A stretch of DNA of 64,000 nt, taken from positions 372,001 to 436,000 of the forward strand of contig NZ_FNVZ01000004.1 of NCBI RefSeq assembly GCF_900104625.1. The letters run 5' to 3'. Numbering within the stretch: position 1 is the first letter of the stretch; the number at the start of each line of letters is the position of its first letter. Positions 1 to 64,000 of the stretch are shown here, piece after piece. The position numbers were made by a program, and so were the translations under genes. Origin of the DNA: Leptotrichia massiliensis (GTDB taxonomy: Bacteria; Fusobacteriota; Fusobacteriia; Fusobacteriales; Leptotrichiaceae). The notes under the pieces were generated by a model. The model was given only the letters and a program-made list of their open reading frames with translations, did not search any database and was not told the DNA's origin.

Positions 1-467
1 CCAAATTTTAGTAATACAAGTGAAGTTCCCGCAAGAATAAAATTTACTACTATTCCAGCGATTGCAACACAAAATAACCCAAGCCGATGTGGTCTTAAAT
101 TATAAAAATTAACTGGAACAGGCTTTGCCCAACCCACCAAAAATTTAAATCCGCTCAAAAGTATGAGAATAGGCAGAATTATTCCTGTAAAATCAATATG
201 TTTTAAAGGATTTAGCGTTATTCTTCCTTTTCTTTTTGCGGTGTCGTCACCAAATTTGTAAGCCACATAGCCATGTGCCACCTCATGAAGAGTCATTGAT
301 ATTACAAAAACCACAAGTGAAATTATCATGTCTCTTGAGATTTCTGCTGCAAAAAAAATCCTTCCAATAAAATAAATAATAATTGCAACAATAATCCCCA
401 GTTTTATTTCTGAATATTCAGGATTTAAGACCTTAAATCTGTTATAATAATTTTTTACTATTTTCAC
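1..467 (-). CDS. Site-2 protease family (M50) zinc metalloprotease, 3' part beyond the window
   Basis: Membrane-embedded zinc metalloprotease of the M50/S2P family, which cleaves substrates within or near the membrane. The reading frame runs off the left edge, leaving about 155 N-terminal codons. A GTG start at 465-467 follows GGAAG at a good distance. Visible are a hydrophobic segment near residues 20-40, a second one leading into HEVAHGYVAYKFGD (the HExxH zinc motif), then the family-typical NPLKHIDF stretch and two more hydrophobic segments. The NxxPxxPLDG-type third metal ligand region lies outside the window. No ORF upstream on this strand appears to belong to the same operon. The family call is secure; the substrate is unknown. 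Confidence 0.85.
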   Translation of the reverse strand, partial: MKIVKNYYNRFKVLNPEYSEIKLGIIVAIIIYFIGRIFFAAEISRDMIISLVVFVISMTLHEVAHGYVAYKFGDDTAKRKGRITLNPLKHIDFTGIILPILILLSGFKFLVGWAKPVPVNFYNLRPHRLGLFCVAIAGIVVNFILAGTSLVLLKF

Positions 468-628
468 AAAACTTCCTTTCCAAAATCGTATGTTTCTAAT
501 TCATCTCTAAAATTCATCACCCCAAAATTTAGTTCCTTTTGAATAAATTATATCAAATTTTCCTAAAAATAACAAAATATTTTAAAAATTTGATGTAGTA
601 AAGTATTTAAATCTTTTTTCACAAATAA

Positions 629-661
629 AAAAACAACCCTTATATAAAAGTTGTTGTTTTT
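629..661. terminator. Bidirectional terminator-like hairpin beside the orphan CRISPR
   Basis: Arms AAAACAAC (630-637) and GTTGTTTT (653-660) pair, with A/T runs on both sides. It lies just past the leader-distal repeat of the small minus-strand CRISPR and could end that transcript. Confidence 0.5.
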
Positions 662-668
662 AACGAAT

Positions 669-782
669 AATTTAATCCTTATTTTAATGGATACTCTATT
701 TTAACGAGTGGCAAAAGTCCACGATTATTTATTAGCATGCCACCAGTTTCAATCCTTATTTTAATGGATACTCTATTTTAAC
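669..782 (-). CRISPR. Orphan two-repeat, one-spacer CRISPR, I-B/III-like repeat
   Basis: Two copies of a 37-nt repeat (746-782 and 669-705) flank a 40-nt spacer (706-745). Read on the minus strand the repeat starts GTTAAAATAGAG and ends AAGGATTGAAAC, the 3' end typical of type I-B and III repeats. The copies share a 32-nt identical core. The copy at 669-705 has a decayed end (GGATTAAATT), as expected for the leader-distal repeat, so the leader should be the AT-rich stretch at 783-1020. No cas genes of a matching type are in the window. The spacer has short inverted ends (GTGGCA / TGCCAC). Either a decayed relic or an array served in trans. Confidence 0.75.
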
Positions 783-1023
783 CCGTACTTTTGAGAAAAC
801 CCTTTATTTATCGGTATTACAGAAATTTTTTCAGACAGTAAAATCGCATTTTTTTGCTTAATTTTTGTTATTTTTTGATGTTTTTTTAGCATTTTCCATA
901 ACTCCTAGCCTGCATTTTTAGTGGCTTTAAATAGATTTTTCTCTAGTTTTATTATTTTTGGTAGTGGTAGGAATTTTTACCACAAATTTATTTTACCACA
1001 TTTTTTTGATTTTTCAAAGTTTT
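783..1023 (-). promoter_or_regulatory. Presumed leader of the orphan CRISPR; otherwise no gene seen
   Basis: About 240 bases of T-rich sequence between the last repeat and the next terminator. Its position upstream of the best-preserved repeat (minus strand) is where a CRISPR leader would sit. I see no ORF or RNA gene in it. Confidence 0.35.
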
Positions 1024-1055
1024 TTTTAAAAAAGGAGTATCAAAACTGATACTCC
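1024..1055 (-). terminator. Rho-independent terminator of the helical repeat protein gene
   Basis: Perfect 8-bp stem GGAGTATC (1034-1041) / GATACTCC (1048-1055), followed on the minus strand by a T run. It lies 32 bases past the stop of the 103-aa gene. Confidence 0.85.
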
Positions 1056-1087
1056 AACTAACCTTTTTTTATTACATTTTGTTTTTA

Positions 1088-1399
1088 CTATTTTTTGAAC
1101 ATTCCAGTAACTTTGTCTGCTAATCCCTTAGCTCCTTCTACTGTCTTGTCTAATGCTTCTTCAGCACCTTTTTTAACATCTTGAACGACTTTATTATTTG
1201 CAGCTTTTTCTGCTAAATCTTTTGCTCCTTCAACTGTTTTTTCTAGAACATCTTCAGTTCCTTTTTTAATATTCTGAGCAACTTCACTTCCTGCAATTTC
1301 CTTTGTTTTGTCAGCAGCCTTGTCAGCTAAGTCTTTTGCTCCATCTACTGTTTTTTTAAGAGCATCTTCTGCTCCTTTTTTCAAATCATCAAAATTCAT
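1088..1399 (-). CDS. Small amphipathic-helix repeat protein, 103 aa
   Basis: Function unknown. The product is almost wholly Lys, Glu, Asp, Ala and Gly. It contains three related units of about 35 residues, each with a KKGxEDxLxKTVxGAKDLA-like core, predicting long amphipathic helices of the LEA/apolipoprotein-like kind. There is no signal peptide or membrane segment, so it is probably cytosolic, perhaps stress-related or surface-binding (inference only). I chose ATG 1397-1399 over an ATG five codons earlier, because the GGAGG at 1408-1412 overlaps the earlier codon and stands 8 bases before the chosen one. It is a single-gene unit ending at a strong terminator. Confidence 0.75.
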   Translation of the reverse strand: MNFDDLKKGAEDALKKTVDGAKDLADKAADKTKEIAGSEVAQNIKKGTEDVLEKTVEGAKDLAEKAANNKVVQDVKKGAEEALDKTVEGAKGLADKVTGMFKK

Positions 1400-1448
1400 A
1401 ATCTTTTCCTCCATTTTTATTATTATTTATAATTATTAAATAATTATC

Positions 1449-3278
1449 TTATTCTACAGTTACCGATTTTGCCAAGTTTCTTGGCTTATCCACATCATTT
1501 CCCTTTAATTTTGATAAATAATACGCCAATAACTGATGAATTACAATTGTAGGGAATCCTGCATAATCATCTTCCACATTTGGAATATAGAATACTTCAT
1601 CAGCCACTTCTTCTACAATTGTGTTTCCTTCTTTTGCAATTGCGATAACGTAAGCTCCTCTTGATGTAACTTCTTTTATATTTGATACAGATTTTTCAAA
1701 CAAGTCAGACTGTGTAACATTTACAACAACTGGGACTCCATCTGTAATTAGTGCAATTGTACCGTGTTTCAATTCTCCTGAAGCAAAAGCCTCTGAATGA
1801 ATATATGAAATTTCCTTAGATTTTAATGCACCTTCCACAGCGATTACATAATCAAGTCCACGTCCAAGATAAAACATGCTTTCGCTATCTTTAATCTTGT
1901 TTGCAACATCTTTTATTTTTTCATCGTATTCTAGCATTTTTTGAATACTTTGTTCCACTTCATACAGTTTTTTAATGTCTCTATCAGCTTCATCCTTTGT
2001 AATTTTTCCAAATTTATATGCAAAGTCTATTGCCATCAAGTTTAAAATTACCATTTGAGTAGTGTATGCCTTTGTAGAAGCAACGGCAATTTCAGGTCCT
2101 GCCCAAGTGTAAATAACGTGATCCGCTTCCCTTGCTATCGAAGAGCCAACTACATTTGTAATTGCGACTACCCTTGCTCCATGTCTTTTTGCCTCTTTCA
2201 TAGCCTCAAGCGTGTCTAAAGTTTCTCCAGACTGACTTAATACAATAACCAATGCCTTATCGTCAATCACAGGGTTTCTATATCTAAATTCTGACGCAAT
2301 GTCAACATCTACACGTATTCTTGTTTTTTTCTCAATAATATGCTTTCCAGCAAGCCCAGCGTGGTAAGCAGTTCCGCAAGCCACAATATAAATATCATTG
2401 ATTCCATTCAAATATTCCCTTGTAAGCCCCGCATCATCAAAATTAATGTTATAATTTTCATCAACTCTGCTGTTTAAAGTTTTTACAAGCACTTCTGGCT
2501 GTTCAAAAATTTCTTTTTCCATAAAATACTCATAACCACCTTTAGAAGCAGCTTCCAAATCCCACTCAATATGAGTTATGTCTCTTTTTATCTCGTTTCC
2601 TTCTACATCCATAATTTTTACAGAATCTTTTTTTATTTCCACAATTTCATTATTTTCAATCAAGTATACATCCCTAGTATATTTTAAAATTGCAGGAATA
2701 TCTGACGCAATAAAGTTTTCTCCATCTCCAAGCCCTATAATAAGCGGACTTTCCTTTCTTGCCGCAATAATTCTGTCAGGCTCGTTCACAGACATAATCC
2801 CTAGTGCATAGGCTCCTTTTATAACTTTTAACAATTTCTTTACTGTTTCAAGCAAGTCCCCAGTATAAAGCTCATCCAATAAATGTGCCACAATTTCCGT
2901 ATCAGTTTCTGACTTAAACTCATACCCTTTTGCAACTAAATCTTTTTTTAATTCCAGATAATTTTCAATGATTCCATTGTGAACAACAACTAATGTTTTA
3001 TCCTTGTTAAAATGAGGGTGTGAATTTTCATCAGATGGCTTACCATGAGTTGCCCATCTTGTATGCCCTATCGCAACTGTCCCTGAAAGTGGATTTTTTT
3101 TCAGCTCATCAGCCAAATTTTGCAATTTCCCAACTTTTTTCACAATCTCAAATTTCTCATTTCCAGTATTAACAGCAATCCCAGCCGAATCATAACCTCT
3201 GTACTCTAATTTTTCCAACCCGTCAATAACAAATTCCTGAGCATTTTTCGCTCCAATGTAACCTACAATTCCACACAT
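1449..3278 (-). CDS. glmS: Glutamine-fructose-6-phosphate aminotransferase (isomerizing)
   Basis: Makes glucosamine-6-phosphate from fructose-6-phosphate and glutamine, the entry step to UDP-GlcNAc for peptidoglycan and LPS. The 609-aa length is normal for the family. After Met removal the N-terminal Cys of MCGIVGYIG is the glutaminase nucleophile; GHTRWATHG and the HNGIIEN loop follow. Two SIS sugar-isomerase domains occupy the C-terminal half (SQSGETLDT, STKAYTTQ, and the ending DKPRNLAKSVTVE). It is monocistronic. Its 5' leader contains a glmS ribozyme, so expression should fall as glucosamine-6-phosphate accumulates. Confidence 0.98.
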   Translation of the reverse strand: MCGIVGYIGAKNAQEFVIDGLEKLEYRGYDSAGIAVNTGNEKFEIVKKVGKLQNLADELKKNPLSGTVAIGHTRWATHGKPSDENSHPHFNKDKTLVVVHNGIIENYLELKKDLVAKGYEFKSETDTEIVAHLLDELYTGDLLETVKKLLKVIKGAYALGIMSVNEPDRIIAARKESPLIIGLGDGENFIASDIPAILKYTRDVYLIENNEIVEIKKDSVKIMDVEGNEIKRDITHIEWDLEAASKGGYEYFMEKEIFEQPEVLVKTLNSRVDENYNINFDDAGLTREYLNGINDIYIVACGTAYHAGLAGKHIIEKKTRIRVDVDIASEFRYRNPVIDDKALVIVLSQSGETLDTLEAMKEAKRHGARVVAITNVVGSSIAREADHVIYTWAGPEIAVASTKAYTTQMVILNLMAIDFAYKFGKITKDEADRDIKKLYEVEQSIQKMLEYDEKIKDVANKIKDSESMFYLGRGLDYVIAVEGALKSKEISYIHSEAFASGELKHGTIALITDGVPVVVNVTQSDLFEKSVSNIKEVTSRGAYVIAIAKEGNTIVEEVADEVFYIPNVEDDYAGFPTIVIHQLLAYYLSKLKGNDVDKPRNLAKSVTVE

Positions 3279-3315
3279 AATTTTTCTCCTTCATAATATA
3301 AAATTACTAGAAAAT

Positions 3316-3472
3316 GTTACTATAATACCTTTGTAACTCCAATTACTCAGAATTTTTGTATATTATTAAGGTTGTAACCACCTAAAGAGCATCCGCCGAT
3401 TATTTCGATAACTCTTTCCCTCGTCTCCTTTATCCATAATTTTATCCTAATTATTTTTAAAGGACTGGCGCT
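3316..3472 (-). ncRNA. glmS ribozyme (glucosamine-6-phosphate-activated)
   Basis: On the minus strand the conserved core blocks appear in order: AGCGCC (3472-3467), GACGAGG (3425-3419), an ATCGAAATAAT stretch and CGGCGGATG (3398-3390). A hairpin (AGGTGGTTACAACCT) and a GTTAC/GTAAC pairing (3333-3337 with 3316-3320) follow, in the P3/P4 region. These match the published glmS ribozyme consensus. The expected self-cleavage site is between A3472 and G3471, about 190 bases before the glmS start codon. Confidence 0.92.
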
Positions 3473-3499
3473 TTTTAATTTTTATTTCCTAGTCAAATG

Positions 3500-3528
3500 A
3501 TTATACCAAATTTTTTATATTTTTTCAA
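3500..3528 (-). promoter_or_regulatory. Promoter of glmS
   Basis: Minus-strand TTGAAA (3523-3528), a 17-base spacer and TATAAT (3500-3505). Transcription would start near 3493, leaving about 20 bases 5' of the ribozyme cleavage site. Confidence 0.8.
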
Positions 3529-3641
3529 TATGCAAACTTTTTTCATTAAATAAATATTATTATTTTAGTGTTAACTTAATATTCAATATTACTTTCTACA
3601 ATTGCTCCATGTGAATGAATTACAAATATTCAAAACAGAAT

Positions 3642-3698
3642 AAAAAACCTTTAAAATTAAACTATTTTTCATACATTTTATAATCTAATATTTAAAGG
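3642..3698 (-). terminator. Terminator-like inverted repeat after the HAD phosphatase cluster
   Basis: TTTAAAGG (3691-3698) and CCTTTAAA (3648-3655) pair, with a T run on the minus strand at 3647-3642. It sits 18 bases past the last HAD gene. The loop is long, so this is only moderately convincing. Confidence 0.5.
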
Positions 3699-3715
3699 GA
3701 TTTTATTATTTTACA

Positions 3716-4540
3716 CTAAATATTCTTTACTCTTTCCAAAAATAACTCTTGCAATTTCACAGCTTCCCCATCTTCGGTATTCGCTCCAACATATTCAAAA
3801 TCTTTTGGCAATAATTTTCTTAATCTATCGATGGAATTTCCCATTGCATAACCTTTTCCAACCATTGTAAGCATTTCAAAGTCATTTTCTCCATCTCCAA
3901 AAGCTACCGCATCCTTTAATTCCAAGCCTTCCCTTTCTAGCAGAAATTTTGCTGCAGCTCCCTTGTTTGCTCCTTTTGCCATAACTTCCATACAATAATC
4001 ACTGACAAAAATAACATTTACATCGTCTGTTATTTTCAAGATAGCTTTTTCCAAGTTGATAAGTTGCTCATGGTCTCCAATATAAAATATTTTTAATATA
4101 TCCAAGTTTTCTAATTCATTTTTTGGAAGTTCCTTAAAGTCAACTTTTACATCTCTTGAAATCCTATCATACACTTTTTGAGCGGTTCCCTTTGTGATAA
4201 TCCAGTCATTCCCTGAAAAAATGTTTAAATGTGAACCTTCAGCAATATTTTCGTAATCCAACCCCAATATTGCTTTTGCTGATTTGCTTGACAAGCCCTT
4301 TTCATAAATCATATTTCCATCTTCATCAAAAATCCTTGCCCCATTTGCTGCTATAATTGGAATTTTTACTTCAAGCTGTTCAGTTACATATCCGATTTGA
4401 TCATAACTTCTTCCTGACGCAATATAAAAATTTACTCCTTTTTTTATTATTTCCTTTATTACATTTTTAGTAAATTTAGTAACATGATGACCTCTACTTA
4501 ATAAAGTTCCGTCTAAATCACTTATAACTGCTTTATACAT
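3716..4540 (-). CDS. Cof-type HAD-IIB family phosphatase, first paralog
   Basis: HAD-superfamily hydrolase of the Cof/HAD-IIB type, which dephosphorylates sugar phosphates, nucleotides or cofactor intermediates. Catalytic Asp8 and Asp10 lie in SDLDGTLL. Other motifs are the ASGR motif II, the C2-type cap in the middle and GDGENDFEML as motif IV; the family-typical KG stretch (MAKGANKGAA) is present. The start is ATG 4538-4540 behind AAGGA; an upstream in-frame extension of 13 codons is unlikely. It is last in a minus-strand series with two paralogs and a receiver protein. The substrate cannot be told from sequence. Confidence 0.9.
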   Translation of the reverse strand: MYKAVISDLDGTLLSRGHHVTKFTKNVIKEIIKKGVNFYIASGRSYDQIGYVTEQLEVKIPIIAANGARIFDEDGNMIYEKGLSSKSAKAILGLDYENIAEGSHLNIFSGNDWIITKGTAQKVYDRISRDVKVDFKELPKNELENLDILKIFYIGDHEQLINLEKAILKITDDVNVIFVSDYCMEVMAKGANKGAAAKFLLEREGLELKDAVAFGDGENDFEMLTMVGKGYAMGNSIDRLRKLLPKDFEYVGANTEDGEAVKLQELFLERVKNI

Positions 4541-4568
4541 AAACTTTTCCTTTCTTGTCACTTTATTT

Positions 4569-5381
4569 TTATAAATCAAATAATTCTCTTACTTTTTTTG
4601 CCATCCCATCATTTGCATTACTGCCAATAACTTCCGTATCTGTCAATTTTTCAAGCAACAAATAAATCGAATTTCCCATTGCAAATCCAAGCCCTGTTTC
4701 TGTTATCAAGTCATAGTCATTCAGCCCATCCCCAAATGAAACAGCATCTTTTAATGTAAGTCCATCTCTTTCCAGCACCACTTCTGCTGCTTTCGCTTTG
4801 TTACAATCTGCAGGAAAAACTTCCAGACTTCCTTCATTTGCAAATAAAAGGCTTATGTTTTCCTCTCCGACCACTCTTTTTATCTCATTTTCTAATTCCA
4901 GAAGTTCATCGTGATCTTCCCCAAGAAAAAATATTTTTGCAAAATCACGTTTTTTAAATTCGCTAGGAGTAATCTGTTTTGGGTATCTAGTTCTATCCGG
5001 TTTTTTATTATAAAAATATTCTCTCAAATCTTCAGTAACAAACCAGTTTGGTCCAGAATACCCAGTTATAATAATATCTTTCCCAAACGCTTTATAATCA
5101 ATATTAAGAACCTTGTCCAAATATTCTCTTTTCAGCCTATTTGAAAAAATCTCATTTCCATTTTCATCAAAAGCAGCAGAGCCATGTGAAGTAATCAACG
5201 GAATTTTTACCCCAAGCTCATCCATAGCCTCTTTTGCTCCCAAATAATTCCTCCCAGTTGCAATATAAAACTTAATCCCCTTTTGTAATAACAATTTCAC
5301 TGTTTCCCTAGTAAATTCACTTACTTTGTGTTCTGCATTTAAAAGCGTACCATCCAAGTCACTTACAATAGCCTTAAACAT
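4569..5381 (-). CDS. Cof-type HAD-IIB family phosphatase, second paralog
   Basis: A 270-aa HAD-IIB phosphatase with Asp8/Asp10 in SDLDGTLLN, the ATGR motif and GDGLNDYDLI as the metal-binding motif. It is clearly closer to the paralog at 5854-6660 (shared SPFTKET/SEFTRET, GFSGNHW/GYSGPNW and TDTE(V/I)I regions) than to the one at 3716-4540, which suggests a local duplication. In place of the KG stretch it has DCNKAKAAE. Substrate unknown; the tandem copies may divide substrates between them. Confidence 0.9.
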   Translation of the reverse strand: MFKAIVSDLDGTLLNAEHKVSEFTRETVKLLLQKGIKFYIATGRNYLGAKEAMDELGVKIPLITSHGSAAFDENGNEIFSNRLKREYLDKVLNIDYKAFGKDIIITGYSGPNWFVTEDLREYFYNKKPDRTRYPKQITPSEFKKRDFAKIFFLGEDHDELLELENEIKRVVGEENISLLFANEGSLEVFPADCNKAKAAEVVLERDGLTLKDAVSFGDGLNDYDLITETGLGFAMGNSIYLLLEKLTDTEVIGSNANDGMAKKVRELFDL

Positions 5382-5448
5382 TTTATTTTTTCTCCTTCTT
5401 TTTATGTTAAATAATTTTTTTATTTATATTCTTTAGATGAAAAATTTT

Positions 5449-5811
5449 TTATAAAAATAATTTTGAAAATTCATTCATAAATTCCTGTTCATCAAAAGGT
5501 TTTGATAAGAATGCCTTTGCTCCAGCTTCTTTTCCCATTTTCATATAATTTGGAAACATAACCATTGTACTGCAAATCATAATTTTGGCTTCCTTGTCAA
5601 AGTCTGTAATTACTTGTGTGGCTTTTAATCCATGCATTCTTGGCATATTTATATCCATTGTTACAATTGCAGGATTTATCTTTTTATACATTTCCACAGC
5701 TTCCAAGCCATCATTTGCCTCGTATACTTCGTACCCTTGATCTTCTAGAATGTCCCTTATATCCTCTCTAATAAATGGCGTATCATCTACAACCAATGCA
5801 ATTTTAGTCAT
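5449..5811 (-). CDS. Stand-alone CheY-like response regulator receiver
   Basis: A 120-aa receiver domain with no output domain. Acidic pocket Asp9-Asp10, phospho-acceptor Asp53 (TMDINMP), Ser81 and Lys104 (SKPF) are all present, so it should accept a phosphate. Stand-alone receivers of this kind act by protein contact. No histidine kinase, chemotaxis or flagellar gene is in the window. Gene order (HAD, receiver, HAD, HAD, spacings 42, 67 and 28 bases) suggests co-transcription with the phosphatases; any functional link is inference. Confidence 0.9.
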   Translation of the reverse strand: MTKIALVVDDTPFIREDIRDILEDQGYEVYEANDGLEAVEMYKKINPAIVTMDINMPRMHGLKATQVITDFDKEAKIMICSTMVMFPNYMKMGKEAGAKAFLSKPFDEQEFMNEFSKLFL

Positions 5812-5853
5812 TATTTCCCTTCACTTTCTATTTTATTTCTTTAAATAATTTTA

Positions 5854-6660
5854 TTAAATATTAAATAATTCCCTTACTTTTTTAGCCATTCCATCTTCAG
5901 CATTACTTTCGATAATTTCAGTATCTGTTAATTTTTCAAGCAATCTGTAAATTGAGTTTTTCATTGCAAATCCAAGTCCAGTCTGAGTTATTAAATCATA
6001 ATCGTTAAATCCATCTCCAAATGAAACAGCATCTTTTAATGCAAGTCCATCTCTTAATAGTAAAAAACCTGCAGCTACAGCCTTATCGCAGTCTTTTGAA
6101 AAAATTTCCAGACTTTTTTCATTTACAAATACGATATTGACTTCTCCATTCGTAACTTTTCTGACTTCCTTTTCAATTTCCAGCAATTTTTCATGTTCAC
6201 CTAGAAAAAATATTTTTGTAAAAGCAAGTTTTTTAAACTCTTTCCACTCAATCTGCTCTGGATATTGCTTTCTATTTGGCTTTTGTATATAAAAATAATC
6301 TCTGGCATCTTCTGTTACGTACCAATGATTGCCTGAGAATCCATTTAAAATTATTCCTTTATCGAATGATTTGTAATTAATTGAAAAAATTTTATCCACA
6401 TATTTCTGCTCAATATTGTTGACGTAAATTTCTGCTCCATTTTCATCTACAATTCTGGCACCGTTTGATGTAATCAAAGGAATCTTCAATCCAATTTCAT
6501 CCATTATTTCCTTTGCTCCAACATAACCCCGTCCAGTCGCAATATAAAATTTTATTCCTTTTTTCAGTAATAATTCAATTGTTTCTTTCGTAAATGGACT
6601 AACTTTATGCTCTTCATTTAAAAGCGTCCCATCCAGATCACTTACAACAGCTTTATACAT
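5854..6660 (-). CDS. Cof-type HAD-IIB family phosphatase, third paralog
   Basis: A 268-aa HAD-IIB phosphatase, first gene of the minus-strand run. Catalytic Asp8/Asp10 are in SDLDGTLL, motif II ATGR is present, the C2 cap lies in the middle and GDGFNDYDLI is motif IV. The ATG at 6658-6660 follows AGGAGGAAATTTTATT, a strong ribosome binding site. It is nearly co-linear with the 4569-5381 product. A weak promoter may lie about 20-50 bases upstream (TTAAAAT element); I do not annotate it separately. Confidence 0.9.
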   Translation of the reverse strand: MYKAVVSDLDGTLLNEEHKVSPFTKETIELLLKKGIKFYIATGRGYVGAKEIMDEIGLKIPLITSNGARIVDENGAEIYVNNIEQKYVDKIFSINYKSFDKGIILNGFSGNHWYVTEDARDYFYIQKPNRKQYPEQIEWKEFKKLAFTKIFFLGEHEKLLEIEKEVRKVTNGEVNIVFVNEKSLEIFSKDCDKAVAAGFLLLRDGLALKDAVSFGDGFNDYDLITQTGLGFAMKNSIYRLLEKLTDTEIIESNAEDGMAKKVRELFNI

Positions 6661-6728
6661 AATAAAATTTCCTCCTACATTGATTTTAACACATTCCCTA
6701 AAAAATTTGAATTAAAATTTTTTTAAAC

Positions 6729-6758
6729 TTGCCAAAACTTGCCTATTAGTGATACAAT
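6729..6758 (+). promoter_or_regulatory. Promoter of the thioredoxin-like gene
   Basis: TTGCCA (6729-6734), an 18-base spacer and TACAAT (6753-6758), with transcription toward the gene starting at 6793. Confidence 0.6.
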
Positions 6759-6792
6759 ATTTTGAGAAAATAAAATTTGTGAGGTGAAAATA

Positions 6793-7269
6793 ATGGGAAC
6801 ATTTGAAGATTATTTAAAATTTGAAGTTACTGAAGCTCAGGAAGATGAAAAGCAACTAAGAATTATAGAAAAAATTTCTTTATCAGAAGAAACTGAAAAG
6901 GCTATAAAAGGTATAGACAAGGATATTACAATTATCGCCGTAGCACAAGTTTACTGTCCAGATTGCCGTGCAACTGTCCCTTTCCTAAAAAAATTCAGCG
7001 ACTTGAACAATAAAATAAAAATTGACTACCGTTCAAGAGAAACTGCCAAAGAATTTTTTTCAGATACAGATGAAAGAATAAAAATACCTACATTAATTTC
7101 GTATGTTGATGGAAAATATAATACTTTTTGGAATGAATTTCCAGATGTAGTAAGAAAGGAAATGGATAAAAATCCAGAAAATTTTGAAGACATTAAGTAT
7201 AATTTTAGAATTGGAAAGTTTAATGCAGAAATTGAAAAAGAACTGGTTGATTACTTGACTTCTTTATAA
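6793..7269 (+). CDS. Thioredoxin-family protein with CPDC active site
   Basis: A 158-aa thioredoxin-fold protein. The redox pair is Cys55-Cys58 in VYCPDCRATVPFL, within the usual beta-strand/helix context, and a PTLISY-type cis-Pro segment follows. There is no signal peptide, so it is probably a cytosolic thiol-disulfide oxidoreductase. A frame extension to a GTG at 6784 is rejected because that codon belongs to the GAGGTG ribosome binding site, which is correctly spaced for ATG 6793. Monocistronic, with its own promoter and terminator. The exact partner is unknown; the N-terminal about 35 residues are an acidic extension. Confidence 0.85.
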   Translation: MGTFEDYLKFEVTEAQEDEKQLRIIEKISLSEETEKAIKGIDKDITIIAVAQVYCPDCRATVPFLKKFSDLNNKIKIDYRSRETAKEFFSDTDERIKIPTLISYVDGKYNTFWNEFPDVVRKEMDKNPENFEDIKYNFRIGKFNAEIEKELVDYLTSL

Positions 7270-7278
7270 AAAAAATAA

Positions 7279-7325
7279 AAAGCAGGGAATAAAAATATTT
7301 ACATTTTCTTTCCTTGCTTTATTTA
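7279..7325 (+). terminator. Terminator after the thioredoxin-like gene
   Basis: AAAGCAGGGA (7279-7288) pairs with TCCTTGCTTT (7311-7320) through one wobble, followed by a T-rich tail. Confidence 0.7.
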
Positions 7326-7388
7326 TAATCAGCCCTTTTTTAATCAAACTGATAAAATTAAACACATCAGAAACATTATAGCTTGACT

Positions 7389-7631
7389 TTAACCTTTAAT
7401 TTTCAAAAAAAATGTAAGAACGTTTAAAATCCAGAATTGCAAAGGGTAGAAAATATAGAAAAACCATTTGTGAATAGGCACTTCGCTCCCTTTTTTTCCA
7501 TTGTATAAAAATATAAATGGTAAAAATAAAAATGTTAAACCATCGTTGTTGTAGCAAAAATCATCAAACCATAATGCCAAGCTAGGATATTCAGATGAAC
7601 TTAGTGGCAGGAATAATGAAATATATAGCAT
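7389..7631 (-). pseudogene. TraX-family fragment, C-terminal part only
   Basis: The 80-codon frame ends in LFLPFIFLYNGKKGSE followed by YIFYPLQFW, which looks like the C-terminal membrane part of TraX-family proteins (LYNGxRG...FYxFYPxH). TraX proteins are usually about 200-250 aa with several membrane spans, so most of the gene is missing. The first ATG has no ribosome binding site. Upstream (7640-7740) a hydrophobic stretch is readable in another frame, consistent with a frameshifted and truncated relic. It could also be a small membrane protein in its own right. Confidence 0.45.
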
Positions 7632-7812
7632 ATTTAAAATTAAAAATGTTATTACCTGTTTTTTTTCTATTTACATAAAATGCCCAAAAGCTAATCATTG
7701 TAAATAAAATAACCTTTATTATTAAAAATATATAAAATTCTCTCAAATTATTTCAAAGCCAAACTGAATAAGCATCAATTTTTAAATTTGCTTTTAAAAT
7801 AATTTTACTATA

Positions 7813-8757
7813 CTACAAATCCCAAAACGAAATCTCAATATCTTCACTTTTAAAATTATTATCTATTTCAGTATTTTCAATTTCTTCATAAAAAACTTTA
7901 TACATCTTGCTTTTATACTTAAAAGTCTTCATTTTATCTAAATTCTTTTCCAAAAACGAGTTCTCATAACTTCCGATCATAAAAAAATCACAATTATAGC
8001 CTTTATTTTGAATAAATTTTACAGCTTTTATAAATTCATTTTTATTTTTTTTCTCATCTGCATTTTTATCCTTTAAAACAAAATCCACATACAAAAAATT
8101 TGAAATTTTATTGATTTCAGGCATTTCTGGATATCCAAAAAACGCTATCACTTTTCTAAATTTATACAAAAGTTTATAAATTTTTTTGTAATCTGTCACA
8201 ATGTATTTTTTATTTGTCTTATTTTTCAGATAAATTTCAAAATTTCCATAGTTCAAAATTTCTTCATACTTCACTATTAAATCGCCTTTTTTCAAATTTT
8301 TTAAGCTAAAAAATACAATGTTTTTATAAAATTCATAAATTGGCATACTTTTTCGCCTTTTTGTCAAAATTTTTTGTGCTATTTTATTTTCTTCCAAAAT
8401 AGTTGTAATTATGTTTTTTACCCCAAGTTTTTTTGCTTCTGTTATCAGCATTTCATAAGCCTTGCCAAAATTGACTTTATTTCTATATTCTTTTTTTATT
8501 CTAAATGAATTTAAATACCCGATATTATTTTTAAAAATAGAACAAGCCCCAACACCAACAAGATTGTCATTTTCAGTATCAATTCCTACCACGATAATCG
8601 GAGTTTTTTCGCTATCCTTATGCAATGATTCAAACAAATTCGGCACTTTCTCATATTTTACCTGTACAAGCGATTCCATTTCCTCTTCATCTAGAATATT
8701 TCTTATTTCATCGCTATAATCACTATTTTGAATAATTTTAAATTCTATTTTTTTCAT
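7813..8757 (-). CDS. GNAT-fold acetyltransferase-like protein, 314 aa
   Basis: The N-terminal half looks like a GNAT N-acetyltransferase: LVGVGACSIFKNNIGYLNSFRIKKEYRNK, then a helix and IITTILEENKIAQKIL, in the order of the acetyl-CoA binding core, though the usual Q/RxxGxG/A loop is degenerate (RNKVNFGKA). The C-terminal half (about 150-314) is Lys/Phe-rich without a recognisable motif. The start overlaps the end of the upstream MBL-fold gene by 20 bases, so the two are translationally coupled. Substrate unknown. Confidence 0.6.
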   Translation of the reverse strand: MKKIEFKIIQNSDYSDEIRNILDEEEMESLVQVKYEKVPNLFESLHKDSEKTPIIVVGIDTENDNLVGVGACSIFKNNIGYLNSFRIKKEYRNKVNFGKAYEMLITEAKKLGVKNIITTILEENKIAQKILTKRRKSMPIYEFYKNIVFFSLKNLKKGDLIVKYEEILNYGNFEIYLKNKTNKKYIVTDYKKIYKLLYKFRKVIAFFGYPEMPEINKISNFLYVDFVLKDKNADEKKNKNEFIKAVKFIQNKGYNCDFFMIGSYENSFLEKNLDKMKTFKYKSKMYKVFYEEIENTEIDNNFKSEDIEISFWDL

Positions 8758-9478
8758 CTTTCCCCAATCTTCTGATTAAATCCCGTGCCATAACTTCTTT
8801 CCCAGTCGCAGGAAAAAATTTATCATAACCATTCAGAATAATCTTTTTCCAATTTTCAATCAATTCTTCCTTATTCTCCCCAAATAAGGGAATTAACGGA
8901 AATTTAAAACACAAATTCTGAACCAGATCTCCACAAAACAAATATTTCTCATTATTTTTTTCATCGAAAACTGCAACCGAAACCGAATCATTTGAATGTC
9001 CTTTTGTTTCAATAATTTCCATATTTCCAAAACCGTATTCTGAAAGTAAAATCTTTTCCTGTTGTAAAAAATCAATAAAAATAACTTTTTCTATATCATT
9101 TTTCTCTAATTTTGAAAAAATATTTTTACTAAAATTCTTTTTACTTTTCAATTTTTTAGAAATTTTTTCTGTAAACCAATAAAATCCATTTGGAATAACA
9201 CTTTTTCCTGTTTCTAATACATTTTCAGAATTTCTATGTGCAATAACTTTAACATCTCCAATTTCATCAATGAGCATTTTCAGATTTCCCACATGATCAG
9301 AATGGGAATGGCTTAGAACTATCACTTTTATCTTTTTTATATCTCCAATTTTTTGAATCAGCTTTTTCAAAATTTCTTTATTTTTCACATTTATTCCCGT
9401 ATCCAGCAATAAATATTCATCATTTTTATTTTTAAATAAATACAAATTATTTAGACCTATTTTTATTTTTTCTATCAT
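8738..9478 (-). CDS. MBL-fold metallo-hydrolase
   Basis: A 246-aa metallo-beta-lactamase-fold hydrolase. The metal motif HSHSDH (His57, His59, Asp61, His62) is intact, GHSNDSV provides the next His and FCGDL the bridging Asp. There is no signal peptide. I place the start at ATG 9476-9478, behind AAGGAG; a longer frame with 22 extra codons runs through a terminator hairpin and is rejected. It overlaps the GNAT-like gene downstream. The family covers thioesterases, lactonases and nucleases, so the substrate is open. Confidence 0.85.
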   Translation of the reverse strand: MIEKIKIGLNNLYLFKNKNDEYLLLDTGINVKNKEILKKLIQKIGDIKKIKVIVLSHSHSDHVGNLKMLIDEIGDVKVIAHRNSENVLETGKSVIPNGFYWFTEKISKKLKSKKNFSKNIFSKLEKNDIEKVIFIDFLQQEKILLSEYGFGNMEIIETKGHSNDSVSVAVFDEKNNEKYLFCGDLVQNLCFKFPLIPLFGENKEELIENWKKIILNGYDKFFPATGKEVMARDLIRRLGKDEKNRI

Positions 9479-9505
9479 TTTTAGAAAGCTCCTTGATATT
9501 TTAAT

Positions 9506-9541
9506 GAAAAACCTGCCAGTCCAGTAAATAGAACTGACAGG
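9506..9541 (-). terminator. Terminator hairpin upstream of the MBL-fold gene
   Basis: Minus-strand CCTGTCAGT (9541-9533) pairs with ACTGGCAGG (9520-9512), then five Ts. It ends the small transcription unit at 9545-9723 and stands 28 bases before the MBL start codon, so it may also attenuate that gene. Confidence 0.75.
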
Positions 9542-9575
9542 CATAAGGTGGGAAGAACAATGGGAATTTACTTAA

Positions 9576-9632
9576 TTATTTTTGACTACTAAAAAACAAA
9601 AAATCAGCGATTATAACTGCTAAAACAGTCAA
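9576..9632 (-). CDS. Possible 18-aa hydrophobic peptide in its own small transcription unit
   Basis: A TTG-initiated frame encodes LTVLAVIIADFLFFSSQK, a hydrophobic peptide reminiscent of small membrane (type I toxin or holin-like) peptides. AGGAGG lies at 9645-9650, 12 bases upstream, rather far. A consensus promoter (9695-9723) and a terminator (9506-9541) bracket it, and the transcript would begin with a hairpin (TCAAGG...CCTTGA, 9687-9667). No antisense promoter could be identified with confidence. It could equally be a non-coding RNA. Confidence 0.3.
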   Translation of the reverse strand: MTVLAVIIADFLFFSSQK

Positions 9633-9694
9633 ATCCCAGTTCCACCTCCTAACTTTATAACATGGCATCAAGGTTTGTGAAGCCTTGACAAGTG

Positions 9695-9723
9695 ATTATA
9701 ACATAAAAAAAAGTCCCATTCAA
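9695..9723 (-). promoter_or_regulatory. Promoter of the small transcription unit
   Basis: Minus-strand TTGAAT (9718-9723), a 17-base spacer and TATAAT (9695-9700). The spacer contains a run of eight Ts that is part of a near-perfect inverted repeat (9705-9743). Confidence 0.7.
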
Positions 9724-9887
9724 TAATGAACAAGACTTTTTTTCACAATTTGCCATATTATAACCGTTAGGTTTTTATTCATAAGTATTGTAACACTTCT
9801 AAAGATAAATTTCAATACTAAAAAATTAATTTTTTTTATTTTCTGTGGTATAATTTATTGAATAGATTATATTTAAAGGAGCATTTT

Positions 9888-10751
9888 ATGAAAACAACCA
9901 TAGATTTTATAATATTCTCAATTTTTTATATTTTTATAAAAATCTTTAATTTTCTTTCACCCAAAATTCGTCTAAAAATATCTGAATTTATTGGTGTTTT
10001 GCTTTTTTATCTCATTCCAAAAGGAAGAAAATTGTCGTATCGTAACTTAAATTTGATTTTAAATGAACAAAATAGTTTTAATTATTCAAAGAAAAAAATC
10101 AAGGAAATTGCGATAAAATCTTATAAAAATACAGCAAAGTCGTTTTTACTGCCCTTCTGGATTTATGAATATTTTGAAAATTTTTCGCCAAAAATATATA
10201 ATTCTGAATTACTGGAAAAATTAAAGAGTGAAAATGAACGGATTATTCTTGTTACTTCACATTTTGGATTTTTTCACGCCAGCCTTTTTCCAACGAGAAA
10301 CGATACAATGTTTATTCCAATTAGAATTATCTCAAACAAATTTATTGAATCTTATATGGATAAAATCCGTTTTAAGAATAACATGACTTATTTTCCAGAA
10401 CAAAATTACAAATCTTTTTTGAAAAATAAAAATTCAAAGGGCGTTTTTGTGCTTTTAAGTGACGTACGAAAACCAGATGGGGATAAAATCACATTTTTTG
10501 GCTTACCTACCACTAATTCAGGCTTTCCTGCCTATTTTTCCAAGAAAGAGAATATTCCGATTGTTATTATTCACAATGAAGTTGATGAAAACAATATTTG
10601 CCACATTTTTATAGACAAAGTTATCCATCCTGAAAATTACAAAAATAGACACGAAATAATGAAATCTATTTTAACTGAATACGAAAAAATTATCTTAAAA
10701 CTGCCAGAGCAATGGTTCTGGTTTCAGGACAGATGGCGGGATGGAATCTAA
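9888..10751 (+). CDS. LpxL/HtrB-family (lysophospholipid) acyltransferase
   Basis: A 287-aa LPLAT-superfamily protein, similar in length and layout to the lipid A secondary acyltransferases. There is an N-terminal membrane anchor (about residues 5-25), SYRNLNLIL, then the acyltransferase box SHFGFFH and an FFGLPTTNSGFPAYFSKK region close to the substrate-site block. ATG 9888 follows AAAGGAG; an extended -10 (TATAAT, 9849-9854) lies upstream. Odd point: the usual HxxxxD/E is HFGFFH here, with His130 in place of the acidic residue after His125. Acylation of a lipid A-like molecule or another lipid is inferred. Confidence 0.75.
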   Translation: MKTTIDFIIFSIFYIFIKIFNFLSPKIRLKISEFIGVLLFYLIPKGRKLSYRNLNLILNEQNSFNYSKKKIKEIAIKSYKNTAKSFLLPFWIYEYFENFSPKIYNSELLEKLKSENERIILVTSHFGFFHASLFPTRNDTMFIPIRIISNKFIESYMDKIRFKNNMTYFPEQNYKSFLKNKNSKGVFVLLSDVRKPDGDKITFFGLPTTNSGFPAYFSKKENIPIVIIHNEVDENNICHIFIDKVIHPENYKNRHEIMKSILTEYEKIILKLPEQWFWFQDRWRDGI

Positions 10752-10837
10752 CTTTTATTTTTCCTGTCCTTGAGTTTCAATATATCTTTTAAAAACTTAC
10801 TGAATCTGTTCAATAATATAAGGTTTTTTTATTTTCA

Positions 10838-10870
10838 CAAGGGGTCAATACCCCTTGCTTTAGAACATTT
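10838..10870. terminator. GC-rich hairpin between convergent genes
   Basis: Perfect 8-bp stem CAAGGGGT (10838-10845) / ACCCCTTG (10850-10857) with a 4-base loop, then T-rich sequence. It lies between the acyltransferase (+) and the radical SAM operon (-). Its CCCCTTGCTT end recalls the second hairpin of the dispersed elements at 15.1 and 50.8 kb. Confidence 0.6.
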
Positions 10871-10923
10871 TTTTTATCAAATTCTAAATATAGTCGAACC
10901 ATTTAAAATAGAACTATTAAAAA

Positions 10924-12258
10924 TTATTTTGGAGCTTCATCCAAGTTTTGTGCATACGGTAAATCATATTTCCCCGTAACTTCTTTTTTCAAATTAAAGT
11001 TTTGTGCAAAAAATATTGCAAACATTCCCAAATCATGGCTTCGTTTTAACTGCATAAATCCTCTTTTAAGTATTGAACGCCATCCAAAAAAACTTTTTCT
11101 TGCATTGGCACATTTTTTGGAAAGCTCATCGGGAGTTTGATCAGTTGGAAGAAAGGAAATCCGTCCATAAGGATAATTTTCATCCAGCCACCATTTTTCA
11201 CTAAGAAGCCGTTTTTCTTCTCTTAATTTTCTATAAACGCCTGTTTTTGGGAATGGTACAAGATGGTTAAATGCTGCAAAATAAAATCCATGTTTTTTGG
11301 CAAATTTTACCGTTTCATCAAAAGTTTCCTTCGTGTCATTTCCATAACCGAATACAAAAGTAGCATAAATTCCGATTCCATAACTATGAATTTTTTCCGT
11401 CAGTTCATTTATTTCCCCAACGCCACTTCTCCAGCCTTTCCCCATATCCTTTAAAATATTTGGATTCATTGACTCATATCCAATCAAAATCATTTTACAT
11501 CCACTTTTTTTCATCCAGTAAAGCAGTTCATCATTTTTCGCAATGGTAATAGCCCCTTGCGTTACCCATTTTATATTTAATGGTTCAATCGCCTTGCAAA
11601 TCTCAATTGCATGCTTATGATCCGCCACAAAATTATCATCAATAAAAAAAACATACTTCTTCCCAGAATTTTTTATATCCTGCACAATTTCTTCAATAGG
11701 ACGCCTGAAATACTTTTTCTCATAATAAGAATGAATCGCACAGAAATCACACGCAAAATTGCACCCACGACCTGTTTCAATCAGTGCAAGTGGCGAATAT
11801 TTCCTATCCTTGTAAATACTCCTGTCAGGCATTGCAAAAGACGTAGTTATCCCATAATACCGTTTTTCCAGCTTATTCTCCTTCAAATCGTTCAACATCT
11901 TTGTCCACACACTTTCCGCATTTCCCAAAATAATCGAATCAAAATGTTCCAGACACTCGTCAGGCTCTACAGTTGGATGATAGCCCCCTGCAAGTACTTT
12001 TATCCCTCTTTTCTGAAATTTTTTTGCTATTTCGTAAGCCCTTTTGGCAGTATAAGTTTCCACAGAAATCACAACCAGATCTGTATTTTCCTCATAATTT
12101 ATAAACTCATTCCTGTCATCCATAAAATTCGTTTCAACATCCCCAGGAGTTAAAGAGTTTAAAACCGCAATCATAAGCGGCTCCATATTTTTCCATGTTT
12201 TTATATATTTCTGCCCTTTTTTCTTTCCAATGGCAGGCAGTATAAATGTTATTTTCAC
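10924..12258 (-). CDS. Cobalamin-binding-type radical SAM protein 1
   Basis: A 444-aa member of the B12-binding-domain radical SAM family. Residues 1-150 form the Rossmann-like cobalamin-binding-type domain (VISVETYTAKRAYEIAKKF, GGYHP) without the DxHxxG motif. Residues 155-360 form the radical SAM barrel with the Fe-S cluster cysteines Cys166, Cys170 and Cys173 (CNFACDFC). Residues 375-444 are a C-terminal extension shared with its paralogs. The GTG start (12256-12258) follows GGAGG. It is the last gene of the operon and the closest paralog of the 18478-19806 product (same KKKGQKYI start). Such enzymes methylate or rearrange unactivated carbons; the substrate is unknown. Confidence 0.9.
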   Translation of the reverse strand: MKITFILPAIGKKKGQKYIKTWKNMEPLMIAVLNSLTPGDVETNFMDDRNEFINYEENTDLVVISVETYTAKRAYEIAKKFQKRGIKVLAGGYHPTVEPDECLEHFDSIILGNAESVWTKMLNDLKENKLEKRYYGITTSFAMPDRSIYKDRKYSPLALIETGRGCNFACDFCAIHSYYEKKYFRRPIEEIVQDIKNSGKKYVFFIDDNFVADHKHAIEICKAIEPLNIKWVTQGAITIAKNDELLYWMKKSGCKMILIGYESMNPNILKDMGKGWRSGVGEINELTEKIHSYGIGIYATFVFGYGNDTKETFDETVKFAKKHGFYFAAFNHLVPFPKTGVYRKLREEKRLLSEKWWLDENYPYGRISFLPTDQTPDELSKKCANARKSFFGWRSILKRGFMQLKRSHDLGMFAIFFAQNFNLKKEVTGKYDLPYAQNLDEAPK

Positions 12259-12283
12259 TATTTTCCTCCTTTTTTCTCAACTT

Positions 12284-13606
12284 CTATTTATCAAATTTTA
12301 TCTTCCCATACTTCCTAAATTTCCGTGCATGCTGTCTTGAAAATACTTCCAGAATGAATTTCAGTCCCTTATTCCTAGAAGTTTTCACTCTTCTTATAAT
12401 TCGCTTGAAAGTGAAAGTGTCAAGCCACAATTTATAAAATTCCTTCTGCAATGTGTCGTAACTCATATTTTTAGGCTTGAATACTACTGTTTCAGTGTCG
12501 TAGTAATACCAGTCTTCTGTAAGCAATCTGCCTTCTTCTTTTAACTGATTAAAAAAAGGTGTTCCTGGATACGGAGTAATTATGTTATATCTTGGCACAT
12601 CTACCCCAATTTCCTCTATAATATCAGGAATTTGGCGAATTGACTCCACTGTGTCAGTTTCCATTCCTATCATAAGTGTGGAAAGGACTGATATTCCATA
12701 AGATTGAATCGTTTTTACGAGTTTTTTGTATTCTGTGACATTGTTAAATTTTTTATTTACTCCATCAAGATTTTCCTGAACAAAACTTTCCAAGCCAATA
12801 ACCAAGCCTATACAGCCAGATTCTTTCATTAACTGAAGAATTTTTTTATCATTGCCGATATTTATTGTTGCAGAAGCAGTCCATTTTATTTTTAATTTCT
12901 TCAATTCTTCCATTAGCTGAATGGCATAATTTCTGTTGCCTAAAAAGTTTGGATCAAGAAATATCCATTTTTTGGGCTTATTCGCTTTTATTTCACTTAT
13001 CACGTACTCTATGCTTTTTATCTGGTTTTTTCCAGAATACATCTTTGTGATGGAACAGTAGGAGCATTTATTGGAACAGCCGTTGTTTGCGACAATTGTG
13101 CCATAATTTTTGAAATATTTTTTATTTTTCAAAAGTTTTCGGTTTAATGGCTTCGGTTCATAATCATTTCCAACGAGGTTAAAATATTCTCTTTTTGGAG
13201 TTCCATTTGTAAAATCTTCAAGAAACATCGGAAATGAAATTTCAGCAGCTCCCGTAATTACTGTATCAAAATATTGTAATGCCTCTTCCTTCAAAGCTGT
13301 TGCATAATGCCCGCCAATTAACGTATACGCTCCTTTACTTTTCCAAAACTTGGCAATCTCTTTTGCCCTTTTCGATCCTGAAATTACCGAAGAAATACAA
13401 ATTAAGTCAAATTTTTCATTTTCATATTTTTTAGAAGTAGCATCCCATTTTTCCACACCTTCATCCACAATAACAACATCAGCGTTATACTTTCTGTCAA
13501 TTAGTGATTCCAGCGTTATTAACGTAATTTGCGGATAATATTTTCTTTTGTGAATCGAGTTATATTTGTAAATGTTATCCTTTGCTAAAACAAGCATTAT
13601 TCTCAT
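12284..13606 (-). CDS. Cobalamin-binding-type radical SAM protein 2
   Basis: A 440-aa protein with the same architecture: an N-terminal B12-binding-type domain (GGHYATALKEEAL), then a radical SAM barrel with Cys177, Cys181 and Cys184 (CSNKCSYC), then IIEEIGVDVPRYNIITPYPGTPFF and a C-terminal tail. It resembles the 15262-16581 product more than the others (PRY-ILTPFP/PYPGT, YYDTETVVFKPK versus YDVQHAVFHPK). The ATG overlaps the stop of the upstream gene as ATGA, so the two are translationally coupled. DxHxxG is absent. Confidence 0.9.
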   Translation of the reverse strand: MRIMLVLAKDNIYKYNSIHKRKYYPQITLITLESLIDRKYNADVVIVDEGVEKWDATSKKYENEKFDLICISSVISGSKRAKEIAKFWKSKGAYTLIGGHYATALKEEALQYFDTVITGAAEISFPMFLEDFTNGTPKREYFNLVGNDYEPKPLNRKLLKNKKYFKNYGTIVANNGCSNKCSYCSITKMYSGKNQIKSIEYVISEIKANKPKKWIFLDPNFLGNRNYAIQLMEELKKLKIKWTASATINIGNDKKILQLMKESGCIGLVIGLESFVQENLDGVNKKFNNVTEYKKLVKTIQSYGISVLSTLMIGMETDTVESIRQIPDIIEEIGVDVPRYNIITPYPGTPFFNQLKEEGRLLTEDWYYYDTETVVFKPKNMSYDTLQKEFYKLWLDTFTFKRIIRRVKTSRNKGLKFILEVFSRQHARKFRKYGKIKFDK

Positions 13607-14907
13607 AATTTTATTCCTTTTTTGTTATAAACTTCTTTTCGATTGATATAATTTACAGCAAGAAATACAAGCGCATGTTTAAAATTAGCAGCTCCGTCAA
13701 ACAGCCTTTTCCAGATACTCGAATGTCTGTTATATTCCACCTTGCACTTCAAAATTCCCGCCTCAAATTCCTCAATCGTCATATTATATGGCTCAAAGCA
13801 CGCTTTCCCATAACGAAAGTTCTCATCCAGCCACCATTGTTCATAAAGCAATCGCCCTTCTTTTTTTAATCTTTCATAAAAAGGAGTTCCTGGTATCGGC
13901 AATGCTGGGTTAAAGCCTGCAAGGAAAAATTTATGCTTTTTAGAAAATTCCAAAATTTCATCAAAGCAGTTTTTATCATCATAATCATACCCAATTACAT
14001 AGCTTGCGTGTACAAGAATCTTGTTTTTTTTATAAATATTAATAATTTTTTCATAGTCAAACTCATAATTTGCAACCTTTTTCATTTTCTTAATATTTTT
14101 TATATTTATATTCTCAAATCCCAGAAGCATTTCAATGCACCCCGCTTCTGACATCAATTTTATCAATTTCTCATCTCTTGCAATATCGATGCTGCCTTGA
14201 CAAGCCCATTTTATTTTCAGTTTTTTCAATTCTTCAAACAGTTTTAGAGCTTTTTTCTTATTAGCAAAAATATTATCATCCACAAAATAAACAATTTTCG
14301 CTCTTTTATTCGTTCTAAAAATTTCCTTTACCTCATTTATTACATTCTCAACATCTCTATGTTGAAAATCTCCTTTATGAACTGCCCCAATCGTGCAAAA
14401 TTCACATTGATGCATACAGCCTCGCCCAAACTGAACTGGCACGACAAAAGAATATTTTTTTCCCTTGTAAATGCTCCTATCATAAACAACATTATTAATA
14501 TCTGGTAATTTTCTACATTCATACCTCTTTTTCGGCACCCCGTTTTCCAAATCGTTCAAAAATTCATTCCAAGTAACTTCTCCACTTCCCACACAAACCG
14601 TATCTGCATGTTCCTGCACTTCATCAGGCATAAGCGAGGCGTGATACCCTCCAATCATCACATAAACTCCACGTTCCCTATAATTTTTTGCTAGTTCATA
14701 AGCCCGCCTAGCCGTCATCGTAAACGTAGAAATCACAATTAAATCAACCTCAAGATCCATCGGAATATCCTCAATCCTATCATCAAAAAGCATAAGCTCA
14801 TGTTTAGTCTTATCCGTAAGCCTTGAAAGCACCGCAAAAGCAAGTGGCTCTATCGCATCATTGGAACGTTTTCCCCCCATATTTGGACGTAAAAAAGCTA
14901 TTTTCAT
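13603..14907 (-). CDS. Cobalamin-binding-type radical SAM protein 3
   Basis: A 434-aa protein. The N-terminal domain carries VIGGYHASLMPDE-like sequence (MIGGYHASLMPDE) and the radical SAM core has Cys164, Cys168 and Cys171 (CMHQCEFC). The C-terminal part contains ALPIPGTPFYERLKKEGRLL, the consensus of this family. I chose ATG 14905-14907 behind AAGGAGAAG; a TTG six codons earlier overlaps that ribosome binding site. A 354-base gap with a two-hairpin element separates it from the next radical SAM gene upstream, so it may have its own promoter. Confidence 0.9.
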   Translation of the reverse strand: MKIAFLRPNMGGKRSNDAIEPLAFAVLSRLTDKTKHELMLFDDRIEDIPMDLEVDLIVISTFTMTARRAYELAKNYRERGVYVMIGGYHASLMPDEVQEHADTVCVGSGEVTWNEFLNDLENGVPKKRYECRKLPDINNVVYDRSIYKGKKYSFVVPVQFGRGCMHQCEFCTIGAVHKGDFQHRDVENVINEVKEIFRTNKRAKIVYFVDDNIFANKKKALKLFEELKKLKIKWACQGSIDIARDEKLIKLMSEAGCIEMLLGFENINIKNIKKMKKVANYEFDYEKIINIYKKNKILVHASYVIGYDYDDKNCFDEILEFSKKHKFFLAGFNPALPIPGTPFYERLKKEGRLLYEQWWLDENFRYGKACFEPYNMTIEEFEAGILKCKVEYNRHSSIWKRLFDGAANFKHALVFLAVNYINRKEVYNKKGIKL

Positions 14908-15033
14908 TTTTCTTCTCCTTATCAATAATTTAATTTATTGTCTTAAACATTATAATTAAACTTAAAATCTTATTTATATAAAGTTTTTTAACTATTTTTT
15001 TAGTATCATAATTGGTATATATTGAATTAAAAT

Positions 15034-15153
15034 GTCGTGATTTTTTGGAAATAAAAATTACTGTCTGAGCGAAGCGAGTTTAATTTTTGTTTTCAAAAAA
15101 TGCTTAGACAAGCCGGGTTTGCAAAGGGGATGGCGACTGTTCCCCTTTGCTTT
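15034..15153 (+). repeat. Two-hairpin dispersed intergenic element, copy A
   Basis: Hairpin 1 has 21-nt arms at 15040-15060 and 15081-15101, pairing fully if two G-U wobbles are allowed on the plus strand. Its loop region is CTGTCTGAGCGAAGCGAGTT. Hairpin 2 has perfect 10-bp arms GCAAAGGGGA (15121-15130) / TCCCCTTTGC (15141-15150) around TGGCGACTGT. The same layout, with other stems, recurs at 50606-50806 and on the minus strand at 59800-59925. It lies between two minus-strand genes in the opposite sense. Confidence 0.8.
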
Positions 15154-15261
15154 ATAAAAAAGAAAAAACATAAATATAAAAGAAAAAACAATTATTAATC
15201 AAAATATTTTAATCAAAAATCACTTATCTAATTAATATAGATTTTAAAAATAACTATACTA

Positions 15262-16581
15262 CTAGATATTTGGAATATCAGAATTATCTGTCATTTTTTC
15301 AAAAGTAAATTCCTCCAATTTATCGGCATAATGCCTATACCCCAAGTTAGTATTAAGCATAATTGGTGCAATAACGCTGAATCTTGCGATTCTTTTAAAA
15401 ATCGAGCTTACTTTATAAGTTTCCCTCCAAGCGTAAATTCCACCTTCCTGAAGTTCCTGTGCTGTCATTTTTTTTGGATGGAATACAGCGTGCTGAACAT
15501 CGTACATTGTCCAGTTTTTTTCAAAAATTCTGCCTTGCTTTTCCAAATCATTATAAAGTTTTGTTTTAGGAAATGGCGTTAATATCGAGTATCTTGGCAA
15601 ATCAACTTTCATTTTTATTACTTCCTCCACAGTTCGCTTGAATATATCCTTGTCATCGCCATCTGCTCCGAATGTAAAAGTTCCGTTTACAGCAATATCA
15701 TAATGATGCAGCTTTTTCATTAGCAAATGGTAATCAGCCATAACATTTACCCCTTTATTCATAGCCCGCAATGATTCCTTCGAGACAGCTTCAAATCCAA
15801 TAAGCAAGCCTTTACAGCCACTTTTTGCCATTAGCCTTATCATTTCATCATCGTGAACAAGGTTGGAAGTTGCCAGCCCAAACCACCATTTTTTGAGGGG
15901 TGTCAATTCAATAAACAGTTTTTTAGCATAATTTCTGTCAGCAATCAAATTTAAATCTATAAACAAAACTTCTTTTTTCTTAAAAGTTTCAATTTCTGCA
16001 ATAATTTCATTAATTGGCCTTTTCAGTAATTTGGGGTATAAAGCCTTTCCAACGCAGAAAGAACAGTCAAAAGAACAGCCTTTTGTAGCTTCAATGCTGT
16101 TTATGGAAACATATCTTTCCTTTTTCAGAAGTTCCCTTTTTGGTAATTTCAAATTTTCAAGACTATTTTCCTTCTGGACATAAAATTTCTTCAAACTGTT
16201 ATTTCTCGCATCTTCCATTATTTCCGTAAAAAGCCATTCAGAACGTCCAATTACAACAGAATCACAATGCTGTATCGCTTCTTCTGGGCAAAGTGTCGGA
16301 TGTGGTCCACCTAAAATAACCTTTTTCCCTTTGCTTTTAAAGTATCTTGCGTATTTATACACTCTTTCTGATGTTCCTGTAATAGAAGTCATAACCACAA
16401 TATCCGCATCCAGTTCAAGCGGTATTTTTTCAATCGTTTCATCATGAATTACAACTTCAATGTCTTCTGGAATATACGCCGCAAGTGTCGATAATGTGAG
16501 CGGTGCATAGTGAATCGCCTTCTTAAATGTTCCATTAAATCTGTACATTGCTCCTGCTGGTGCCAGTAATGCCACTTTCAT
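15262..16581 (-). CDS. Cobalamin-binding-type radical SAM protein 4
   Basis: A 439-aa protein. B12-binding-type N-terminal domain (VILGGPHPTLCPEEA); radical SAM Cys169, Cys173 and Cys176 (CSFDCSFC); VDLPRYSILTPFPKT near residue 340; then the family C-terminal extension. It starts with ATG at 16579-16581 as an ATGA overlap with the stop of the GH3-family gene, so their translation is coupled and their stoichiometry is probably linked. The protein lacks DxHxxG, like its paralogs. It is the strongest link between the radical SAM enzymes and the GH3 enzyme. Confidence 0.9.
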   Translation of the reverse strand: MKVALLAPAGAMYRFNGTFKKAIHYAPLTLSTLAAYIPEDIEVVIHDETIEKIPLELDADIVVMTSITGTSERVYKYARYFKSKGKKVILGGPHPTLCPEEAIQHCDSVVIGRSEWLFTEIMEDARNNSLKKFYVQKENSLENLKLPKRELLKKERYVSINSIEATKGCSFDCSFCVGKALYPKLLKRPINEIIAEIETFKKKEVLFIDLNLIADRNYAKKLFIELTPLKKWWFGLATSNLVHDDEMIRLMAKSGCKGLLIGFEAVSKESLRAMNKGVNVMADYHLLMKKLHHYDIAVNGTFTFGADGDDKDIFKRTVEEVIKMKVDLPRYSILTPFPKTKLYNDLEKQGRIFEKNWTMYDVQHAVFHPKKMTAQELQEGGIYAWRETYKVSSIFKRIARFSVIAPIMLNTNLGYRHYADKLEEFTFEKMTDNSDIPNI

Positions 16582-18494
16582 TCTCCAAATCCTCCTGCAA
16601 ATTTATTTTCCCAGCCAAAATTTTTATCTAGCAGCCGATATTTTATATCGCCTATTTTCTGCTTTTTCGATTTTTCAGCCGTATAAGTCTTTAATCCATC
16701 CTTTTCTATTAAAAATACTCTTACTTTTCTCAACTGCCCCAATTTATATGCATATTCATAATGAAATGCCTTGCATAAACTGCTATTAATTTCATTTTCA
16801 ATTTGTTTCCAATTAAATTTTCTGCCATCTTTTTTTATTTCTAAAAATAAAGTATAAAAAATTTCCCCTGTTTCATTTCTTACTGGTGCAAACAGTAAAA
16901 ATTCGCCCTTTATATTATTTTCTTCCAATGTTGTTAAAACCTGCTTTTCCACAAACGAATTTTTCAATTTTTCCCCCACAATGTCAGAAAAATTGTTTAT
17001 TCTCCCAACAAATTTTACAATCGGAATTTTATGATAAAATCCTGTAACTTCCACAATATCATTCGTATTATATCTGTAAAGCCCTGCATTTGTCGTAACA
17101 ACAACGCAATATCGAACTCCCAGCTCCAATTCATCCAAAAGTTTTGGACTCCTGTTTTCCAACTTATCTTCAGAAACCTGAATAAATTCATAAAAAAACG
17201 AGTTATAGGCAATAGCGCTCCCATTTTTCACATTTTCCAGCGGAAAACTTACGATGCATTCCGTTGACATAAGCCCTTTTCCCTGAAATTTCAAATTTAT
17301 GTTTTTTTTATTGGGATTCAATTTTTCCTTCAATTTTATAAAAATTTTATAGGAATCACTATCCGCCCAGCAGCTCACAAGCGAAAGCTTTTCCCAAATC
17401 ACAGAGTAATCCACAAAGTTTTCCACAATTTTATTTCCTGATTTAGTTTCCAAATTCTTATTTTCAGCCATGATTTCATTCTCGTTATTTTTTTCCGTAA
17501 TTTCCAAATTCTGAGTTTTGTCATCTTTACTCAAAATATTTTTTTCATGTTCATCAAAATAATTTATCAAAAATTTACTTCTATTTTTTTTCCACAATTT
17601 CCTATACTTTTTCTTGATAATCTGAAAATACTTTTTATTTCCCAAATTTTTATCGGCAAAAAACTCAGCACCTAAATCCTCACTTTTTACAATTTGACAA
17701 ATCACTTTATGATTTTTTTCAATAAAATCAAGCAAAATAATAAGAAACGATGGACTCCAGACAGAAATCATCGCAAGATTCTCTGACAAAAGCAGAAACA
17801 CCGCTGTAATCAGCAAAAAATCCTCCATATTCTGGATATTTTTTATTTCTTTTGGAACTGTAAACAGTTTATTTAAAAAAAATGCAGAAACTTTATCAAA
17901 ATATGAAGTATCATCTTCGATTCCCACACGAATTCCTCCGCTAGTTACAGCTTCTCGCTTTAAAATGGGTGAAACAGACCAGTAGGAACTTCCAAAAAAA
18001 AGTCTTTTATTATTTTGATATAAATTGTAAATCCATGCAAAAACGCCATTCATATAGTTTTTCAAAAATTTCTCTGTGTATGGGATATATTTCACATCGG
18101 ATGTACTCCCGCTCGTAAGTTCAAATAGCTTAATCTTATCACTCAAAAGAACATTACTTTTCCCAACTTTCTCCTTTTCCACAAACTCCTTAATATCCTC
18201 ATAATTCACAATCGGAATTTTATTCTGAAACTTTTCTATTAATTCTTTTTCATTTTCTGTATTTAAAATTTGGCTTCCTGTTTCAAAAGTTTTTAAATAT
18301 TCTGTATTTTTATTAGTTTTCAATATTTCCAAAAGTATTTTTACTTGCGTTTCCCGAATTTTACTTTTACTTTTTATATTGGAAACAAAATTTTTGTAGG
18401 ATTTTTTACAAAAAAATATGAATAATCTGTTTAAAATCACATATTTTAAATTTTTTACTTCATAAAATTTACTTTTTTTACCGAATTTTTTCAT
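16578..18494 (-). CDS. GH3-family acyl-adenylating / acyl-acid amido synthetase-like enzyme
   Basis: A 638-aa member of the GH3 (auxin/jasmonate conjugating) branch of adenylate-forming enzymes. The nucleotide loop TSGSTSDVKYIPYT is at residues 127-140, FQGKGLMSTE is motif 2, and YRYNTNDIVEVTGFYH followed by IPIVKFVGR is motif 3. Plant GH3 enzymes activate a carboxylic acid with ATP and join it to an amine. Bacterial members are mostly uncharacterised, so a role in activating a lipid or polyketide-like acid is inference. There is a low-complexity Asn/Glu/Lys insert near residues 345-375. It overlaps radical SAM genes on both sides (17 and 4 bases). Confidence 0.88.
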   Translation of the reverse strand: MKKFGKKSKFYEVKNLKYVILNRLFIFFCKKSYKNFVSNIKSKSKIRETQVKILLEILKTNKNTEYLKTFETGSQILNTENEKELIEKFQNKIPIVNYEDIKEFVEKEKVGKSNVLLSDKIKLFELTSGSTSDVKYIPYTEKFLKNYMNGVFAWIYNLYQNNKRLFFGSSYWSVSPILKREAVTSGGIRVGIEDDTSYFDKVSAFFLNKLFTVPKEIKNIQNMEDFLLITAVFLLLSENLAMISVWSPSFLIILLDFIEKNHKVICQIVKSEDLGAEFFADKNLGNKKYFQIIKKKYRKLWKKNRSKFLINYFDEHEKNILSKDDKTQNLEITEKNNENEIMAENKNLETKSGNKIVENFVDYSVIWEKLSLVSCWADSDSYKIFIKLKEKLNPNKKNINLKFQGKGLMSTECIVSFPLENVKNGSAIAYNSFFYEFIQVSEDKLENRSPKLLDELELGVRYCVVVTTNAGLYRYNTNDIVEVTGFYHKIPIVKFVGRINNFSDIVGEKLKNSFVEKQVLTTLEENNIKGEFLLFAPVRNETGEIFYTLFLEIKKDGRKFNWKQIENEINSSLCKAFHYEYAYKLGQLRKVRVFLIEKDGLKTYTAEKSKKQKIGDIKYRLLDKNFGWENKFAGGFGE

Positions 18495-19806
18495 CTAAAT
18501 TATCTCCAATTGGCAAATCCTGAAATTTCTTTATAACAGCCTTCTGCCCAAAGCTCAAAAACAGATACATAATGGAAAATGGTATATTTTTTGTCCTTTT
18601 TAAAACATCAAAAGTTCTTCCCAAAATATTTTTTACAGAATGATATGCATATCTTACTGCAATACACCTGTCACGAAACTCATTTGTAGAAATATCATAA
18701 GGTTCAAAAAATAAATATGAATATTTTTGCGGCTCCAGCCACCACTTTTTGTACAAAAGCCTTCCTTCCTTTTCCATTTTAAAATAAAGTTCGGTATTTG
18801 GGAAAGGTACGAGATAGTTAAACTGGACAAATTCCAGATGGTTTTTCTGTGCAAATTTTACAGTATCTTCAAACGTAGTGCCAATTTTTTCCTCAAATCC
18901 AAAAACGAATGTGGCATAAATTCCAATGTTGTATTTATGTATAATCCGTGTTGATTCCTCAATATCTCCCAGCTTGTAGCTCCATTCCTTTTTCATATTA
19001 TCAAGAGCCTCTTTATTTATTGACTCATATCCTATTAAAATGAAAAGGCATCCGCTATCTCGCATAGCTGCAAGCAGTTTCTCGTTTTTTGCCATCGTTA
19101 TCGCCCCTTGCGAAATCCATTTTTTCTTTAACGGCTTTATCTTCTCACAAAGCTCCAACGCATATTTTGGATCTGCAACAAAGTTATCATCAGCAAAAAA
19201 TATATATTTTGACTTTATATGCTTCAATTCCTCAATTACACTATCAACAGGTCTTTTAGCATACCGTTTCTTATTAACTGCCGAAATTGCGCAAAATTCA
19301 CAGTGATGAGGACACCCACGCCCAGTTTCCACAACTGAAATTAAATATTTTTTCTTAAAAATACTTCTGTCCGGTATTAAAAATTTATTGCTAAGCCCCC
19401 CAATATAAAGTTTCTTTTCCGTTCCATTCCTATAATCCTCAATAATTTTCTCCCAAATATCATCAGCATATCCCGTAACTACAGAATCTGCATGCTTCAT
19501 AGCCTCATCTGGCACAAGCGAAGCATGTGTCCCCCCAACAATAACCTTCTTTCCTTTTTCCCTAAATCTTTTAGCAATCTCATATCCATGCCTTGCCGTA
19601 TAAGTTTCCAAAGTAATCACAACAACATCTGCATCATTATCATAGTCAATTGCCTCAATCCTCTCATCAATCAGCTCACACTCAATATCATAAGGAGTCA
19701 ATGCCCGCAAGTAAGCAAACGTAAGCGGCTCAAACGTCCTCAGCTGAAAAATATATTTCTGTCCCTTTTTCTTTCCAAATCCAGGATAAATAAACAACAT
19801 TTTCAT
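18478..19806 (-). CDS. Cobalamin-binding-type radical SAM protein 5
   Basis: A 442-aa protein and the likely first radical SAM gene of the operon. N-terminal B12-binding-type domain (VVITLETYTARHGYEIAKRF, GGTHASLVPDEA); Fe-S Cys165, Cys169 and Cys172 (CPHHCEFC); FNYLVPFPNTELYFKM in the barrel end; C-terminal helical tail. It is strikingly similar to the 10924-12258 product, including the same GFGKKKGQKYI-like start and a shared ending (LPIGDNLDEK / LPYAQNLDEA). ATG 19804-19806 lies 6 bases after AAAGGTG; the GTG inside that site is rejected. Its end overlaps the GH3 start. Confidence 0.9.
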   Translation of the reverse strand: MKMLFIYPGFGKKKGQKYIFQLRTFEPLTFAYLRALTPYDIECELIDERIEAIDYDNDADVVVITLETYTARHGYEIAKRFREKGKKVIVGGTHASLVPDEAMKHADSVVTGYADDIWEKIIEDYRNGTEKKLYIGGLSNKFLIPDRSIFKKKYLISVVETGRGCPHHCEFCAISAVNKKRYAKRPVDSVIEELKHIKSKYIFFADDNFVADPKYALELCEKIKPLKKKWISQGAITMAKNEKLLAAMRDSGCLFILIGYESINKEALDNMKKEWSYKLGDIEESTRIIHKYNIGIYATFVFGFEEKIGTTFEDTVKFAQKNHLEFVQFNYLVPFPNTELYFKMEKEGRLLYKKWWLEPQKYSYLFFEPYDISTNEFRDRCIAVRYAYHSVKNILGRTFDVLKRTKNIPFSIMYLFLSFGQKAVIKKFQDLPIGDNLDEKIR

Positions 19807-19953
19807 AAAATTCACCTTTTTTATTTATTTCGCTTACAATATTTTAACACGCAAATCATTGAATTTTATTTTTTTTCAAAGCAAATTTTACTTTTTGAAT
19901 CAAACTATTTAGTTTTGAAAATTTATTATTAAGTATTTATTTCGTTAAAGCAA

Positions 19954-20691
19954 TCAAATTTCCTTCAAAACCCGTTTTCCCAAATTTGTTAAATTATCAA
20001 AAGAAATTTCGGCAAGGCATACCAGCTCATCGCCTTTCTGATAGTTGGGATTTTTTTCTAAAAAAAACTGTATATTTTTATTTTTCAGCTGCTTTTCCGA
20101 AAGTACAACGACATTTTCCCGCAAAAAGTCATTTGTTCCATCATTTTTTACAATTCCGCTTTCCTTGCAGTATCTGCTGCCGTATATTTTTTCAGCATAA
20201 ATATCTTTTATTTTTTTCTCCATCTCACTTTCCGTATAACCCACCTTTGGACAAAAATTTTTAAAGTACGTCGGAAGATACATGTATGTCTTTATACCTT
20301 TAGAAATCAAGAACCAATAAGTTTTCACCCCATTTTTTATATTTTTTTCACTTTCCAGAAGGCAGTATTTTATCCATTCCTTCTGAAATTCAATTCCCCA
20401 CGAAAATCCCTTTTCAATAATAGTGTCCCCAGAAAAAAATCCAGCTATTCTTTTTTTCTCAAAATCTTTACCATTTTCAATATTTAATTCCATTTTTTTT
20501 ATTGTAGAAAACCCTTTTAACTCCTCATTTTCAAATATTAAAAAAATATCATTTTTATCATATAAATCTGCCAAAAACTTATCTTTTTTCATATTTTCAT
20601 AATATTTTTTCATAAGTAAAAACATACTTTCCACAATTTTACTATTCTCTCTTATATCTTTTACAGCAAAAACCTTGCATTCCATAACCAC
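19954..20691 (-). CDS. Unclassified protein, faint GNAT-like character, 245 aa
   Basis: I do not recognise this family with confidence. The order of a central beta-rich stretch (IFLIFENEELKGFSTIKKMEL), FFSGDTIIEKGFSWGIEF and a helical part recalls acyltransferases of the GNAT superfamily, but no acetyl-CoA loop is clear. There is no signal peptide or membrane segment. The start is either GTG 20691 (5 bases after GGAG) or ATG 20685. It lies about 150 bases upstream of the radical SAM/GH3 operon in the same orientation, so it may supply or modify that pathway's substrate. Confidence 0.55.
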   Translation of the reverse strand: MVMECKVFAVKDIRENSKIVESMFLLMKKYYENMKKDKFLADLYDKNDIFLIFENEELKGFSTIKKMELNIENGKDFEKKRIAGFFSGDTIIEKGFSWGIEFQKEWIKYCLLESEKNIKNGVKTYWFLISKGIKTYMYLPTYFKNFCPKVGYTESEMEKKIKDIYAEKIYGSRYCKESGIVKNDGTNDFLRENVVVLSEKQLKNKNIQFFLEKNPNYQKGDELVCLAEISFDNLTNLGKRVLKEI

Positions 20692-20814
20692 ACAAACTCC
20701 TTTTTTTTCAAATTTATAAAAAATATTTCAAAAGCAAACAAAAAAACTAATTTTAAATTTTTTACATAAATAATATAAATTATACCTCATATTTTTTACA
20801 AAAAAAATAAAAAT

Positions 20815-20849
20815 AAAAAATACCCTATTTTGTGTTTAGAGTATTTTTT
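20815..20849 (-). terminator. Terminator after the HtrA-like protease gene
   Basis: AAAAAATAC (20815-20823) pairs with GTATTTTTT (20841-20849); on the minus strand the hairpin ends in a T run. Confidence 0.7.
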
Positions 20850-20895
20850 AAGTTATTTTAATTAGGTTCAAAATCTATAACAAATTAATGAGAGC

Positions 20896-22104
20896 CTATC
20901 TTCCAAGTTGTTGCTGTCTTTGCTGTATAACACGCTGCTGTTCAATCGCACTAGGAGTTTTTACAAGCGTTACTGCTACCTCTGTTGCCTGTCCATTTCT
21001 GTATACAGTTAATTTTATAGTTTGTCCAACTTTTTTAGCGGCTATTTCTCCAACAAATGCTCCAGCAGAATTTACTTCTTTTCCGTCAACCGCTGTGATA
21101 ACATCATTTTTAGTTATTCCTGCTACAGCGGCTGGACCATTTGGCACAACATCAGCTATGAATACTCCATTTGAAGATTTTAGATTAAGAGCTTTTACTT
21201 TGTTTGAATCTAAGTTTCCTAAATAGACACCAATGTATGGTTTTTCAAATTTACCATTTGCGATAATTGAGTCTTTTACTGTCATTGCCAAGTTTGCTGG
21301 AATAGCAAATCCAATTCCTACACTTCCTCCACTTTGTGAATAAATAGCAGTGTTTACTCCGATAACTTTTCCTGTTATGTCAATTAACGGACCTCCACTA
21401 TTTCCTTGGTTGATAGCGGCATCCGTTTGGATAAAGTTTTCTATTTCTTCGATTCCTAACGAACTACGCCCTGCGGCACTTACAATTCCAACTGTCATTG
21501 AATCATTTAATCCTAATGGATTTCCAAAGGCGATTGACCACTGTCCAATTTGGACTTGATCCGAATTTGCAAATTCTAATGGTTTAAAAGTTCCATTTGA
21601 ATCAATTTTCAATACAGCGATGTCAACTTCAGGTGAAGTTCCCACAAGTTTTGTACGATATTCACGTCCATTCGAAAATTTTACATAAATCTCATCTGCA
21701 CCATCAATAACGTGATTATTTGTAACAATATATCCGTCTTTTGAAACAACAAATCCTGAACCTAGTGACCCCGATTCACGTTTTTCCTGCCCTCCAGAAC
21801 GCCCAAAAAGCATTTCTTCTAGTGGATTATAAGTATTAACTGTAACAGTTTTTTTAGTTCTGATATTTACAATTGAATCCTTAACACTGTTATGCACACT
21901 TACAAAAGCATCCTGTGTTTGTACTGCATTTTTTGTATATTTTTGCAAATCTTCCTGCGAAATATTTTTCTGTTGTTCAACATTTGGAGTATTATTGGTA
22001 TTGCTTGGATTATTTTCAGTTTTATTTGAACAGCTTAAAAGCAAAAATAACATTGAAAATAAAGCAAATTTTTTGTTTCCCTTTTTTAAATTTATTTTTT
22101 TCAT
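20896..22104 (-). CDS. HtrA/DegP-family serine protease, lipoprotein
   Basis: Envelope quality-control protease. A lipoprotein signal peptide ends in LLLSC with Cys25 as the lipidated residue. A short Asn/Gln-rich linker follows, then the trypsin-like domain with catalytic His131 (TNNHVID), Asp161 (DIAV) and Ser236 (GNSGGPL). A single PDZ domain occupies about residues 280-385. The C-terminus is Gln/Arg-rich. Most DegP proteins have two PDZ domains and a cleaved signal; this one has one PDZ and a lipid anchor. It is monocistronic, between a terminator and a divergent promoter. Confidence 0.95.
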   Translation of the reverse strand: MKKINLKKGNKKFALFSMLFLLLSCSNKTENNPSNTNNTPNVEQQKNISQEDLQKYTKNAVQTQDAFVSVHNSVKDSIVNIRTKKTVTVNTYNPLEEMLFGRSGGQEKRESGSLGSGFVVSKDGYIVTNNHVIDGADEIYVKFSNGREYRTKLVGTSPEVDIAVLKIDSNGTFKPLEFANSDQVQIGQWSIAFGNPLGLNDSMTVGIVSAAGRSSLGIEEIENFIQTDAAINQGNSGGPLIDITGKVIGVNTAIYSQSGGSVGIGFAIPANLAMTVKDSIIANGKFEKPYIGVYLGNLDSNKVKALNLKSSNGVFIADVVPNGPAAVAGITKNDVITAVDGKEVNSAGAFVGEIAAKKVGQTIKLTVYRNGQATEVAVTLVKTPSAIEQQRVIQQRQQQLGR

Positions 22105-22290
22105 ATCTATACCTCGATTCTTTCTATCTATTTTTTGATTGTACTTATTTTAGTGAATAAAAATTTATTATCCTTATGAGTTTTATTTGAATTTCATTTA
22201 ATTAATTATTTTTATTACTATTATTTTAAGTAGCATTATCAAAATATATCATATTTTTAAGTTTTTTCAAAATTTCCTTATAAAATAAAT

Positions 22291-22320
22291 TTGAACAATA
22301 AGTATATATTATGGTATAAT
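22291..22320 (+). promoter_or_regulatory. Promoter of the kdsC-like gene
   Basis: TTGAAC (22291-22296), 18-base spacer, TATAAT (22315-22320), 35 bases before the ATG at 22355. Confidence 0.75.
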
Positions 22321-22354
22321 ATTAGCAAGCTATATATAAAAAAATGGAGAGAAA

Positions 22355-22849
22355 ATGATTAAATTAATTTTACTAGATGTAGACGGAACACTTACCGATA
22401 GTGGAATCTATCATGGGAATAACGGTGAGGAATTAAAAAAATTTAATGTAAAAGATGGCTATGCCATTGTAAATGCGCAAGAACTAGGCATTGAATTTGG
22501 AATAATTACAGGAAAGGAATCCGAGCTTGTAAGAACTCGTGCAAACGAGCTAAACATAAAATATTTATATCAAGGAATTTCTGAAAAGACTCTTATTCTT
22601 GATGAAATAATGCAAATCACAGGACTTCAAAAAGAAGAAATTGCCTATATGGGTGATGATTTAAATGATATAAAAATTATGAAAAAAGTAGGATTTTCTG
22701 GAACTCCACTAGATGGAGTAAATGAAGCAAAAATAATAGCAGACTTCGTTTCAACAAAAAATGGCGGAGAAGGAGCAGTGCGGGAATTTATTGAAACTAT
22801 TTTGAAAAAAGATAAATTATTTCAAAAATTTCTAATAAATGTAAAATAA
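22355..22849 (+). CDS. KdsC-like 3-deoxy-D-manno-octulosonate 8-phosphate phosphatase
   Basis: A 164-aa HAD phosphatase of the capless KdsC subfamily, which removes the phosphate from KDO-8-phosphate during LPS core assembly. The DVDGTLTD motif holds Asp8 and Asp10. KFNVKDGYA, IITGKES and MGDDLND are in the order and spacing of KdsC. The length fits the 160-190 aa family. GGEGAVRE near the C-terminus is the family tail. GGAGAG precedes the ATG. It may be transcribed with the FakA-FakB fusion 100 bases downstream; other KDO genes are not in the window. Confidence 0.85.
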   Translation: MIKLILLDVDGTLTDSGIYHGNNGEELKKFNVKDGYAIVNAQELGIEFGIITGKESELVRTRANELNIKYLYQGISEKTLILDEIMQITGLQKEEIAYMGDDLNDIKIMKKVGFSGTPLDGVNEAKIIADFVSTKNGGEGAVREFIETILKKDKLFQKFLINVK

Positions 22850-22950
22850 TAAAAACTTTAAAAAAATGATTTATCTGAATGCTTAAAGAAGTATTCGAAA
22901 ACAAGTTAAAAAACAGATTTTAAGATAAAAATTATTTTTAGGAGGAAATA

Positions 22951-25455
22951 ATGGCAATAAAATATTTGGACGCCAAGAGGCTAAAATTAGTGTTCATTGG
23001 TGGTGGAAAGTGGGTTACAAAACACGAAGACTTATTAAATGAATTAAATGTTTACCCAGTACCTGATGGAGATACAGGAAGTAATATGTCTATGACATTA
23101 AATTCAATGATAAATGATTTGGAAGAAAAAACAGATGATAAAATAAAAATGCCACAACTTGTAGAAGTAGTTGAAGAAGCTGTATTAATGGGAGCTAGAG
23201 GAAATTCTGGTACAATTTTATCACAAGTAATTACAGGGTTTTTAAAAGGTATTGGAGATAAAGTTAAATTGCTTCCAAAAGATGTTGCTGAAGCTCTCTC
23301 AAGTGCCAAGGAAACTGCTTACAGCGCTGTAAGCGAACCGATAGAAGGAACAATTTTGACAGTTATCAGAAAGATTTCTGAAAAAGCTACAGAATGTGCA
23401 GATAAATTTGAAGATTTAGTGGAATTTTTGAGAGAAATCGTTAAAGCTGGAGAACAAGCTGTGGAAGAAACGCCTGAATTATTACCAAAACTAAAAGAGG
23501 CTGGAGTAGTTGATGCTGGTGGAAAAGGGCTATTTTTCTTTTTTGAAGGATTCTATAAAGTTACAACGGAATTAAATTTATTAGTTGAATTACAAAAGGC
23601 TCAAGTAAAGGAAAATGAATTTGATAAAACAATAGCAAATATTGATCACGATCCTGAAAGCATACATTTTCAATACTGTACAGAATACATTATTCTAAAT
23701 GGAGACTTTGACACAGAAGAATATAAAAAGCGTGTGCTTGAACTAGGAGATTCTGCCGTATTTGCACAAACTTCTAAAAAATTCAAGACTCATATTCATA
23801 CAAACCATCCTGGAAAAGCAATGGAAATAGCACTTGAATATGGCCCTCTTGAAAAAATGAAGATAGAAAATATGAAATTGCAGCATGATAATCTGCAAAT
23901 CTTCAGTGAACGGGATGAAGCTAAAATCTTTGTAAATCCAAAAATTGATAAAACAAAATCTGCATTTGTAATTCTAGCTGATTCTGAAAATTTAAAAGAT
24001 GAATTTTTGAAAATCGGTGCAGATGTTGTAATTCTTGGAGGACAAAGTAAAAATCCAAGCGTTCAGGAAATATTAAATGCAATTGACAAAACTGAAAAAG
24101 AAAATGTTTATGTCTTGCCAAACAACAAAAATGTTATCACAACAGCTAAAATGGCTGCAGAAAAATCTCAAAAAACAGTAATGGTTCTAGATACTAAAAC
24201 AATGCTTGATGGATATTATTTCTTAAAACACAAAGAAAATGATATTGATGAAGTAAAAGAAGCTGCTGCAAGAAACTATTCTGTCGAAATTACAAAAGCT
24301 GTAAGAGATACAAAAGTAGACGAACTGACAATAGCAAAAAATGACTTTATAGGGCTTGTAAATGGAAAAATAAAATATGCAAAAAAATCGTTAAAAGATA
24401 TTACGGATGCTATATTAGCTGATTTAGTAACTAAAAATACAATAACAGCCATTATAGTAAGTGGAAATGAAAAAGATGAAAATTCACAAAAAAATATTGA
24501 AGAAAAATTATCTGGAATAAAAACTTCAATTATTGATGGAAATCAGGAAAATTACTACTATTACCTGTATATTGAAAATAAAGATCCAAATATGCCTGAA
24601 ATAGCTATTTTGACAGACTCTGTATCAGATTTGACATACGAAGATATTGAAGGACTTCCAATAAAAATTGTACCTTTGAAAATCGATATAAATGGAGAAC
24701 TTTATAGAGACGGAATAGAAATTACAAAACCTGAATTTTGGCATGAAATGCTTGACAATGATGCAGCAATAAAGACATCTCAGCCATCACCGCAAGACTT
24801 TTTAAATGCCTACAATAAACTATTTGAAAAAGGCTATAAAAAGATAATTTCAATTCATCCATCTTCAAAATTGAGCGGAACTATACAAGCCGCAAAAGTT
24901 GGACGAAGTTTGACAAATAGAGAAAATGATATTGAATTAATTGATAGTATGGGAGCTTCATTGCTGCAAGGATTCCTTGCCTTAGGAGCCGCTGGAAAAT
25001 CAATAAGAGGAGAAAGCTTTACAGAAATTATCAACTGGGTAAACAACTTTAGAACAAAAGGAAAACTTCTTATGATTATTCCAGACTTGAAATATCTTGA
25101 AAAAGGCGGAAGAATTGGAAAAGCAAGTTCAACAATAGCAGGAGCATTAAATATGAAACCTATTTTAACTGTAAATCAAGGAGAAGTTACAGTTGAGAAA
25201 AAAGTTCTAGGTGAACGTAATGCACAAAAATACATCGAAAAATACATTGAACGTGAAAGCAAGAAACAGAGCATCGTTCTTATGACTGGTTGGGGCGGGA
25301 CTCCGACAGAGCTTGAAAATGTAGTGAGAATTCATTCAGAAGTAGAAAATAATCCGAAAATAAACTCATTAATATTAAACAGAGAAATTGGAGCAGTAAT
25401 TGGTGCTCATGCAGGGCCTGTTTACGGAATTTTCATATTCCCTAGATTAAGTTAA
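22951..25455 (+). CDS. FakA-FakB fusion: DAK2/DhaL fatty acid kinase joined to a DegV fatty-acid-binding protein
   Basis: An 834-aa protein that appears to hold both parts of the fatty acid kinase system. Residues 1-200 are a DhaL/DAK2 kinase domain with the metal-binding PVPDGDTGSNM (Asp39, Asp41), GARGNSGTILSQ and DAGGKGL. Residues 200-547 are the FakA middle and C-terminal domains. From Met548 on is a complete DegV/FakB unit (ILTDSVSDL, TSQPSPQDF, HPSSKLSGT, DLKYLEKGGRIGKAS). In Firmicutes FakA is about 550 aa and FakB about 285 aa, so the fusion is end to end. No ribosome binding site precedes Met548. The role would be phosphorylating exogenous fatty acids for phospholipid synthesis. Confidence 0.9.
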   Translation: MAIKYLDAKRLKLVFIGGGKWVTKHEDLLNELNVYPVPDGDTGSNMSMTLNSMINDLEEKTDDKIKMPQLVEVVEEAVLMGARGNSGTILSQVITGFLKGIGDKVKLLPKDVAEALSSAKETAYSAVSEPIEGTILTVIRKISEKATECADKFEDLVEFLREIVKAGEQAVEETPELLPKLKEAGVVDAGGKGLFFFFEGFYKVTTELNLLVELQKAQVKENEFDKTIANIDHDPESIHFQYCTEYIILNGDFDTEEYKKRVLELGDSAVFAQTSKKFKTHIHTNHPGKAMEIALEYGPLEKMKIENMKLQHDNLQIFSERDEAKIFVNPKIDKTKSAFVILADSENLKDEFLKIGADVVILGGQSKNPSVQEILNAIDKTEKENVYVLPNNKNVITTAKMAAEKSQKTVMVLDTKTMLDGYYFLKHKENDIDEVKEAAARNYSVEITKAVRDTKVDELTIAKNDFIGLVNGKIKYAKKSLKDITDAILADLVTKNTITAIIVSGNEKDENSQKNIEEKLSGIKTSIIDGNQENYYYYLYIENKDPNMPEIAILTDSVSDLTYEDIEGLPIKIVPLKIDINGELYRDGIEITKPEFWHEMLDNDAAIKTSQPSPQDFLNAYNKLFEKGYKKIISIHPSSKLSGTIQAAKVGRSLTNRENDIELIDSMGASLLQGFLALGAAGKSIRGESFTEIINWVNNFRTKGKLLMIIPDLKYLEKGGRIGKASSTIAGALNMKPILTVNQGEVTVEKKVLGERNAQKYIEKYIERESKKQSIVLMTGWGGTPTELENVVRIHSEVENNPKINSLILNREIGAVIGAHAGPVYGIFIFPRLS

Positions 25456-25506
25456 TGTATTAATAAATTAAAATTTTAAAGTAATAAAACAGAAAGAGGT
25501 ACACCT

Positions 25507-26211
25507 TTGAAATTTAAATTTTTTGATGAAATAAATTCGACAAATACATATTTAAGAAGGCAGCTGCAAATAGAAGAATTTGAAGTTATAATTGCAAAAA
25601 AACAAACAGATGGAAAAGGTAAAAGGGATAGTGTATGGATTTCAAATGAAGGAGCAGCACTGTTTTCCTTTGCCGTCAAAGACAATACCGAACTAGATGA
25701 AAAAATAACAATTTTTGCAGGCTATATCGTCTATAATGTATTAAAGAACTATATAGACAGCCATGACAAACTAACTTTCAAATGGCCAAACGATATTTAT
25801 TACGAAAATAAAAAAATATGTGGAATTTTATGTGAAAAGGTAAGAAATAATATAATAATAGGAATTGGAATAAATATTAACAATACTGACTTTGGAATGT
25901 TTCGTGAAAAAGCCATTTCTCTTGTGGAAATTACTGGAAAAATTCATCCTGTCCAGCAAATTATAGAAGAAGTGGTATCAACTTTTGAAAATCAATTTCA
26001 CAATTTAAACAAAAATTGGGAAAATATTTTACAAATTGTAAATGAAAACAGCTACTTAAAAGATAAAAAAATACTAATAAAACGAAATGGTAAATTTTTG
26101 GAAAAAGAATACAGATTCTTACGTGTAGATAGAAGAGGTAAAATTTCATTAATTAGTAAAGGTGATAATGATGAAATGAAATTTACTTCTCTAGAGTTTA
26201 AAGTTATATAA
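25507..26211 (+). CDS. birA: Biotin-[acetyl-CoA-carboxylase] ligase, no DNA-binding domain
   Basis: A 234-aa class I biotin protein ligase that attaches biotin to carrier lysines of carboxylases and decarboxylases. Visible are INSTNTYLRR, the nucleotide loop TDGKGKRDSVW (GRGRRG-like), FKWPNDIY and CGILCE. The class II N-terminal winged helix is absent, so it should not repress biotin genes. The start is TTG 25507-25509 behind AAAGAGG; no nearby ATG gives the conserved N-terminus. A plausible client is the biotinylated oxaloacetate decarboxylase complex suggested at 62819. A terminator follows. Confidence 0.92.
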   Translation: MKFKFFDEINSTNTYLRRQLQIEEFEVIIAKKQTDGKGKRDSVWISNEGAALFSFAVKDNTELDEKITIFAGYIVYNVLKNYIDSHDKLTFKWPNDIYYENKKICGILCEKVRNNIIIGIGININNTDFGMFREKAISLVEITGKIHPVQQIIEEVVSTFENQFHNLNKNWENILQIVNENSYLKDKKILIKRNGKFLEKEYRFLRVDRRGKISLISKGDNDEMKFTSLEFKVI

Positions 26212-26227
26212 ACATCTATCACAAACA

Positions 26228-26262
26228 AGGCTAGGTTAAAAATTATAAACCTAGTCTTTTTT
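26228..26262 (+). terminator. Terminator after birA
   Basis: AGGCTAGGTT (26228-26237) pairs with AACCTAGTCT (26248-26257) through one G-U pair, followed by six Ts. Confidence 0.88.
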
Positions 26263-26407
26263 ATTTGATTTTTATATATAATTTATAAAATTTCATTAAT
26301 ACAATATTTTTTAATTTTAATTTTTTGACGATTTTATTTCTACAACTTGCTTATCATATATTTTAATTATACCCTAAAACTCTTATAAACTTTAAATAAA
26401 ATAAATT

Positions 26408-26448
26408 AATTTTCAATTTTTTGAAAATTGATATTGGTGTGGTATACT
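26408..26448 (+). promoter_or_regulatory. cas13a promoter overlapped by an inverted repeat
   Basis: TTGAAA (26421-26426), a 16-base spacer and TATACT (26443-26448), with a TG-rich extended -10. A perfect 9-bp inverted repeat AATTTTCAA (26408-26416) / TTGAAAATT (26421-26429) covers the -35. That could be a repressor site, though in DNA this AT-rich it may be chance. The mRNA leader is about 115 bases. Nothing else is seen in the 361-base gap after birA apart from its terminator. Confidence 0.65.
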
Positions 26449-26572
26449 AAAAATAGAAAGTTGTATTTTGAGTTAGAAAGATGTAAATTTAAGTTAAACA
26501 CATTTGATTAAAATTAAAATAATGAATTAAATGTTAACATAGATTAATAAAAAATTATTGAGGAGGATGTGT

Positions 26573-29500
26573 ATGAAAATTACTAAAATTGATGGTATCT
26601 CTCATAAAAAATATAAGGAAAAAGGGAAGTTAATAAAAAGTAATGAGATAGAAAAAGATGTTACTGAAGAAAGATTTAATGATATAGAAGCAAAAACGAC
26701 AGAATTATTTCTAAAAACATTAGATTCTTATGTAAAAAATTATGAGAAGTGTGAAGAGCAAAATAAAGAAAGAAGAGAAAAAGCTAAAAATTATTTTTCC
26801 AAAGTAAAACTAATAATTGACAATGAGAAAATAACAATATGTAATGAAAACACTGAAAAAATAGAAATAGAAGATTTCAATGAATATGATGTTAGAAATA
26901 GAAAATACTTTAATGTTTTGAATAAAATATTAAATGGAGAAAATTATACTGAAGAAGATTTAGAAGTTTTTGAAAATGATTTGCAAAAAAAACTAAATCA
27001 AATACAATCAATAAAAAATTCATTGGAAGAAAACAAGGCACATTTTAAAAAAGAAAGCATAAATAATACTACTGATAGAGTTAAAGGGAATAATAAAAAA
27101 AGTTTATTTTATGAATATTATAGAAATTCTTCAAAACATCAGGAGTATGTGAATAATATTTTTGAGGCATTTGACAAATTATATAGTAATAGTCATGAAG
27201 ATATAAATAATCTATTTTTGGAAATAACAAAAGATTCTAATGATAGGAATATAAGAAAAATTAGAGAAACATATCATGAAATATTGAATAAAAATAAGAC
27301 TGAATTTGGAGAAGAATTATATAAAAAAATACAAGACAATATAAATAATTTCGATAAATTATTAGAAATAGAACCTGAAATAAAAGAATTAACAAAATCT
27401 CAGATATTTTATAAATACTATATAGATAAAGTAAGTTTAGATGGAACAAATATAAAGCATTGTTTTTCTCATTTGGTAGAGATTGAAGTAAACCAACTAT
27501 TGAAAAATTATGTGTATTCTAAAAGAAGTACTAATAAAGAAAAACTAGAAAACATCTTTGAATATTGTAAATTAAGGAATTTAGTAAAAAATAAATTAGT
27601 AAACAAGTTGAATAGTTATATAAGAAATTGTGGGAAATATAATGGCTATATAAGTAATAATGATGTAGTAAACAGTGAAAAAATTTCTGAAATAAGAACA
27701 AAAGAAGCCTTTTTAAGAAGTATTATAGGAGTGTCTTCTTCTGCATATTTTTCTTTGAGAAATATTTTAAATACTGATAATACACAAGATATAACGAATA
27801 AAGTAGATAAAGAAGTAGATAAATTATATCAAGAAAATAAAAAAATTGAGTTAGAAGAAAGATTAAAGTTATTTTTTGGTAATTATTTTGATATAAATAA
27901 TCAACAAGAAATAGAAGATTTTCTAATGAATATTGATAAAATTATTAGTAGTATAAGAAATGAAATTATTCATTTTAAAATGGAAGCAAATGCATATAGT
28001 ATATTTGATTTTAATAATGTTACTTTAGGAAATAAAGCAAAAAAGATACTCAATGAAGAGATTAATAAAGAAAAAATAAAATTAAAAATTTTTAAACAGT
28101 TAAATAGTGCAAATGTTTTTGACTATTTGAGTAATGAAGATATAACAGAATATATGGGCAAAGCTGTCTTTTCATTTACTAATAGAAATATTCCTTTTGT
28201 ACCTTCTTTTACAAAAATATACAATAGAGTACAAGATTTAGCTAATAGTCTAAAAATAGAAGAATGGAAAATTCCAGAGGGAAGCGAAAAAAAGGATGCT
28301 CAAATATATTTATTAAAAAATATTTATTATGGAGAATTTTTAGACAAATTTTTAAATGAAGAAAATGGAATATTTATTAGTATAAAAAATAAAATAATAG
28401 AATTAAATAGAAACCAAAATAAAAGAACAGGTTTCTATAAATTAGAAAAATTTGAAAAAATTGAAGAAAAAAATCCTAAGAAGTATTTAGAGATTATTCA
28501 AAGTTTATACATGATAAATATAGAGGAAATAGATAATGAAGAAAAAAATATATTTTTAGATTTTATTCAAAAAATATTTTTAAAAGGATTTTTTGAATTT
28601 ATAAAAAATAATTATAATTATTTATTGGAATTAAAGAAAGTTCAAGATAAGAAAAATATATTTGATAGAGAGATGTCAGAATATACAACAGGGGAAAAAA
28701 CTTTAGAAGATATGGAAGAAATAAACGAGATTACACAAAAGATAAAAATAACAGAAATTGATAAAATATTAAATCAAACAGATAAAATTAATTGTTTTTA
28801 CTTACTTCTAAAATTACTTAATTATAAAGAAATTACTGAATTAAAAGGAAATCTCGAAAAATATCAAATCCTTAGCAATACTAATATATATGAAAAAGAA
28901 TTGACACTTTTAAATATAGTTAATCTTGATAATAACAAAGTAAAAATTGAGAATTTTGAAATTTCAGTTAAAGAAATTGGTAAATTTATAGAAAAAATAA
29001 GCGGAAATAGGAAAATTGAAACTTTTGAAGAACTGAGAAATTTTGAAAAAATAGGAAATAGTGTTGAATATTATAATGTTTATTCTGATGATAAAAATAT
29101 AAAGAATATAAGAAATTTATACAATATTAAGAAATACGGTATGTTAGATTTGCTTGAAAAAATTTCAGAGAAAGCGAATTATTGTATTAAGAAAAAAAAT
29201 TTAGAAGAATATAATGAGTTAAAAAAGCAATTAGAAGATGAAAAAACAGATTTCTATAAAATCCAGAAAGATTTGCATTATAAATATCAAAAAAAATATA
29301 AAAATTTTTCAGAAAAGAATAATATAGAAGATTATAAAAAATATAAAAAATCTATAGAAAATATAGAAAAATATGTACATTTAAAAAATAAGATTGAGTT
29401 TAATGAGCTGAATTTACTTCAAAGCTTATTATTAAAAACACTTCATAGATTAGTAGGATTTACTTCAATTTGGGAAAGAGATTTGAGATTTAGATTAACA

Positions 29501-29980
29501 GGAGAATTTCCAAATGAATTAGATGTAGAGGATATATTTGACCATAGAAAAAGATACAGAGGAAATAAAGGTCAAATTTGTAAAAAATATGACCAATTTA
29601 TTAGTGTACATATTGAATATCAAAATAATAACAAAATGAAAAATATAAAATTTGATGATAATAATCCTATTCGAAATTATATTGCACACTTTAATTATTT
29701 ACCAACTCCTAAATATTCGATATTGAAAATGTTAGAAAAATTAAGAGAATTATTGGATTATGACAGAAAATTAAAGAATGCTGTAATGAAATCAATAAAA
29801 GGTATTTTGGAAGAATATGGGTTTGAAGCTGAATTTATTATAAATCCTAATAAAGAAATAATTTTAAATTCAATCAAGTCTGCTGAAATTATACATCTAA
29901 AGAAAAATGATTTAAAATCTCATAGAAATTCAGAAGATTTATGTAAATTGGTAATAGCAATGTTAGAATATTCAAAATAA
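26573..29980 (+). CDS. cas13a: Type VI-A CRISPR effector Cas13a (C2c2), crRNA-guided RNase
   Basis: An 1135-aa single-protein RNA-targeting effector. Both HEPN RNase motifs are intact: HEPN1 RNEIIH (Arg462, His467) and HEPN2 RNYIAH (Arg1034, His1039). YDRKLKNAVMKS holds Arg1065-Lys1066, matching the residues needed for crRNA processing in L. buccalis Cas13a. The start KITKIDGISHKKY and blocks such as GVSSSAYFSLRNIL, FVPSFTK, QIYLLKNIYYGEFL and LVGFTSIWERDLRFRL place it near the L. buccalis/L. wadei proteins as I recall them (about 1150 aa), not the longer L. shahii protein (about 1390 aa). ATG 26573 lies 6 bases after AGGAGG; a frame extension to TTG 26558 is rejected. First gene of cas13a-cas1-cas2. 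Confidence 0.97.
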   Translation: MKITKIDGISHKKYKEKGKLIKSNEIEKDVTEERFNDIEAKTTELFLKTLDSYVKNYEKCEEQNKERREKAKNYFSKVKLIIDNEKITICNENTEKIEIEDFNEYDVRNRKYFNVLNKILNGENYTEEDLEVFENDLQKKLNQIQSIKNSLEENKAHFKKESINNTTDRVKGNNKKSLFYEYYRNSSKHQEYVNNIFEAFDKLYSNSHEDINNLFLEITKDSNDRNIRKIRETYHEILNKNKTEFGEELYKKIQDNINNFDKLLEIEPEIKELTKSQIFYKYYIDKVSLDGTNIKHCFSHLVEIEVNQLLKNYVYSKRSTNKEKLENIFEYCKLRNLVKNKLVNKLNSYIRNCGKYNGYISNNDVVNSEKISEIRTKEAFLRSIIGVSSSAYFSLRNILNTDNTQDITNKVDKEVDKLYQENKKIELEERLKLFFGNYFDINNQQEIEDFLMNIDKIISSIRNEIIHFKMEANAYSIFDFNNVTLGNKAKKILNEEINKEKIKLKIFKQLNSANVFDYLSNEDITEYMGKAVFSFTNRNIPFVPSFTKIYNRVQDLANSLKIEEWKIPEGSEKKDAQIYLLKNIYYGEFLDKFLNEENGIFISIKNKIIELNRNQNKRTGFYKLEKFEKIEEKNPKKYLEIIQSLYMINIEEIDNEEKNIFLDFIQKIFLKGFFEFIKNNYNYLLELKKVQDKKNIFDREMSEYTTGEKTLEDMEEINEITQKIKITEIDKILNQTDKINCFYLLLKLLNYKEITELKGNLEKYQILSNTNIYEKELTLLNIVNLDNNKVKIENFEISVKEIGKFIEKISGNRKIETFEELRNFEKIGNSVEYYNVYSDDKNIKNIRNLYNIKKYGMLDLLEKISEKANYCIKKKNLEEYNELKKQLEDEKTDFYKIQKDLHYKYQKKYKNFSEKNNIEDYKKYKKSIENIEKYVHLKNKIEFNELNLLQSLLLKTLHRLVGFTSIWERDLRFRLTGEFPNELDVEDIFDHRKRYRGNKGQICKKYDQFISVHIEYQNNNKMKNIKFDDNNPIRNYIAHFNYLPTPKYSILKMLEKLRELLDYDRKLKNAVMKSIKGILEEYGFEAEFIINPNKEIILNSIKSAEIIHLKKNDLKSHRNSEDLCKLVIAMLEYSK

Positions 29981-29995
29981 GGAGTATGAAGAGAA

Positions 29996-30910
29996 ATGCC
30001 CAATATAATTCACATAACAAAGGCTGATGATTTATCAATATCGAATAATCAGCTTGTAATGATTGATGAAGATAATAATGATGAGAAAAATAAGATTTCT
30101 TTGAATGATATATCTGCGATAGTTATTGAAAATTGCCATTGTAAGATTAGTGCGATTTTGCAGTTGAGGCTGATTGAAAATAATATTCCGATTATTATTT
30201 GCAATGAGAAACATCAGCCTGAAATTCATTCGCTGGGATTATTTAATCATTTTCAAGTGACTTTACGGATAAATGAGCAGATTGAGTGGGACAAGGAGAA
30301 AAAGGAAAAGTTGTGGAGCAGGATAGTGGAGAATAAGATTGAAAATCAAAGAGCATTGTTAGAGTATCTTGAAAAAAGTGATGTTTCGATTGAAAGACTG
30401 AAAACATATAAGGAAAACTTGAAAAAAGATGATGTGAGTGCAGAACATCAGGAAGCAATAGCTTCAAGGATATATTTTCAGGAATTGTATAGCAATAGTT
30501 TTAAAAGATTTGATGAAGATGGTGTGAATTCTGCACTTAATTATGGATATATGATTTTAAGAGCTATAATATCATCAAAGATTGTAGCCAAAGGGTTTCA
30601 TCCAAGTTTGGGATTACATCATAAGTCACAGTTTAATGCTTATAATTTTTCTGATGATATAATAGAAGTTTTTCGTCCTATGGTGGATTATCTTGTTTAT
30701 ATGTACAAAGATATTTTGAATGAAGTGAAATTAAGTAAGGAGATAAGACAAAAAATACTTCTTGTAGCACAGCAGAAGGTATTATTTAACAATAAGAAAT
30801 ATGATTTTTTCCAAGCGGTAGACTATTATTTGGATAGTATACGAAATTATTTTGTAAAAGATGAAGAAGTGATAATTCCGACATTGAGCGTGATGGACTA
30901 TGAGTATTGA
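29996..30910 (+). CDS. cas1: CRISPR integrase Cas1 (type II/VI-like)
   Basis: A 304-aa spacer-integration nuclease, best matching the short Cas1 of type II and VI systems. The C-terminal catalytic block reads EAIASRIYFQELYS, NSALNYGYMILRA, then GLHHKSQFNAYNFSDDI with the catalytic His and EVFRPMVD with the acidic residue. The N-terminal beta domain includes ISAIVIENCHCKIS. It follows cas13a by 15 bases and overlaps cas2 by 11 bases, so the adaptation module is co-transcribed with the effector. No cas4, csn2 or reverse transcriptase is present. Confidence 0.95.
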   Translation: MPNIIHITKADDLSISNNQLVMIDEDNNDEKNKISLNDISAIVIENCHCKISAILQLRLIENNIPIIICNEKHQPEIHSLGLFNHFQVTLRINEQIEWDKEKKEKLWSRIVENKIENQRALLEYLEKSDVSIERLKTYKENLKKDDVSAEHQEAIASRIYFQELYSNSFKRFDEDGVNSALNYGYMILRAIISSKIVAKGFHPSLGLHHKSQFNAYNFSDDIIEVFRPMVDYLVYMYKDILNEVKLSKEIRQKILLVAQQKVLFNNKKYDFFQAVDYYLDSIRNYFVKDEEVIIPTLSVMDYEY

Positions 30911-31217
30911 GTATTTTGGTCTGCTTATGTATGATTTTCCTATGCAGACAGATGTTGAGATATTTGAATATAGGACTTTTAGAAAAAAATTGATAGAAAA
31001 AGGATATTATCAGCTTCAAAAATCGGTATATATAATGAGGTCGAAAACAAAAGAAAAAATCGAACTGACAGAAAAACAGTTATCAATGCTCGCTCCAGAA
31101 AATTCCTCAATTCGTTCCATTATACTGACAGAAGAGCAGTTTCAAAAAATGAAGGTGCTCGCAGGAGAAGTGACAATGGGAGAAAAAATTTCACAAAATA
31201 AAATATTAGAATTTTGA
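30900..31217 (+). CDS. cas2: CRISPR adaptation protein Cas2
   Basis: A 105-aa Cas2 of the type II-like group: an N-terminal beta strand ending GLLMYDFPMQT with the conserved Asp, FRKKLIEKGYYQLQKSVY in the ferredoxin-like core, and IILTEEQFQKM near the C-terminus. It forms the Cas1-Cas2 integration complex. The ATG lies inside the end of cas1 (11-base overlap). Its stop is about 140 bases before the first CRISPR repeat, which is the normal cas2-leader-array order. Confidence 0.95.
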   Translation: MSIEYFGLLMYDFPMQTDVEIFEYRTFRKKLIEKGYYQLQKSVYIMRSKTKEKIELTEKQLSMLAPENSSIRSIILTEEQFQKMKVLAGEVTMGEKISQNKILEF

Positions 31218-31356
31218 AAAATCATAAAATATGGTATAATATAAATGGTAGTTTATATCATTTATTAAGGAGTAATATCAAGATGAAAATATGGAAAACA
31301 CAGATAAATAGCAAAAATAATAATCAAAATATCCTATCACTAAAAACAAATGATGG
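31214..31356 (+). promoter_or_regulatory. CRISPR leader with array promoter
   Basis: AT-rich leader between cas2 and the first repeat. TTGAAA (31214-31219) overlaps the cas2 stop; a 15-base spacer leads to an extended TGGTATAAT with TATAAT at 31235-31240. Transcription on this strand yields crRNAs with the repeat 5' of the spacer, as Cas13a requires. New spacers should be added next to 31357. Confidence 0.7.
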
Positions 31357-31363
31357 GATATAG
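31283..31363 (+). CDS. Possible 26-aa leader ORF ending inside the first repeat
   Basis: ATG 31283, preceded by AAGGAG (31267-31272, 10 bases upstream), opens a 26-codon frame (MKIWKTQINSKNN...) whose TAG stop is the TATAG of the first CRISPR repeat (31361-31363). It lies wholly within the leader downstream of the predicted promoter. It has no recognisable domain. It may be chance, a relic, or a translated leader segment. Confidence 0.25.
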   Translation: MKIWKTQINSKNNNQNILSLKTNDGI

Positions 31364-31796
31364 ACCACCCCAATATCGAAGGGGACTAAAACTAAATTGT
31401 AAATCTGTCATACCTTCCATTTTTTGATATAGACCACCCCAATATCGAAGGGGACTAAAACTCGGTTTAAAACCGAGATATCAGATCATAAAGATATAGA
31501 CCACCCCAATATCGAAGGGGACTAAAACTATATAGATAAAGATATAGATGTGGTAAATTGATATAGACCACCCCAATATCGAAGGGGACTAAAACTTTTC
31601 TAATATCGAGGACGATCCAGATTTGTGATATAGACCACCCCAATATCGAAGGGGACTAAAACATATTGTCTGAAGTTCCAGTCAAACAAAATGATATAGA
31701 CCACCCCAATATCGAAGGGGACTAAAACTTTAAAATGAATTTTAAAAATTCCACTTTTATGATATAGACCACCCCAATATCGAAGGGGACTAAAAC
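31357..31796 (+). CRISPR. Type VI-A CRISPR array, leader-proximal part (7 repeats, 6 spacers)
   Basis: Seven identical 36-nt repeats start at 31357, 31426, 31493, 31560, 31627, 31693 and 31761. They begin GATATAGACCACCCC and end CGAAGGGGACTAAAAC, with a CCCC/GGGG stem around AATATCGAA. Spacers are 30-33 nt: 31393-31425, 31462-31492, 31529-31559, 31596-31626, 31663-31692 and 31729-31760. The repeat matches the L. shahii Cas13a repeat as I recall it. The spacer at 31462-31492 contains an 8-bp inverted repeat (CTCGGTTT / AAACCGAG). After the seventh repeat the array breaks off into mobile-element sequence and resumes at 33150. Confidence 0.98.
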
Positions 31797-31797
31797 T

Positions 31798-32076
31798 AAA
31801 GCTATTTATGAGAAAAATAGAATATTTTCTAAGAATAAAAATGGTACATTTGGTAAATGGATTGAAAAGATGGAAATTCATAAGGACAATACAAACGTAG
31901 TAATTTGTAAATATTCCTTATATTTAGAATATGAAAATAAGGATATTGAAAAAATGTCTGATGTAGAAAAAAGAAAGGTTTATTTACTTAGAGAATGAAC
32001 AAAAAAGTTACATCTTGTTGAAAAGACAAAAAAAGAAATTGTTACGATAAAAGAAGAGCTTGAGTCTTTAAAATAA
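31798..32076 (+). pseudogene. 5'-truncated DUF3102-like gene with in-frame stop, inside the CRISPR locus
   Basis: A continuous frame starts one base after repeat 7 with no start codon or ribosome binding site. It reads KAIYEKNRIFSKNKNGTFGK..., meets TGA at codon 67 (31996-31998) and continues in the same frame (TKKLHLVEKTKKEIVTIKEE) to TAA at 32074-32076. A Trp codon (TGG to TGA) would fit the interruption. The KNGTFGKWIEK-type segment recalls DUF3102 proteins of plasmids and integrative elements; that assignment is tentative. The missing 5' end coincides with the repeat boundary. Confidence 0.6.
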
Positions 32077-32101
32077 ATAATTTATGAAGGAGGTTTTTAT
32101 T

Positions 32102-32752
32102 ATGAATTTTATTTCATCTATATTTTCAACATATTTTTCTATTATGGATTTTTCCATAATAACAAAGATAATAATACTAGTTTTTATTATCTTATATGTA
32201 CGTTCAATCATTAAAATTCTTAAATTTAAGTTTATTGAAATTGTATATGCTTTTATAGGAGGTATAGTTGGATTATTATCAGTATTAATTGTAGGTTCAA
32301 TATACAAAGTTATATATAACATATTAATGTTTATTGCATATGGTGCTAACTTTCATTCCTGGTATAGTATACCTTTTACTGAAATAGGTTGTGTGATTTT
32401 GACTATGACATTTCTTATGGTTAGCTATCTGGTTCTCGATATGTCAAATGATGAACCTACAGAAATTTCTCGAAATAGGTCATATAATTCTGACATATCA
32501 TCGGGTCAAGGATTATATGCTGAATATTCTAGTTATTTTTTTCAAGCGATAACTTATGATGAGTTTCTAGAACGTCGTGAATATCAATCATTTGATGAAA
32601 TTACAAGAGTTGACAATCTGCTGAGCCTTAATAATGAGGCTGAATTATATAAAGACGACGAGCGAGAGAGGGAACTAAAAGAGAAACTCGAAAGTTCATA
32701 CACTAGTAATATTGAATGGGATTATCATACAGGCGAATACGTGGAGAAATAA
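32102..32752 (+). CDS. Membrane protein of unknown function within the interrupted CRISPR array
   Basis: A 216-aa protein. The N-terminal half holds about four hydrophobic segments (near residues 5-25, 27-45, 50-80 and 95-115). The C-terminal half (about 120-216) is soluble and rich in Glu, Arg and Tyr. I do not recognise the family. ATG 32102 follows GAAGGAGG; an ATG at 32084 overlaps that site. It lies 25 bases after the DUF3102-like pseudogene, so both probably came from one mobile-element operon. Its tail overlaps the minus-strand recombinase relic region. Being intact among broken genes, it may still be expressed. Confidence 0.65.
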   Translation: MNFISSIFSTYFSIMDFSIITKIIILVFIILYVRSIIKILKFKFIEIVYAFIGGIVGLLSVLIVGSIYKVIYNILMFIAYGANFHSWYSIPFTEIGCVILTMTFLMVSYLVLDMSNDEPTEISRNRSYNSDISSGQGLYAEYSSYFFQAITYDEFLERREYQSFDEITRVDNLLSLNNEAELYKDDERERELKEKLESSYTSNIEWDYHTGEYVEK

Positions 32753-32754
32753 CA

Positions 32755-33150
32755 TTTTAATTGTTAAACAAAATATATTTACAGATATTTCCTTATTTCT
32801 GACTTGCTCCAACATTTCAGAATCCTCTTTAGATAAATTAATAACCTTGATAGGTCGTCCTACACTATTGCCCGTTTTTCTTCTAAATTTCCTACCTGAT
32901 CCATTAACGGGCATATTTCTTATACCGTCATTAATTCTTTCAATAAATATAGTTTTTTCTCGTTCTGCTAAATATATTTAAAAATGGAATAACAACTACA
33001 TTTACAATTTCATTTTTCTTAATCACCGATTTTATGATTTAAAAGCTACTGATTAATTACAATTATATTAACTTTCATATCTTTAAGTTTTGTATAAAGT
33101 TCTGTAACTTCTGTAAAATTTCTTCAAAGTCTGTCAATATCAGTAACAAG
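32755..33150 (-). pseudogene. Serine recombinase (resolvase/invertase) relic, truncated at both ends
   Basis: Minus-strand translation gives LVTDIDRL, a TGA, then RNFTEVTELYTKLKDMKV and NIIVINQ: the end of a serine recombinase catalytic domain (DRLxRN). After stops and frame changes, FLAERE-like YLAEREKTIFIERINDGI and GRPIKVINLSKED follow, the typical linker helix and start of the C-terminal helix-turn-helix. The N-terminal catalytic Ser region is missing because the frame is cut exactly where CRISPR repeat 8 starts (33150). The 3' end is also lost. Dead gene from a mobile element. Confidence 0.75.
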
Positions 33151-33308
33151 ATATAGACTACCCCAATATCGAAGGGGACTAAAACTGTAATGTGCATCAA
33201 TTAAGATAATTATATTGATATAGACCACCCCAATATCGAAGGGGACTAAAACCCCAGTTAAATTGCTCTATGCTTTTTACTTTTGATATAGATCACCCCA
33301 ATATCGAA
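33150..33308 (+). CRISPR. Type VI-A CRISPR array, leader-distal part (2 full and 1 decayed repeat)
   Basis: Repeats at 33150-33185 (one change, GATATAGACTACCCC) and 33217-33252 (perfect), then a terminal repeat at 33285 whose first 24 nt are kept (GATATAGATCACCCC...) and whose 3' third is lost. Spacers are 33186-33216 (31 nt) and 33253-33284 (32 nt). Orientation matches the first part, so this is the distal end of one original array. Decay at the far end from the leader is the normal pattern. Confidence 0.95.
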
Positions 33309-33334
33309 AAGTGATATTTAATAAAAATAACTTT

Positions 33335-33372
33335 TGAGTGAGAATAAAATTTCAATTCTTGCTCATTTTTTA
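33335..33372 (+). terminator. Terminator of the CRISPR transcript
   Basis: TGAGTGAGAAT (33335-33345) pairs with ATTCTTGCTCA (33355-33365), using two wobbles, followed by TTTTTT. It lies 27 bases past the last repeat remnant. Confidence 0.75.
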
Positions 33373-33441
33373 TTGTTTTTTGAATATAGTTGCTTGGTTG
33401 TTCTGAAATGCAAATTTTTGGAGACGTTTTAAATTTTTAGG

Positions 33442-33470
33442 TTGAAAAAAAATAAGAATTATACTATAAT
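33442..33470 (+). promoter_or_regulatory. Promoter of thrS
   Basis: TTGAAA (33442-33447), exactly 17 bases, TATAAT (33465-33470). Confidence 0.85.
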
Positions 33471-33483
33471 AAATAATTATGCG

Positions 33484-33512
33484 ATTAGGCTAACTAGAGC
33501 CTAATTTTATTT
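33484..33512 (+). terminator. Terminator-like hairpin at the 5' end of the thrS transcript
   Basis: Perfect 8-bp stem ATTAGGCT (33484-33491) / AGCCTAAT (33498-33505) then TTTTATTT. It begins only about 8 bases after the predicted transcription start, so it could be a promoter-proximal attenuator or a stabilising 5' hairpin. It is too short for a T-box. Confidence 0.6.
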
Positions 33513-33539
33513 GACAAAAGAGAGAAAGAAGGAATCGAA

Positions 33540-35450
33540 ATGATAGAAATGATTTTGCCTGATGGTAGTAAAAGACAGTTGGAAAATCCGATGACTGTTG
33601 TGGAATTTGCAAAAAGTATTGGGAGCAGTCTTGGGAAGGCAACCGTTGGGGCGATAATTGACGGTGTGCAAGTTGATCCATCTCATATTATTGACAAATC
33701 TGGAACAATTGAAATAATTACTAATACAAGTGAAAAAGGGATAGAAATTATAAGACATAGTGCGGCACATATTATGGCTCAGGCTGTGCAAAGACTTTTC
33801 CCGAATACAAAGGTTACGATAGGGCCTGTTATTGAAAATGGATTTTTTTATGATTTTGACCCTGAAAAACCGTTTACTGAAGAAGATTTAGCAAAAATTG
33901 AAGAGGAAATGGCAAAAATTGTAAAAGAGAATTATGAATTTAAAAGAAGTGAAATGACTGCCGAAGAAGCAAAAAAATTCTTTGCTGAAAAAGGTGAAAC
34001 TTATAAAGTTGAGATAATTGAAGACTTGGGTGCAGATAAAGTTAGCATTTATCAGCAAGGTGAATTTATAGACTTATGCCGTGGAACACACATTCCATCG
34101 ACTAGCTACCTAAAAGCATTTAAGCTAATGTCAACAGCAGGAGCTTACTGGCGTGGAGATTCAAACAATAAAATGCTTCAAAGAATTTACGGAGTGGCTT
34201 TTGCGACAAAAAAAGAGCTGGATGACTATTTGACAATGATGGAAGAGGCTGAAAAGAGAGATCACAGAAAATTAGGAAAACAGCTTGACTTGTTCTTTGT
34301 AGATGAGCATGGACCTGGATTCCCTTTCTTTATGCCAAAAGGTGTGGAATTATTTAATAAATTGCAAGAAATCTGGAGAGTTGAGCATAAAAAAAGAGGT
34401 TATCAGGAAATAAAAACTCCAATTATGCTAGATAAGGAATTGTGGGAAATTTCTGGACACTGGTTCAATTACCGTGAAAATATGTATACATCAACAATTG
34501 ATGAAAAAGAATATGCAATAAAGCCTATGAACTGTCCGGGTTCAATAATTGCCTACAAGAATAACTTGCATTCATACAAGGATTTGCCATTGAAATATGG
34601 AGAAATGGGGCTTGTTCACAGACACGAATTTAGTGGAGCTTTACACGGACTTATGAGAGTTAGAGCATTTACACAGGATGATGCCCACGTTTTCTGTACT
34701 AAAGAGCAAATTGAGGAACAAATTATCGAAATTATTGATTTATATGATAAATTTTACACTGTATTCGGATTTGAATACCACATTGAATTGTCAACAAAAC
34801 CTGAAAAAGCAATAGGTTCAGACGAAATATGGGAAATGGCTGAAGCAAACTTGAAATCAGCTTTGGAACATAAAGGAATTAATTACAAGTTAAATCCTGG
34901 AGATGGAGCATTCTACGGACCAAAAATCGACTTTAAGATGAAAGATTCAATCGGAAGAATCTGGCAATGTGGAACAATCCAGTTAGACTTTAACCTTCCA
35001 GCAAGATTTGAAATGAGCTATATAGGTGCAGATGGTGAAAAACACGAGCCAGTAATGATTCACAGGGCAATGTACGGAAGTTTGGAAAGATTTATTGGAA
35101 TCTTGATTGAACATTACGCAGGAGCGTTCCCAACTTGGCTAGCGCCAGTACAAGCAAGAATCCTGACAATTTCTGACGAACAGGTGCCTTTCGCAAAAGA
35201 ATTGTTTACAAAACTTCAAGATGCAGGAATCAGAGTAGAGCTTGACACAAGAGTAGAAAAAATTGGATACAAAATCAGAGAAGCAAACGGAGACCAAAAA
35301 ATACCAGTTCAACTAATAATTGGTAAAAATGAAGTTGCAAACAACGAAGTAAATGTAAGAAGATTTGGTTCACAAGACAGTAAAAACGTATCAGTTGATG
35401 AAATTATCCAAACTTTAAAACAGGAATCTTTTGTTCCGTTTTCAAAATAA
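33540..35450 (+). CDS. thrS: Threonyl-tRNA synthetase
   Basis: Charges tRNA-Thr. The 636-aa protein has the full domain order: N-terminal TGS domain (residues 1-60), the editing domain with HSAAHIMAQAVQRLFP (HxxxH) and CRGTHIPST, the class II catalytic core with MNCPGSI (zinc Cys), RHEFSGALHGLMRVRAFTQDDAH and the zinc His motifs, and the C-terminal anticodon-binding domain (PVQARILTISDEQ). ATG 33540 follows GAAAGAAGGA. Monocistronic. It directly follows the CRISPR locus, in the same direction. Confidence 0.98.
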   Translation: MIEMILPDGSKRQLENPMTVVEFAKSIGSSLGKATVGAIIDGVQVDPSHIIDKSGTIEIITNTSEKGIEIIRHSAAHIMAQAVQRLFPNTKVTIGPVIENGFFYDFDPEKPFTEEDLAKIEEEMAKIVKENYEFKRSEMTAEEAKKFFAEKGETYKVEIIEDLGADKVSIYQQGEFIDLCRGTHIPSTSYLKAFKLMSTAGAYWRGDSNNKMLQRIYGVAFATKKELDDYLTMMEEAEKRDHRKLGKQLDLFFVDEHGPGFPFFMPKGVELFNKLQEIWRVEHKKRGYQEIKTPIMLDKELWEISGHWFNYRENMYTSTIDEKEYAIKPMNCPGSIIAYKNNLHSYKDLPLKYGEMGLVHRHEFSGALHGLMRVRAFTQDDAHVFCTKEQIEEQIIEIIDLYDKFYTVFGFEYHIELSTKPEKAIGSDEIWEMAEANLKSALEHKGINYKLNPGDGAFYGPKIDFKMKDSIGRIWQCGTIQLDFNLPARFEMSYIGADGEKHEPVMIHRAMYGSLERFIGILIEHYAGAFPTWLAPVQARILTISDEQVPFAKELFTKLQDAGIRVELDTRVEKIGYKIREANGDQKIPVQLIIGKNEVANNEVNVRRFGSQDSKNVSVDEIIQTLKQESFVPFSK

Positions 35451-35637
35451 AAAATAAGATTAAGTAATTTAACTGATAAATAAAAGTCTTTTTTAAAAAA
35501 TAGCAGTTATAATATTATGGTGGCTTGGGTATAAAATTTTAAGTTAAAATTCTATAAAAATTAATAGTAAATTATTCAAGTTACTAAAATAAATTATTTT
35601 TAAAAATAAAAAAGACTAAACTAATGAGGTGATTTTT

Positions 35638-36405
35638 ATGAGAAATGATTATGATGAATTGGAAACTTACAATCATAATAACGATGATTACAGCGAATAT
35701 AACGGACAAATGGCAATGACTTACGATGATTTGAATAAACTTGTAAGTTCAAAAGTACGTGGAAGTATGATGTGGATGGTGCTAGGACTCCTTCTGACAG
35801 GAGCGTCAGGATTTTTTGTTTACCGTGGACTGGCAGCAGGAAGTCCAATTGCTTATGGAATTTTGAATATGTATTGGGTATTTGCTATTATAGAAGTAGC
35901 TATGGTATTTGGCTTTACAGCATTAATTTATAGAGCTAACTCAAGTACATTAAGAATAATGTTCCTTACATACTCAATATTAAATGGGCTGACACTTTCA
36001 GTTATTGGTCTTATATATGCTCCAGAAATTATATTTTCAGCATTTTTAGGAACATTATCAATATTCGTAGTTTTAGCAATTTATGGATATTTCACTAAAG
36101 AAAATTTAACAAGATTGACACCAATATTATTTGCTGGATTAATAGCATTAATTTTAGTTAGTATTATAAATATTTTCTTACAAAGTAGTGGATTGGATAT
36201 ATTTATATCTGTAATAGGTGTAATTATTTTTACAATTTTTATTGCGGTTGACGTAAATAGAATAAAAAATAATATTATTGGATACGCAGTTCACGAAGAT
36301 TCTGATATTTTGAATAAAATTGAAATCGTCGGTGCGTTAAACTTATACTTAGACTTTATAAACTTATTCCTATACATCTTAAGACTTTTAGGAAGAAGAA
36401 GATAA
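35638..36405 (+). CDS. Bax inhibitor-1 (BI-1/YccA) family membrane protein
   Basis: A 255-aa protein with seven predicted membrane spans between residues 40 and 250 after a charged, Asp/Asn/Tyr-rich N-terminus. The family signature is seen in the MWMVLGLLLTGASGFFVYR start of the first span and the IFIAVDVNRIKN and INLFLYILRLLGRRR ends. BI-1 proteins are calcium-leak or membrane-stress proteins; YccA in E. coli modulates FtsH. I use ATG 35638 after GAGGTG, not the GTG nine bases earlier inside that site. Confidence 0.9.
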   Translation: MRNDYDELETYNHNNDDYSEYNGQMAMTYDDLNKLVSSKVRGSMMWMVLGLLLTGASGFFVYRGLAAGSPIAYGILNMYWVFAIIEVAMVFGFTALIYRANSSTLRIMFLTYSILNGLTLSVIGLIYAPEIIFSAFLGTLSIFVVLAIYGYFTKENLTRLTPILFAGLIALILVSIINIFLQSSGLDIFISVIGVIIFTIFIAVDVNRIKNNIIGYAVHEDSDILNKIEIVGALNLYLDFINLFLYILRLLGRRR

Positions 36406-36512
36406 ACTTGTAATTTAATAAAAATATAAAGGGTTATTTTGGGATTATTGACATTAAAACTGTTTACACAATCCTGAAATAACTCTTATTCTATTTATTA
36501 AAGGGGAAAATT

Positions 36513-37112
36513 TTGAAAAAAAACAAAAAAGTTGACAATAAAACATCAAAAGAAATACAAATTTTTATAACCGAAGAAATTTTAGCAAGCAGAATATGGG
36601 TATTTTCAGGAATAACAATTTCAATTTTATTGTGTATGCTATTAAAAAGCTACATGATTTTTGAACTGGATAATATAATTTACGCTATAAGAAAATTAGA
36701 ACTGCCAGATGTAAAAGGAATATTTCTTATACTCTTATTTGTATTAGAAATTCTGTTTTTATTTACCTTACCAATAACACTATTAAATAAACAAAAAAAG
36801 AATATAAAGTCTGCTTTAACAGTCCTATCACTAATAATGGGGCTAATCCTAGCAATTTTTTACAGTAAACTTTTATTTTTTTTCACACACAAAACTGTTG
36901 TCGCTGGAATAATGATTTTATTAGCACTTATATTGGCAGTTTTATTAATAAAAAAAGACATAAAAGATATGCAAACTAGGATATTAAAAAAAGTAGAAGA
37001 AAACGATACTGAAATTTTGGAAAAAATAAGATTCTTTTCAGCAGTTGTACTGTATTCTGATATTGCAAAAGTTTTGACTTTGTATCTTTTACTGATGTTA
37101 ATAATAAAATAA
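36513..37112 (+). CDS. Hypothetical multi-span membrane protein, 199 aa
   Basis: Family not recognised. The N-terminal about 25 residues are Lys-rich and hydrophilic. Four to five hydrophobic segments follow (about 29-50, 66-90, 97-120, 125-146 and 175-198), with a charged cytosolic loop at 147-172 (KKDIKDMQTRILKKVEEND). TTG 36513 lies 6 bases after AAGGGG and gives the longest frame; no ATG lies near. It may be co-transcribed with the BI-1 gene 107 bases upstream. Confidence 0.65.
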   Translation: MKKNKKVDNKTSKEIQIFITEEILASRIWVFSGITISILLCMLLKSYMIFELDNIIYAIRKLELPDVKGIFLILLFVLEILFLFTLPITLLNKQKKNIKSALTVLSLIMGLILAIFYSKLLFFFTHKTVVAGIMILLALILAVLLIKKDIKDMQTRILKKVEENDTEILEKIRFFSAVVLYSDIAKVLTLYLLLMLIIK

Positions 37113-37154
37113 TTATTTATGAATAGATATTTTTCTATGTTTTATATTTTTTCT

Positions 37155-37470
37155 TTTCTACACGTAAAGGAGGTCAGTCACTATCCCTTTATTTCATAAA
37201 TGAATTTTATAATAAATTATCAAGTAAAATTTCATTAAAGAAAAAATAACTGTTTGAAATTTTGGACTAGATTTTTAAATTAAGTAAAATTGTCTATACT
37301 AAATCCTGTTTTAGATAAAGAATTTATTACAAACTTTTCTAACAAAATATGAAAACCTAGTATTTGTGAATAATTACAATATAGTTAATAAACCAATGGA
37401 GCTTTTATTTGTTCAACTACGACTGTCTAACGACTTTTTGGAATTGTGCAAATAAAAGTCAGAGTCTAGC
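37155..37470. repeat. Possible degenerate two-hairpin element in a gene-free stretch
   Basis: The 516-base gap 37113-37628 holds no gene. A hairpin with arms CTTTTATTTG (from about 37393) and CAAATAAAAG (near 37450) encloses ACTGTCTAACGACTTTTT, recalling the CTGTCTGAGCGAAGCGAGTTT loop of the 15.0-kb element. A weaker AAAGGAGG.../TATCCCTTT hairpin lies at about 37165-37190 and resembles hairpin 2. Order and spacing differ from the clear copies, so kinship is uncertain. Confidence 0.35.
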
Positions 37471-37628
37471 CATAAGTATTACATAGTAATCTTGCCACAA
37501 TTTTAATTATCAAGATAAACCTTTACTGCAAGATGAGGATTTGTCAAAATTAGCAATCCTGCAAAATAAATAAAATAAAATGATTATTATTAAAAAATAA
37601 ATAAAAAATTTAGAAAGGAAAGATAGTA

Positions 37629-38015
37629 ATGAAAAGAAAAATAGAATGTGTTGAAGAATTTCACAGAATTTATAAACTTGGAAATTCTGATAAACCAATT
37701 GGAAAATTGGAAAATGGACTGGAAAAATTGAGATTTGACTTAATGAAGGAAGAAAACGATGAATATTTGGAAGCGGCTAAAAGAGGGGATGTTGTGGAAG
37801 TTGCAGACGCTCTTGGGGATATGCTCTATATCCTTTGTGGAACGATAATTGAGCATGGGATGCAAGACGTTATTGAAGAAGTGTTTGAAGAAATACATCG
37901 AAGTAACCTTAGCAAGCTAGATGAAAATGGAAAGCCAATTTACCGTGAAGACGGGAAAGTGATAAAAGGACCAAATTATTTCCCTCCAAACTTAAAACAA
38001 TTTTTTGAAAAATAA
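37629..38015 (+). CDS. MazG/PRA-PH-like nucleotide pyrophosphohydrolase
   Basis: A 128-aa all-alpha NTP pyrophosphatase-like protein. It holds the metal motif of the MazG superfamily: EENDE (Glu41, Glu42, Glu45) followed by EVAD (Glu57, Asp60) and Asp64, the EExxE...ExxD pattern. A C-terminal tail with KGPNYFPPNL resembles phosphoribosyl-ATP pyrophosphohydrolase-like proteins. The likely role is hydrolysis of a (non-canonical) nucleoside triphosphate to the monophosphate. ATG 37629 follows GAAAGGAAAG. No histidine biosynthesis genes are near, so HisE function is unlikely. Confidence 0.8.
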   Translation: MKRKIECVEEFHRIYKLGNSDKPIGKLENGLEKLRFDLMKEENDEYLEAAKRGDVVEVADALGDMLYILCGTIIEHGMQDVIEEVFEEIHRSNLSKLDENGKPIYREDGKVIKGPNYFPPNLKQFFEK

Positions 38016-38310
38016 AATTTATAATACTTAATTTAATAACTATATAAATTTAAAATTTAAGAAAATTGAGCATAATTTTTGAGTTTAGTTTTAAAGTTTT
38101 TTTTCTGAAATGAAAAAATACTGATAATAACTTGTAAAAATTTGCAAAATATGATAAAATAGGTTCCGATATGTAAAAATAATTTTAACTGAATAACGAT
38201 TTTTTCTAAAATAGTTAAGTTAATATATTATAATAAAAAACAGTAAATAACTGTTTTAAAAAATAAAGATGAAAGGAGAACTACTAAAATATTTAGTAGA
38301 GGTGAATAAA

Positions 38311-38568
38311 ATGCAAAGATGCGAAGTTTTTGGAAAAACAGTAAGCCACGGAAATAGAGTAAGTCACTCTCACAGAGCTACAAAAAGAATTTGGAGACCT
38401 AATTTGCAAACAATGCTTTTAACTATTAACAATGAAGAAGTTAGAGTAAGAGTTTGTACAAAAGCAATGAAAACATTAAAAGGGAAAAATGCTGATCAAG
38501 TTAAAAAAATCTTGTTAAAAAACAAAGAAACATTAAGCCCTAAAATTTTAAAAGTATTAGCAAAGTAA
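38311..38568 (+). CDS. rpmB: 50S ribosomal protein L28
   Basis: An 85-aa L28: MQRCEVFGKTVSHGNRVSH, then RRxWRPNLQ-like KRIWRPNLQTMLL, and a Lys-rich C-terminus. ATG 38311 lies after GAGGTGAATAAA; a frame extension of 14 codons upstream is not part of the family and is rejected. Its N-terminal Cys is single, so it is not the four-Cys zinc form. It is followed 24 bases later by tRNA-Arg, so the two may share a transcript. Confidence 0.97.
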   Translation: MQRCEVFGKTVSHGNRVSHSHRATKRIWRPNLQTMLLTINNEEVRVRVCTKAMKTLKGKNADQVKKILLKNKETLSPKILKVLAK

Positions 38569-38592
38569 GTTTTTTATAACTTACTTTTTTGT

Positions 38593-38669
38593 GTACCCGT
38601 AGCTCAACTGGATAGAGCGTCTGACTTCGGATCAGAAGGCTTGGGGTTCGATTCCTCACGGGTACGCCA
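38593..38669 (+). tRNA. tRNA-Arg (anticodon TCG)
   Basis: Folds as a full cloverleaf: acceptor GTACCCG / CGGGTAC, D arm GCTC...GAGC, anticodon stem TCTGA / TCAGA with loop CTTCGGA (anticodon TCG, reading CGA and, if modified, other CGN codons), T arm TGGGG-TTCGATT-CCTCA, discriminator G, and an encoded CCA. 77 nt. Confidence 0.97.
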
Positions 38670-38701
38670 TTTTATGTGAAGAATTATTTAACAGAATAAA
38701 C

Positions 38702-38741
38702 AGATATAAGGACTTTAACGTCCCTATCTAAATATTTTTTT
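38702..38741 (+). terminator. Terminator after tRNA-Arg
   Basis: AGATATAAGGAC (38702-38713) pairs imperfectly with GTCCCTATCT (38720-38729), then a T run. A second weaker hairpin (AACAG...CTGTTTTT) follows at 38743-38780. I see nothing else in the 330-base gap up to 39000. Confidence 0.65.
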
Positions 38742-38999
38742 GAACAGTTTTAACCTTTAAAATAGGGCTAAAGCTGTTTTTAATTAAAAAGTTTTTACAA
38801 ATTTAAAGCGTGTATTGAAAAAAGTAATAATATTTCTATTATAGCAGTTCTAGTTTAAAATAAGAGTGGAAAGTTAGGTTGTATCTAGCTAATCCATTGT
38901 TTTTTATATATCATAAATTGCAATATTAATTGTAACATTTTACCAAATTTTAAATAGATTTACGATAATAACGAAAAACAGATATGTGAAGGTGAAAAG

Positions 39000-39587
39000 A
39001 TGGAATTAAAAAAAGAGAATTTAGTTTTTAGATTTGCAACTGAAGACGATGCAGAAAAAATTTTGAAAATTTATAAACCGTATATTGAAAATACCACAAT
39101 TACTTTTGAGTATGAAGTACCGACTATTGAGGAATTTAGAGAAAGAATTAGGGAAACTTTGGATGAATATCCGTATATTGTATGTGAATGTGGAAATGAG
39201 ATTGCTGGATATGCTTATGCACATAAAATTTGGACTAGAGCTGCTTATCAGTGGGATGCTGAGCTTTCGGTCTATACCGATAAAAAGTTTGCTGGAAATG
39301 GAATTGGAAAAAAACTGTATAAAATTTTAATTGAAATATTACAATTACAGAATATTGTGAATGTTTATGGGCTTGTAACTTATCCTAACGAAAATAGTGA
39401 AAAGCTTCATGAGTATTTTGAGTTTAAAAAGGTTGCCTTTTTTGAGAAAACTGGATATAAATTTGGACAATGGATTGGTGTTACTTGGTTTGAAAAGGCA
39501 ATAAATTTCCATTTTGAAAATCCTGTGTTAGTAAAGAAAATATCAGAAATTGATAAGAATAAGATAAAGAAAATTTTGGAATTATAA
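39000..39587 (+). CDS. GNAT acetyltransferase, phosphinothricin-acetyltransferase-like (PAT)
   Basis: A 195-aa N-acetyltransferase of the PAT/Bar group: FRFATEDDAEKILKIYKPYIENTTITFEYEVP at the N-terminus, GYAYAHKIWTRAAYQWDAELSVYTDKKFAGNGIG with the acetyl-CoA loop, and LHEYFEFKKVAFFEKTGYKFGQWIGVTWFEK, which is typical of the group. The last 25 residues are a Lys-rich extension. Members acetylate the amine of phosphinothricin, methionine sulfoximine or related amino acids; the natural substrate here is open. GAAGGTGAAAAG precedes the ATG. Confidence 0.88.
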   Translation: MELKKENLVFRFATEDDAEKILKIYKPYIENTTITFEYEVPTIEEFRERIRETLDEYPYIVCECGNEIAGYAYAHKIWTRAAYQWDAELSVYTDKKFAGNGIGKKLYKILIEILQLQNIVNVYGLVTYPNENSEKLHEYFEFKKVAFFEKTGYKFGQWIGVTWFEKAINFHFENPVLVKKISEIDKNKIKKILEL

Positions 39588-39746
39588 AAAATTAAATGTA
39601 AAACTTAATTATAAAAATAATTTTTCAAAAAATTTTAGCATATATAAAATTAAAATGTATTTTGCTTGTAATATGGAATTGATTAGCTTTTGATTGTCTT
39701 GTTTTAAAGGAGCTTGACGAGATTTTAAGTTTGTGTGTTAAACTAC

Positions 39747-39775
39747 TTGAAAATCAGTGTAAAGAGTGGTATAAT
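39747..39775 (+). promoter_or_regulatory. Promoter of pgk
   Basis: TTGAAA (39747-39752), 17-base spacer, TATAAT (39770-39775), about 50 bases before the pgk start. Confidence 0.85.
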
Positions 39776-39826
39776 TCAAGTAGATAGAATTGATTTTAAT
39801 TAATAAATTTAGGAGGATATAACAGA

Positions 39827-41029
39827 ATGGCTAAAAAAACATTAAAAGATTTAGATGTAAAAGGTAAAAAAGTGTTAGTAAGAGTTGATTTCAATGTACC
39901 AATAAAAGATGGTGTTATTGGAGATGATAACAGAATTACAGCTGCATTGCCTACTTTAAACTATATTTTAGAAAATGGTGGATCAATTATAGCATTTTCT
40001 CACTTAGGAAAAGTTAAAGCTGAAGAAGACAAAGCTTCTAAAACTTTGGAACCAGTTGCTAAAGCATTGGCTGAAAAATTAGGAAAACCTGTTAAATTTG
40101 TACCAGTAACAAGAGGAGCAGAATTAGAAAATGCAGTTGCTGAGTTAAAAGCTGGAGAAATTTTAATGTTTGAAAACACTAGATTTGAAGATTTAGATGG
40201 TAAAAAAGAATCTAAAAATGATCCTGAATTAGGAAAATACTGGGCATCACTTGGAGATGTATTTGTAAATGATGCATTTGGAACTGCTCATAGAGCACAT
40301 GCTTCAAATGTAGGAGTTGCTTCAAATATTGCTGAATCAGCTGTTGGATTCTTAATTGAAAAAGAAATTAACTTCATTGGTGGAGCTGTTGATAATCCTG
40401 AAAGACCATTAGTAGCAATTTTAGGAGGGGCAAAAGTTTCTGATAAAATTGGTGTAATCGAAAACTTATTAGATAAAGCTGATAAAGTAATCATCGGTGG
40501 TGGAATGATGTTTACATTCTTAAAAGCTCAAGGTAAAAACACTGGAAAATCTTTATTAGAAGAAGATAAAGTTGAATTAGCAGCTTCATTAATTGCCAAA
40601 GCAAAAGACAAAGGGGTAGAATTAATCTTACCTGTAGATGCTGTTGTAGCAAAAGAATTTAGTAATGATGTAGAATTCAAAACAGTTTCAGTAGATGAAA
40701 TTTCTGACGATGTAATGGGATTAGATATAGGTGCAGAATCTGTTGCATTATTTAAAAAAGCGTTAGAAGGTGCAAAAACAGTAGTATGGAATGGACCAAT
40801 GGGTGTATTCGAAATGTCTAATTACGCTAACGGAACAATCGGTGTATGTAAAGCAATCGCTGAATTAAAAGATGCTAAAACAATCATCGGTGGAGGAGAT
40901 TCTGCAGCTGCTGCAATTCAATTAGGATTTGCTGATAAATTCTCTCATATTTCAACAGGTGGAGGAGCTTCAATGGAATACTTAGAAGGAAAAGTATTAC
41001 CGGGAGTAGCTGCAATTTCAGAAAAATAA
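39827..41029 (+). CDS. pgk: Phosphoglycerate kinase
   Basis: Glycolytic enzyme transferring the phosphate of 1,3-bisphosphoglycerate to ADP. The 400-aa length is standard. The signature [14 protein letters not shown] is at residues 16-29. Also visible are [52 protein letters not shown] and GGGDSAAAA near the C-terminus. AGGAGG precedes the ATG. Monocistronic, with its own promoter and terminator; codon choice looks highly expressed (few rare codons). Confidence 0.98.
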
Positions 41030-41101
41030 TAACAATGATAACTAACTTAATTGACTAAATTAATTTAGTTGACTAAAAATAATTTTTTCATTTTAATCAC
41101 G

Positions 41102-41145
41102 AAATGGCTGTCTTGAAATTAATTTTTTGAGATAGTCATTTTTTT
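41102..41145 (+). terminator. Terminator after pgk
   Basis: AATGGCTGTCT (41103-41113) pairs with AGATAGTCATT (41130-41140), with wobbles, then a T run. A perfect palindrome ACTAAATTAATTTAGT lies upstream at 41054-41069. Confidence 0.75.
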
Positions 41146-41209
41146 GGATTAAATTTTATAAAGGTTTTACTATAACTTTAAAAAAACTATAAAATAATTT
41201 TTTAAAAAA

Positions 41210-41238
41210 TTGAAACATAGCTTAAATTATGTTATAAT
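41210..41238 (+). promoter_or_regulatory. Promoter of the yajC-amidase cluster
   Basis: TTGAAA (41210-41215), 17-base spacer, TATAAT (41233-41238). Confidence 0.8.
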
Positions 41239-41327
41239 TAAAAATGATTTTAAAATTAAAGAAGGAGGAAAGTATAAAGTTAAATTTGTAATTTTAAAAA
41301 TTATAAATTTCATTATACAAAATAGAA

Positions 41328-41594
41328 ATGGACAAAAATTCAATAGGTGTAATATTAATTTATGTAGCGTTTATGGCAGTGTTAATTTTGCCAACATATT
41401 TTTCAAATAAGAAAAAAAAGCAACAAAAAACAGCATTGCTGGAAAGTTTGAAGGTTGGAGATAAAATAATAACGGTTGGAGGTATCAAAGGAAGCATTAC
41501 AAATATCTATGATCAATCGGTGGAAATGAAAATAGATAAAAGTGCGAGAATGGAAGTTATGAAATCTGCAATCGATAGATTAGAAAAAAAATAA
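41328..41594 (+). CDS. yajC: Sec translocase auxiliary subunit YajC
   Basis: An 88-aa single-span membrane protein: hydrophobic residues 5-25 (IGVILIYVAFMAVLILPTYF), then the Lys-rich KKKKQQ stretch, and the YajC core SLKVGDKIITVGGIKGSITNIYDQSVEMKI. It helps SecDF-YajC in protein export. The ATG has no convincing ribosome binding site next to it; a strong AAGGAGG lies about 60 bases upstream without a fitting start codon, so the initiation site is somewhat unsure. Directly upstream of the amidase gene. Confidence 0.92.
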   Translation: MDKNSIGVILIYVAFMAVLILPTYFSNKKKKQQKTALLESLKVGDKIITVGGIKGSITNIYDQSVEMKIDKSARMEVMKSAIDRLEKK

Positions 41595-41641
41595 AATGTA
41601 TGGTTAGATATTAATTTTAATTAAAAAATTAGGAGGACAAA

Positions 41642-42769
41642 ATGAAAAAAGTATTATTATTTTTATTATTTTTCGTAAGTGCTATTACATTTTCTGATAC
41701 TTTGAAAAATATATCATACAGTAATGGAAAAGTCATCGGAACATTTAGAGAAAATAATCAAATCAAGCCAAATGCATCAGTTACAAAACTAGGAAATGAA
41801 GATATTTTAATGCTAAGTTTTCCAAACAGTGAAATGGAAAGCAGTGTTCAGGCATTTATTAATCAAAATGACCAGTATATAAGTAAAGTTTATACAACTC
41901 AAAGTAACGGAATGGTTGTTGTTTATGTGTACTTAAAACCATCTGTAACCTACCAAGTTGTAAGTAGAACTGGAGAGTTTCAGGTAACATTAGGTGGCGG
42001 ACAAACAGCGTCAAGAAATAACTCTTCTCAAACATCAAGATACACAACAACACAAAAACAATCAACTACTAATACACAAACAGCACAAACTCAAACACAG
42101 CCAAATACTTCTACTGGAAATAAAAAATATACAATTGTTGTCGATGCAGGACATGGTGGACATGATTCGGGAGCAAGAGGAAATGGTTACAATGAAAAAG
42201 ATATAGCGTTACAGGTGGCAACAAAACTAGCTAATAATTTGAGACAGGATTACAATGTTATTATGACAAGAAATTCAGACTTTTTTGTACCATTAGATAC
42301 AAGAGCAAAAATTGGAAATGATGCAAATGCAGACTTTTTTATAAGTATCCATTTGAACTCAAGCTCAAGCTCATCAGCGAACGGAACAGAAGTATTCTAT
42401 TTTAGCAAAAAAGATCAAGGAAGTTATGCTGCACAAGTGGCAAAATTTGAAAATAAAGTTGATGGAAGCTATGGAGATGTACCATTTTCAGACTTTATCT
42501 TAAATGACATTTTTTATAGAAAAAATCAAAAAACAAGTCAAGCTATAGCAGAATCTGTATTGGATGGACTTATAAATTTAACAGGTCTTAGAAGAAGAGG
42601 AGTTTTTGGAGCAAACTTTGCAGTACTTCGTGGAAGTAACTCGCCATCAATACTTGTAGAATTAGGATTTATGAATAACTATTCTGACTTATCCCACTAC
42701 TTGACACCAGAAGGTCAAGAAAGTGCAGCAAGTACTATTGGTAATGCAATAAGAAAATTTTTCAAATAA
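41642..42769 (+). CDS. N-acetylmuramoyl-L-alanine amidase (Amidase_3), exported
   Basis: A 375-aa peptidoglycan amidase. Signal peptide at residues 1-18 (KKVLLFLLFFVSAITFS). Residues 20-118 are an AMIN-like beta domain for envelope localisation. Residues 119-160 form a Thr/Gln/Ser-rich linker. The Amidase_3 catalytic domain holds VVDAGHGGHDSGARG (zinc His171), NEKD (Glu185), SIHLNSSS (zinc His) and VELGFMNN (catalytic Glu). It cleaves the stem peptide from MurNAc, as in cell separation. It follows yajC by 47 bases with AGGAGG before the ATG. Confidence 0.93.
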   Translation: MKKVLLFLLFFVSAITFSDTLKNISYSNGKVIGTFRENNQIKPNASVTKLGNEDILMLSFPNSEMESSVQAFINQNDQYISKVYTTQSNGMVVVYVYLKPSVTYQVVSRTGEFQVTLGGGQTASRNNSSQTSRYTTTQKQSTTNTQTAQTQTQPNTSTGNKKYTIVVDAGHGGHDSGARGNGYNEKDIALQVATKLANNLRQDYNVIMTRNSDFFVPLDTRAKIGNDANADFFISIHLNSSSSSSANGTEVFYFSKKDQGSYAAQVAKFENKVDGSYGDVPFSDFILNDIFYRKNQKTSQAIAESVLDGLINLTGLRRRGVFGANFAVLRGSNSPSILVELGFMNNYSDLSHYLTPEGQESAASTIGNAIRKFFK

Positions 42770-42892
42770 TTTATAAAACACTTTAAATTAAACTAAAAAG
42801 TTTTGATTATTTTACTTAATCTCAAGTATTATTTAATTTTATTAATTAAAATGTAGCGGATTAAAGTATATTATCCAAATTAGGAGAAATTT

Positions 42893-43441
42893 ATGCAAAA
42901 ACAAGAAAATTTAAATGAGGAAAAAACTAAAAAGAAAAAAAGTAACTTCCGAAAGAATCTTTTCGTAACATTACTTTTTTTTGGAACAGTCGCAGTTGTT
43001 CTTGTAAATCGTTATGATAGAAAGCATAGAAGTAAGATTCATGTAGAGGTGGATAAGAACTTGGTGCAGGAAACGACGCAAGAAGAAGAAGCTCAGAATA
43101 AAATTTCCATATTCGTATATAATCCCTCTACAAAAACAGTAAATGAGCGAGAAATCGTAGTTCCTCGACAAATGAACCTAATAGAAGGAGACTTTATAAA
43201 CGGAATTATCCGAAATTCAGATTATATCTCAGAAGATATGAAATTTAGAAGTGCATACAATCTTAGAATTGATAACGTAAACACTACAGTTGTTAAACTA
43301 AATGCACAATTTGCAAATCTAAAAAGAGAGCCTGAACTGTTTAATGGATTTTCTTTGGCTGTAACAAATACTATATTAAAGAATTTCCCCAATATTCAAA
43401 GTGTTGTAATTCAAATAGACGGGGAAACAAATACAAGATAA
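42893..43441 (+). CDS. GerMN-domain membrane-anchored protein
   Basis: A 182-aa protein: Lys/Glu-rich cytosolic N-terminus, one membrane span (about residues 25-41, LFVTLLFFGTVAVVLV), then an extracytoplasmic GerMN-like domain (ISIFVYNPSTKTVNERE, FINGIIRNSDYI, YNLRIDNVNTTVVKLNAQF, LAVTNTILKNFPNIQSVVIQIDGE). GerMN domains occur in germination and cell-wall proteins, often beside amidases as here. The organism does not sporulate as far as this window shows, so a cell-wall role is inferred. Confidence 0.8.
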   Translation: MQKQENLNEEKTKKKKSNFRKNLFVTLLFFGTVAVVLVNRYDRKHRSKIHVEVDKNLVQETTQEEEAQNKISIFVYNPSTKTVNEREIVVPRQMNLIEGDFINGIIRNSDYISEDMKFRSAYNLRIDNVNTTVVKLNAQFANLKREPELFNGFSLAVTNTILKNFPNIQSVVIQIDGETNTR

Positions 43442-43506
43442 TAAATAAAAAAATATTAGTAAAGTGACAGTTAGATTTATAAAATTAAAAAAATAAGTAA
43501 TTTTTG

Positions 43507-43560
43507 AGCTGTTTTGATATTAATGGAAAATTTGTTAATATTACGACAGCTTTTATTTTT
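43507..43560 (+). terminator. Terminator after the GerMN gene
   Basis: A long hairpin with outer arms AGCTGT/ACAGCT and inner arms ATATTAA/TTAATAT (within 43508-43553), followed by TTTTATTTTTG. Confidence 0.75.
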
Positions 43561-43656
43561 GAATTACCTAATTTTTATTCAAAAAATAATAGAAAAATAG
43601 TATTTTATATGCTATAATGTTTAAATGATTAAAGAAAAGAGAAAGGAAGATAAATA

Positions 43657-45483
43657 ATGGGACTTAGACAGCACAAAAAGGCAATTCAGATTGGTTCTGC
43701 AATTATGATAGGAATATTTGCTATATCTATGCTTGTTACTGGAATATTATTTTTAAAAAATAATGTTTTTGGTGAAGCAGGTGGTAATAGAGAAGTAATT
43801 GCAACAGTCAATGGAACAAAAATTTATCGTGATGATTTTGAAAGAGAAAGTTTGGGGTTAAAAAATCAATTAAGTGACTTAAATCAACAAAAAATGCAGC
43901 AATTATCACAAGCAGGAATACCCACTGAAAATCTAAAAAATGTTCCTGATAATATTATCAACGAATATGTTTTACAACTTATGATTCATAAGGAAATTTT
44001 GCTTTCATCAGCAAAAAATTTAGGAATAAAAATAAGTGGAGCAACTGTTGAACAAGACTTTAATAGTTATCAAAAACAATCAAAACTAGGAAAACAAGAG
44101 TTCGCTCAATATTTAAGATCTGTTGGATATAATGTTACTTCATTTAAAAAAATGATAAAAGATCAAAAAACAATTGAAAAAATGAGAGAAAAATTATTTG
44201 CAAACGATAAAATTACAGATGAAGAAATAAAAAAAGCATATGAAAGAAATAAATATACTCAAGCATTTTTAAATCAAGATTTTGAAGATGTGAAAGAACA
44301 AATTAAAGAAAATATGACACAAGATAAAGATATTATGATTTTAAATTCGTATCTTGCCAAAGCTAAAGAAAAAGCTAAAATTGTATTTAAAAACAAAGAT
44401 TTTGAAAAAATGTACGCTAATATGACAACTACTGTAGCACAAAATGGAGAATACAAATATACAAATGAATCATTAAATGAACAAATTATAAATACAGTTT
44501 CACAAACACAACAAGGTTATTCTGATAAACTTGTAAATGACTTGAAAGCTACATTAAAAGTAAACTTAGATAAATTTGTAAAAATTGCTAACAAAGCTAA
44601 AGCTGCGGGAATAAAAGCTGATCCAGATTTAGTAGGAGTAGATCAGTTAAGAGATTATTCACAAAAATATTATAATCATTTAATCGATACTTATAAACCT
44701 GATGATGCAGCATTACAAGCTAAATTTAATGCTAAAAAAGACAGTTACAATATTCCAAATAGTATTGGAGGTTATGTAATCGGAGAAGAATATCAGGCTG
44801 GAGAAAATGATTTTCAAGCAGCTAAAAAACAAGCTGAAGATATTATGAAGACAACAACTAAAGATAATTTCGCAGCTAAAGCTAAAGAATTTTCAAAAGA
44901 TCCTGGTTCAGCGAATAATGGTGGAAGTCTAGGAGAAACAGCTGATTTATCACAACTTGTTCCAGAATTTGCAAATGCAGTTAAAAAAAGTAAGGCTGGA
45001 GATATTGTAGGTCCTATCAAAACTCAATTTGGTTACCATATTATTTATATTCAAAGTAAGGATGCAAAAAATGAAAATGTTGCAAAAGTTAGTCATATTT
45101 TGATAACACCAACTATTTCTGAAGCATCAAAACAAGAAGTTATTAAAAAAGTTCAAGCTTTAAAAGCCGAAATTGAAAGTAAAAAAACTACTTTTGAAAA
45201 TGTAGAAAAACAAGATAAATACAAATTCAGCATTAAGGAAAGATTCAAAAAAATGGTTAAGTCGGATGCAATTCCTGGAATTGGTAAAAATGACGAATTA
45301 ATGAATCAAATATTTGCACTACAAATAAACGGAATTCTTGATAGAAATGATGCAACAGGGTATTACTTGATAACTAAAACATCTGAAATACCATTTACAC
45401 AAGCTACATTTGAAAATTCAAAAGAGCGTGTAAGATTGGAACTTGCACATGAATATGCAGATAAACAATTAGAAATTATGTAA
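43657..45483 (+). CDS. PpiD/SurA-like peptidyl-prolyl isomerase, membrane-anchored foldase
   Basis: A 608-aa envelope chaperone. N-terminal signal anchor (residues about 12-34), then a SurA_N-like region starting VIATVNGTKIYRDDFERES with long helices. The parvulin (rotamase) domain at about residues 370-460 includes AKEFSKDPGSANNGGSLGE, VPEFANAVKKSKAGDIVGPIKTQFGYHIIYI. KVSHILI marks a second, incomplete parvulin-like segment after it. Likely role: folding of exported proteins near the inner membrane. A -10 (TATAAT near 43611) and GAAAGGAAG precede the ATG. Confidence 0.9.
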   Translation: MGLRQHKKAIQIGSAIMIGIFAISMLVTGILFLKNNVFGEAGGNREVIATVNGTKIYRDDFERESLGLKNQLSDLNQQKMQQLSQAGIPTENLKNVPDNIINEYVLQLMIHKEILLSSAKNLGIKISGATVEQDFNSYQKQSKLGKQEFAQYLRSVGYNVTSFKKMIKDQKTIEKMREKLFANDKITDEEIKKAYERNKYTQAFLNQDFEDVKEQIKENMTQDKDIMILNSYLAKAKEKAKIVFKNKDFEKMYANMTTTVAQNGEYKYTNESLNEQIINTVSQTQQGYSDKLVNDLKATLKVNLDKFVKIANKAKAAGIKADPDLVGVDQLRDYSQKYYNHLIDTYKPDDAALQAKFNAKKDSYNIPNSIGGYVIGEEYQAGENDFQAAKKQAEDIMKTTTKDNFAAKAKEFSKDPGSANNGGSLGETADLSQLVPEFANAVKKSKAGDIVGPIKTQFGYHIIYIQSKDAKNENVAKVSHILITPTISEASKQEVIKKVQALKAEIESKKTTFENVEKQDKYKFSIKERFKKMVKSDAIPGIGKNDELMNQIFALQINGILDRNDATGYYLITKTSEIPFTQATFENSKERVRLELAHEYADKQLEIM

Positions 45484-45496
45484 AATATAAACTTTT

Positions 45497-45540
45497 GAAA
45501 ACTGTTTCAATACTAAAATGTTTGGGACAGTTTTTATTTT
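45497..45540 (+). terminator. Terminator after the PpiD-like gene
   Basis: AAACTGT and ACAGTTT pair within 45498-45532, followed by TTATTTTT. Confidence 0.7.
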
Positions 45541-45570
45541 TAAAATTTTTAATTAAAATTAGGAGCTGAA

Positions 45571-46233
45571 ATGAAATATATTGAATATTTGGAGAGTGTC
45601 AATAAAAAAATGATTGTGAAAGAAAAAGGTTTAAAAATAACACAGGATGCTATTTTACTTTCAGAATTTATAAAAAAATACTTTGAGGCAAACTACAAAA
45701 ATATAAAAGAGAAAAAAAAATTTCTAGAAGTTGGAGCAGGACAAGGAATAATTTCTCTATTGCTTTCTGAAATGAATGCTGTTTCAAAAATTTTTGCAGT
45801 AGAAATTCAAGAAGAAATATTTAAAATATTAAAAAAAAATGTAGAAATAAATAGTTTAAACGAAAAAATTATACCAATTAATAAAAATATAAAAAATATT
45901 CAAAAAGAATATGATTTTATTTTCTCAAATCCCCCATATAAAAAGACTAATTCTGGAAAAATGCCAGAAGATAAATCAGAAAAAATTAGTAAATATGAAA
46001 TTTTACTTACGTTGGAAGAACTTTTTCAAGAAATAAAAAGACTTTTAAAAAACTATGGAGAATTTTTTGTAATTGTGCCAAATAATAGGTTAAATGATGT
46101 TTTTAGATATATCTACAAGAATAACATGAATATTTTGACGATAGAAGTTAATAAATATAAAAAAACAGATTTAGTAGTTGTACACGGTAGAAAAGGAGGA
46201 AAGATAAATTCTGGAATTGAAATTAATGTATAA
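45571..46233 (+). CDS. TrmN6-like tRNA1(Val) (adenine-N6)-methyltransferase family protein
   Basis: A 220-aa SAM-dependent methyltransferase. The glycine loop FLEVGAGQGIISLLL binds SAM, FAVEIQEE is motif II, and FIFSNPPYKKTNSG is the N6-adenine/N5-glutamine-type NPPY catalytic motif. RKGGKIN near the C-terminus is typical of the YfiC/TrmN6 group, which modifies A37 of tRNA-Val. RNA rather than DNA or protein as substrate is the family norm, not shown here. GGAGCTGAA precedes the ATG. Confidence 0.85.
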   Translation: MKYIEYLESVNKKMIVKEKGLKITQDAILLSEFIKKYFEANYKNIKEKKKFLEVGAGQGIISLLLSEMNAVSKIFAVEIQEEIFKILKKNVEINSLNEKIIPINKNIKNIQKEYDFIFSNPPYKKTNSGKMPEDKSEKISKYEILLTLEELFQEIKRLLKNYGEFFVIVPNNRLNDVFRYIYKNNMNILTIEVNKYKKTDLVVVHGRKGGKINSGIEINV

Positions 46234-46239
46234 AAAATA

Positions 46240-46290
46240 AAAAGGAATTATTTCTAGTTTAAATTAGTCCTAATTCCTTAAATAAAATTT
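46240..46290. terminator. Shared terminator between convergent genes
   Basis: AAGGAATTA and TAATTCCTT pair within 46242-46282, with A and T runs on both sides, so it can serve the methyltransferase gene (+) and tpx (-). Confidence 0.75.
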
Positions 46291-46327
46291 ATTATTTAGA
46301 TTTTTATATTTGTTCCATTTTAAAAAT

Positions 46328-46846
46328 CTATTTAGTTAATTCTTTTATTACTTCCAACGCTTTTTCATAATCAGGATGTTCTCCAACTTCTGATACATAT
46401 TCTAGATATCTTATAACACCATCTTTGTCAACAATAATAGTTCCTCGTGATAATAATCTTAATTCTTTTATTACAAAACCATATTTTGTTCCAAAGTCTA
46501 ATTCTCTGTGATCTGAAGCTGTTAAAGCATTTGCAATACCTTTATCCGCACAGTATCTTCCAAGTGCAAATGGTAAATCTGCTGAAATCGTTAATAGTTG
46601 GACATCATCTCCAAAACTTGCAGCTTCCTGATTAAATCTTGCTAACTGTAACGCACATACTCCTGTGTCAACTGATGGAAACACAGCTATTACAACAACT
46701 TTTCCTTTATAGTCGCTTAATTTTACTTCCTTTAGTTCTGGCGATAAAACTGTAAAGTCAGGTGCTGTATCTCCTGTTTTTACCTCATTTCCAACAAGAG
46801 TTATTGGATTTCCTTTAAATGTTACTTTATCTTTAATCTCTGCCAT
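46328..46846 (-). CDS. tpx: Thiol peroxidase
   Basis: A 172-aa atypical 2-Cys peroxiredoxin that reduces hydrogen and alkyl peroxides with thioredoxin. Peroxidatic Cys64 is in FPSVDTGVCALQ, and the resolving Cys99 in LGRYCADKG. Tpx-specific segments include TFKGNPITLVG and SRGTIIVDKDG. AGGAGGTAATAAA precedes the ATG. Monocistronic and likely useful to an anaerobe meeting oral oxygen. The thioredoxin-like gene at 6793 is a possible but unproven partner. Confidence 0.95.
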   Translation of the reverse strand: MAEIKDKVTFKGNPITLVGNEVKTGDTAPDFTVLSPELKEVKLSDYKGKVVVIAVFPSVDTGVCALQLARFNQEAASFGDDVQLLTISADLPFALGRYCADKGIANALTASDHRELDFGTKYGFVIKELRLLSRGTIIVDKDGVIRYLEYVSEVGEHPDYEKALEVIKELTK

Positions 46847-46925
46847 TTTATTACCTCCTTTATTTTTTGTAATTATAACATATTTTATATTATTTGTATA
46901 TAAAATTATAAAAATAAATAAAGTA

Positions 46926-47300
46926 TCATCTTTTTTCTAAAATATGTGTCATTCCTTGCTCCACAATATGCTTTATATGCTCGTCTTCAAGCGAGTAATA
47001 AACAACTTTACCTTCTTTCCTATGTTTTACAAACCTCCCCTGTTTTAATACCCGAAGCTGATGTGAGATAGCAGACTGTGTCATTTTCAAGAGATTTGCA
47101 ATATCATAAACGCACATTTCCTCATGAAACAAGGCACTTAATATCCTCATTCTAGTCGTATCTCCTAATATCTTAAAAAAATCCGCCAAATCATAGATAA
47201 CTTCCTCTTTAGGCATCAATTTTTCTACTTTTTCCACAATTTCTTTGTGAATAGTCTTTGTTTCATAACTTGTAATTTCTTCTTCCATTATTTTAGCCAT
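46926..47300 (-). CDS. ArsR/SmtB-family zinc-type transcriptional repressor
   Basis: A 124-aa winged-helix metal sensor. The HTH is MTQSAISHQLRVLKQGRFVKHRKEG. The C-terminal helix has DEHIKHIVEQGMTHILE, an exact DxHx10HxxE zinc site of the alpha5 type found in CzrA and SmtB. The alpha3 CxC motif of CadC is absent (MCVYD has one Cys). ATG 47298-47300 follows GGGAGGG closely; a TTG 12 bases earlier is rejected. No zinc exporter is adjacent, so its target is elsewhere or itself. Divergent from the exported protein at 47473. Confidence 0.88.
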   Translation of the reverse strand: MAKIMEEEITSYETKTIHKEIVEKVEKLMPKEEVIYDLADFFKILGDTTRMRILSALFHEEMCVYDIANLLKMTQSAISHQLRVLKQGRFVKHRKEGKVVYYSLEDEHIKHIVEQGMTHILEKR

Positions 47301-47472
47301 TTTCCCTCCCAATGTTTGGAATATATGTTATTATTATATCACGTATTGAGATAACTTCAAAATTAGATTTTTTCTTTTATTATCTAAGATAAAAAAAAGT
47401 GAAAATCTATTAAAAAATTACTATAATGTAGTAAAATTACTTTAGTATTTTTAATAAAAAAGGAGTATATTT

Positions 47473-48330
47473 ATGAAAAGAAATAAATCTAAATTATTAA
47501 TTTTAGCGTTTGTTATAGCAATTTCGATTTCTTCATTTGGGCTTTCTAAAAAAAATATGACAAAAACTACCCAAAAACCTGAGGTTGTGGATACAAATAA
47601 AAAAGCAGGACTTACAATTTCAAAAGCTGAACTTGATATTGTGGCTGAGAAAATTTTTAAAAATGAAGCTGGAGGAAAAAAAGAAGATCTTGTTTACTGG
47701 AATACTGGAGAAGATTTTCCATCACTTGGGATTGGACATTTTATTTGGTATAAACAAGGGCAAAGAGGAAGGTTTGCAGAGAGCTTTCCGCAACTTGTAG
47801 ATTATTATAGAAAACATGATATAAGATTACCTAAGATTATTGAAGAAAATAGCTATTCACCGTGGGAAAGCCAAGAAGAGCTTTTTAAACTTAGAAGTGT
47901 TGGAAATACTGATATTGTTGAATTAACAAATTTTCTTTACAATACAAGGGCTATTCAAGTCTCATTTATTTTTGAGCGGCTTGAAAATTCTTTAGAAAAA
48001 ATGCTGGAAGTAGCTAATAATCCAGAAAATGTAAAAAAACAATTTTACCGTGTTGCACAATCTCCAAATGGGTTATATCCGTTGATTGATTATGTGAATT
48101 TCAAAGGCGAAGGGACTTCTCGAACTGAAACTTATAAGGGAGATGGCTGGGGACTTCTTCAAGTTTTAGAAAATATGAAAGGTACTGGTAGTGGAAAAGC
48201 AGCACTTGAAGAATTTAGTAACTCTGCAAAATTTGTGCTTGAAAGACGGGTAAAAAATTCTGACCCTTCAAAAAATGAAAGAAAATGGCTAGCAGGATGG
48301 TTAAATCGTTGTAATACATATAAAAATTGA
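47473..48330 (+). CDS. Exported protein of unknown function, possibly lysozyme-like
   Basis: A 285-aa protein with a signal peptide (residues about 1-24, ending SSFG). The mature part carries KIFKNEAGGKKEDLVYWN, GEDFPSLGIGHFIWYKQG and, toward the C-terminus, GTSRTETYKGDGWGLLQVLE and WLNRCNTYKN. A Glu shortly before a GxGH-like segment recalls lysozyme-fold hydrolases, but I cannot assign the family. AAGGAG precedes the ATG. Monocistronic, with a terminator 120 bases downstream. Probably periplasmic, perhaps acting on the cell wall. Confidence 0.65.
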   Translation: MKRNKSKLLILAFVIAISISSFGLSKKNMTKTTQKPEVVDTNKKAGLTISKAELDIVAEKIFKNEAGGKKEDLVYWNTGEDFPSLGIGHFIWYKQGQRGRFAESFPQLVDYYRKHDIRLPKIIEENSYSPWESQEELFKLRSVGNTDIVELTNFLYNTRAIQVSFIFERLENSLEKMLEVANNPENVKKQFYRVAQSPNGLYPLIDYVNFKGEGTSRTETYKGDGWGLLQVLENMKGTGSGKAALEEFSNSAKFVLERRVKNSDPSKNERKWLAGWLNRCNTYKN

Positions 48331-48446
48331 GTTTAAAATAATAAAAACAATTTTTTGTTTAATTTTTTAACATTAAACCATTTTAAAATTTTAATAGGAT
48401 AACTATAATTTTTAAGTTAGATATTGTTACTACAATGTTATTTTGA

Positions 48447-48480
48447 AATAGTCTAAATTTTTATTTGGACTATTTTTTTG
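48447..48480 (+). terminator. Terminator after the exported protein gene
   Basis: AATAGTC (48447-48453) pairs with GACTATT (48468-48474), followed by a T run. Confidence 0.8.
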
Positions 48481-48572
48481 TGAAAATTGTTAAATATATT
48501 ATATTTAGAGAACCATTATTTAAGCATAAAAAAAATTAATAGTAAAAAAAATCACATTATAAACAAAATTGC

Positions 48573-48602
48573 TTGCAAATATGACTAGGTATAAGATATA
48601 AT
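48573..48602 (+). promoter_or_regulatory. Promoter of the opp operon
   Basis: TTGCAA (48573-48578), 18-base spacer, TATAAT (48597-48602), 36 bases before the oppB start. Confidence 0.7.
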
Positions 48603-48638
48603 ATAGGTATATAAAAATTTTTGCGAAAGGAAGCGAGT

Positions 48639-49616
48639 ATGAAAAATATTTTAAAGTTTTTAATTAAAAGAATCGCAATGGGGCTTGTAACGTTGTGGCT
48701 AGTTATTACTATTACATTTTTTCTAATACATATGTTACCTGGTGATCCGTTTCAAAGTGAAAAAGCGATTCCACCTAAAGTAAAGGAAAATCTAATGGCA
48801 AAATACCATTTGGACCGTCCATTGGGAGAACAATATGTTGAATATCTAAAAAACATAGCAAAAGGAGATTTGGGAGCATCCATGAAAGTTCGTGGAAGAA
48901 CTGTTAATGATGTTATTAAGAAAAGTTTCTTGACATCAGCAGATTTGGGAACCAGATCTATTATCTTTGCATTGGCTTTAGGAATTCCACTTGGAATTGT
49001 TGCTGCTCTGAAAAGAGGAAAATATCAGGATAGGTTAGCGATGATTGTAGCTATAATTGGAATATCTGTACCAAGTTTTGTATTGGCTGGGTTAATGCAG
49101 AAATATTTTGTGGATGTACATAATGGGATTTTAATAGATCAGTATAATTTACCACTTATAAGAATTTTACTGTCTGGATGGGATAGACCTGAGAAAAAAA
49201 TATTGCCAGTTGTTGCACTGGGACTTTATACAGTGGCATTGATTGCACGTTTATTAAGAAATAAAATGATCGAAGTAATGGGACAGGATTATATAAGACT
49301 GGCTATTGCAAAAGGAGTTAAACCAAAAAATATTGTATTTAGGCATGCTTTAAGAAATGCAATTTTACCAATTATTACAATAATGGGTCCAACAATTGCA
49401 GCAGTTTTGACTGGTTCATTTGTAATTGAAAAAATGTTTTCAATTCCAGGATTGGGAAAATATTTCGTAGACAGTATCAACGACAGAGATTATACGATGG
49501 TACTTGGAGTTACAGTGTTTTATGCGATATTCCTTATCATAATGATGATACTTGTTGATATTGTGTATGTTTTAGTTGATCCTAAAATTAAACTTGGAAA
49601 AGGAGATGAGATATAG
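48639..49616 (+). CDS. oppB: Oligopeptide ABC transporter permease OppB
   Basis: A 325-aa inner-membrane permease of the dipeptide/oligopeptide ABC importer. N-terminal span at residues 10-30 (ITFFLIHMLPGDPF signature follows), five more spans, and the cytosolic EAA loop GQDYIRLAIAKGVKPKNIVFRHALRNAILP that docks on the ATPases. ATG 48639 follows AAAGGA; a TTG 18 bases upstream overlaps that site and is rejected. Its TAG overlaps the GTG of oppC by one base. Confidence 0.95.
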   Translation: MKNILKFLIKRIAMGLVTLWLVITITFFLIHMLPGDPFQSEKAIPPKVKENLMAKYHLDRPLGEQYVEYLKNIAKGDLGASMKVRGRTVNDVIKKSFLTSADLGTRSIIFALALGIPLGIVAALKRGKYQDRLAMIVAIIGISVPSFVLAGLMQKYFVDVHNGILIDQYNLPLIRILLSGWDRPEKKILPVVALGLYTVALIARLLRNKMIEVMGQDYIRLAIAKGVKPKNIVFRHALRNAILPIITIMGPTIAAVLTGSFVIEKMFSIPGLGKYFVDSINDRDYTMVLGVTVFYAIFLIIMMILVDIVYVLVDPKIKLGKGDEI

Positions 49617-50581
49617 TGGCAGAAAATACAAAAAAAATTATAACTGAAAATAATTATATCCCGACACCTGAAGATTTTGAAATCGTGGGTGCAAACACTA
49701 CTCAAAGTGAAGTAATTTACAAACCAAGTTTAACATTCTGGCAGGATGGATGGAGAAGATTCAAGAAAAATAAATTGGCTTTGTCATTTTTGGGAATAAC
49801 TCTTGTTTTCTTATTTTTAGCAATATTTGGACAAAGTTTGACAAAATATTCTTATCGAGCTCAAGACTTATCAGCTAAATTTTTAAGTCCAACAAAAGGG
49901 CTTGGAAAAGGACATTATTTGGGAACTGATAACCTTGGACGTGACTTGTTTGCAAGACTTTCACAAGGAATAAGAATTTCAATGGAATTATCGTTGATTA
50001 CAGCTGCAATCTGTGTTGTTTTCGGAACAATTTATGGGGCTGTATCAGCATATTTTGGCGAAATTATCGATACAATAATGACTAGAATTGTAGAAATCTT
50101 ACTAATTATTCCATCAATGATTTATATAATTTTATTAATGGTTGTAATGGGAAATAGTGTAAAAACAATAATTATCGCAATGTCTCTTACAAGATGGTTA
50201 AATTATTCACTATTAGTTCGTGGAGAAGTCCTAAAAATAAAGGAAAATGAATTTGTATTAGCTTCAAAATCACTTGGTGGAAACTTTTTATGGATAACTC
50301 TAAAACACTTAATTCCAAATACATTAAGTGTAATAATAATAAGACTTACAACAGATATACCAAACATTATCTTTACAGAAGCATTTTTAAGTTTCATTGG
50401 ACTTGGAGTACCAATTCCACAGGCTTCACTTGGAAACTTGGTATTTGATGGTTTCGTAAATATGACTTCATATCCATATTTATTCATTATTCCATCAGTT
50501 GTAATTTCATTAATTACATTGGCATTTAATATAGTTGGAGATGCTTTAAATGATGCATTGAATCCAAAATTAAGAGATTAA
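49616..50581 (+). CDS. oppC: Oligopeptide ABC transporter permease OppC
   Basis: A 321-aa second permease subunit. The cytosolic N-terminus of about 55 residues precedes the first span (LALSFLGITLVFLFLAIFG). The OppC family region GTDNLGRDLFARLSQGIRISMEL is clear, and the EAA loop reads NEFVLASKSLGGNFLWITLKHLIPNTL. It starts with GTG 49616, overlapping the oppB stop (TAGTG), after AAGGAGAT. The 349-base gap to oppD contains a two-hairpin element, an unusual break within an opp operon. Confidence 0.95.
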   Translation: MAENTKKIITENNYIPTPEDFEIVGANTTQSEVIYKPSLTFWQDGWRRFKKNKLALSFLGITLVFLFLAIFGQSLTKYSYRAQDLSAKFLSPTKGLGKGHYLGTDNLGRDLFARLSQGIRISMELSLITAAICVVFGTIYGAVSAYFGEIIDTIMTRIVEILLIIPSMIYIILLMVVMGNSVKTIIIAMSLTRWLNYSLLVRGEVLKIKENEFVLASKSLGGNFLWITLKHLIPNTLSVIIIRLTTDIPNIIFTEAFLSFIGLGVPIPQASLGNLVFDGFVNMTSYPYLFIIPSVVISLITLAFNIVGDALNDALNPKLRD

Positions 50582-50605
50582 AAATTTAAAAATTTTATAA
50601 AAAAC

Positions 50606-50806
50606 GTCGTGATTTTTTGGAAATAAAATTGACTGTTTGAGCGAAGTTTTACGTAGCGAGTTTCAATTTTGTTTTCAAAAAATGCTTAGACAAGCCAGGG
50701 ATAGTGCGTAGCACTTTCGCCATTCTTTTTAATATGCTGTTATTTAAATATGTTAAAATAACTATTATTGCGAAATAAAGGGAAATGGCGATTGATACCC
50801 TTGCTT
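50606..50806 (+). repeat. Two-hairpin dispersed intergenic element, copy B
   Basis: Hairpin 1 has 21-nt arms at 50612-50632 and 50663-50683 with loop ACTGTTTGAGCGAAG...GTAGCGAGTT. Compared with copy A, two base pairs of the stem have changed on both sides so that pairing is kept. A mini-hairpin AGTGCGTAGCACT (50703-50715) follows, then hairpin 2, AAGGG (50778-50782) / CCCTT (50798-50802), around AAATGGCGATTGATA. It lies between oppC and oppD in the sense direction. Confidence 0.8.
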
Positions 50807-50930
50807 AAATAAATTAAATTAATAAATTCAATAAAGAAAAAATATTTATTAATCAAAAAGGTTTTTATCTAAGTTTTTTTAATATTTTAAAATATATAAC
50901 AATCCATATTAATACAGAGAGGATTAGAGA

Positions 50931-51980
50931 ATGGGAAAAAAATTATTAGAAGTAAAAGACTTGAGTGTTTCTTTTAATACTTATGCTGGAGAAGTTCAAG
51001 CTCTTAGAGGTATTAGCTTTTCTGTAGATCGAGGAGAAACACTTGCAATCGTTGGAGAGTCTGGTTCGGGGAAATCAGTTACCGTACAGACAATTATGAG
51101 ATTAATACCAATGCCTCCAGGAGAAATAAAAAATGGGGAAATACTTTTTGAAGGCGAAGATTTAGTAAAGGCTTCCATTGAAAGAATGAGAGAACTTCGT
51201 GGTGGAAAAATCGGGATGATATTTCAAGATCCTATGACATCACTTAATCCAACGATTAAAGTTGGAAAACAAATTATGGAAGGAATTTTGATTCATAAAA
51301 ATGTAACAAAGGAAGAAGCAAAGCAGCAAGCCATTGAAATGCTTAGAAAAGTTGGTATTCCTAAACCTGAAGAAAGATTCCATCAATATCCGCATGAATT
51401 TTCTGGAGGAATGCGACAAAGAGCAGTTATAGCCATTGCTCTTTCGTGTGAACCAGACTTATTGATTTGTGATGAACCAACAACGGCTTTAGACGTTACA
51501 ATTCAAGCACAAATACTAGATTTGATAAATGAACTGAAAAAAGAATTAAATATTGCCGTAATACTTATAACACATGATTTGGGAGTGGTCGCTGAAACTG
51601 CCGACAGAGTAATTGTTATGTATGCTGGAGAAAAATTGGAAGAAGCTCCTGTTAGGGAACTTTTCAAAAATCCAAAACATCCTTACACTTGGGGACTTTT
51701 GAAATCTTTACCAAGACTGGATATGAAAATTGGAGAAAAATTAGCTTCTATTCCGGGAACTCCTCCAGATTTATTAAAACCACCTGTAGGAGATCCATTT
51801 GCACCACGTTCTGAATATGCAATGAAAATTGACTATGAAAGAAAACCTCCAATGATTGATTTAGGAAATGGACATTTTGTAAAATCGTGGCTTTATGTTG
51901 ACGGTGCTCCAAAAATAAAATCTCCTTTTGAATCAGAGGAATCTGATGAATTAAAAAATGAAGGAATGGAGGGGAAATAA
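50931..51980 (+). CDS. oppD: Oligopeptide ABC transporter ATPase OppD
   Basis: A 349-aa ATPase: Walker A GESGSGKSVT, Q-loop MIFQDPMTSLNP, signature FSGGMRQRAVIAIAL, Walker B LLICDEPTTALD, H-loop ITHDLGVVAE, and the C-terminal oligopeptide/dipeptide extension (HPYTWGLLKSLPRLD, PGTPPDLLKPPVGDPFAPR). The Cys cluster that many OppD proteins carry in this extension is absent. GAGAGGATTAGAGA precedes the ATG. Its TAA overlaps the ATG of oppF (TAATG). Confidence 0.95.
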   Translation: MGKKLLEVKDLSVSFNTYAGEVQALRGISFSVDRGETLAIVGESGSGKSVTVQTIMRLIPMPPGEIKNGEILFEGEDLVKASIERMRELRGGKIGMIFQDPMTSLNPTIKVGKQIMEGILIHKNVTKEEAKQQAIEMLRKVGIPKPEERFHQYPHEFSGGMRQRAVIAIALSCEPDLLICDEPTTALDVTIQAQILDLINELKKELNIAVILITHDLGVVAETADRVIVMYAGEKLEEAPVRELFKNPKHPYTWGLLKSLPRLDMKIGEKLASIPGTPPDLLKPPVGDPFAPRSEYAMKIDYERKPPMIDLGNGHFVKSWLYVDGAPKIKSPFESEESDELKNEGMEGK

Positions 51981-52930
51981 TGTCAGTTAACGAAAATAAA
52001 AAAGAAAAACTAATAGAAATGAAAAACTTAAAAAAATATTTTCCAATGAAAAAAAGACAAGTCTTAAAGGCTGTGGAAAATGTTACAATGGACATTTACA
52101 AAGGTGAAATTCTAAGTCTTGTAGGAGAATCAGGTTCTGGAAAAACTACACTTGGAAGAACTGTCAGTAGACTTTATACAAAGACAAATGGAGATATTTT
52201 ATTTAACGGAAAACCAGTAGAATCTTATGGAAGAAAAGAATTTACAAAAAAAGTGCAGATGATATTTCAAGATCCACAAGCCTCGCTTAATCCAAGAATG
52301 ACTGTCGGAGATATTATTGCTGAAGGAATTGATATTCACAAGCTAGCAACTTCAAAACAGGAAAGAATGGAAAGAGTTTACAGCCTTTTGGAAATTGTTG
52401 GACTAAACAGGGAGCATGCGAGCCGTTTTCCGCACGAATTTTCTGGAGGACAAAGACAGAGAATTGGGATTGCAAGAGCATTAGCCGTTGATCCAGAAGT
52501 GTTAGTGTGTGATGAGCCAATTTCAGCTCTGGATGTGTCAATTCAGGCACAAGTTGTAAATTTATTAAAGGACTTGCAAAAAGAAAGAAATTTGACTTTA
52601 CTATTTATCGCACATGATTTGTCAATGGTAAAATATATTTCAGACAGAGTAGCAGTTATGTATCGTGGAAAAGTAGTAGAACTGGGAACTCCAGAAGTTG
52701 TTTACAGCGACCCTGTTCATAGCTATACAAAGTCTCTTATTTCCGCTGTACCAATAGCAGATCCTGATTTCAAGAAAACATCAAAAATTGATATGGATGA
52801 ATCATATTTAAGAAGTCCAATGGGAGATGCTTCTGAAATAGGTATTATCCCTGAAACTCCTGAATTAACTGAATATAAGCCAGGACACTTTGTGGAAACT
52901 TCTTTTTTAAAGGAAAAAGGGCTTATTTAA
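51980..52930 (+). CDS. oppF: Oligopeptide ABC transporter ATPase OppF
   Basis: A 316-aa partner ATPase: Walker A GESGSGKTTL, MIFQDPQASLNPRMTV, signature FSGGQRQRIGIARAL, Walker B VLVCDEPISALD, IAHDLSMVKYISD, and the C-terminal HSYTKSLISAVPIADPD extension ending with a GHFVETS segment. It starts by overlapping the oppD stop, with GGAGGGGAAATA just upstream. OppD and OppF form the heterodimer that drives OppBC. The four binding proteins follow. Confidence 0.95.
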   Translation: MSVNENKKEKLIEMKNLKKYFPMKKRQVLKAVENVTMDIYKGEILSLVGESGSGKTTLGRTVSRLYTKTNGDILFNGKPVESYGRKEFTKKVQMIFQDPQASLNPRMTVGDIIAEGIDIHKLATSKQERMERVYSLLEIVGLNREHASRFPHEFSGGQRQRIGIARALAVDPEVLVCDEPISALDVSIQAQVVNLLKDLQKERNLTLLFIAHDLSMVKYISDRVAVMYRGKVVELGTPEVVYSDPVHSYTKSLISAVPIADPDFKKTSKIDMDESYLRSPMGDASEIGIIPETPELTEYKPGHFVETSFLKEKGLI

Positions 52931-52981
52931 TAAAATAAAGTAACAAAAAATATAATAAACAATTTGGAAAGGAAGTATTCT

Positions 52982-54583
52982 ATGAAAAAAACTTTTTTAG
53001 TATTTTGCTTAATTGTATCAATGTTTATTGTTTCTTGCGGGAAAGGAAGCAAAGCTGCTGGAAATTCCGTATCATTCAATATGGAAGCTGAACCGACTTC
53101 ATTAGATCCACAAATTTTGACTGATATGAGCGGACTTTTTATTACAAGCATGACTTATGAAAGCCTTGTAAGATTGAATGATAAAAATGACATTGTTCCT
53201 GCTGGAGCTGAAAGCTGGACTAAGTCAGATGATGGGAAAGTATGGACATTTAAAATTCGGCAAGGGATGAAATGGAGCAATGGAGATCCAGTTACAGCTA
53301 AAGACTACTACAATGGTATAAAAAGAGGAATAGAACCAAAAATAGCCTCTGAGTATGCATTTCTTGCTTATTATATTGAAAATGCGGAAGATTACAATAC
53401 TGGAAAATTAAAGGATTTTGAAAAAGTTGGGATAAAGGCAAAGGACGACTACACGCTTGAATTTACATTGTCACAACCTGCACCATTCTTTTTAAAGACA
53501 TTAATTATGCCAATCTATTTCCCGGTTAATGAAAAGGCGTTGGCTTCCAATGGAGATGGATATGCAACTGAAGCTAACAAGTCTATTTACAATGGACCGT
53601 TTATAATGGAAACATGGGTACACGACAATAAAGTTGTTATGAAAAAAAATCCTAACTACTGGAATGCTAAAAATATAAAGGTTGATACACTTACAGGTTT
53701 AATTGTAACTGACTTTGAAGCCGCTACAAATCTTTTTGAAAATAAAGAATTAGACTTGACAAAAATTTCAGTTGAAAAAATGGCAAACTATGAGGGGAAA
53801 CCTGAGTTACATAAATTTCCTGATGGAAGAGTTTATTACTTAGGATTTAATACGTCAAATCCTGTACTGAAAAATCAAAAGGTAAGAGAGGCGTTATCTC
53901 TTGCAATTGATAGAAAAGAACTTGTAAATAGTATCTTAAATGGAGCTGGAATTCTAGGTTCTGGAATTGTTTCAAACGGAACAGCTGGTGAAAAAGGCGA
54001 CTTTAGGGAAGAATCTGGAGATTTATTTGCAGAGTATGCAAAGATTAATGTAAAACAGCTGTTTGAAGAAGGGCTAAAAGAGCTGAATATGACTCCTGCA
54101 CAAGTTAAATTACATTTATTGGTAGATGAAAATGGAACTGGTAAAAAGGAAGCTGAATTTTATCAATCTCAATGGAAGGATAAATTGGGAATTGATGTAG
54201 ATGTGGAAGTTCTTACTAAAAAAGAAAGAATTGCACGTGCAAAAGCTGGAGAATTTGAAATTGTAAGATATGCCTGGGGACCTGATTATGCAGATCCTAT
54301 GACTTATTTGGAAATTTTCCACTCAAAGGCAAAGGATATTAACTTTGCTAAATATTCAAATCCTGAATATGACAAATTAATTGACTTGGCTAAAGTTAAT
54401 CAAGACAATAAAACTAGAATGGATGCGATGAAAAAAGCGGAAAAATTGTTAGCAAATAACTTTACATATTCAACGCTTTATTACGAAGTGGGGGTTTATT
54501 TGATAAATCCTAAGTTAAAAGGCGTTGTAATACGTTCAGTTGGAGATTCTATTGATTTTTATAACGCATCTATAACAAAATAG
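52982..54583 (+). CDS. oppA: Peptide ABC transporter substrate-binding lipoprotein OppA, copy 1
   Basis: A 533-aa SBP_bac_5 lipoprotein. The signal peptide ends FIVSC with Cys19 lipidated. The family start reads NMEAEPTSLDPQILTDMSG; VWTFKIRQGMKWSNGDPVTAKD is the conserved cluster-C core, and KNPNYWNAKNIKVD follows. ATG 52982 is preceded by GGAAAGGAAG. First of four tandem binding proteins behind oppF. It is the most diverged of the four, with EADFYQSQWKDKLGIDVDVEV in the second lobe. Confidence 0.95.
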   Translation: MKKTFLVFCLIVSMFIVSCGKGSKAAGNSVSFNMEAEPTSLDPQILTDMSGLFITSMTYESLVRLNDKNDIVPAGAESWTKSDDGKVWTFKIRQGMKWSNGDPVTAKDYYNGIKRGIEPKIASEYAFLAYYIENAEDYNTGKLKDFEKVGIKAKDDYTLEFTLSQPAPFFLKTLIMPIYFPVNEKALASNGDGYATEANKSIYNGPFIMETWVHDNKVVMKKNPNYWNAKNIKVDTLTGLIVTDFEAATNLFENKELDLTKISVEKMANYEGKPELHKFPDGRVYYLGFNTSNPVLKNQKVREALSLAIDRKELVNSILNGAGILGSGIVSNGTAGEKGDFREESGDLFAEYAKINVKQLFEEGLKELNMTPAQVKLHLLVDENGTGKKEAEFYQSQWKDKLGIDVDVEVLTKKERIARAKAGEFEIVRYAWGPDYADPMTYLEIFHSKAKDINFAKYSNPEYDKLIDLAKVNQDNKTRMDAMKKAEKLLANNFTYSTLYYEVGVYLINPKLKGVVIRSVGDSIDFYNASITK

Positions 54584-54691
54584 TATCCATATTTTCCATT
54601 CAAATAAAAATTATCTGAGTGGATAACTAAAATTAATAACGAAAAAAATTTACTAAATTTATTTGAACAAAAAGAAAGGGTGAGTGCGGAT

Positions 54692-56281
54692 ATGAAGAAA
54701 ATATTACTAATCTTTACAATATTACTGGCTTTCGTAATTTCGTGTGGAAGAAGCGGAGATTCAGAAACCTTGAAACTCAACTTAAAGGAAGAGGGGAAAT
54801 CTTATGATCCGCAGCTTGCAAATGATTCAACAGGAGAATTTGTGGATTCACTTATCGCTGAAACATTGACAAGACAGTCAGAAGATGGAAAATCTCTTCC
54901 TGGTGTGGCAGAAAAGTGGGAACACAACGAGAATTCAACAGTGTGGACATTCCACTTGAGAAAAAATGCAAAATGGAGCAACGGAGACCCTATTACTGCT
55001 AAAGACTTTAGAGATGGATGGATTAGAGCATTAAAGCCTGAAACGGCAGGAGAATATGCAGATAAATTATTTTACATAAAAAATGCCGAACAATTTAATG
55101 CAGGAAAAATTAAAGATGAAAATCAGCTTGGTATAAAGGTTGTTGATGATTACACATTGGAAGTTACATTGAACAATCCGCTTACATACTTTGATTCAAT
55201 TGTAAGAATACAGACTTATGCTCCTCTTAATAAAAAATTCTACGATAAAGTCGGAGAAAAGTATATGACATCTCCTGAAACGTCAATTTCATCAGGTGTC
55301 TACACAATAAAATCCTGGACAAGAGATTCAGAAATTGTATTTGAAAAAAATGAAAATTATTGGAATAAGGACAATATCAAATTAAAATTTGTAAAAATGT
55401 TATTCATAAATGACGCAAATGCCAGTGTAAATGCCTTTAAAAATGGAGAAATTGACTCAACAAACATCTCTATCGAGCAGGCTAAAGAGTTTAAAAATGA
55501 TAAACGTAAATTACTTACAAAAGACGGTTCTGTATGGTATATGACGTATAATATGAAAAATAAAGTTCTTGCAAACAAAAAAATTAGGCAAGCGTTGTCA
55601 CTTGCAGTAGACAGGGAAAAATTAATTACCGATGTTCTTGACAATACAGGAGAAGCAGCTTATACTTATACTACAAAAGGAGTAGGAATTACAGGCGTTT
55701 CAAAAGATTTCTCTGAAGAAGCAGGAAAAATTTTCCCAGCTTATAATCCACAAAAGGCAAAACAACTGCTAGCTGAAGGATTAAAAGAGCTAGGATTATC
55801 AAAATTACCTGATTTAACAATGATTTTCAATGATTCTGGAAATAATAAGGTTATTTCTGAATATATCCAGGAAAGTTTGAGAACAAATTTAGGAGTAAAC
55901 CTTAAAATCGAAGGAATGACATTCCAGTCAAGACTGGATAAAATGGAGCAAAGAGATTATGAAATCGCCCTTGCAGGCTACAATGGAGATTATAACGATG
56001 CAATTACCTACTTGGACAGATTCCTGACAAAAGATGGAAACAACTATTCAGATTACTCGAACTCTCGTTACGATGAACTTGTGAAAAAAGTTAAAAGCTC
56101 CGGAAATCAGGAAGAAAGAGTAAAAGATATGATTGAAATGGAAAGAATAATTGCAGAAGATATGCCTGTGGGATTACTTTACTACAGACAAAATACAAAA
56201 TTACTGAATCCAAGAGTTCATAATATTGTATTCAGTCCAATAGGAAAAGATTTTGTACTTGATAATACTTACATAAAATAG
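54692..56281 (+). CDS. Peptide ABC transporter substrate-binding lipoprotein, OppA copy 2
   Basis: A 529-aa SBP_bac_5 lipoprotein (Cys18 in VISCG). Core VWTFHLRKNAKWSNGDPITAKDF and ENYWNKDNIKLK. ATG 54692 is preceded by GGGTGAG; a GTG 12 bases upstream overlaps that site. Shares with copies 3 and 4 the ADREKLI/ALSLAVDRE and DAITYLD motifs. A separate copy with its own ribosome binding site and a 108-base spacer after copy 1, with no clear promoter. Likely binds a different peptide range. Confidence 0.93.
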   Translation: MKKILLIFTILLAFVISCGRSGDSETLKLNLKEEGKSYDPQLANDSTGEFVDSLIAETLTRQSEDGKSLPGVAEKWEHNENSTVWTFHLRKNAKWSNGDPITAKDFRDGWIRALKPETAGEYADKLFYIKNAEQFNAGKIKDENQLGIKVVDDYTLEVTLNNPLTYFDSIVRIQTYAPLNKKFYDKVGEKYMTSPETSISSGVYTIKSWTRDSEIVFEKNENYWNKDNIKLKFVKMLFINDANASVNAFKNGEIDSTNISIEQAKEFKNDKRKLLTKDGSVWYMTYNMKNKVLANKKIRQALSLAVDREKLITDVLDNTGEAAYTYTTKGVGITGVSKDFSEEAGKIFPAYNPQKAKQLLAEGLKELGLSKLPDLTMIFNDSGNNKVISEYIQESLRTNLGVNLKIEGMTFQSRLDKMEQRDYEIALAGYNGDYNDAITYLDRFLTKDGNNYSDYSNSRYDELVKKVKSSGNQEERVKDMIEMERIIAEDMPVGLLYYRQNTKLLNPRVHNIVFSPIGKDFVLDNTYIK

Positions 56282-56390
56282 TTAATTAAAGATAAATACA
56301 AATTTAGGATACTGCTTAAATGTATGTTTCTAAAGCTGTTTATTATAATTTTATTTGTAAAAAAATATATAATATAGAAGGAGAATTTTT

Positions 56391-57980
56391 ATGAAAAAGA
56401 TGTTATTTTTATTGATGATGTTAGTTTTCATCATGTCTTGCGGAAAAAGTGGAGGAAGCGCCAAGACGTTTACTTTAAATCTGACGGATGAACCAAAATC
56501 TATTGATCCGCAAATATCAACAGATATTGGAGGAGGGACTGTCAACGATCTTTTAATGGAAGGATTGACTAGAAAAGGGAAAAATGGAACATTTGAGCCA
56601 GGACTTGCTAAAAATTGGGAAAAATCAGAAGATGGGTTAAAATGGACATTTCATTTGAGGGATAATCTAAAATGGAGCAACGGTGATCCAATTACTGCCC
56701 AAGACTTTAAAAATGGGTGGCTTCGTGCATTAAAACCTGAAACAGCTTCTGAATATGCATACATGCTTTATCCAATAAAAAATGCAGAAAAATATAATAA
56801 AAAAGAAGGAACTGCCGAAGAAGTTGGGATAAAAGTTATTGACGACAAGACTCTAGAAGTAGAACTTGGAGCTCCAGTTCCATATTTTGACAGTCTTGTA
56901 GCATTTAAAACTTATATGCCGTTAAATCAAAAATTCTTTGATGAAACAAAGGAGGCGTATTTTACAGAATCTGATAAAACTATGTCTTCAGGTCCCTATA
57001 CTATGGAAAGCTGGACACATGGCTCAGAAATAGTATTCAAAAAAAATCCTAATTACTGGGATGCGGATAATGTAAAAATAGAAAATGTTGTATATAAAAT
57101 AATTCCTGATAATAATTCAGCATTAAATGCGTTTAATAACAAGGAAGTAGATGTAACTTCAATTACAGCTGAACAAGCCAAAGGATTTAAAGACAATCCA
57201 AGACTAATTTCAAATAACGATGGGTCAGTGTGGTATCTATTATTTAACTTTAATAATAAGACACTAGCAAATGTAAAAATTAGAAAAGCTCTTCTTATGG
57301 CAGTTGACAGAGAAGGTTTAGTAAATAACATATTAAATGGATATGGAACTGCTGCAAAAACTCTTGTTCCAAAAGGAATTGGAATAAAAGGATTAAATGA
57401 CAAAGATTTCACAGAGGAAGTTCCTACTTCAATATTAGGATATAATCCTCAAGAAGCTAAAAAATTACTTGAAGAAGGACTTAAAGAAACAGGAGCTACA
57501 AAATTCCCTGATATGTCTATGTTAATTAATGAAAGTGGAAACAATAAGGTTATTGCAGAATATATTCAAGAACAGTTAAGAAAAAATTTAGGTATTGAAT
57601 TAAATCTGGAAATAATGACTGCTCAAGAAAGATTCTCAAGAATGAAGCAAAAAAACTTTGACTTAGTTCTTGCAGGATGGTCTGGAGATTATCCTGATGC
57701 AATTACATACTTAGATTTATTTGAATCAACAGGTGGAACTAACTATGGTTCATATAAAAACCCTCAATATGATGCTTTAGTTAAAACTGTCAGAGGAACA
57801 GCCGATCAAAATGTCAGAATTCCTGCACTTGTTAAAATTGAAGGAATAATCGCAGAAGATGTACCGGTTGGTGTGCTTTTCCATAGACAAAAACAATATC
57901 TGGTTAGTGAAAGAGTTCAAGGACTTGGATTTGTTGCAGTTAGTGGAGAATACTATTTTGGAAATCTATCATTAAAATAA
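56391..57980 (+). CDS. Peptide ABC transporter substrate-binding lipoprotein, OppA copy 3
   Basis: A 529-aa SBP_bac_5 lipoprotein (Cys17 in IMSCG). Core NLTDEPKSIDPQIST, WTFHLRDNLKWSNGDPITAQDF and KNPNYWDADNVKIE. It is closer to copy 4 than to copies 1 and 2 (shared YMPLNQKF, NEVDVT/KEVDVT and DxDVTSITAEQAK segments), so these two arose by the most recent duplication. GAAGGAGAATTTTT precedes the ATG. A strong terminator hairpin follows within 11 bases of the stop. Confidence 0.93.
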   Translation: MKKMLFLLMMLVFIMSCGKSGGSAKTFTLNLTDEPKSIDPQISTDIGGGTVNDLLMEGLTRKGKNGTFEPGLAKNWEKSEDGLKWTFHLRDNLKWSNGDPITAQDFKNGWLRALKPETASEYAYMLYPIKNAEKYNKKEGTAEEVGIKVIDDKTLEVELGAPVPYFDSLVAFKTYMPLNQKFFDETKEAYFTESDKTMSSGPYTMESWTHGSEIVFKKNPNYWDADNVKIENVVYKIIPDNNSALNAFNNKEVDVTSITAEQAKGFKDNPRLISNNDGSVWYLLFNFNNKTLANVKIRKALLMAVDREGLVNNILNGYGTAAKTLVPKGIGIKGLNDKDFTEEVPTSILGYNPQEAKKLLEEGLKETGATKFPDMSMLINESGNNKVIAEYIQEQLRKNLGIELNLEIMTAQERFSRMKQKNFDLVLAGWSGDYPDAITYLDLFESTGGTNYGSYKNPQYDALVKTVRGTADQNVRIPALVKIEGIIAEDVPVGVLFHRQKQYLVSERVQGLGFVAVSGEYYFGNLSLK

Positions 57981-57990
57981 CTTAAATTAT

Positions 57991-58017
57991 GGGGGTATCA
58001 TGTTATACCCCCTTATT
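57991..58017 (+). terminator. Strong hairpin between OppA copies 3 and 4
   Basis: Perfect 8-bp stem GGGGGTAT (57991-57998) / ATACCCCC (58005-58012), 6-base loop, then TTATTTATTTT. It probably reduces read-through into copy 4, making its expression lower or processed separately. Confidence 0.85.
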
Positions 58018-58057
58018 TATTTTCAAGAAATATTTAAAAATAGGAGGTAATATATTA

Positions 58058-59644
58058 ATGAAAAAACTGCTTTTAATATTAACGTTACTAATGTTTGCAC
58101 TTTCATGTGGAAATAAAAATGGAGGTAATGGCAGCACATTTACATTAAATATTGTTACAGAACCAACTTCAATTGATCCACAAATAACTACAGATGTTCC
58201 AGGTGGAACTGTTGATGAATTGATTTTGGAAGGACTTTTGAGAAAAGATAAAACTGGAAAATCAGTAGCTGGAATTGCTGAAAAATGGGAAAAATCAGAA
58301 GATGGTCTTGTATGGACATTTCATTTAAGAGATGGAGTAAAATGGAGCAATGGAGATCCTGTTACTGCAAATGACTTTAGAGCAGGATGGCTTCGTGGGT
58401 TAAATCCTGACACAGCAGCGGGTAACGCAAGTATGCTATTCGTAATAAAAAATGGAGAAAACTATAATTCTAAAAAAGTTTCAGAAAATGAAGTTGGAAT
58501 AAAAGTTATTGACAATAAGACTTTACAAGTAACTTTGGAAGCACCTACTCCATATTTTGATGATTTAGTTACATTTAAATCATTTATGCCGTTAAATCAA
58601 AAATACTATGCTGAAGTAAAAGATAAATACTTTACAGAAGCTGAATTTACGATTTCAAACGGTCCTTATACATTAGAAAGCTGGACTCATGATTCAGAAC
58701 TAAAATTTAAGAAAAATCCTAATTACTGGGATGCTAAAAATGTAAATACAGATAATGTTGTATTAAAAATAATAGCTACAGATTCAGCTGTTAATGCCTT
58801 TAAAAATAAAGAAGTTGACGTAACAGCAGTTACATTTGAACAAGCAAAAGAATTTGCTGGAAAAAAAGAACTTGTAAAAGCAGATGATGGTGGAATTTAC
58901 TATTTGTTATTCAACACAGGAGAAAATGTATTTAAAAACGCAAAAGTAAGACGAGCATTAACTATGGCGATAAACAGAGAAGAGCTTATCAATAAAGTCC
59001 TTGAAGGTTCTGAAAAAATTACTAAAGCATTTACTCCAAGTGGAATTGGATTAAATGGACTTGAAAAAGATTTCGCTTCTGAAGTTACAACTGACCAACC
59101 TAAATTTAATGCAGAAGAAGCTAAAAAATTATTGGCAGAAGGACTTAGAGAAGAAGGATTATCAGAACTTCCAAGATTTGAAATTTTATTTAACGACACA
59201 GGAAGCAGAAAAGCTATTGCTGAATATATTCAAGAAAACTTGAGAAATAACTTAGGTGCAAATGTTGAATTAGACGTTGTAACTGGTAAAGAACGTATTG
59301 AAAGAACTAAAAAACGTGATTACCAGATTGCACTTATGAACTGGACTGGAGATTTCCTAGATCCAATTACATATTTAGATTTATTTGAGAGCAAAAACGC
59401 AAATAATCGTGGAGATTTCAAAAATGCAAGATATGATGAACTAACAAAAATTGTAAAAGGCTCTGCTGATCCAAAAGTAAGAGTTCCAGCAATGTTGGAA
59501 ATGGAAAAACTTATCTCTGAAGAGCAGCCAGTTACAATCTTGTTCCAAAAACAAAAACTTTACTTAGTAAATCCAAAAGTTAAAAATCTAGGATTTGTAT
59601 CAATTGGTGGAGAGTTCTTTATAAGAGATGTTGTAATGAATTAA
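58058..59644 (+). CDS. Peptide ABC transporter substrate-binding lipoprotein, OppA copy 4
   Basis: A 528-aa SBP_bac_5 lipoprotein (Cys17 in ALSCG). Core NIVTEPTSIDPQITTDVPGG, VWTFHLRDGVKWSNGDPVTANDF, KNPNYWDAKNVNTD and WTGDFLDPITYLDLFES. ATG 58058 lies after AGGAGG (58042-58047). A 23-codon in-frame extension upstream would run across the terminator hairpin and lacks signal-peptide character, so it is rejected. Last gene of the opp cluster; the gap to gmhB is 429 bases. Confidence 0.93.
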   Translation: MKKLLLILTLLMFALSCGNKNGGNGSTFTLNIVTEPTSIDPQITTDVPGGTVDELILEGLLRKDKTGKSVAGIAEKWEKSEDGLVWTFHLRDGVKWSNGDPVTANDFRAGWLRGLNPDTAAGNASMLFVIKNGENYNSKKVSENEVGIKVIDNKTLQVTLEAPTPYFDDLVTFKSFMPLNQKYYAEVKDKYFTEAEFTISNGPYTLESWTHDSELKFKKNPNYWDAKNVNTDNVVLKIIATDSAVNAFKNKEVDVTAVTFEQAKEFAGKKELVKADDGGIYYLLFNTGENVFKNAKVRRALTMAINREELINKVLEGSEKITKAFTPSGIGLNGLEKDFASEVTTDQPKFNAEEAKKLLAEGLREEGLSELPRFEILFNDTGSRKAIAEYIQENLRNNLGANVELDVVTGKERIERTKKRDYQIALMNWTGDFLDPITYLDLFESKNANNRGDFKNARYDELTKIVKGSADPKVRVPAMLEMEKLISEEQPVTILFQKQKLYLVNPKVKNLGFVSIGGEFFIRDVVMN

Positions 59645-59799
59645 CTTAATGTAAGGGTATCACATGCCATGCCTTTATAATTTTGATTGAGTAATTATTT
59701 TAATTAAATTAATACTAAACCTCGTTTAAAAATGAAAATAAATTTTTATAATAGGGGGGTTCAACAGCTAATTCATAATCATTCAACTTTTTTATTTTC

Positions 59800-59925
59800 G
59801 TAGGATTGCTCATTGTCGCAAATCCTACAACCTATGACCAGTCTACGACATTTTTCTGTACTGACAAAAAACTCGCTATGCTCAAACAGTTTTGCCAGCA
59901 CAGAAAAATTCTCCGACGGGTTATT
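59800..59925 (-). repeat. Two-hairpin dispersed intergenic element, copy C
   Basis: Minus strand. Hairpin 1 has 20-nt arms at 59909-59890 and 59869-59850, fully paired with two G-U wobbles on the minus strand (A-C mismatches on the plus strand). Its loop region reads CTGTTTGAGCATAGCGAG. Hairpin 2 has perfect arms GTAGGATT / AATCCTAC (59828-59821 and 59807-59800 in minus-strand order) around a TGCGACAATG-type loop. The rest of the 59645-60073 gap holds no gene; a weak AAGGGTAT/ATGCCTTT hairpin follows the last oppA stop. Confidence 0.7.
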
Positions 59926-60073
59926 TATACTAGAATTTGATTTAAAAATTTAATCATTTAAAAATATTAGATTTATACCCTTTATTAGAAAAATTTGTAA
60001 TAAATTCGTTATTTAAATAGAGGTTAATATAAAGTAAATTAGTGAATATTTTAATAAAAAGGAATATAATTTT

Positions 60074-60637
60074 ATGAAAAATAAATTTATCCTGCTGGAT
60101 AGAGATGGTGTAATAAATGTAGAGAAATCATATTTATATAAAATCGAAGATTTTGAATACGAAAAAAATGTAATTAAAGGACTTCATGAATTACGTGATT
60201 TAGGGTATAAATTTGCGATTATAACAAATCAATCTGGAATTGCGAGAGGATATTACACAGAAGAAGACTATTTAAAATTACAGGATTTTATTGAAAAAGA
60301 TTTGTTAAAACATGGGATAAAGATTGAAAAATCATATTTTTGCCCACACCATCCAAATGGAACTGGAAAATATGGTATTGAATGTAATTGCCGAAAGCCG
60401 AATACTGGTAATTTTGAACTGGCGATAAATGAATTTAATATTGATACTAAAAATTCCTTTATGATAGGCGATAGGCCAACTGATTTGATTCCAGCAGAAA
60501 AATTGGGGATTACTCCCGTTTTAATAAAAACAGGCTATGGACTGAAAAGCCTTGAAAAATTGAGAAATACTAATTTACATTCAATTGTTGTAGATGATAT
60601 TCTAGATTTTGCAGAAATTTTAAAGAATAAAAAATAA
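60074..60637 (+). CDS. gmhB: D-glycero-beta-D-manno-heptose 1,7-bisphosphate 7-phosphatase family (GmhB-like)
   Basis: A 187-aa HAD-IIIA phosphatase that makes heptose-1-phosphate for the LPS inner core or S-layer glycans. LLDRDGVIN contains Asp9 and Asp11; TNQSGIARGYY is motif II. The GmhB-specific zinc loop is present (CPHHPNGTG ... CNCRKPNTG), and MIGDRPTDL is motif IV. Length fits the family. It could be HisB-N-like, but the zinc loop and context without his genes favour GmhB. A terminator follows. Confidence 0.9.
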   Translation: MKNKFILLDRDGVINVEKSYLYKIEDFEYEKNVIKGLHELRDLGYKFAIITNQSGIARGYYTEEDYLKLQDFIEKDLLKHGIKIEKSYFCPHHPNGTGKYGIECNCRKPNTGNFELAINEFNIDTKNSFMIGDRPTDLIPAEKLGITPVLIKTGYGLKSLEKLRNTNLHSIVVDDILDFAEILKNKK

Positions 60638-60639
60638 AC

Positions 60640-60677
60640 AAAAAAGGACATTGATTAAACACATTGTCCTTTTTTCT
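60640..60677 (+). terminator. Terminator after gmhB
   Basis: AAAAAGGACA (60641-60650) pairs with TGTCCTTTTT (60665-60674); T run continues. Confidence 0.88.
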
Positions 60678-60759
60678 TAAAAAAATTTTTATATAATATC
60701 TTTATAATAAATTTAATCTTTCATAGAATAATCTTTTAATTAAAAGTTTATAAAAATCA

Positions 60760-60787
60760 TTGACTTTTGGAAAAAATATGGGATAAT
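60760..60787 (+). promoter_or_regulatory. Promoter upstream of the pckA leader
   Basis: TTGACT (60760-60765), 16-base spacer, GATAAT (60782-60787). The transcript would run about 395 bases before pckA. Confidence 0.7.
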
Positions 60788-60807
60788 ATTAATGTAGGGA
60801 GAAAATA

Positions 60808-60870
60808 ATGTTGAATATAAATATAAACAATTATATAGTAGATATGGATCTTAAAAGTGCTGTTAAATAG
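60808..60870 (+). CDS. 20-aa small ORF in the pckA leader
   Basis: ATG 60808 lies 6 bases after AGGGAG (60796-60801) and opens a 20-codon frame (MLNININNYIVDMDL...) ending at TAG 60868-60870. After the TAG the same frame stays open for about 22 more codons (SFKIHFKKMFTIKLYFFDTDSQ region), so it may be a broken short gene. Both the promoter and the ribosome binding site are good. It could be a leader peptide or a relic; no family recognised. Confidence 0.4.
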   Translation: MLNININNYIVDMDLKSAVK

Positions 60871-61083
60871 TCTTTTAAAATACATTTTAAAAAAATGTTC
60901 ACTATAAAATTGTATTTTTTTGATACAGACTCACAATAAAACATAATTTTTTTAAAGTAAATTATTGAAACTCTTTTAACTTAATTTTTAAAAGAACATT
61001 ATTACAAATTTAACATTACCCAAAAAATTCAAAATCAAAATATTTAAAATTAAAGTTTTAAAAATTAATATTGTTTTGTCTTT

Positions 61084-61107
61084 CCCTACTATAGTGTAGG
61101 GATTTTT
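61084..61107 (+). terminator. Terminator in the pckA leader
   Basis: Perfect stem CCCTAC (61084-61089) / GTAGGG (61096-61101), 6-base loop, then ATTTTTC. It lies between the upstream promoter and the pckA start, and so could act as an attenuator. Between the small ORF and this hairpin I see only AT-rich sequence. Confidence 0.75.
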
Positions 61108-61186
61108 CTTATCTAAAATTACAAAAAACTAATTAATGAAAATATATAAATATTATTAAAATTTTCAAACATGTGGAGGAAGTATT

Positions 61187-62782
61187 ATGAAAAAAGTGAC
61201 AAAAGACTTGGAAAAACTAGGAATTGTAAATGTGGCAAAAATTTACAGAAACTTGACACCGTCTGAATTGATTGAACATGCCTTAAAAAGAGCGGAAGGA
61301 ACCTTATCGGATACAGGTGCTTTAGTTGTAACAACAGGGAAATATACAGGGCGTTCACCTAAAGACAAATATATTGTTGATACCGCTGGTATTCATAATA
61401 AAATTGCCTGGGGAAATGTAAATAAACCTATTGAAAAAGAAAAATTTGATTCTATTTATAATAAATTAATTGCATATTTACAAAATCGTGAAATTTTCAT
61501 ATTTGATGGAATGGCAGGAGCAGATCCAACTTGCAGACGAAAATTTAGAATAATAAATGAACGAGCAAGCCAAAACTTGTTTATCCATCAATTGTTAATA
61601 CGTCCAACAGAAGAAGAATTAAACGATTATGGACATGCTGACTTTACAATAATTGCAGCACCTGGTTTTAAATGCAATGCTAAAATTGATGGGATAAATT
61701 CGTCTGCTGCAATAATTATTGATTACGAAGCAAGAGTCGGTATTATTTGTGGAACAGAATATTCAGGAGAAATTAAAAAAAGTGTATTTTCAATAATGAA
61801 TTTTATAATGCCTGAAATTGATGTGCTTCCTATGCACTGTTCTGCCAATATGGATCCACGAACTGGTCAAACTGCTGTATTTTTTGGACTTTCAGGAACA
61901 GGGAAAACTACTCTTTCAACAGATCCTAATCGTAAGTTAATTGGTGATGATGAACACGGATGGTCTGATCATAGTATTTTCAACTTTGAAGGAGGATGCT
62001 ATGCAAAATGTATAAATCTTGATCCAGAGCACGAACCTGATATTTATAATGCAATAAAATTCGGAAGTCTTGTGGAAAATGTTGTAATGAATCCTAAAAC
62101 ACGTGAATTTGACTTTTATGATAAAAGTTTGACAGAAAATACAAGGGTTGGTTACCCAATTAATCATATAAAAAATGCACAAATTCCAGGAATTGGTGGA
62201 ATTCCTAGTGTTGTAATATTTCTGACGGCAGATGCATTCGGAGTTTTACCTCCTATTTCCAGACTGTCAAAAGATGCTGCAATCTACCACTTTGTAACAG
62301 GATTTACATCTAAACTGGCTGGAACAGAACGTGGAATTACAGAGCCACAACCTACATTCTCAACTTGCTTTGGAGAACCATTTATGCCTTTAGATCCATT
62401 AGTTTATGCAGAAATGCTAGGTAAAAAAATAGAACTTCACAACACAAGGGTATTTTTGATAAATACAGGATGGTCTGGTGGTCCTTACGGTGTCGGAAAC
62501 CGTATGAACTTAAAATACACACGAGCGATGGTTACTGCTGCATTGAACGGTGAATTAGACGAAGTAGAATACAGACATGATGAGATTTTCAATGTGGAAA
62601 TTCCACAATATTGTCCAAATGTTCCAAGTGAATTGTTAAACCCTATAGACACTTGGGCAAATAAGGAAGCATATGGTGCAGCAGCAAGAAAACTAGCTAA
62701 AATGTTTAGAGAAAATTTTGCCACAAAATATCCAAATATGCCAGAACATATTGTAAATGCAGGACCATTATTTTTTGAATAG
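61187..62782 (+). CDS. pckA: Phosphoenolpyruvate carboxykinase (ATP)
   Basis: A 531-aa ATP-dependent PEP carboxykinase. Signatures are GKYTGRSPKDKYIV, the P-loop FFGLSGTGKTTLS, IGDDEHGWSD with metal and ATP ligands, and EGGCYAKCI. In fermenting anaerobes it often runs PEP + CO2 + ADP to oxaloacetate + ATP; next to an oxaloacetate decarboxylase/carboxyltransferase gene it would handle oxaloacetate in either direction. GTGGAGGAAGTATT precedes the ATG. The downstream gene starts 36 bases after its stop, so they are probably co-transcribed. Confidence 0.97.
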   Translation: MKKVTKDLEKLGIVNVAKIYRNLTPSELIEHALKRAEGTLSDTGALVVTTGKYTGRSPKDKYIVDTAGIHNKIAWGNVNKPIEKEKFDSIYNKLIAYLQNREIFIFDGMAGADPTCRRKFRIINERASQNLFIHQLLIRPTEEELNDYGHADFTIIAAPGFKCNAKIDGINSSAAIIIDYEARVGIICGTEYSGEIKKSVFSIMNFIMPEIDVLPMHCSANMDPRTGQTAVFFGLSGTGKTTLSTDPNRKLIGDDEHGWSDHSIFNFEGGCYAKCINLDPEHEPDIYNAIKFGSLVENVVMNPKTREFDFYDKSLTENTRVGYPINHIKNAQIPGIGGIPSVVIFLTADAFGVLPPISRLSKDAAIYHFVTGFTSKLAGTERGITEPQPTFSTCFGEPFMPLDPLVYAEMLGKKIELHNTRVFLINTGWSGGPYGVGNRMNLKYTRAMVTAALNGELDEVEYRHDEIFNVEIPQYCPNVPSELLNPIDTWANKEAYGAAARKLAKMFRENFATKYPNMPEHIVNAGPLFFE

Positions 62783-62818
62783 CAATTTTTAAATGTTTAC
62801 TAAACAATGGAGGAATTT

Positions 62819-64000
62819 ATGGGGAAAGTAAAAATAACGGAAACATCACTAAGAGACGGACATCAGTCACTTATGGCAACAAGAATGACTACTGCCGAAA
62901 TGCTTCCAATAATAGAAACTATGGATAAAATCGGATATCATGCAATGGAAGTCTGGGGTGGTGCAACGTACGATGCGGCAATCAGATTTTTACATGAAGA
63001 TCCTTGGGAAAGATTGAGAGAAATTAGGAAAAGAGCTAAAAATACAAAATTACAAATGTTATTAAGAGGACAGAATGTACTGGGATATAGACATTATGCA
63101 GATGATATTGTAGATAGATTTGTTGAACTTTCGATAAAAAATGGAATTGATATTATTAGGACATTTGATGCTTTAAATGATACAAGAAATATTAGAAAAG
63201 CTTCGGAAAGTACAAAAAAATACGGTGGACATAGCCAACTTGCAATTTGTTACACAATAAGTCCTGTTCATACGATAGAATATTATAAAAAATTAGCACT
63301 TGAAATGCAGAGTATGGGTGCAGATTCTATTGCAATAAAGGATATGTCAGGAATTTTATTACCAAATGTGGCTTCTATTCTAGTAACCGAATTAAAGAGC
63401 GTTTTAAATATTCCACTTGAATTGCATACACATTCTACAGCAGGACTTGCAGAAATGAGCATAATTGAAGCTATTGATGCAGGAGTAGATATTGTGGATA
63501 CTGCTATTTCTCCATTTGGCGGAGGAACTTCACAGCCATGTACAGAACCACTTGTAAGGACTTTGCAAGGAACAGAATATGACACTGAACTGAATTTAGA
63601 ACTTTTGAAAGAAGTAGCTGAATATTTTAAACCAATAAGAAAAAAATACATTGATAACGGAACATTAAATCCAAAGGCTTTGGGAGTTGAGCCAAATATT
63701 GTAGAATATCAATTACCAGGAGGAATGCTTTCAAACTTATTGTCGCAACTAAAATCTCAAGGGGCGGAAGATAAATATGAAGATGTTCTCCGTGAAATTC
63801 CAAAAGTTCGAAAGGATTTAGGTTACCCACCACTTGTAACTCCAATGAGCCAAATGGTTGGAACACAATCTGTTATGAATATTTTAACTGGAAAAAAATA
63901 TCATATGATTCCTAAGGAAATAAAAGATTATGTGAAAGGAATGTATGGAAAATCACCTGTCCCAATTGATGAAAACATTAAAAAAACTATAGTTGGAGAT
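62819..64000 (+). CDS. Oxaloacetate decarboxylase alpha / pyruvate carboxylase B subunit, 3' end beyond the window
   Basis: 394 codons are visible before the right edge. The carboxyltransferase domain is clear: ITETSLRDGHQSLMATRM with metal-binding Asp13, EVWGGATYDAAIRFL, LLRGQNVLGY, IRTFDALND, AIKDMSGIL with the carbamylated-Lys region, LHTHSTAG with the metal His pair, and SPFGGGTSQP. A biotinyl domain may follow outside the window. ATG 62819 follows TGGAGGAATTT. Most likely the alpha subunit of a Na+-pumping oxaloacetate decarboxylase (oadA) or pycB; beta/gamma subunits are not visible. BirA encoded at 25507 would biotinylate it. Confidence 0.93.
   Translation, partial: MGKVKITETSLRDGHQSLMATRMTTAEMLPIIETMDKIGYHAMEVWGGATYDAAIRFLHEDPWERLREIRKRAKNTKLQMLLRGQNVLGYRHYADDIVDRFVELSIKNGIDIIRTFDALNDTRNIRKASESTKKYGGHSQLAICYTISPVHTIEYYKKLALEMQSMGADSIAIKDMSGILLPNVASILVTELKSVLNIPLELHTHSTAGLAEMSIIEAIDAGVDIVDTAISPFGGGTSQPCTEPLVRTLQGTEYDTELNLELLKEVAEYFKPIRKKYIDNGTLNPKALGVEPNIVEYQLPGGMLSNLLSQLKSQGAEDKYEDVLREIPKVRKDLGYPPLVTPMSQMVGTQSVMNILTGKKYHMIPKEIKDYVKGMYGKSPVPIDENIKKTIVGD

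Follow-up and report, generated by a model that had tools for sequence, protein, structure and literature searches.

How does a fragment of plasmid-type DNA come to lie in the place of a spacer within a Cas13a CRISPR array, with both of its ends cutting through genes exactly at the edges of repeats? This question is raised by a type VI-A locus of the mouth bacterium Leptotrichia massiliensis, which we analyzed in a window, i.e., one continuous stretch of DNA of 64,000 nt (positions refer to this stretch unless another locus is named). The following features make up the locus.

26573 to 29980, plus strand: cas13a, the type VI-A effector gene (NCBIfam NF038188 cas13A_C2c2, 649 bits; cut-off, 150)
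29996 to 30910, plus strand: cas1 (NCBIfam TIGR03639, 251 bits; cut-off, 120)
30900 to 31217, plus strand: cas2 (NCBIfam TIGR01573, 49 bits; cut-off, 24.5)
31218 to 31356, plus strand: leader region from cas2 to repeat R1, assigned by its position and by the degenerate repeat at the opposite end of the array
31357 to 31796, plus strand: leader-side array with repeats R1 to R7, 36 nt each and all perfect, and six spacers of 30 to 33 nt
31797 to 33149, no strand assigned: insert (1,353 nt) that consists of plasmid-type DNA and occupies the place of a spacer, recognized by plasmid colinearity and sharp ends
33150 to 33320, plus strand: leader-distal array with repeats R8, R9, and R10 and two spacers
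33540 to 35450, plus strand: open reading frame (ORF) of 636 aa, the right-hand chromosomal neighbor

Type VI-A membership was borne out by cas13a, cas1, and cas2, which all score above the NCBIfam cut-offs, together with the 36-nt repeats and 30- to 34-nt spacers. The 636-aa ORF was recognized by eye and is presumably the threonyl-tRNA synthetase gene. A mismatch scan gave the array order downstream of cas13a-cas1-cas2 as R1 to R7, the 1,353-nt insert, R8, R9, and R10. R7 (31761 to 31796) and R9 (33217 to 33252) are perfect, R8 (33150 to 33185) carries one substitution (GACTACC), and the terminal repeat R10 (33285 to 33320) has 10 mismatches in 36 nt and is degenerate in its 3′ half, which places the leader-distal side on the right and the leader on the left. 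The first-pass annotation of the window had drawn the same boundaries (R7 ending at 31796, the insert from 31797 to 33149, and R8 starting at 33150), and the repeat scan reproduced them exactly. Its count of seven perfect repeats followed by three more holds for R1 to R7 and for R9 but has to be amended for R8, with its one mismatch, and for the degenerate R10. Ordinary spacers in these Leptotrichia arrays fall within 30 to 34 nt without exception (43/43), and the lengths are bimodal: 43 spacers in this range are followed by stretches of 1,353 and 1,677 nt (the latter from another strain; see below), with none of intermediate length. A match of the array repeats to the Rfam family MIR8675 was weak, far below the gathering score, and was dismissed as chance. 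The excerpts of the Leptotrichia Cas13a survey in PMC6914741 list two type VI-A loci for L. massiliensis P3007, a count matched by the present genome, and contain no mention of interrupted arrays.

Three genes or gene remnants fill the insert.

31797 to 32076, plus strand: remnant of a parB-like gene, 5′-truncated at R7, with an internal deletion and an in-frame stop
32084 to 32752, plus strand: intact ORF of 222 aa (216 aa from the ATG at 32102) with a hydrophobic N terminus
32769 to 33149, minus strand: remnant of a serine recombinase gene, 5′-truncated at R8, frameshifted and containing stops

The best match of the insert in the plasmid collection was pJMUB3870-2, a 15.3-kb circular plasmid of L. 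trevisanii (NZ_AP019833.1). The insert is colinear with positions 13174 to 14315 of the reverse strand of this plasmid, in four pieces spanning query positions 1 to 1353; these pieces, which include both ends, make up 66% of the insert and are on average about 81% identical to the plasmid. The plasmid carries, in this order, parA, a parB-like gene, a small hypothetical gene, and a serine recombinase gene on the other strand, and both genes that are cut by the insert edges run on intact there. The assignment to mobile-element DNA made from the letters alone is thereby confirmed, and the intact element continuing both truncated genes, for which a search had been proposed, was found at the level of a related plasmid. 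In comparison with the insert, pJMUB3870-2 agrees in the colinear arrangement of its parB-like, small, and serine recombinase genes and in matching both insert ends; it differs in its identity of about 81% in the matched parts and in its shorter middle gene. The left gene is indeed 5′-truncated at R7; its former label, DUF3102-like, was corrected to parB-like, since it corresponds to the partner downstream of parA on Leptotrichia plasmids (its Pfam match, to UPF0137, is weak). The remnant lacks about 64 N-terminal codons and, relative to the plasmid homologue, about 156 nt in an internal deletion, and it contains the in-frame stop. The middle gene is open, as first described; the C-terminal part of its 216/222-aa product is homologous to the small gene of pJMUB3870-2, no match was obtained in Pfam or PHROGs, and no intact phage or virus with the 216-aa gene was found in IMG/VR. 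For the recombinase remnant (88% identity over 381 nt to the plasmid gene, whose product belongs to PF00239, Resolvase), the previously noted truncation at R8 removes the first 59 residues, and frameshifts and stops come in addition. The fragment occurs in its own genome only once, as the insert. Judged by its sequence, the insert is related to a segment of a Leptotrichia plasmid and has decayed.

The junctions were compared with the plasmid in register. At the left junction, 34 of 40 positions agree inside the insert and 14 of 40 on the repeat side; at the right junction, the corresponding values are 37/40 and 11/40. The insert edges coincide with repeat edges on both sides, and R7 and R8 are full-length. 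With plasmid homology ending at repeat edges on both sides, the probability of a chance coincidence is negligible. Repeat and plasmid share at most 1 nt at either junction, and the window contains no N there. The two ends form no terminal inverted repeats (8/30 identical positions), and as direct copies they agree at best in 15 of 31 positions. Being neither inverted nor direct copies of each other, they argue against a transposon as well as against a Campbell-type integration at one spacer.

The arrays of relatives were compared among 13 Leptotrichia genomes, one per species. This comparison, already suggested in the first-pass annotation, showed that the orthologous array in one relative (G006) is uninterrupted and has the same terminal repeat and flank, so that the interruption is probably the derived state. 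In G006 (L051 8713 to 8810), two identical adjacent spacers, TAGATTGCTGTTCTACCAAGTAATCCATATT, reflect a recent repeat-spacer duplication. A second oversized insert was found in Leptotrichia sp. oral taxon 879 F0557 (G004), in a different array located beside purH.

L050 7711 to 9387 (G004:C9:89710-91386): F0557 insert, 1,677 nt between two repeats

The F0557 insert contains three complete ORFs of 136, 177, and 155 aa, the last of which is SecB-like (Pfam, 43.6 bits), and the first approximately 15 codons of a fourth gene, which is cut at the repeat; none of its ORFs is a recombinase gene. The same position of the purH-side array is uninterrupted in the present genome (G000) and in G002. A related three-gene operon is present in a phage-like contig of another genome (G010, C37, L095), and no intact phage or virus carrying the F0557 insert genes was found in IMG/VR. 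A small excalibur-type gene flanks the purH-side array in several Leptotrichia (L050 9484 to 9735) and is also found next to the operon in the G010 contig; the F0557 insert may therefore have had a more complex history than its counterpart in the window. Scaffold gaps (Ns) are present in the F0557 array, and one of them extends into the repeat that precedes the insert; apart from these assembly Ns in one F0557 repeat, the repeats flanking both inserts are full-length. We thus consider F0557 a second case that is strong but not clean, and its occurrence in another array suggests that such arrays may pick up whole genes. A third candidate, a stretch of about 955 nt before the terminal repeat of an array in G003 (L052 8616 to 9640, G003:C1), was not counted because both bordering repeats are degenerate. 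This stretch, possibly an older case, contains a 177-aa ORF and is bordered on one side by a degenerate repeat and on the other by a terminal repeat with a partial deletion.

The DNA between R7 and R8 derives from an element of the type that spacers are taken from, namely, a colinear Leptotrichia plasmid. We hypothesize, giving it about an even chance of being correct, that the insert is a plasmid segment that entered the array in exchange for array DNA, through homologous recombination at two spacers. According to this hypothesis, two spacers, A and B, were once present in the array; both would have come from one Leptotrichia plasmid, and from the same strand of it, and would correspond to the ends of the present insert.

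31797 to 31827 (about 31 nt), plus strand: putative former spacer A, sense to the parB-like gene
33119 to 33149 (about 31 nt), plus strand: putative former spacer B, antisense to the recombinase mRNA

The array portion between these spacers would have been replaced, through a crossover at each of them, by the 1.35 kb that separate their protospacers on the plasmid; this could have been one double exchange or an integration at one spacer with subsequent loop-out at the other. Since the repeats on the outer sides of A and B would have stayed untouched, both insert ends would come to lie at repeat edges and within genes. The size of such an insert would be set by the distance between the two protospacers, and bimodal lengths are what would then be expected. 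Cas13a cuts RNA and not DNA; hence, a targeted plasmid would survive as a recombination partner. Recombination between spacers and phage targets has been established experimentally (Varble et al. 2019, as cited in excerpts of PMC8616872 and PMC7242445). Several spacers of one array can match a single stretch of a relative's chromosome, as illustrated by an array in G003: three of its spacers have their matches within about 35 kb in G009, and for two of these the strand is the same. Unlike the plasmid origin, the colinearity, the decay, and the junctions, the former-spacer status of the insert ends and the crossovers are what we infer. The parental spacers are predicted to have the sequences TAAAGCTATTTATGAGAAAAATAGAATATTT and TTTCTTCAAAGTCTGTCAATATCAGTAACAA and the form of 30- to 34-nt spacers. 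Neither 31797 to 31827 nor 33119 to 33149 was found as an ordinary spacer in the 13 genomes, no array-plasmid junction patterns for A or B were found in IMG/VR, and the present spacers of the window array gave no match to the plasmid family of pJMUB3870-2. What weighs against recombination at two spacers is that one element must have contributed both of them and that two crossovers must have occurred over about 31 bp. In addition, the inserts of 1.35 and 1.68 kb are short arcs compared to the size of a plasmid or phage, which would require either that long inserts be selected against or that the recombination partners be short linear fragments. The first-pass annotation had also drawn on the strands, one guide being antisense and the other sense. 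This argument has no discriminating power, since both orientations are represented among the ordinary spacers of these arrays: in 21 protospacer matches, sense and antisense occurred together, and the flanks showed no clear PAM/PFS motif.

The same anatomy is predicted by a single capture of a long fragment by Cas1-Cas2, which we regard as a possible, though less probable, origin of the insert. According to this explanation, one linear plasmid fragment of about 1.35 kb was integrated at the leader-side repeat, with R8 being leader-adjacent at that time; the duplication of the repeat made R7, the six normal spacers were added later, and the 36-nt repeat would represent the Cas1-type duplication. 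Mid-gene ends at intact repeats would then arise in one step with no need of prior spacers, cas1-cas2 adjoin the array, and the F0557 insert would be the same error repeated. That R7 and R8 (one nucleotide different) flank the insert fits as well, a feature expected equally from recombination at two spacers. However, Cas1-Cas2 measures the length of the prespacer, and a capture of 1,353 nt, compared to ordinary spacers of 30 to 34 nt and with no intermediate lengths, conflicts with such measurement. A narrow literature search found no precedent for unusually long CRISPR spacers. As a broader and still more tentative idea, type VI-A adaptation modules might sometimes capture kilobase, gene-sized "giant spacers," making the Cas13a array an integron-like collector of plasmid and phage genes; if true, its contents would be the open 216-aa gene here and the three-gene operon with the SecB-like chaperone in F0557. 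Exchange at two spacers and capture of a long fragment make opposite predictions on parental strains.

The remaining explanations appear considerably less probable. A Campbell-type integration at one spacer, with a later deletion that removed most of the plasmid and left the remainder abutting the other repeat, would make do with a single plasmid-derived spacer and relies on a demonstrated process, single spacer-target crossovers (excerpts of PMC8616872). It is nevertheless improbable: the same spacer should be present at both ends, which in fact differ (8/30 inverted and at most 15/31 direct), the second end must have fallen exactly on a repeat boundary (twice if F0557 arose alike), and the plasmid shows no repeat-like sequence at the ends (11/40 and 14/40). 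A false join of a plasmid contig with the array during assembly might be suspected, since the genome is in 5 contigs and CRISPR repeats can mislead assemblers; the overlap of repeat and plasmid of at most 1 nt, the lack of a second genomic copy of the fragment, the lack of N at the junctions, and the disabling mutations in the insert genes, unlike a live plasmid, make it very unlikely. The serine recombinase gene at one end could point to an ordinary transposon, prophage, or integron insertion that later decayed. This is the least probable origin and is largely refuted: terminal inverted repeats are absent (8/30); one insert edge runs through the recombinase gene itself, so that the codons for the N-terminal 59 residues are missing, and the other runs through an unrelated gene; no recombinase gene is found among the ORFs of the F0557 insert; and on the plasmid homologue, these genes belong to the normal backbone beside parA. 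The earlier judgment that a simple transposon insertion is unlikely is therefore upheld, with neither terminal inverted repeats nor any other signature of ordinary insertion detected.

The proposed recombination between a CRISPR locus and a targeted element over about 30 bp of spacer homology resembles the staphylococcal case (Varble et al. 2019; excerpts of PMC8616872 and PMC7242445), from which the present locus differs in that phages there acquire CRISPR-adjacent host DNA. In Streptococcus pyogenes, prophages integrate into CRISPR loci (Varble et al. 2021; excerpts of PMC10651486 and PMC10434264), and element DNA likewise interrupts the array; there, however, integration is mediated by repeat-like sequences of the virus (excerpts of PMC10651486), whereas the insert in the window is a small internal plasmid fragment, cut within genes, with no repeat-like sequence at its ends. 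Insertion sequences (ISs) within CRISPR-Cas loci (e.g., PMC10359306) also place mobile DNA there, in contrast to which the window insert contains no IS, has no terminal inverted repeats, and is bordered by intact repeats on both sides.

If exchange at two spacers is the right explanation, spacers would leave homology tracts by which a host takes up genes from the elements that it fights, an RNA-targeting system, sparing DNA, may be prone to such spacer-driven gene capture, and the locus would be a natural, sequence-readable record of it. R7 together with the left insert end would still have the form of a crRNA unit, and its guide, being sense to the parB-like gene, would not be self-targeting. 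Because no repeat precedes the right end any longer, production of the antisense guide would have ceased. The two distal spacers could be transcribed from the leader only by reading through the insert.

Elsewhere in the same genome, a second cas13a-like gene (1,170 aa, recognized by sequence; L055 8871 to 12383, G000:C5) has arrays of a different repeat variant on both sides (8050 to 8153 and 12640 to 13014), and no cas1-cas2 is present among the ORFs of at least 150 aa between these arrays. In the second GATATAG-type array of the genome (L048, G000:C5:1068384-1068760), one spacer has a 100% self-match at G000:C5:757069-757099, in what is probably a prophage. This spacer is sense to a long ORF, and triggering of Cas13a is therefore not expected.
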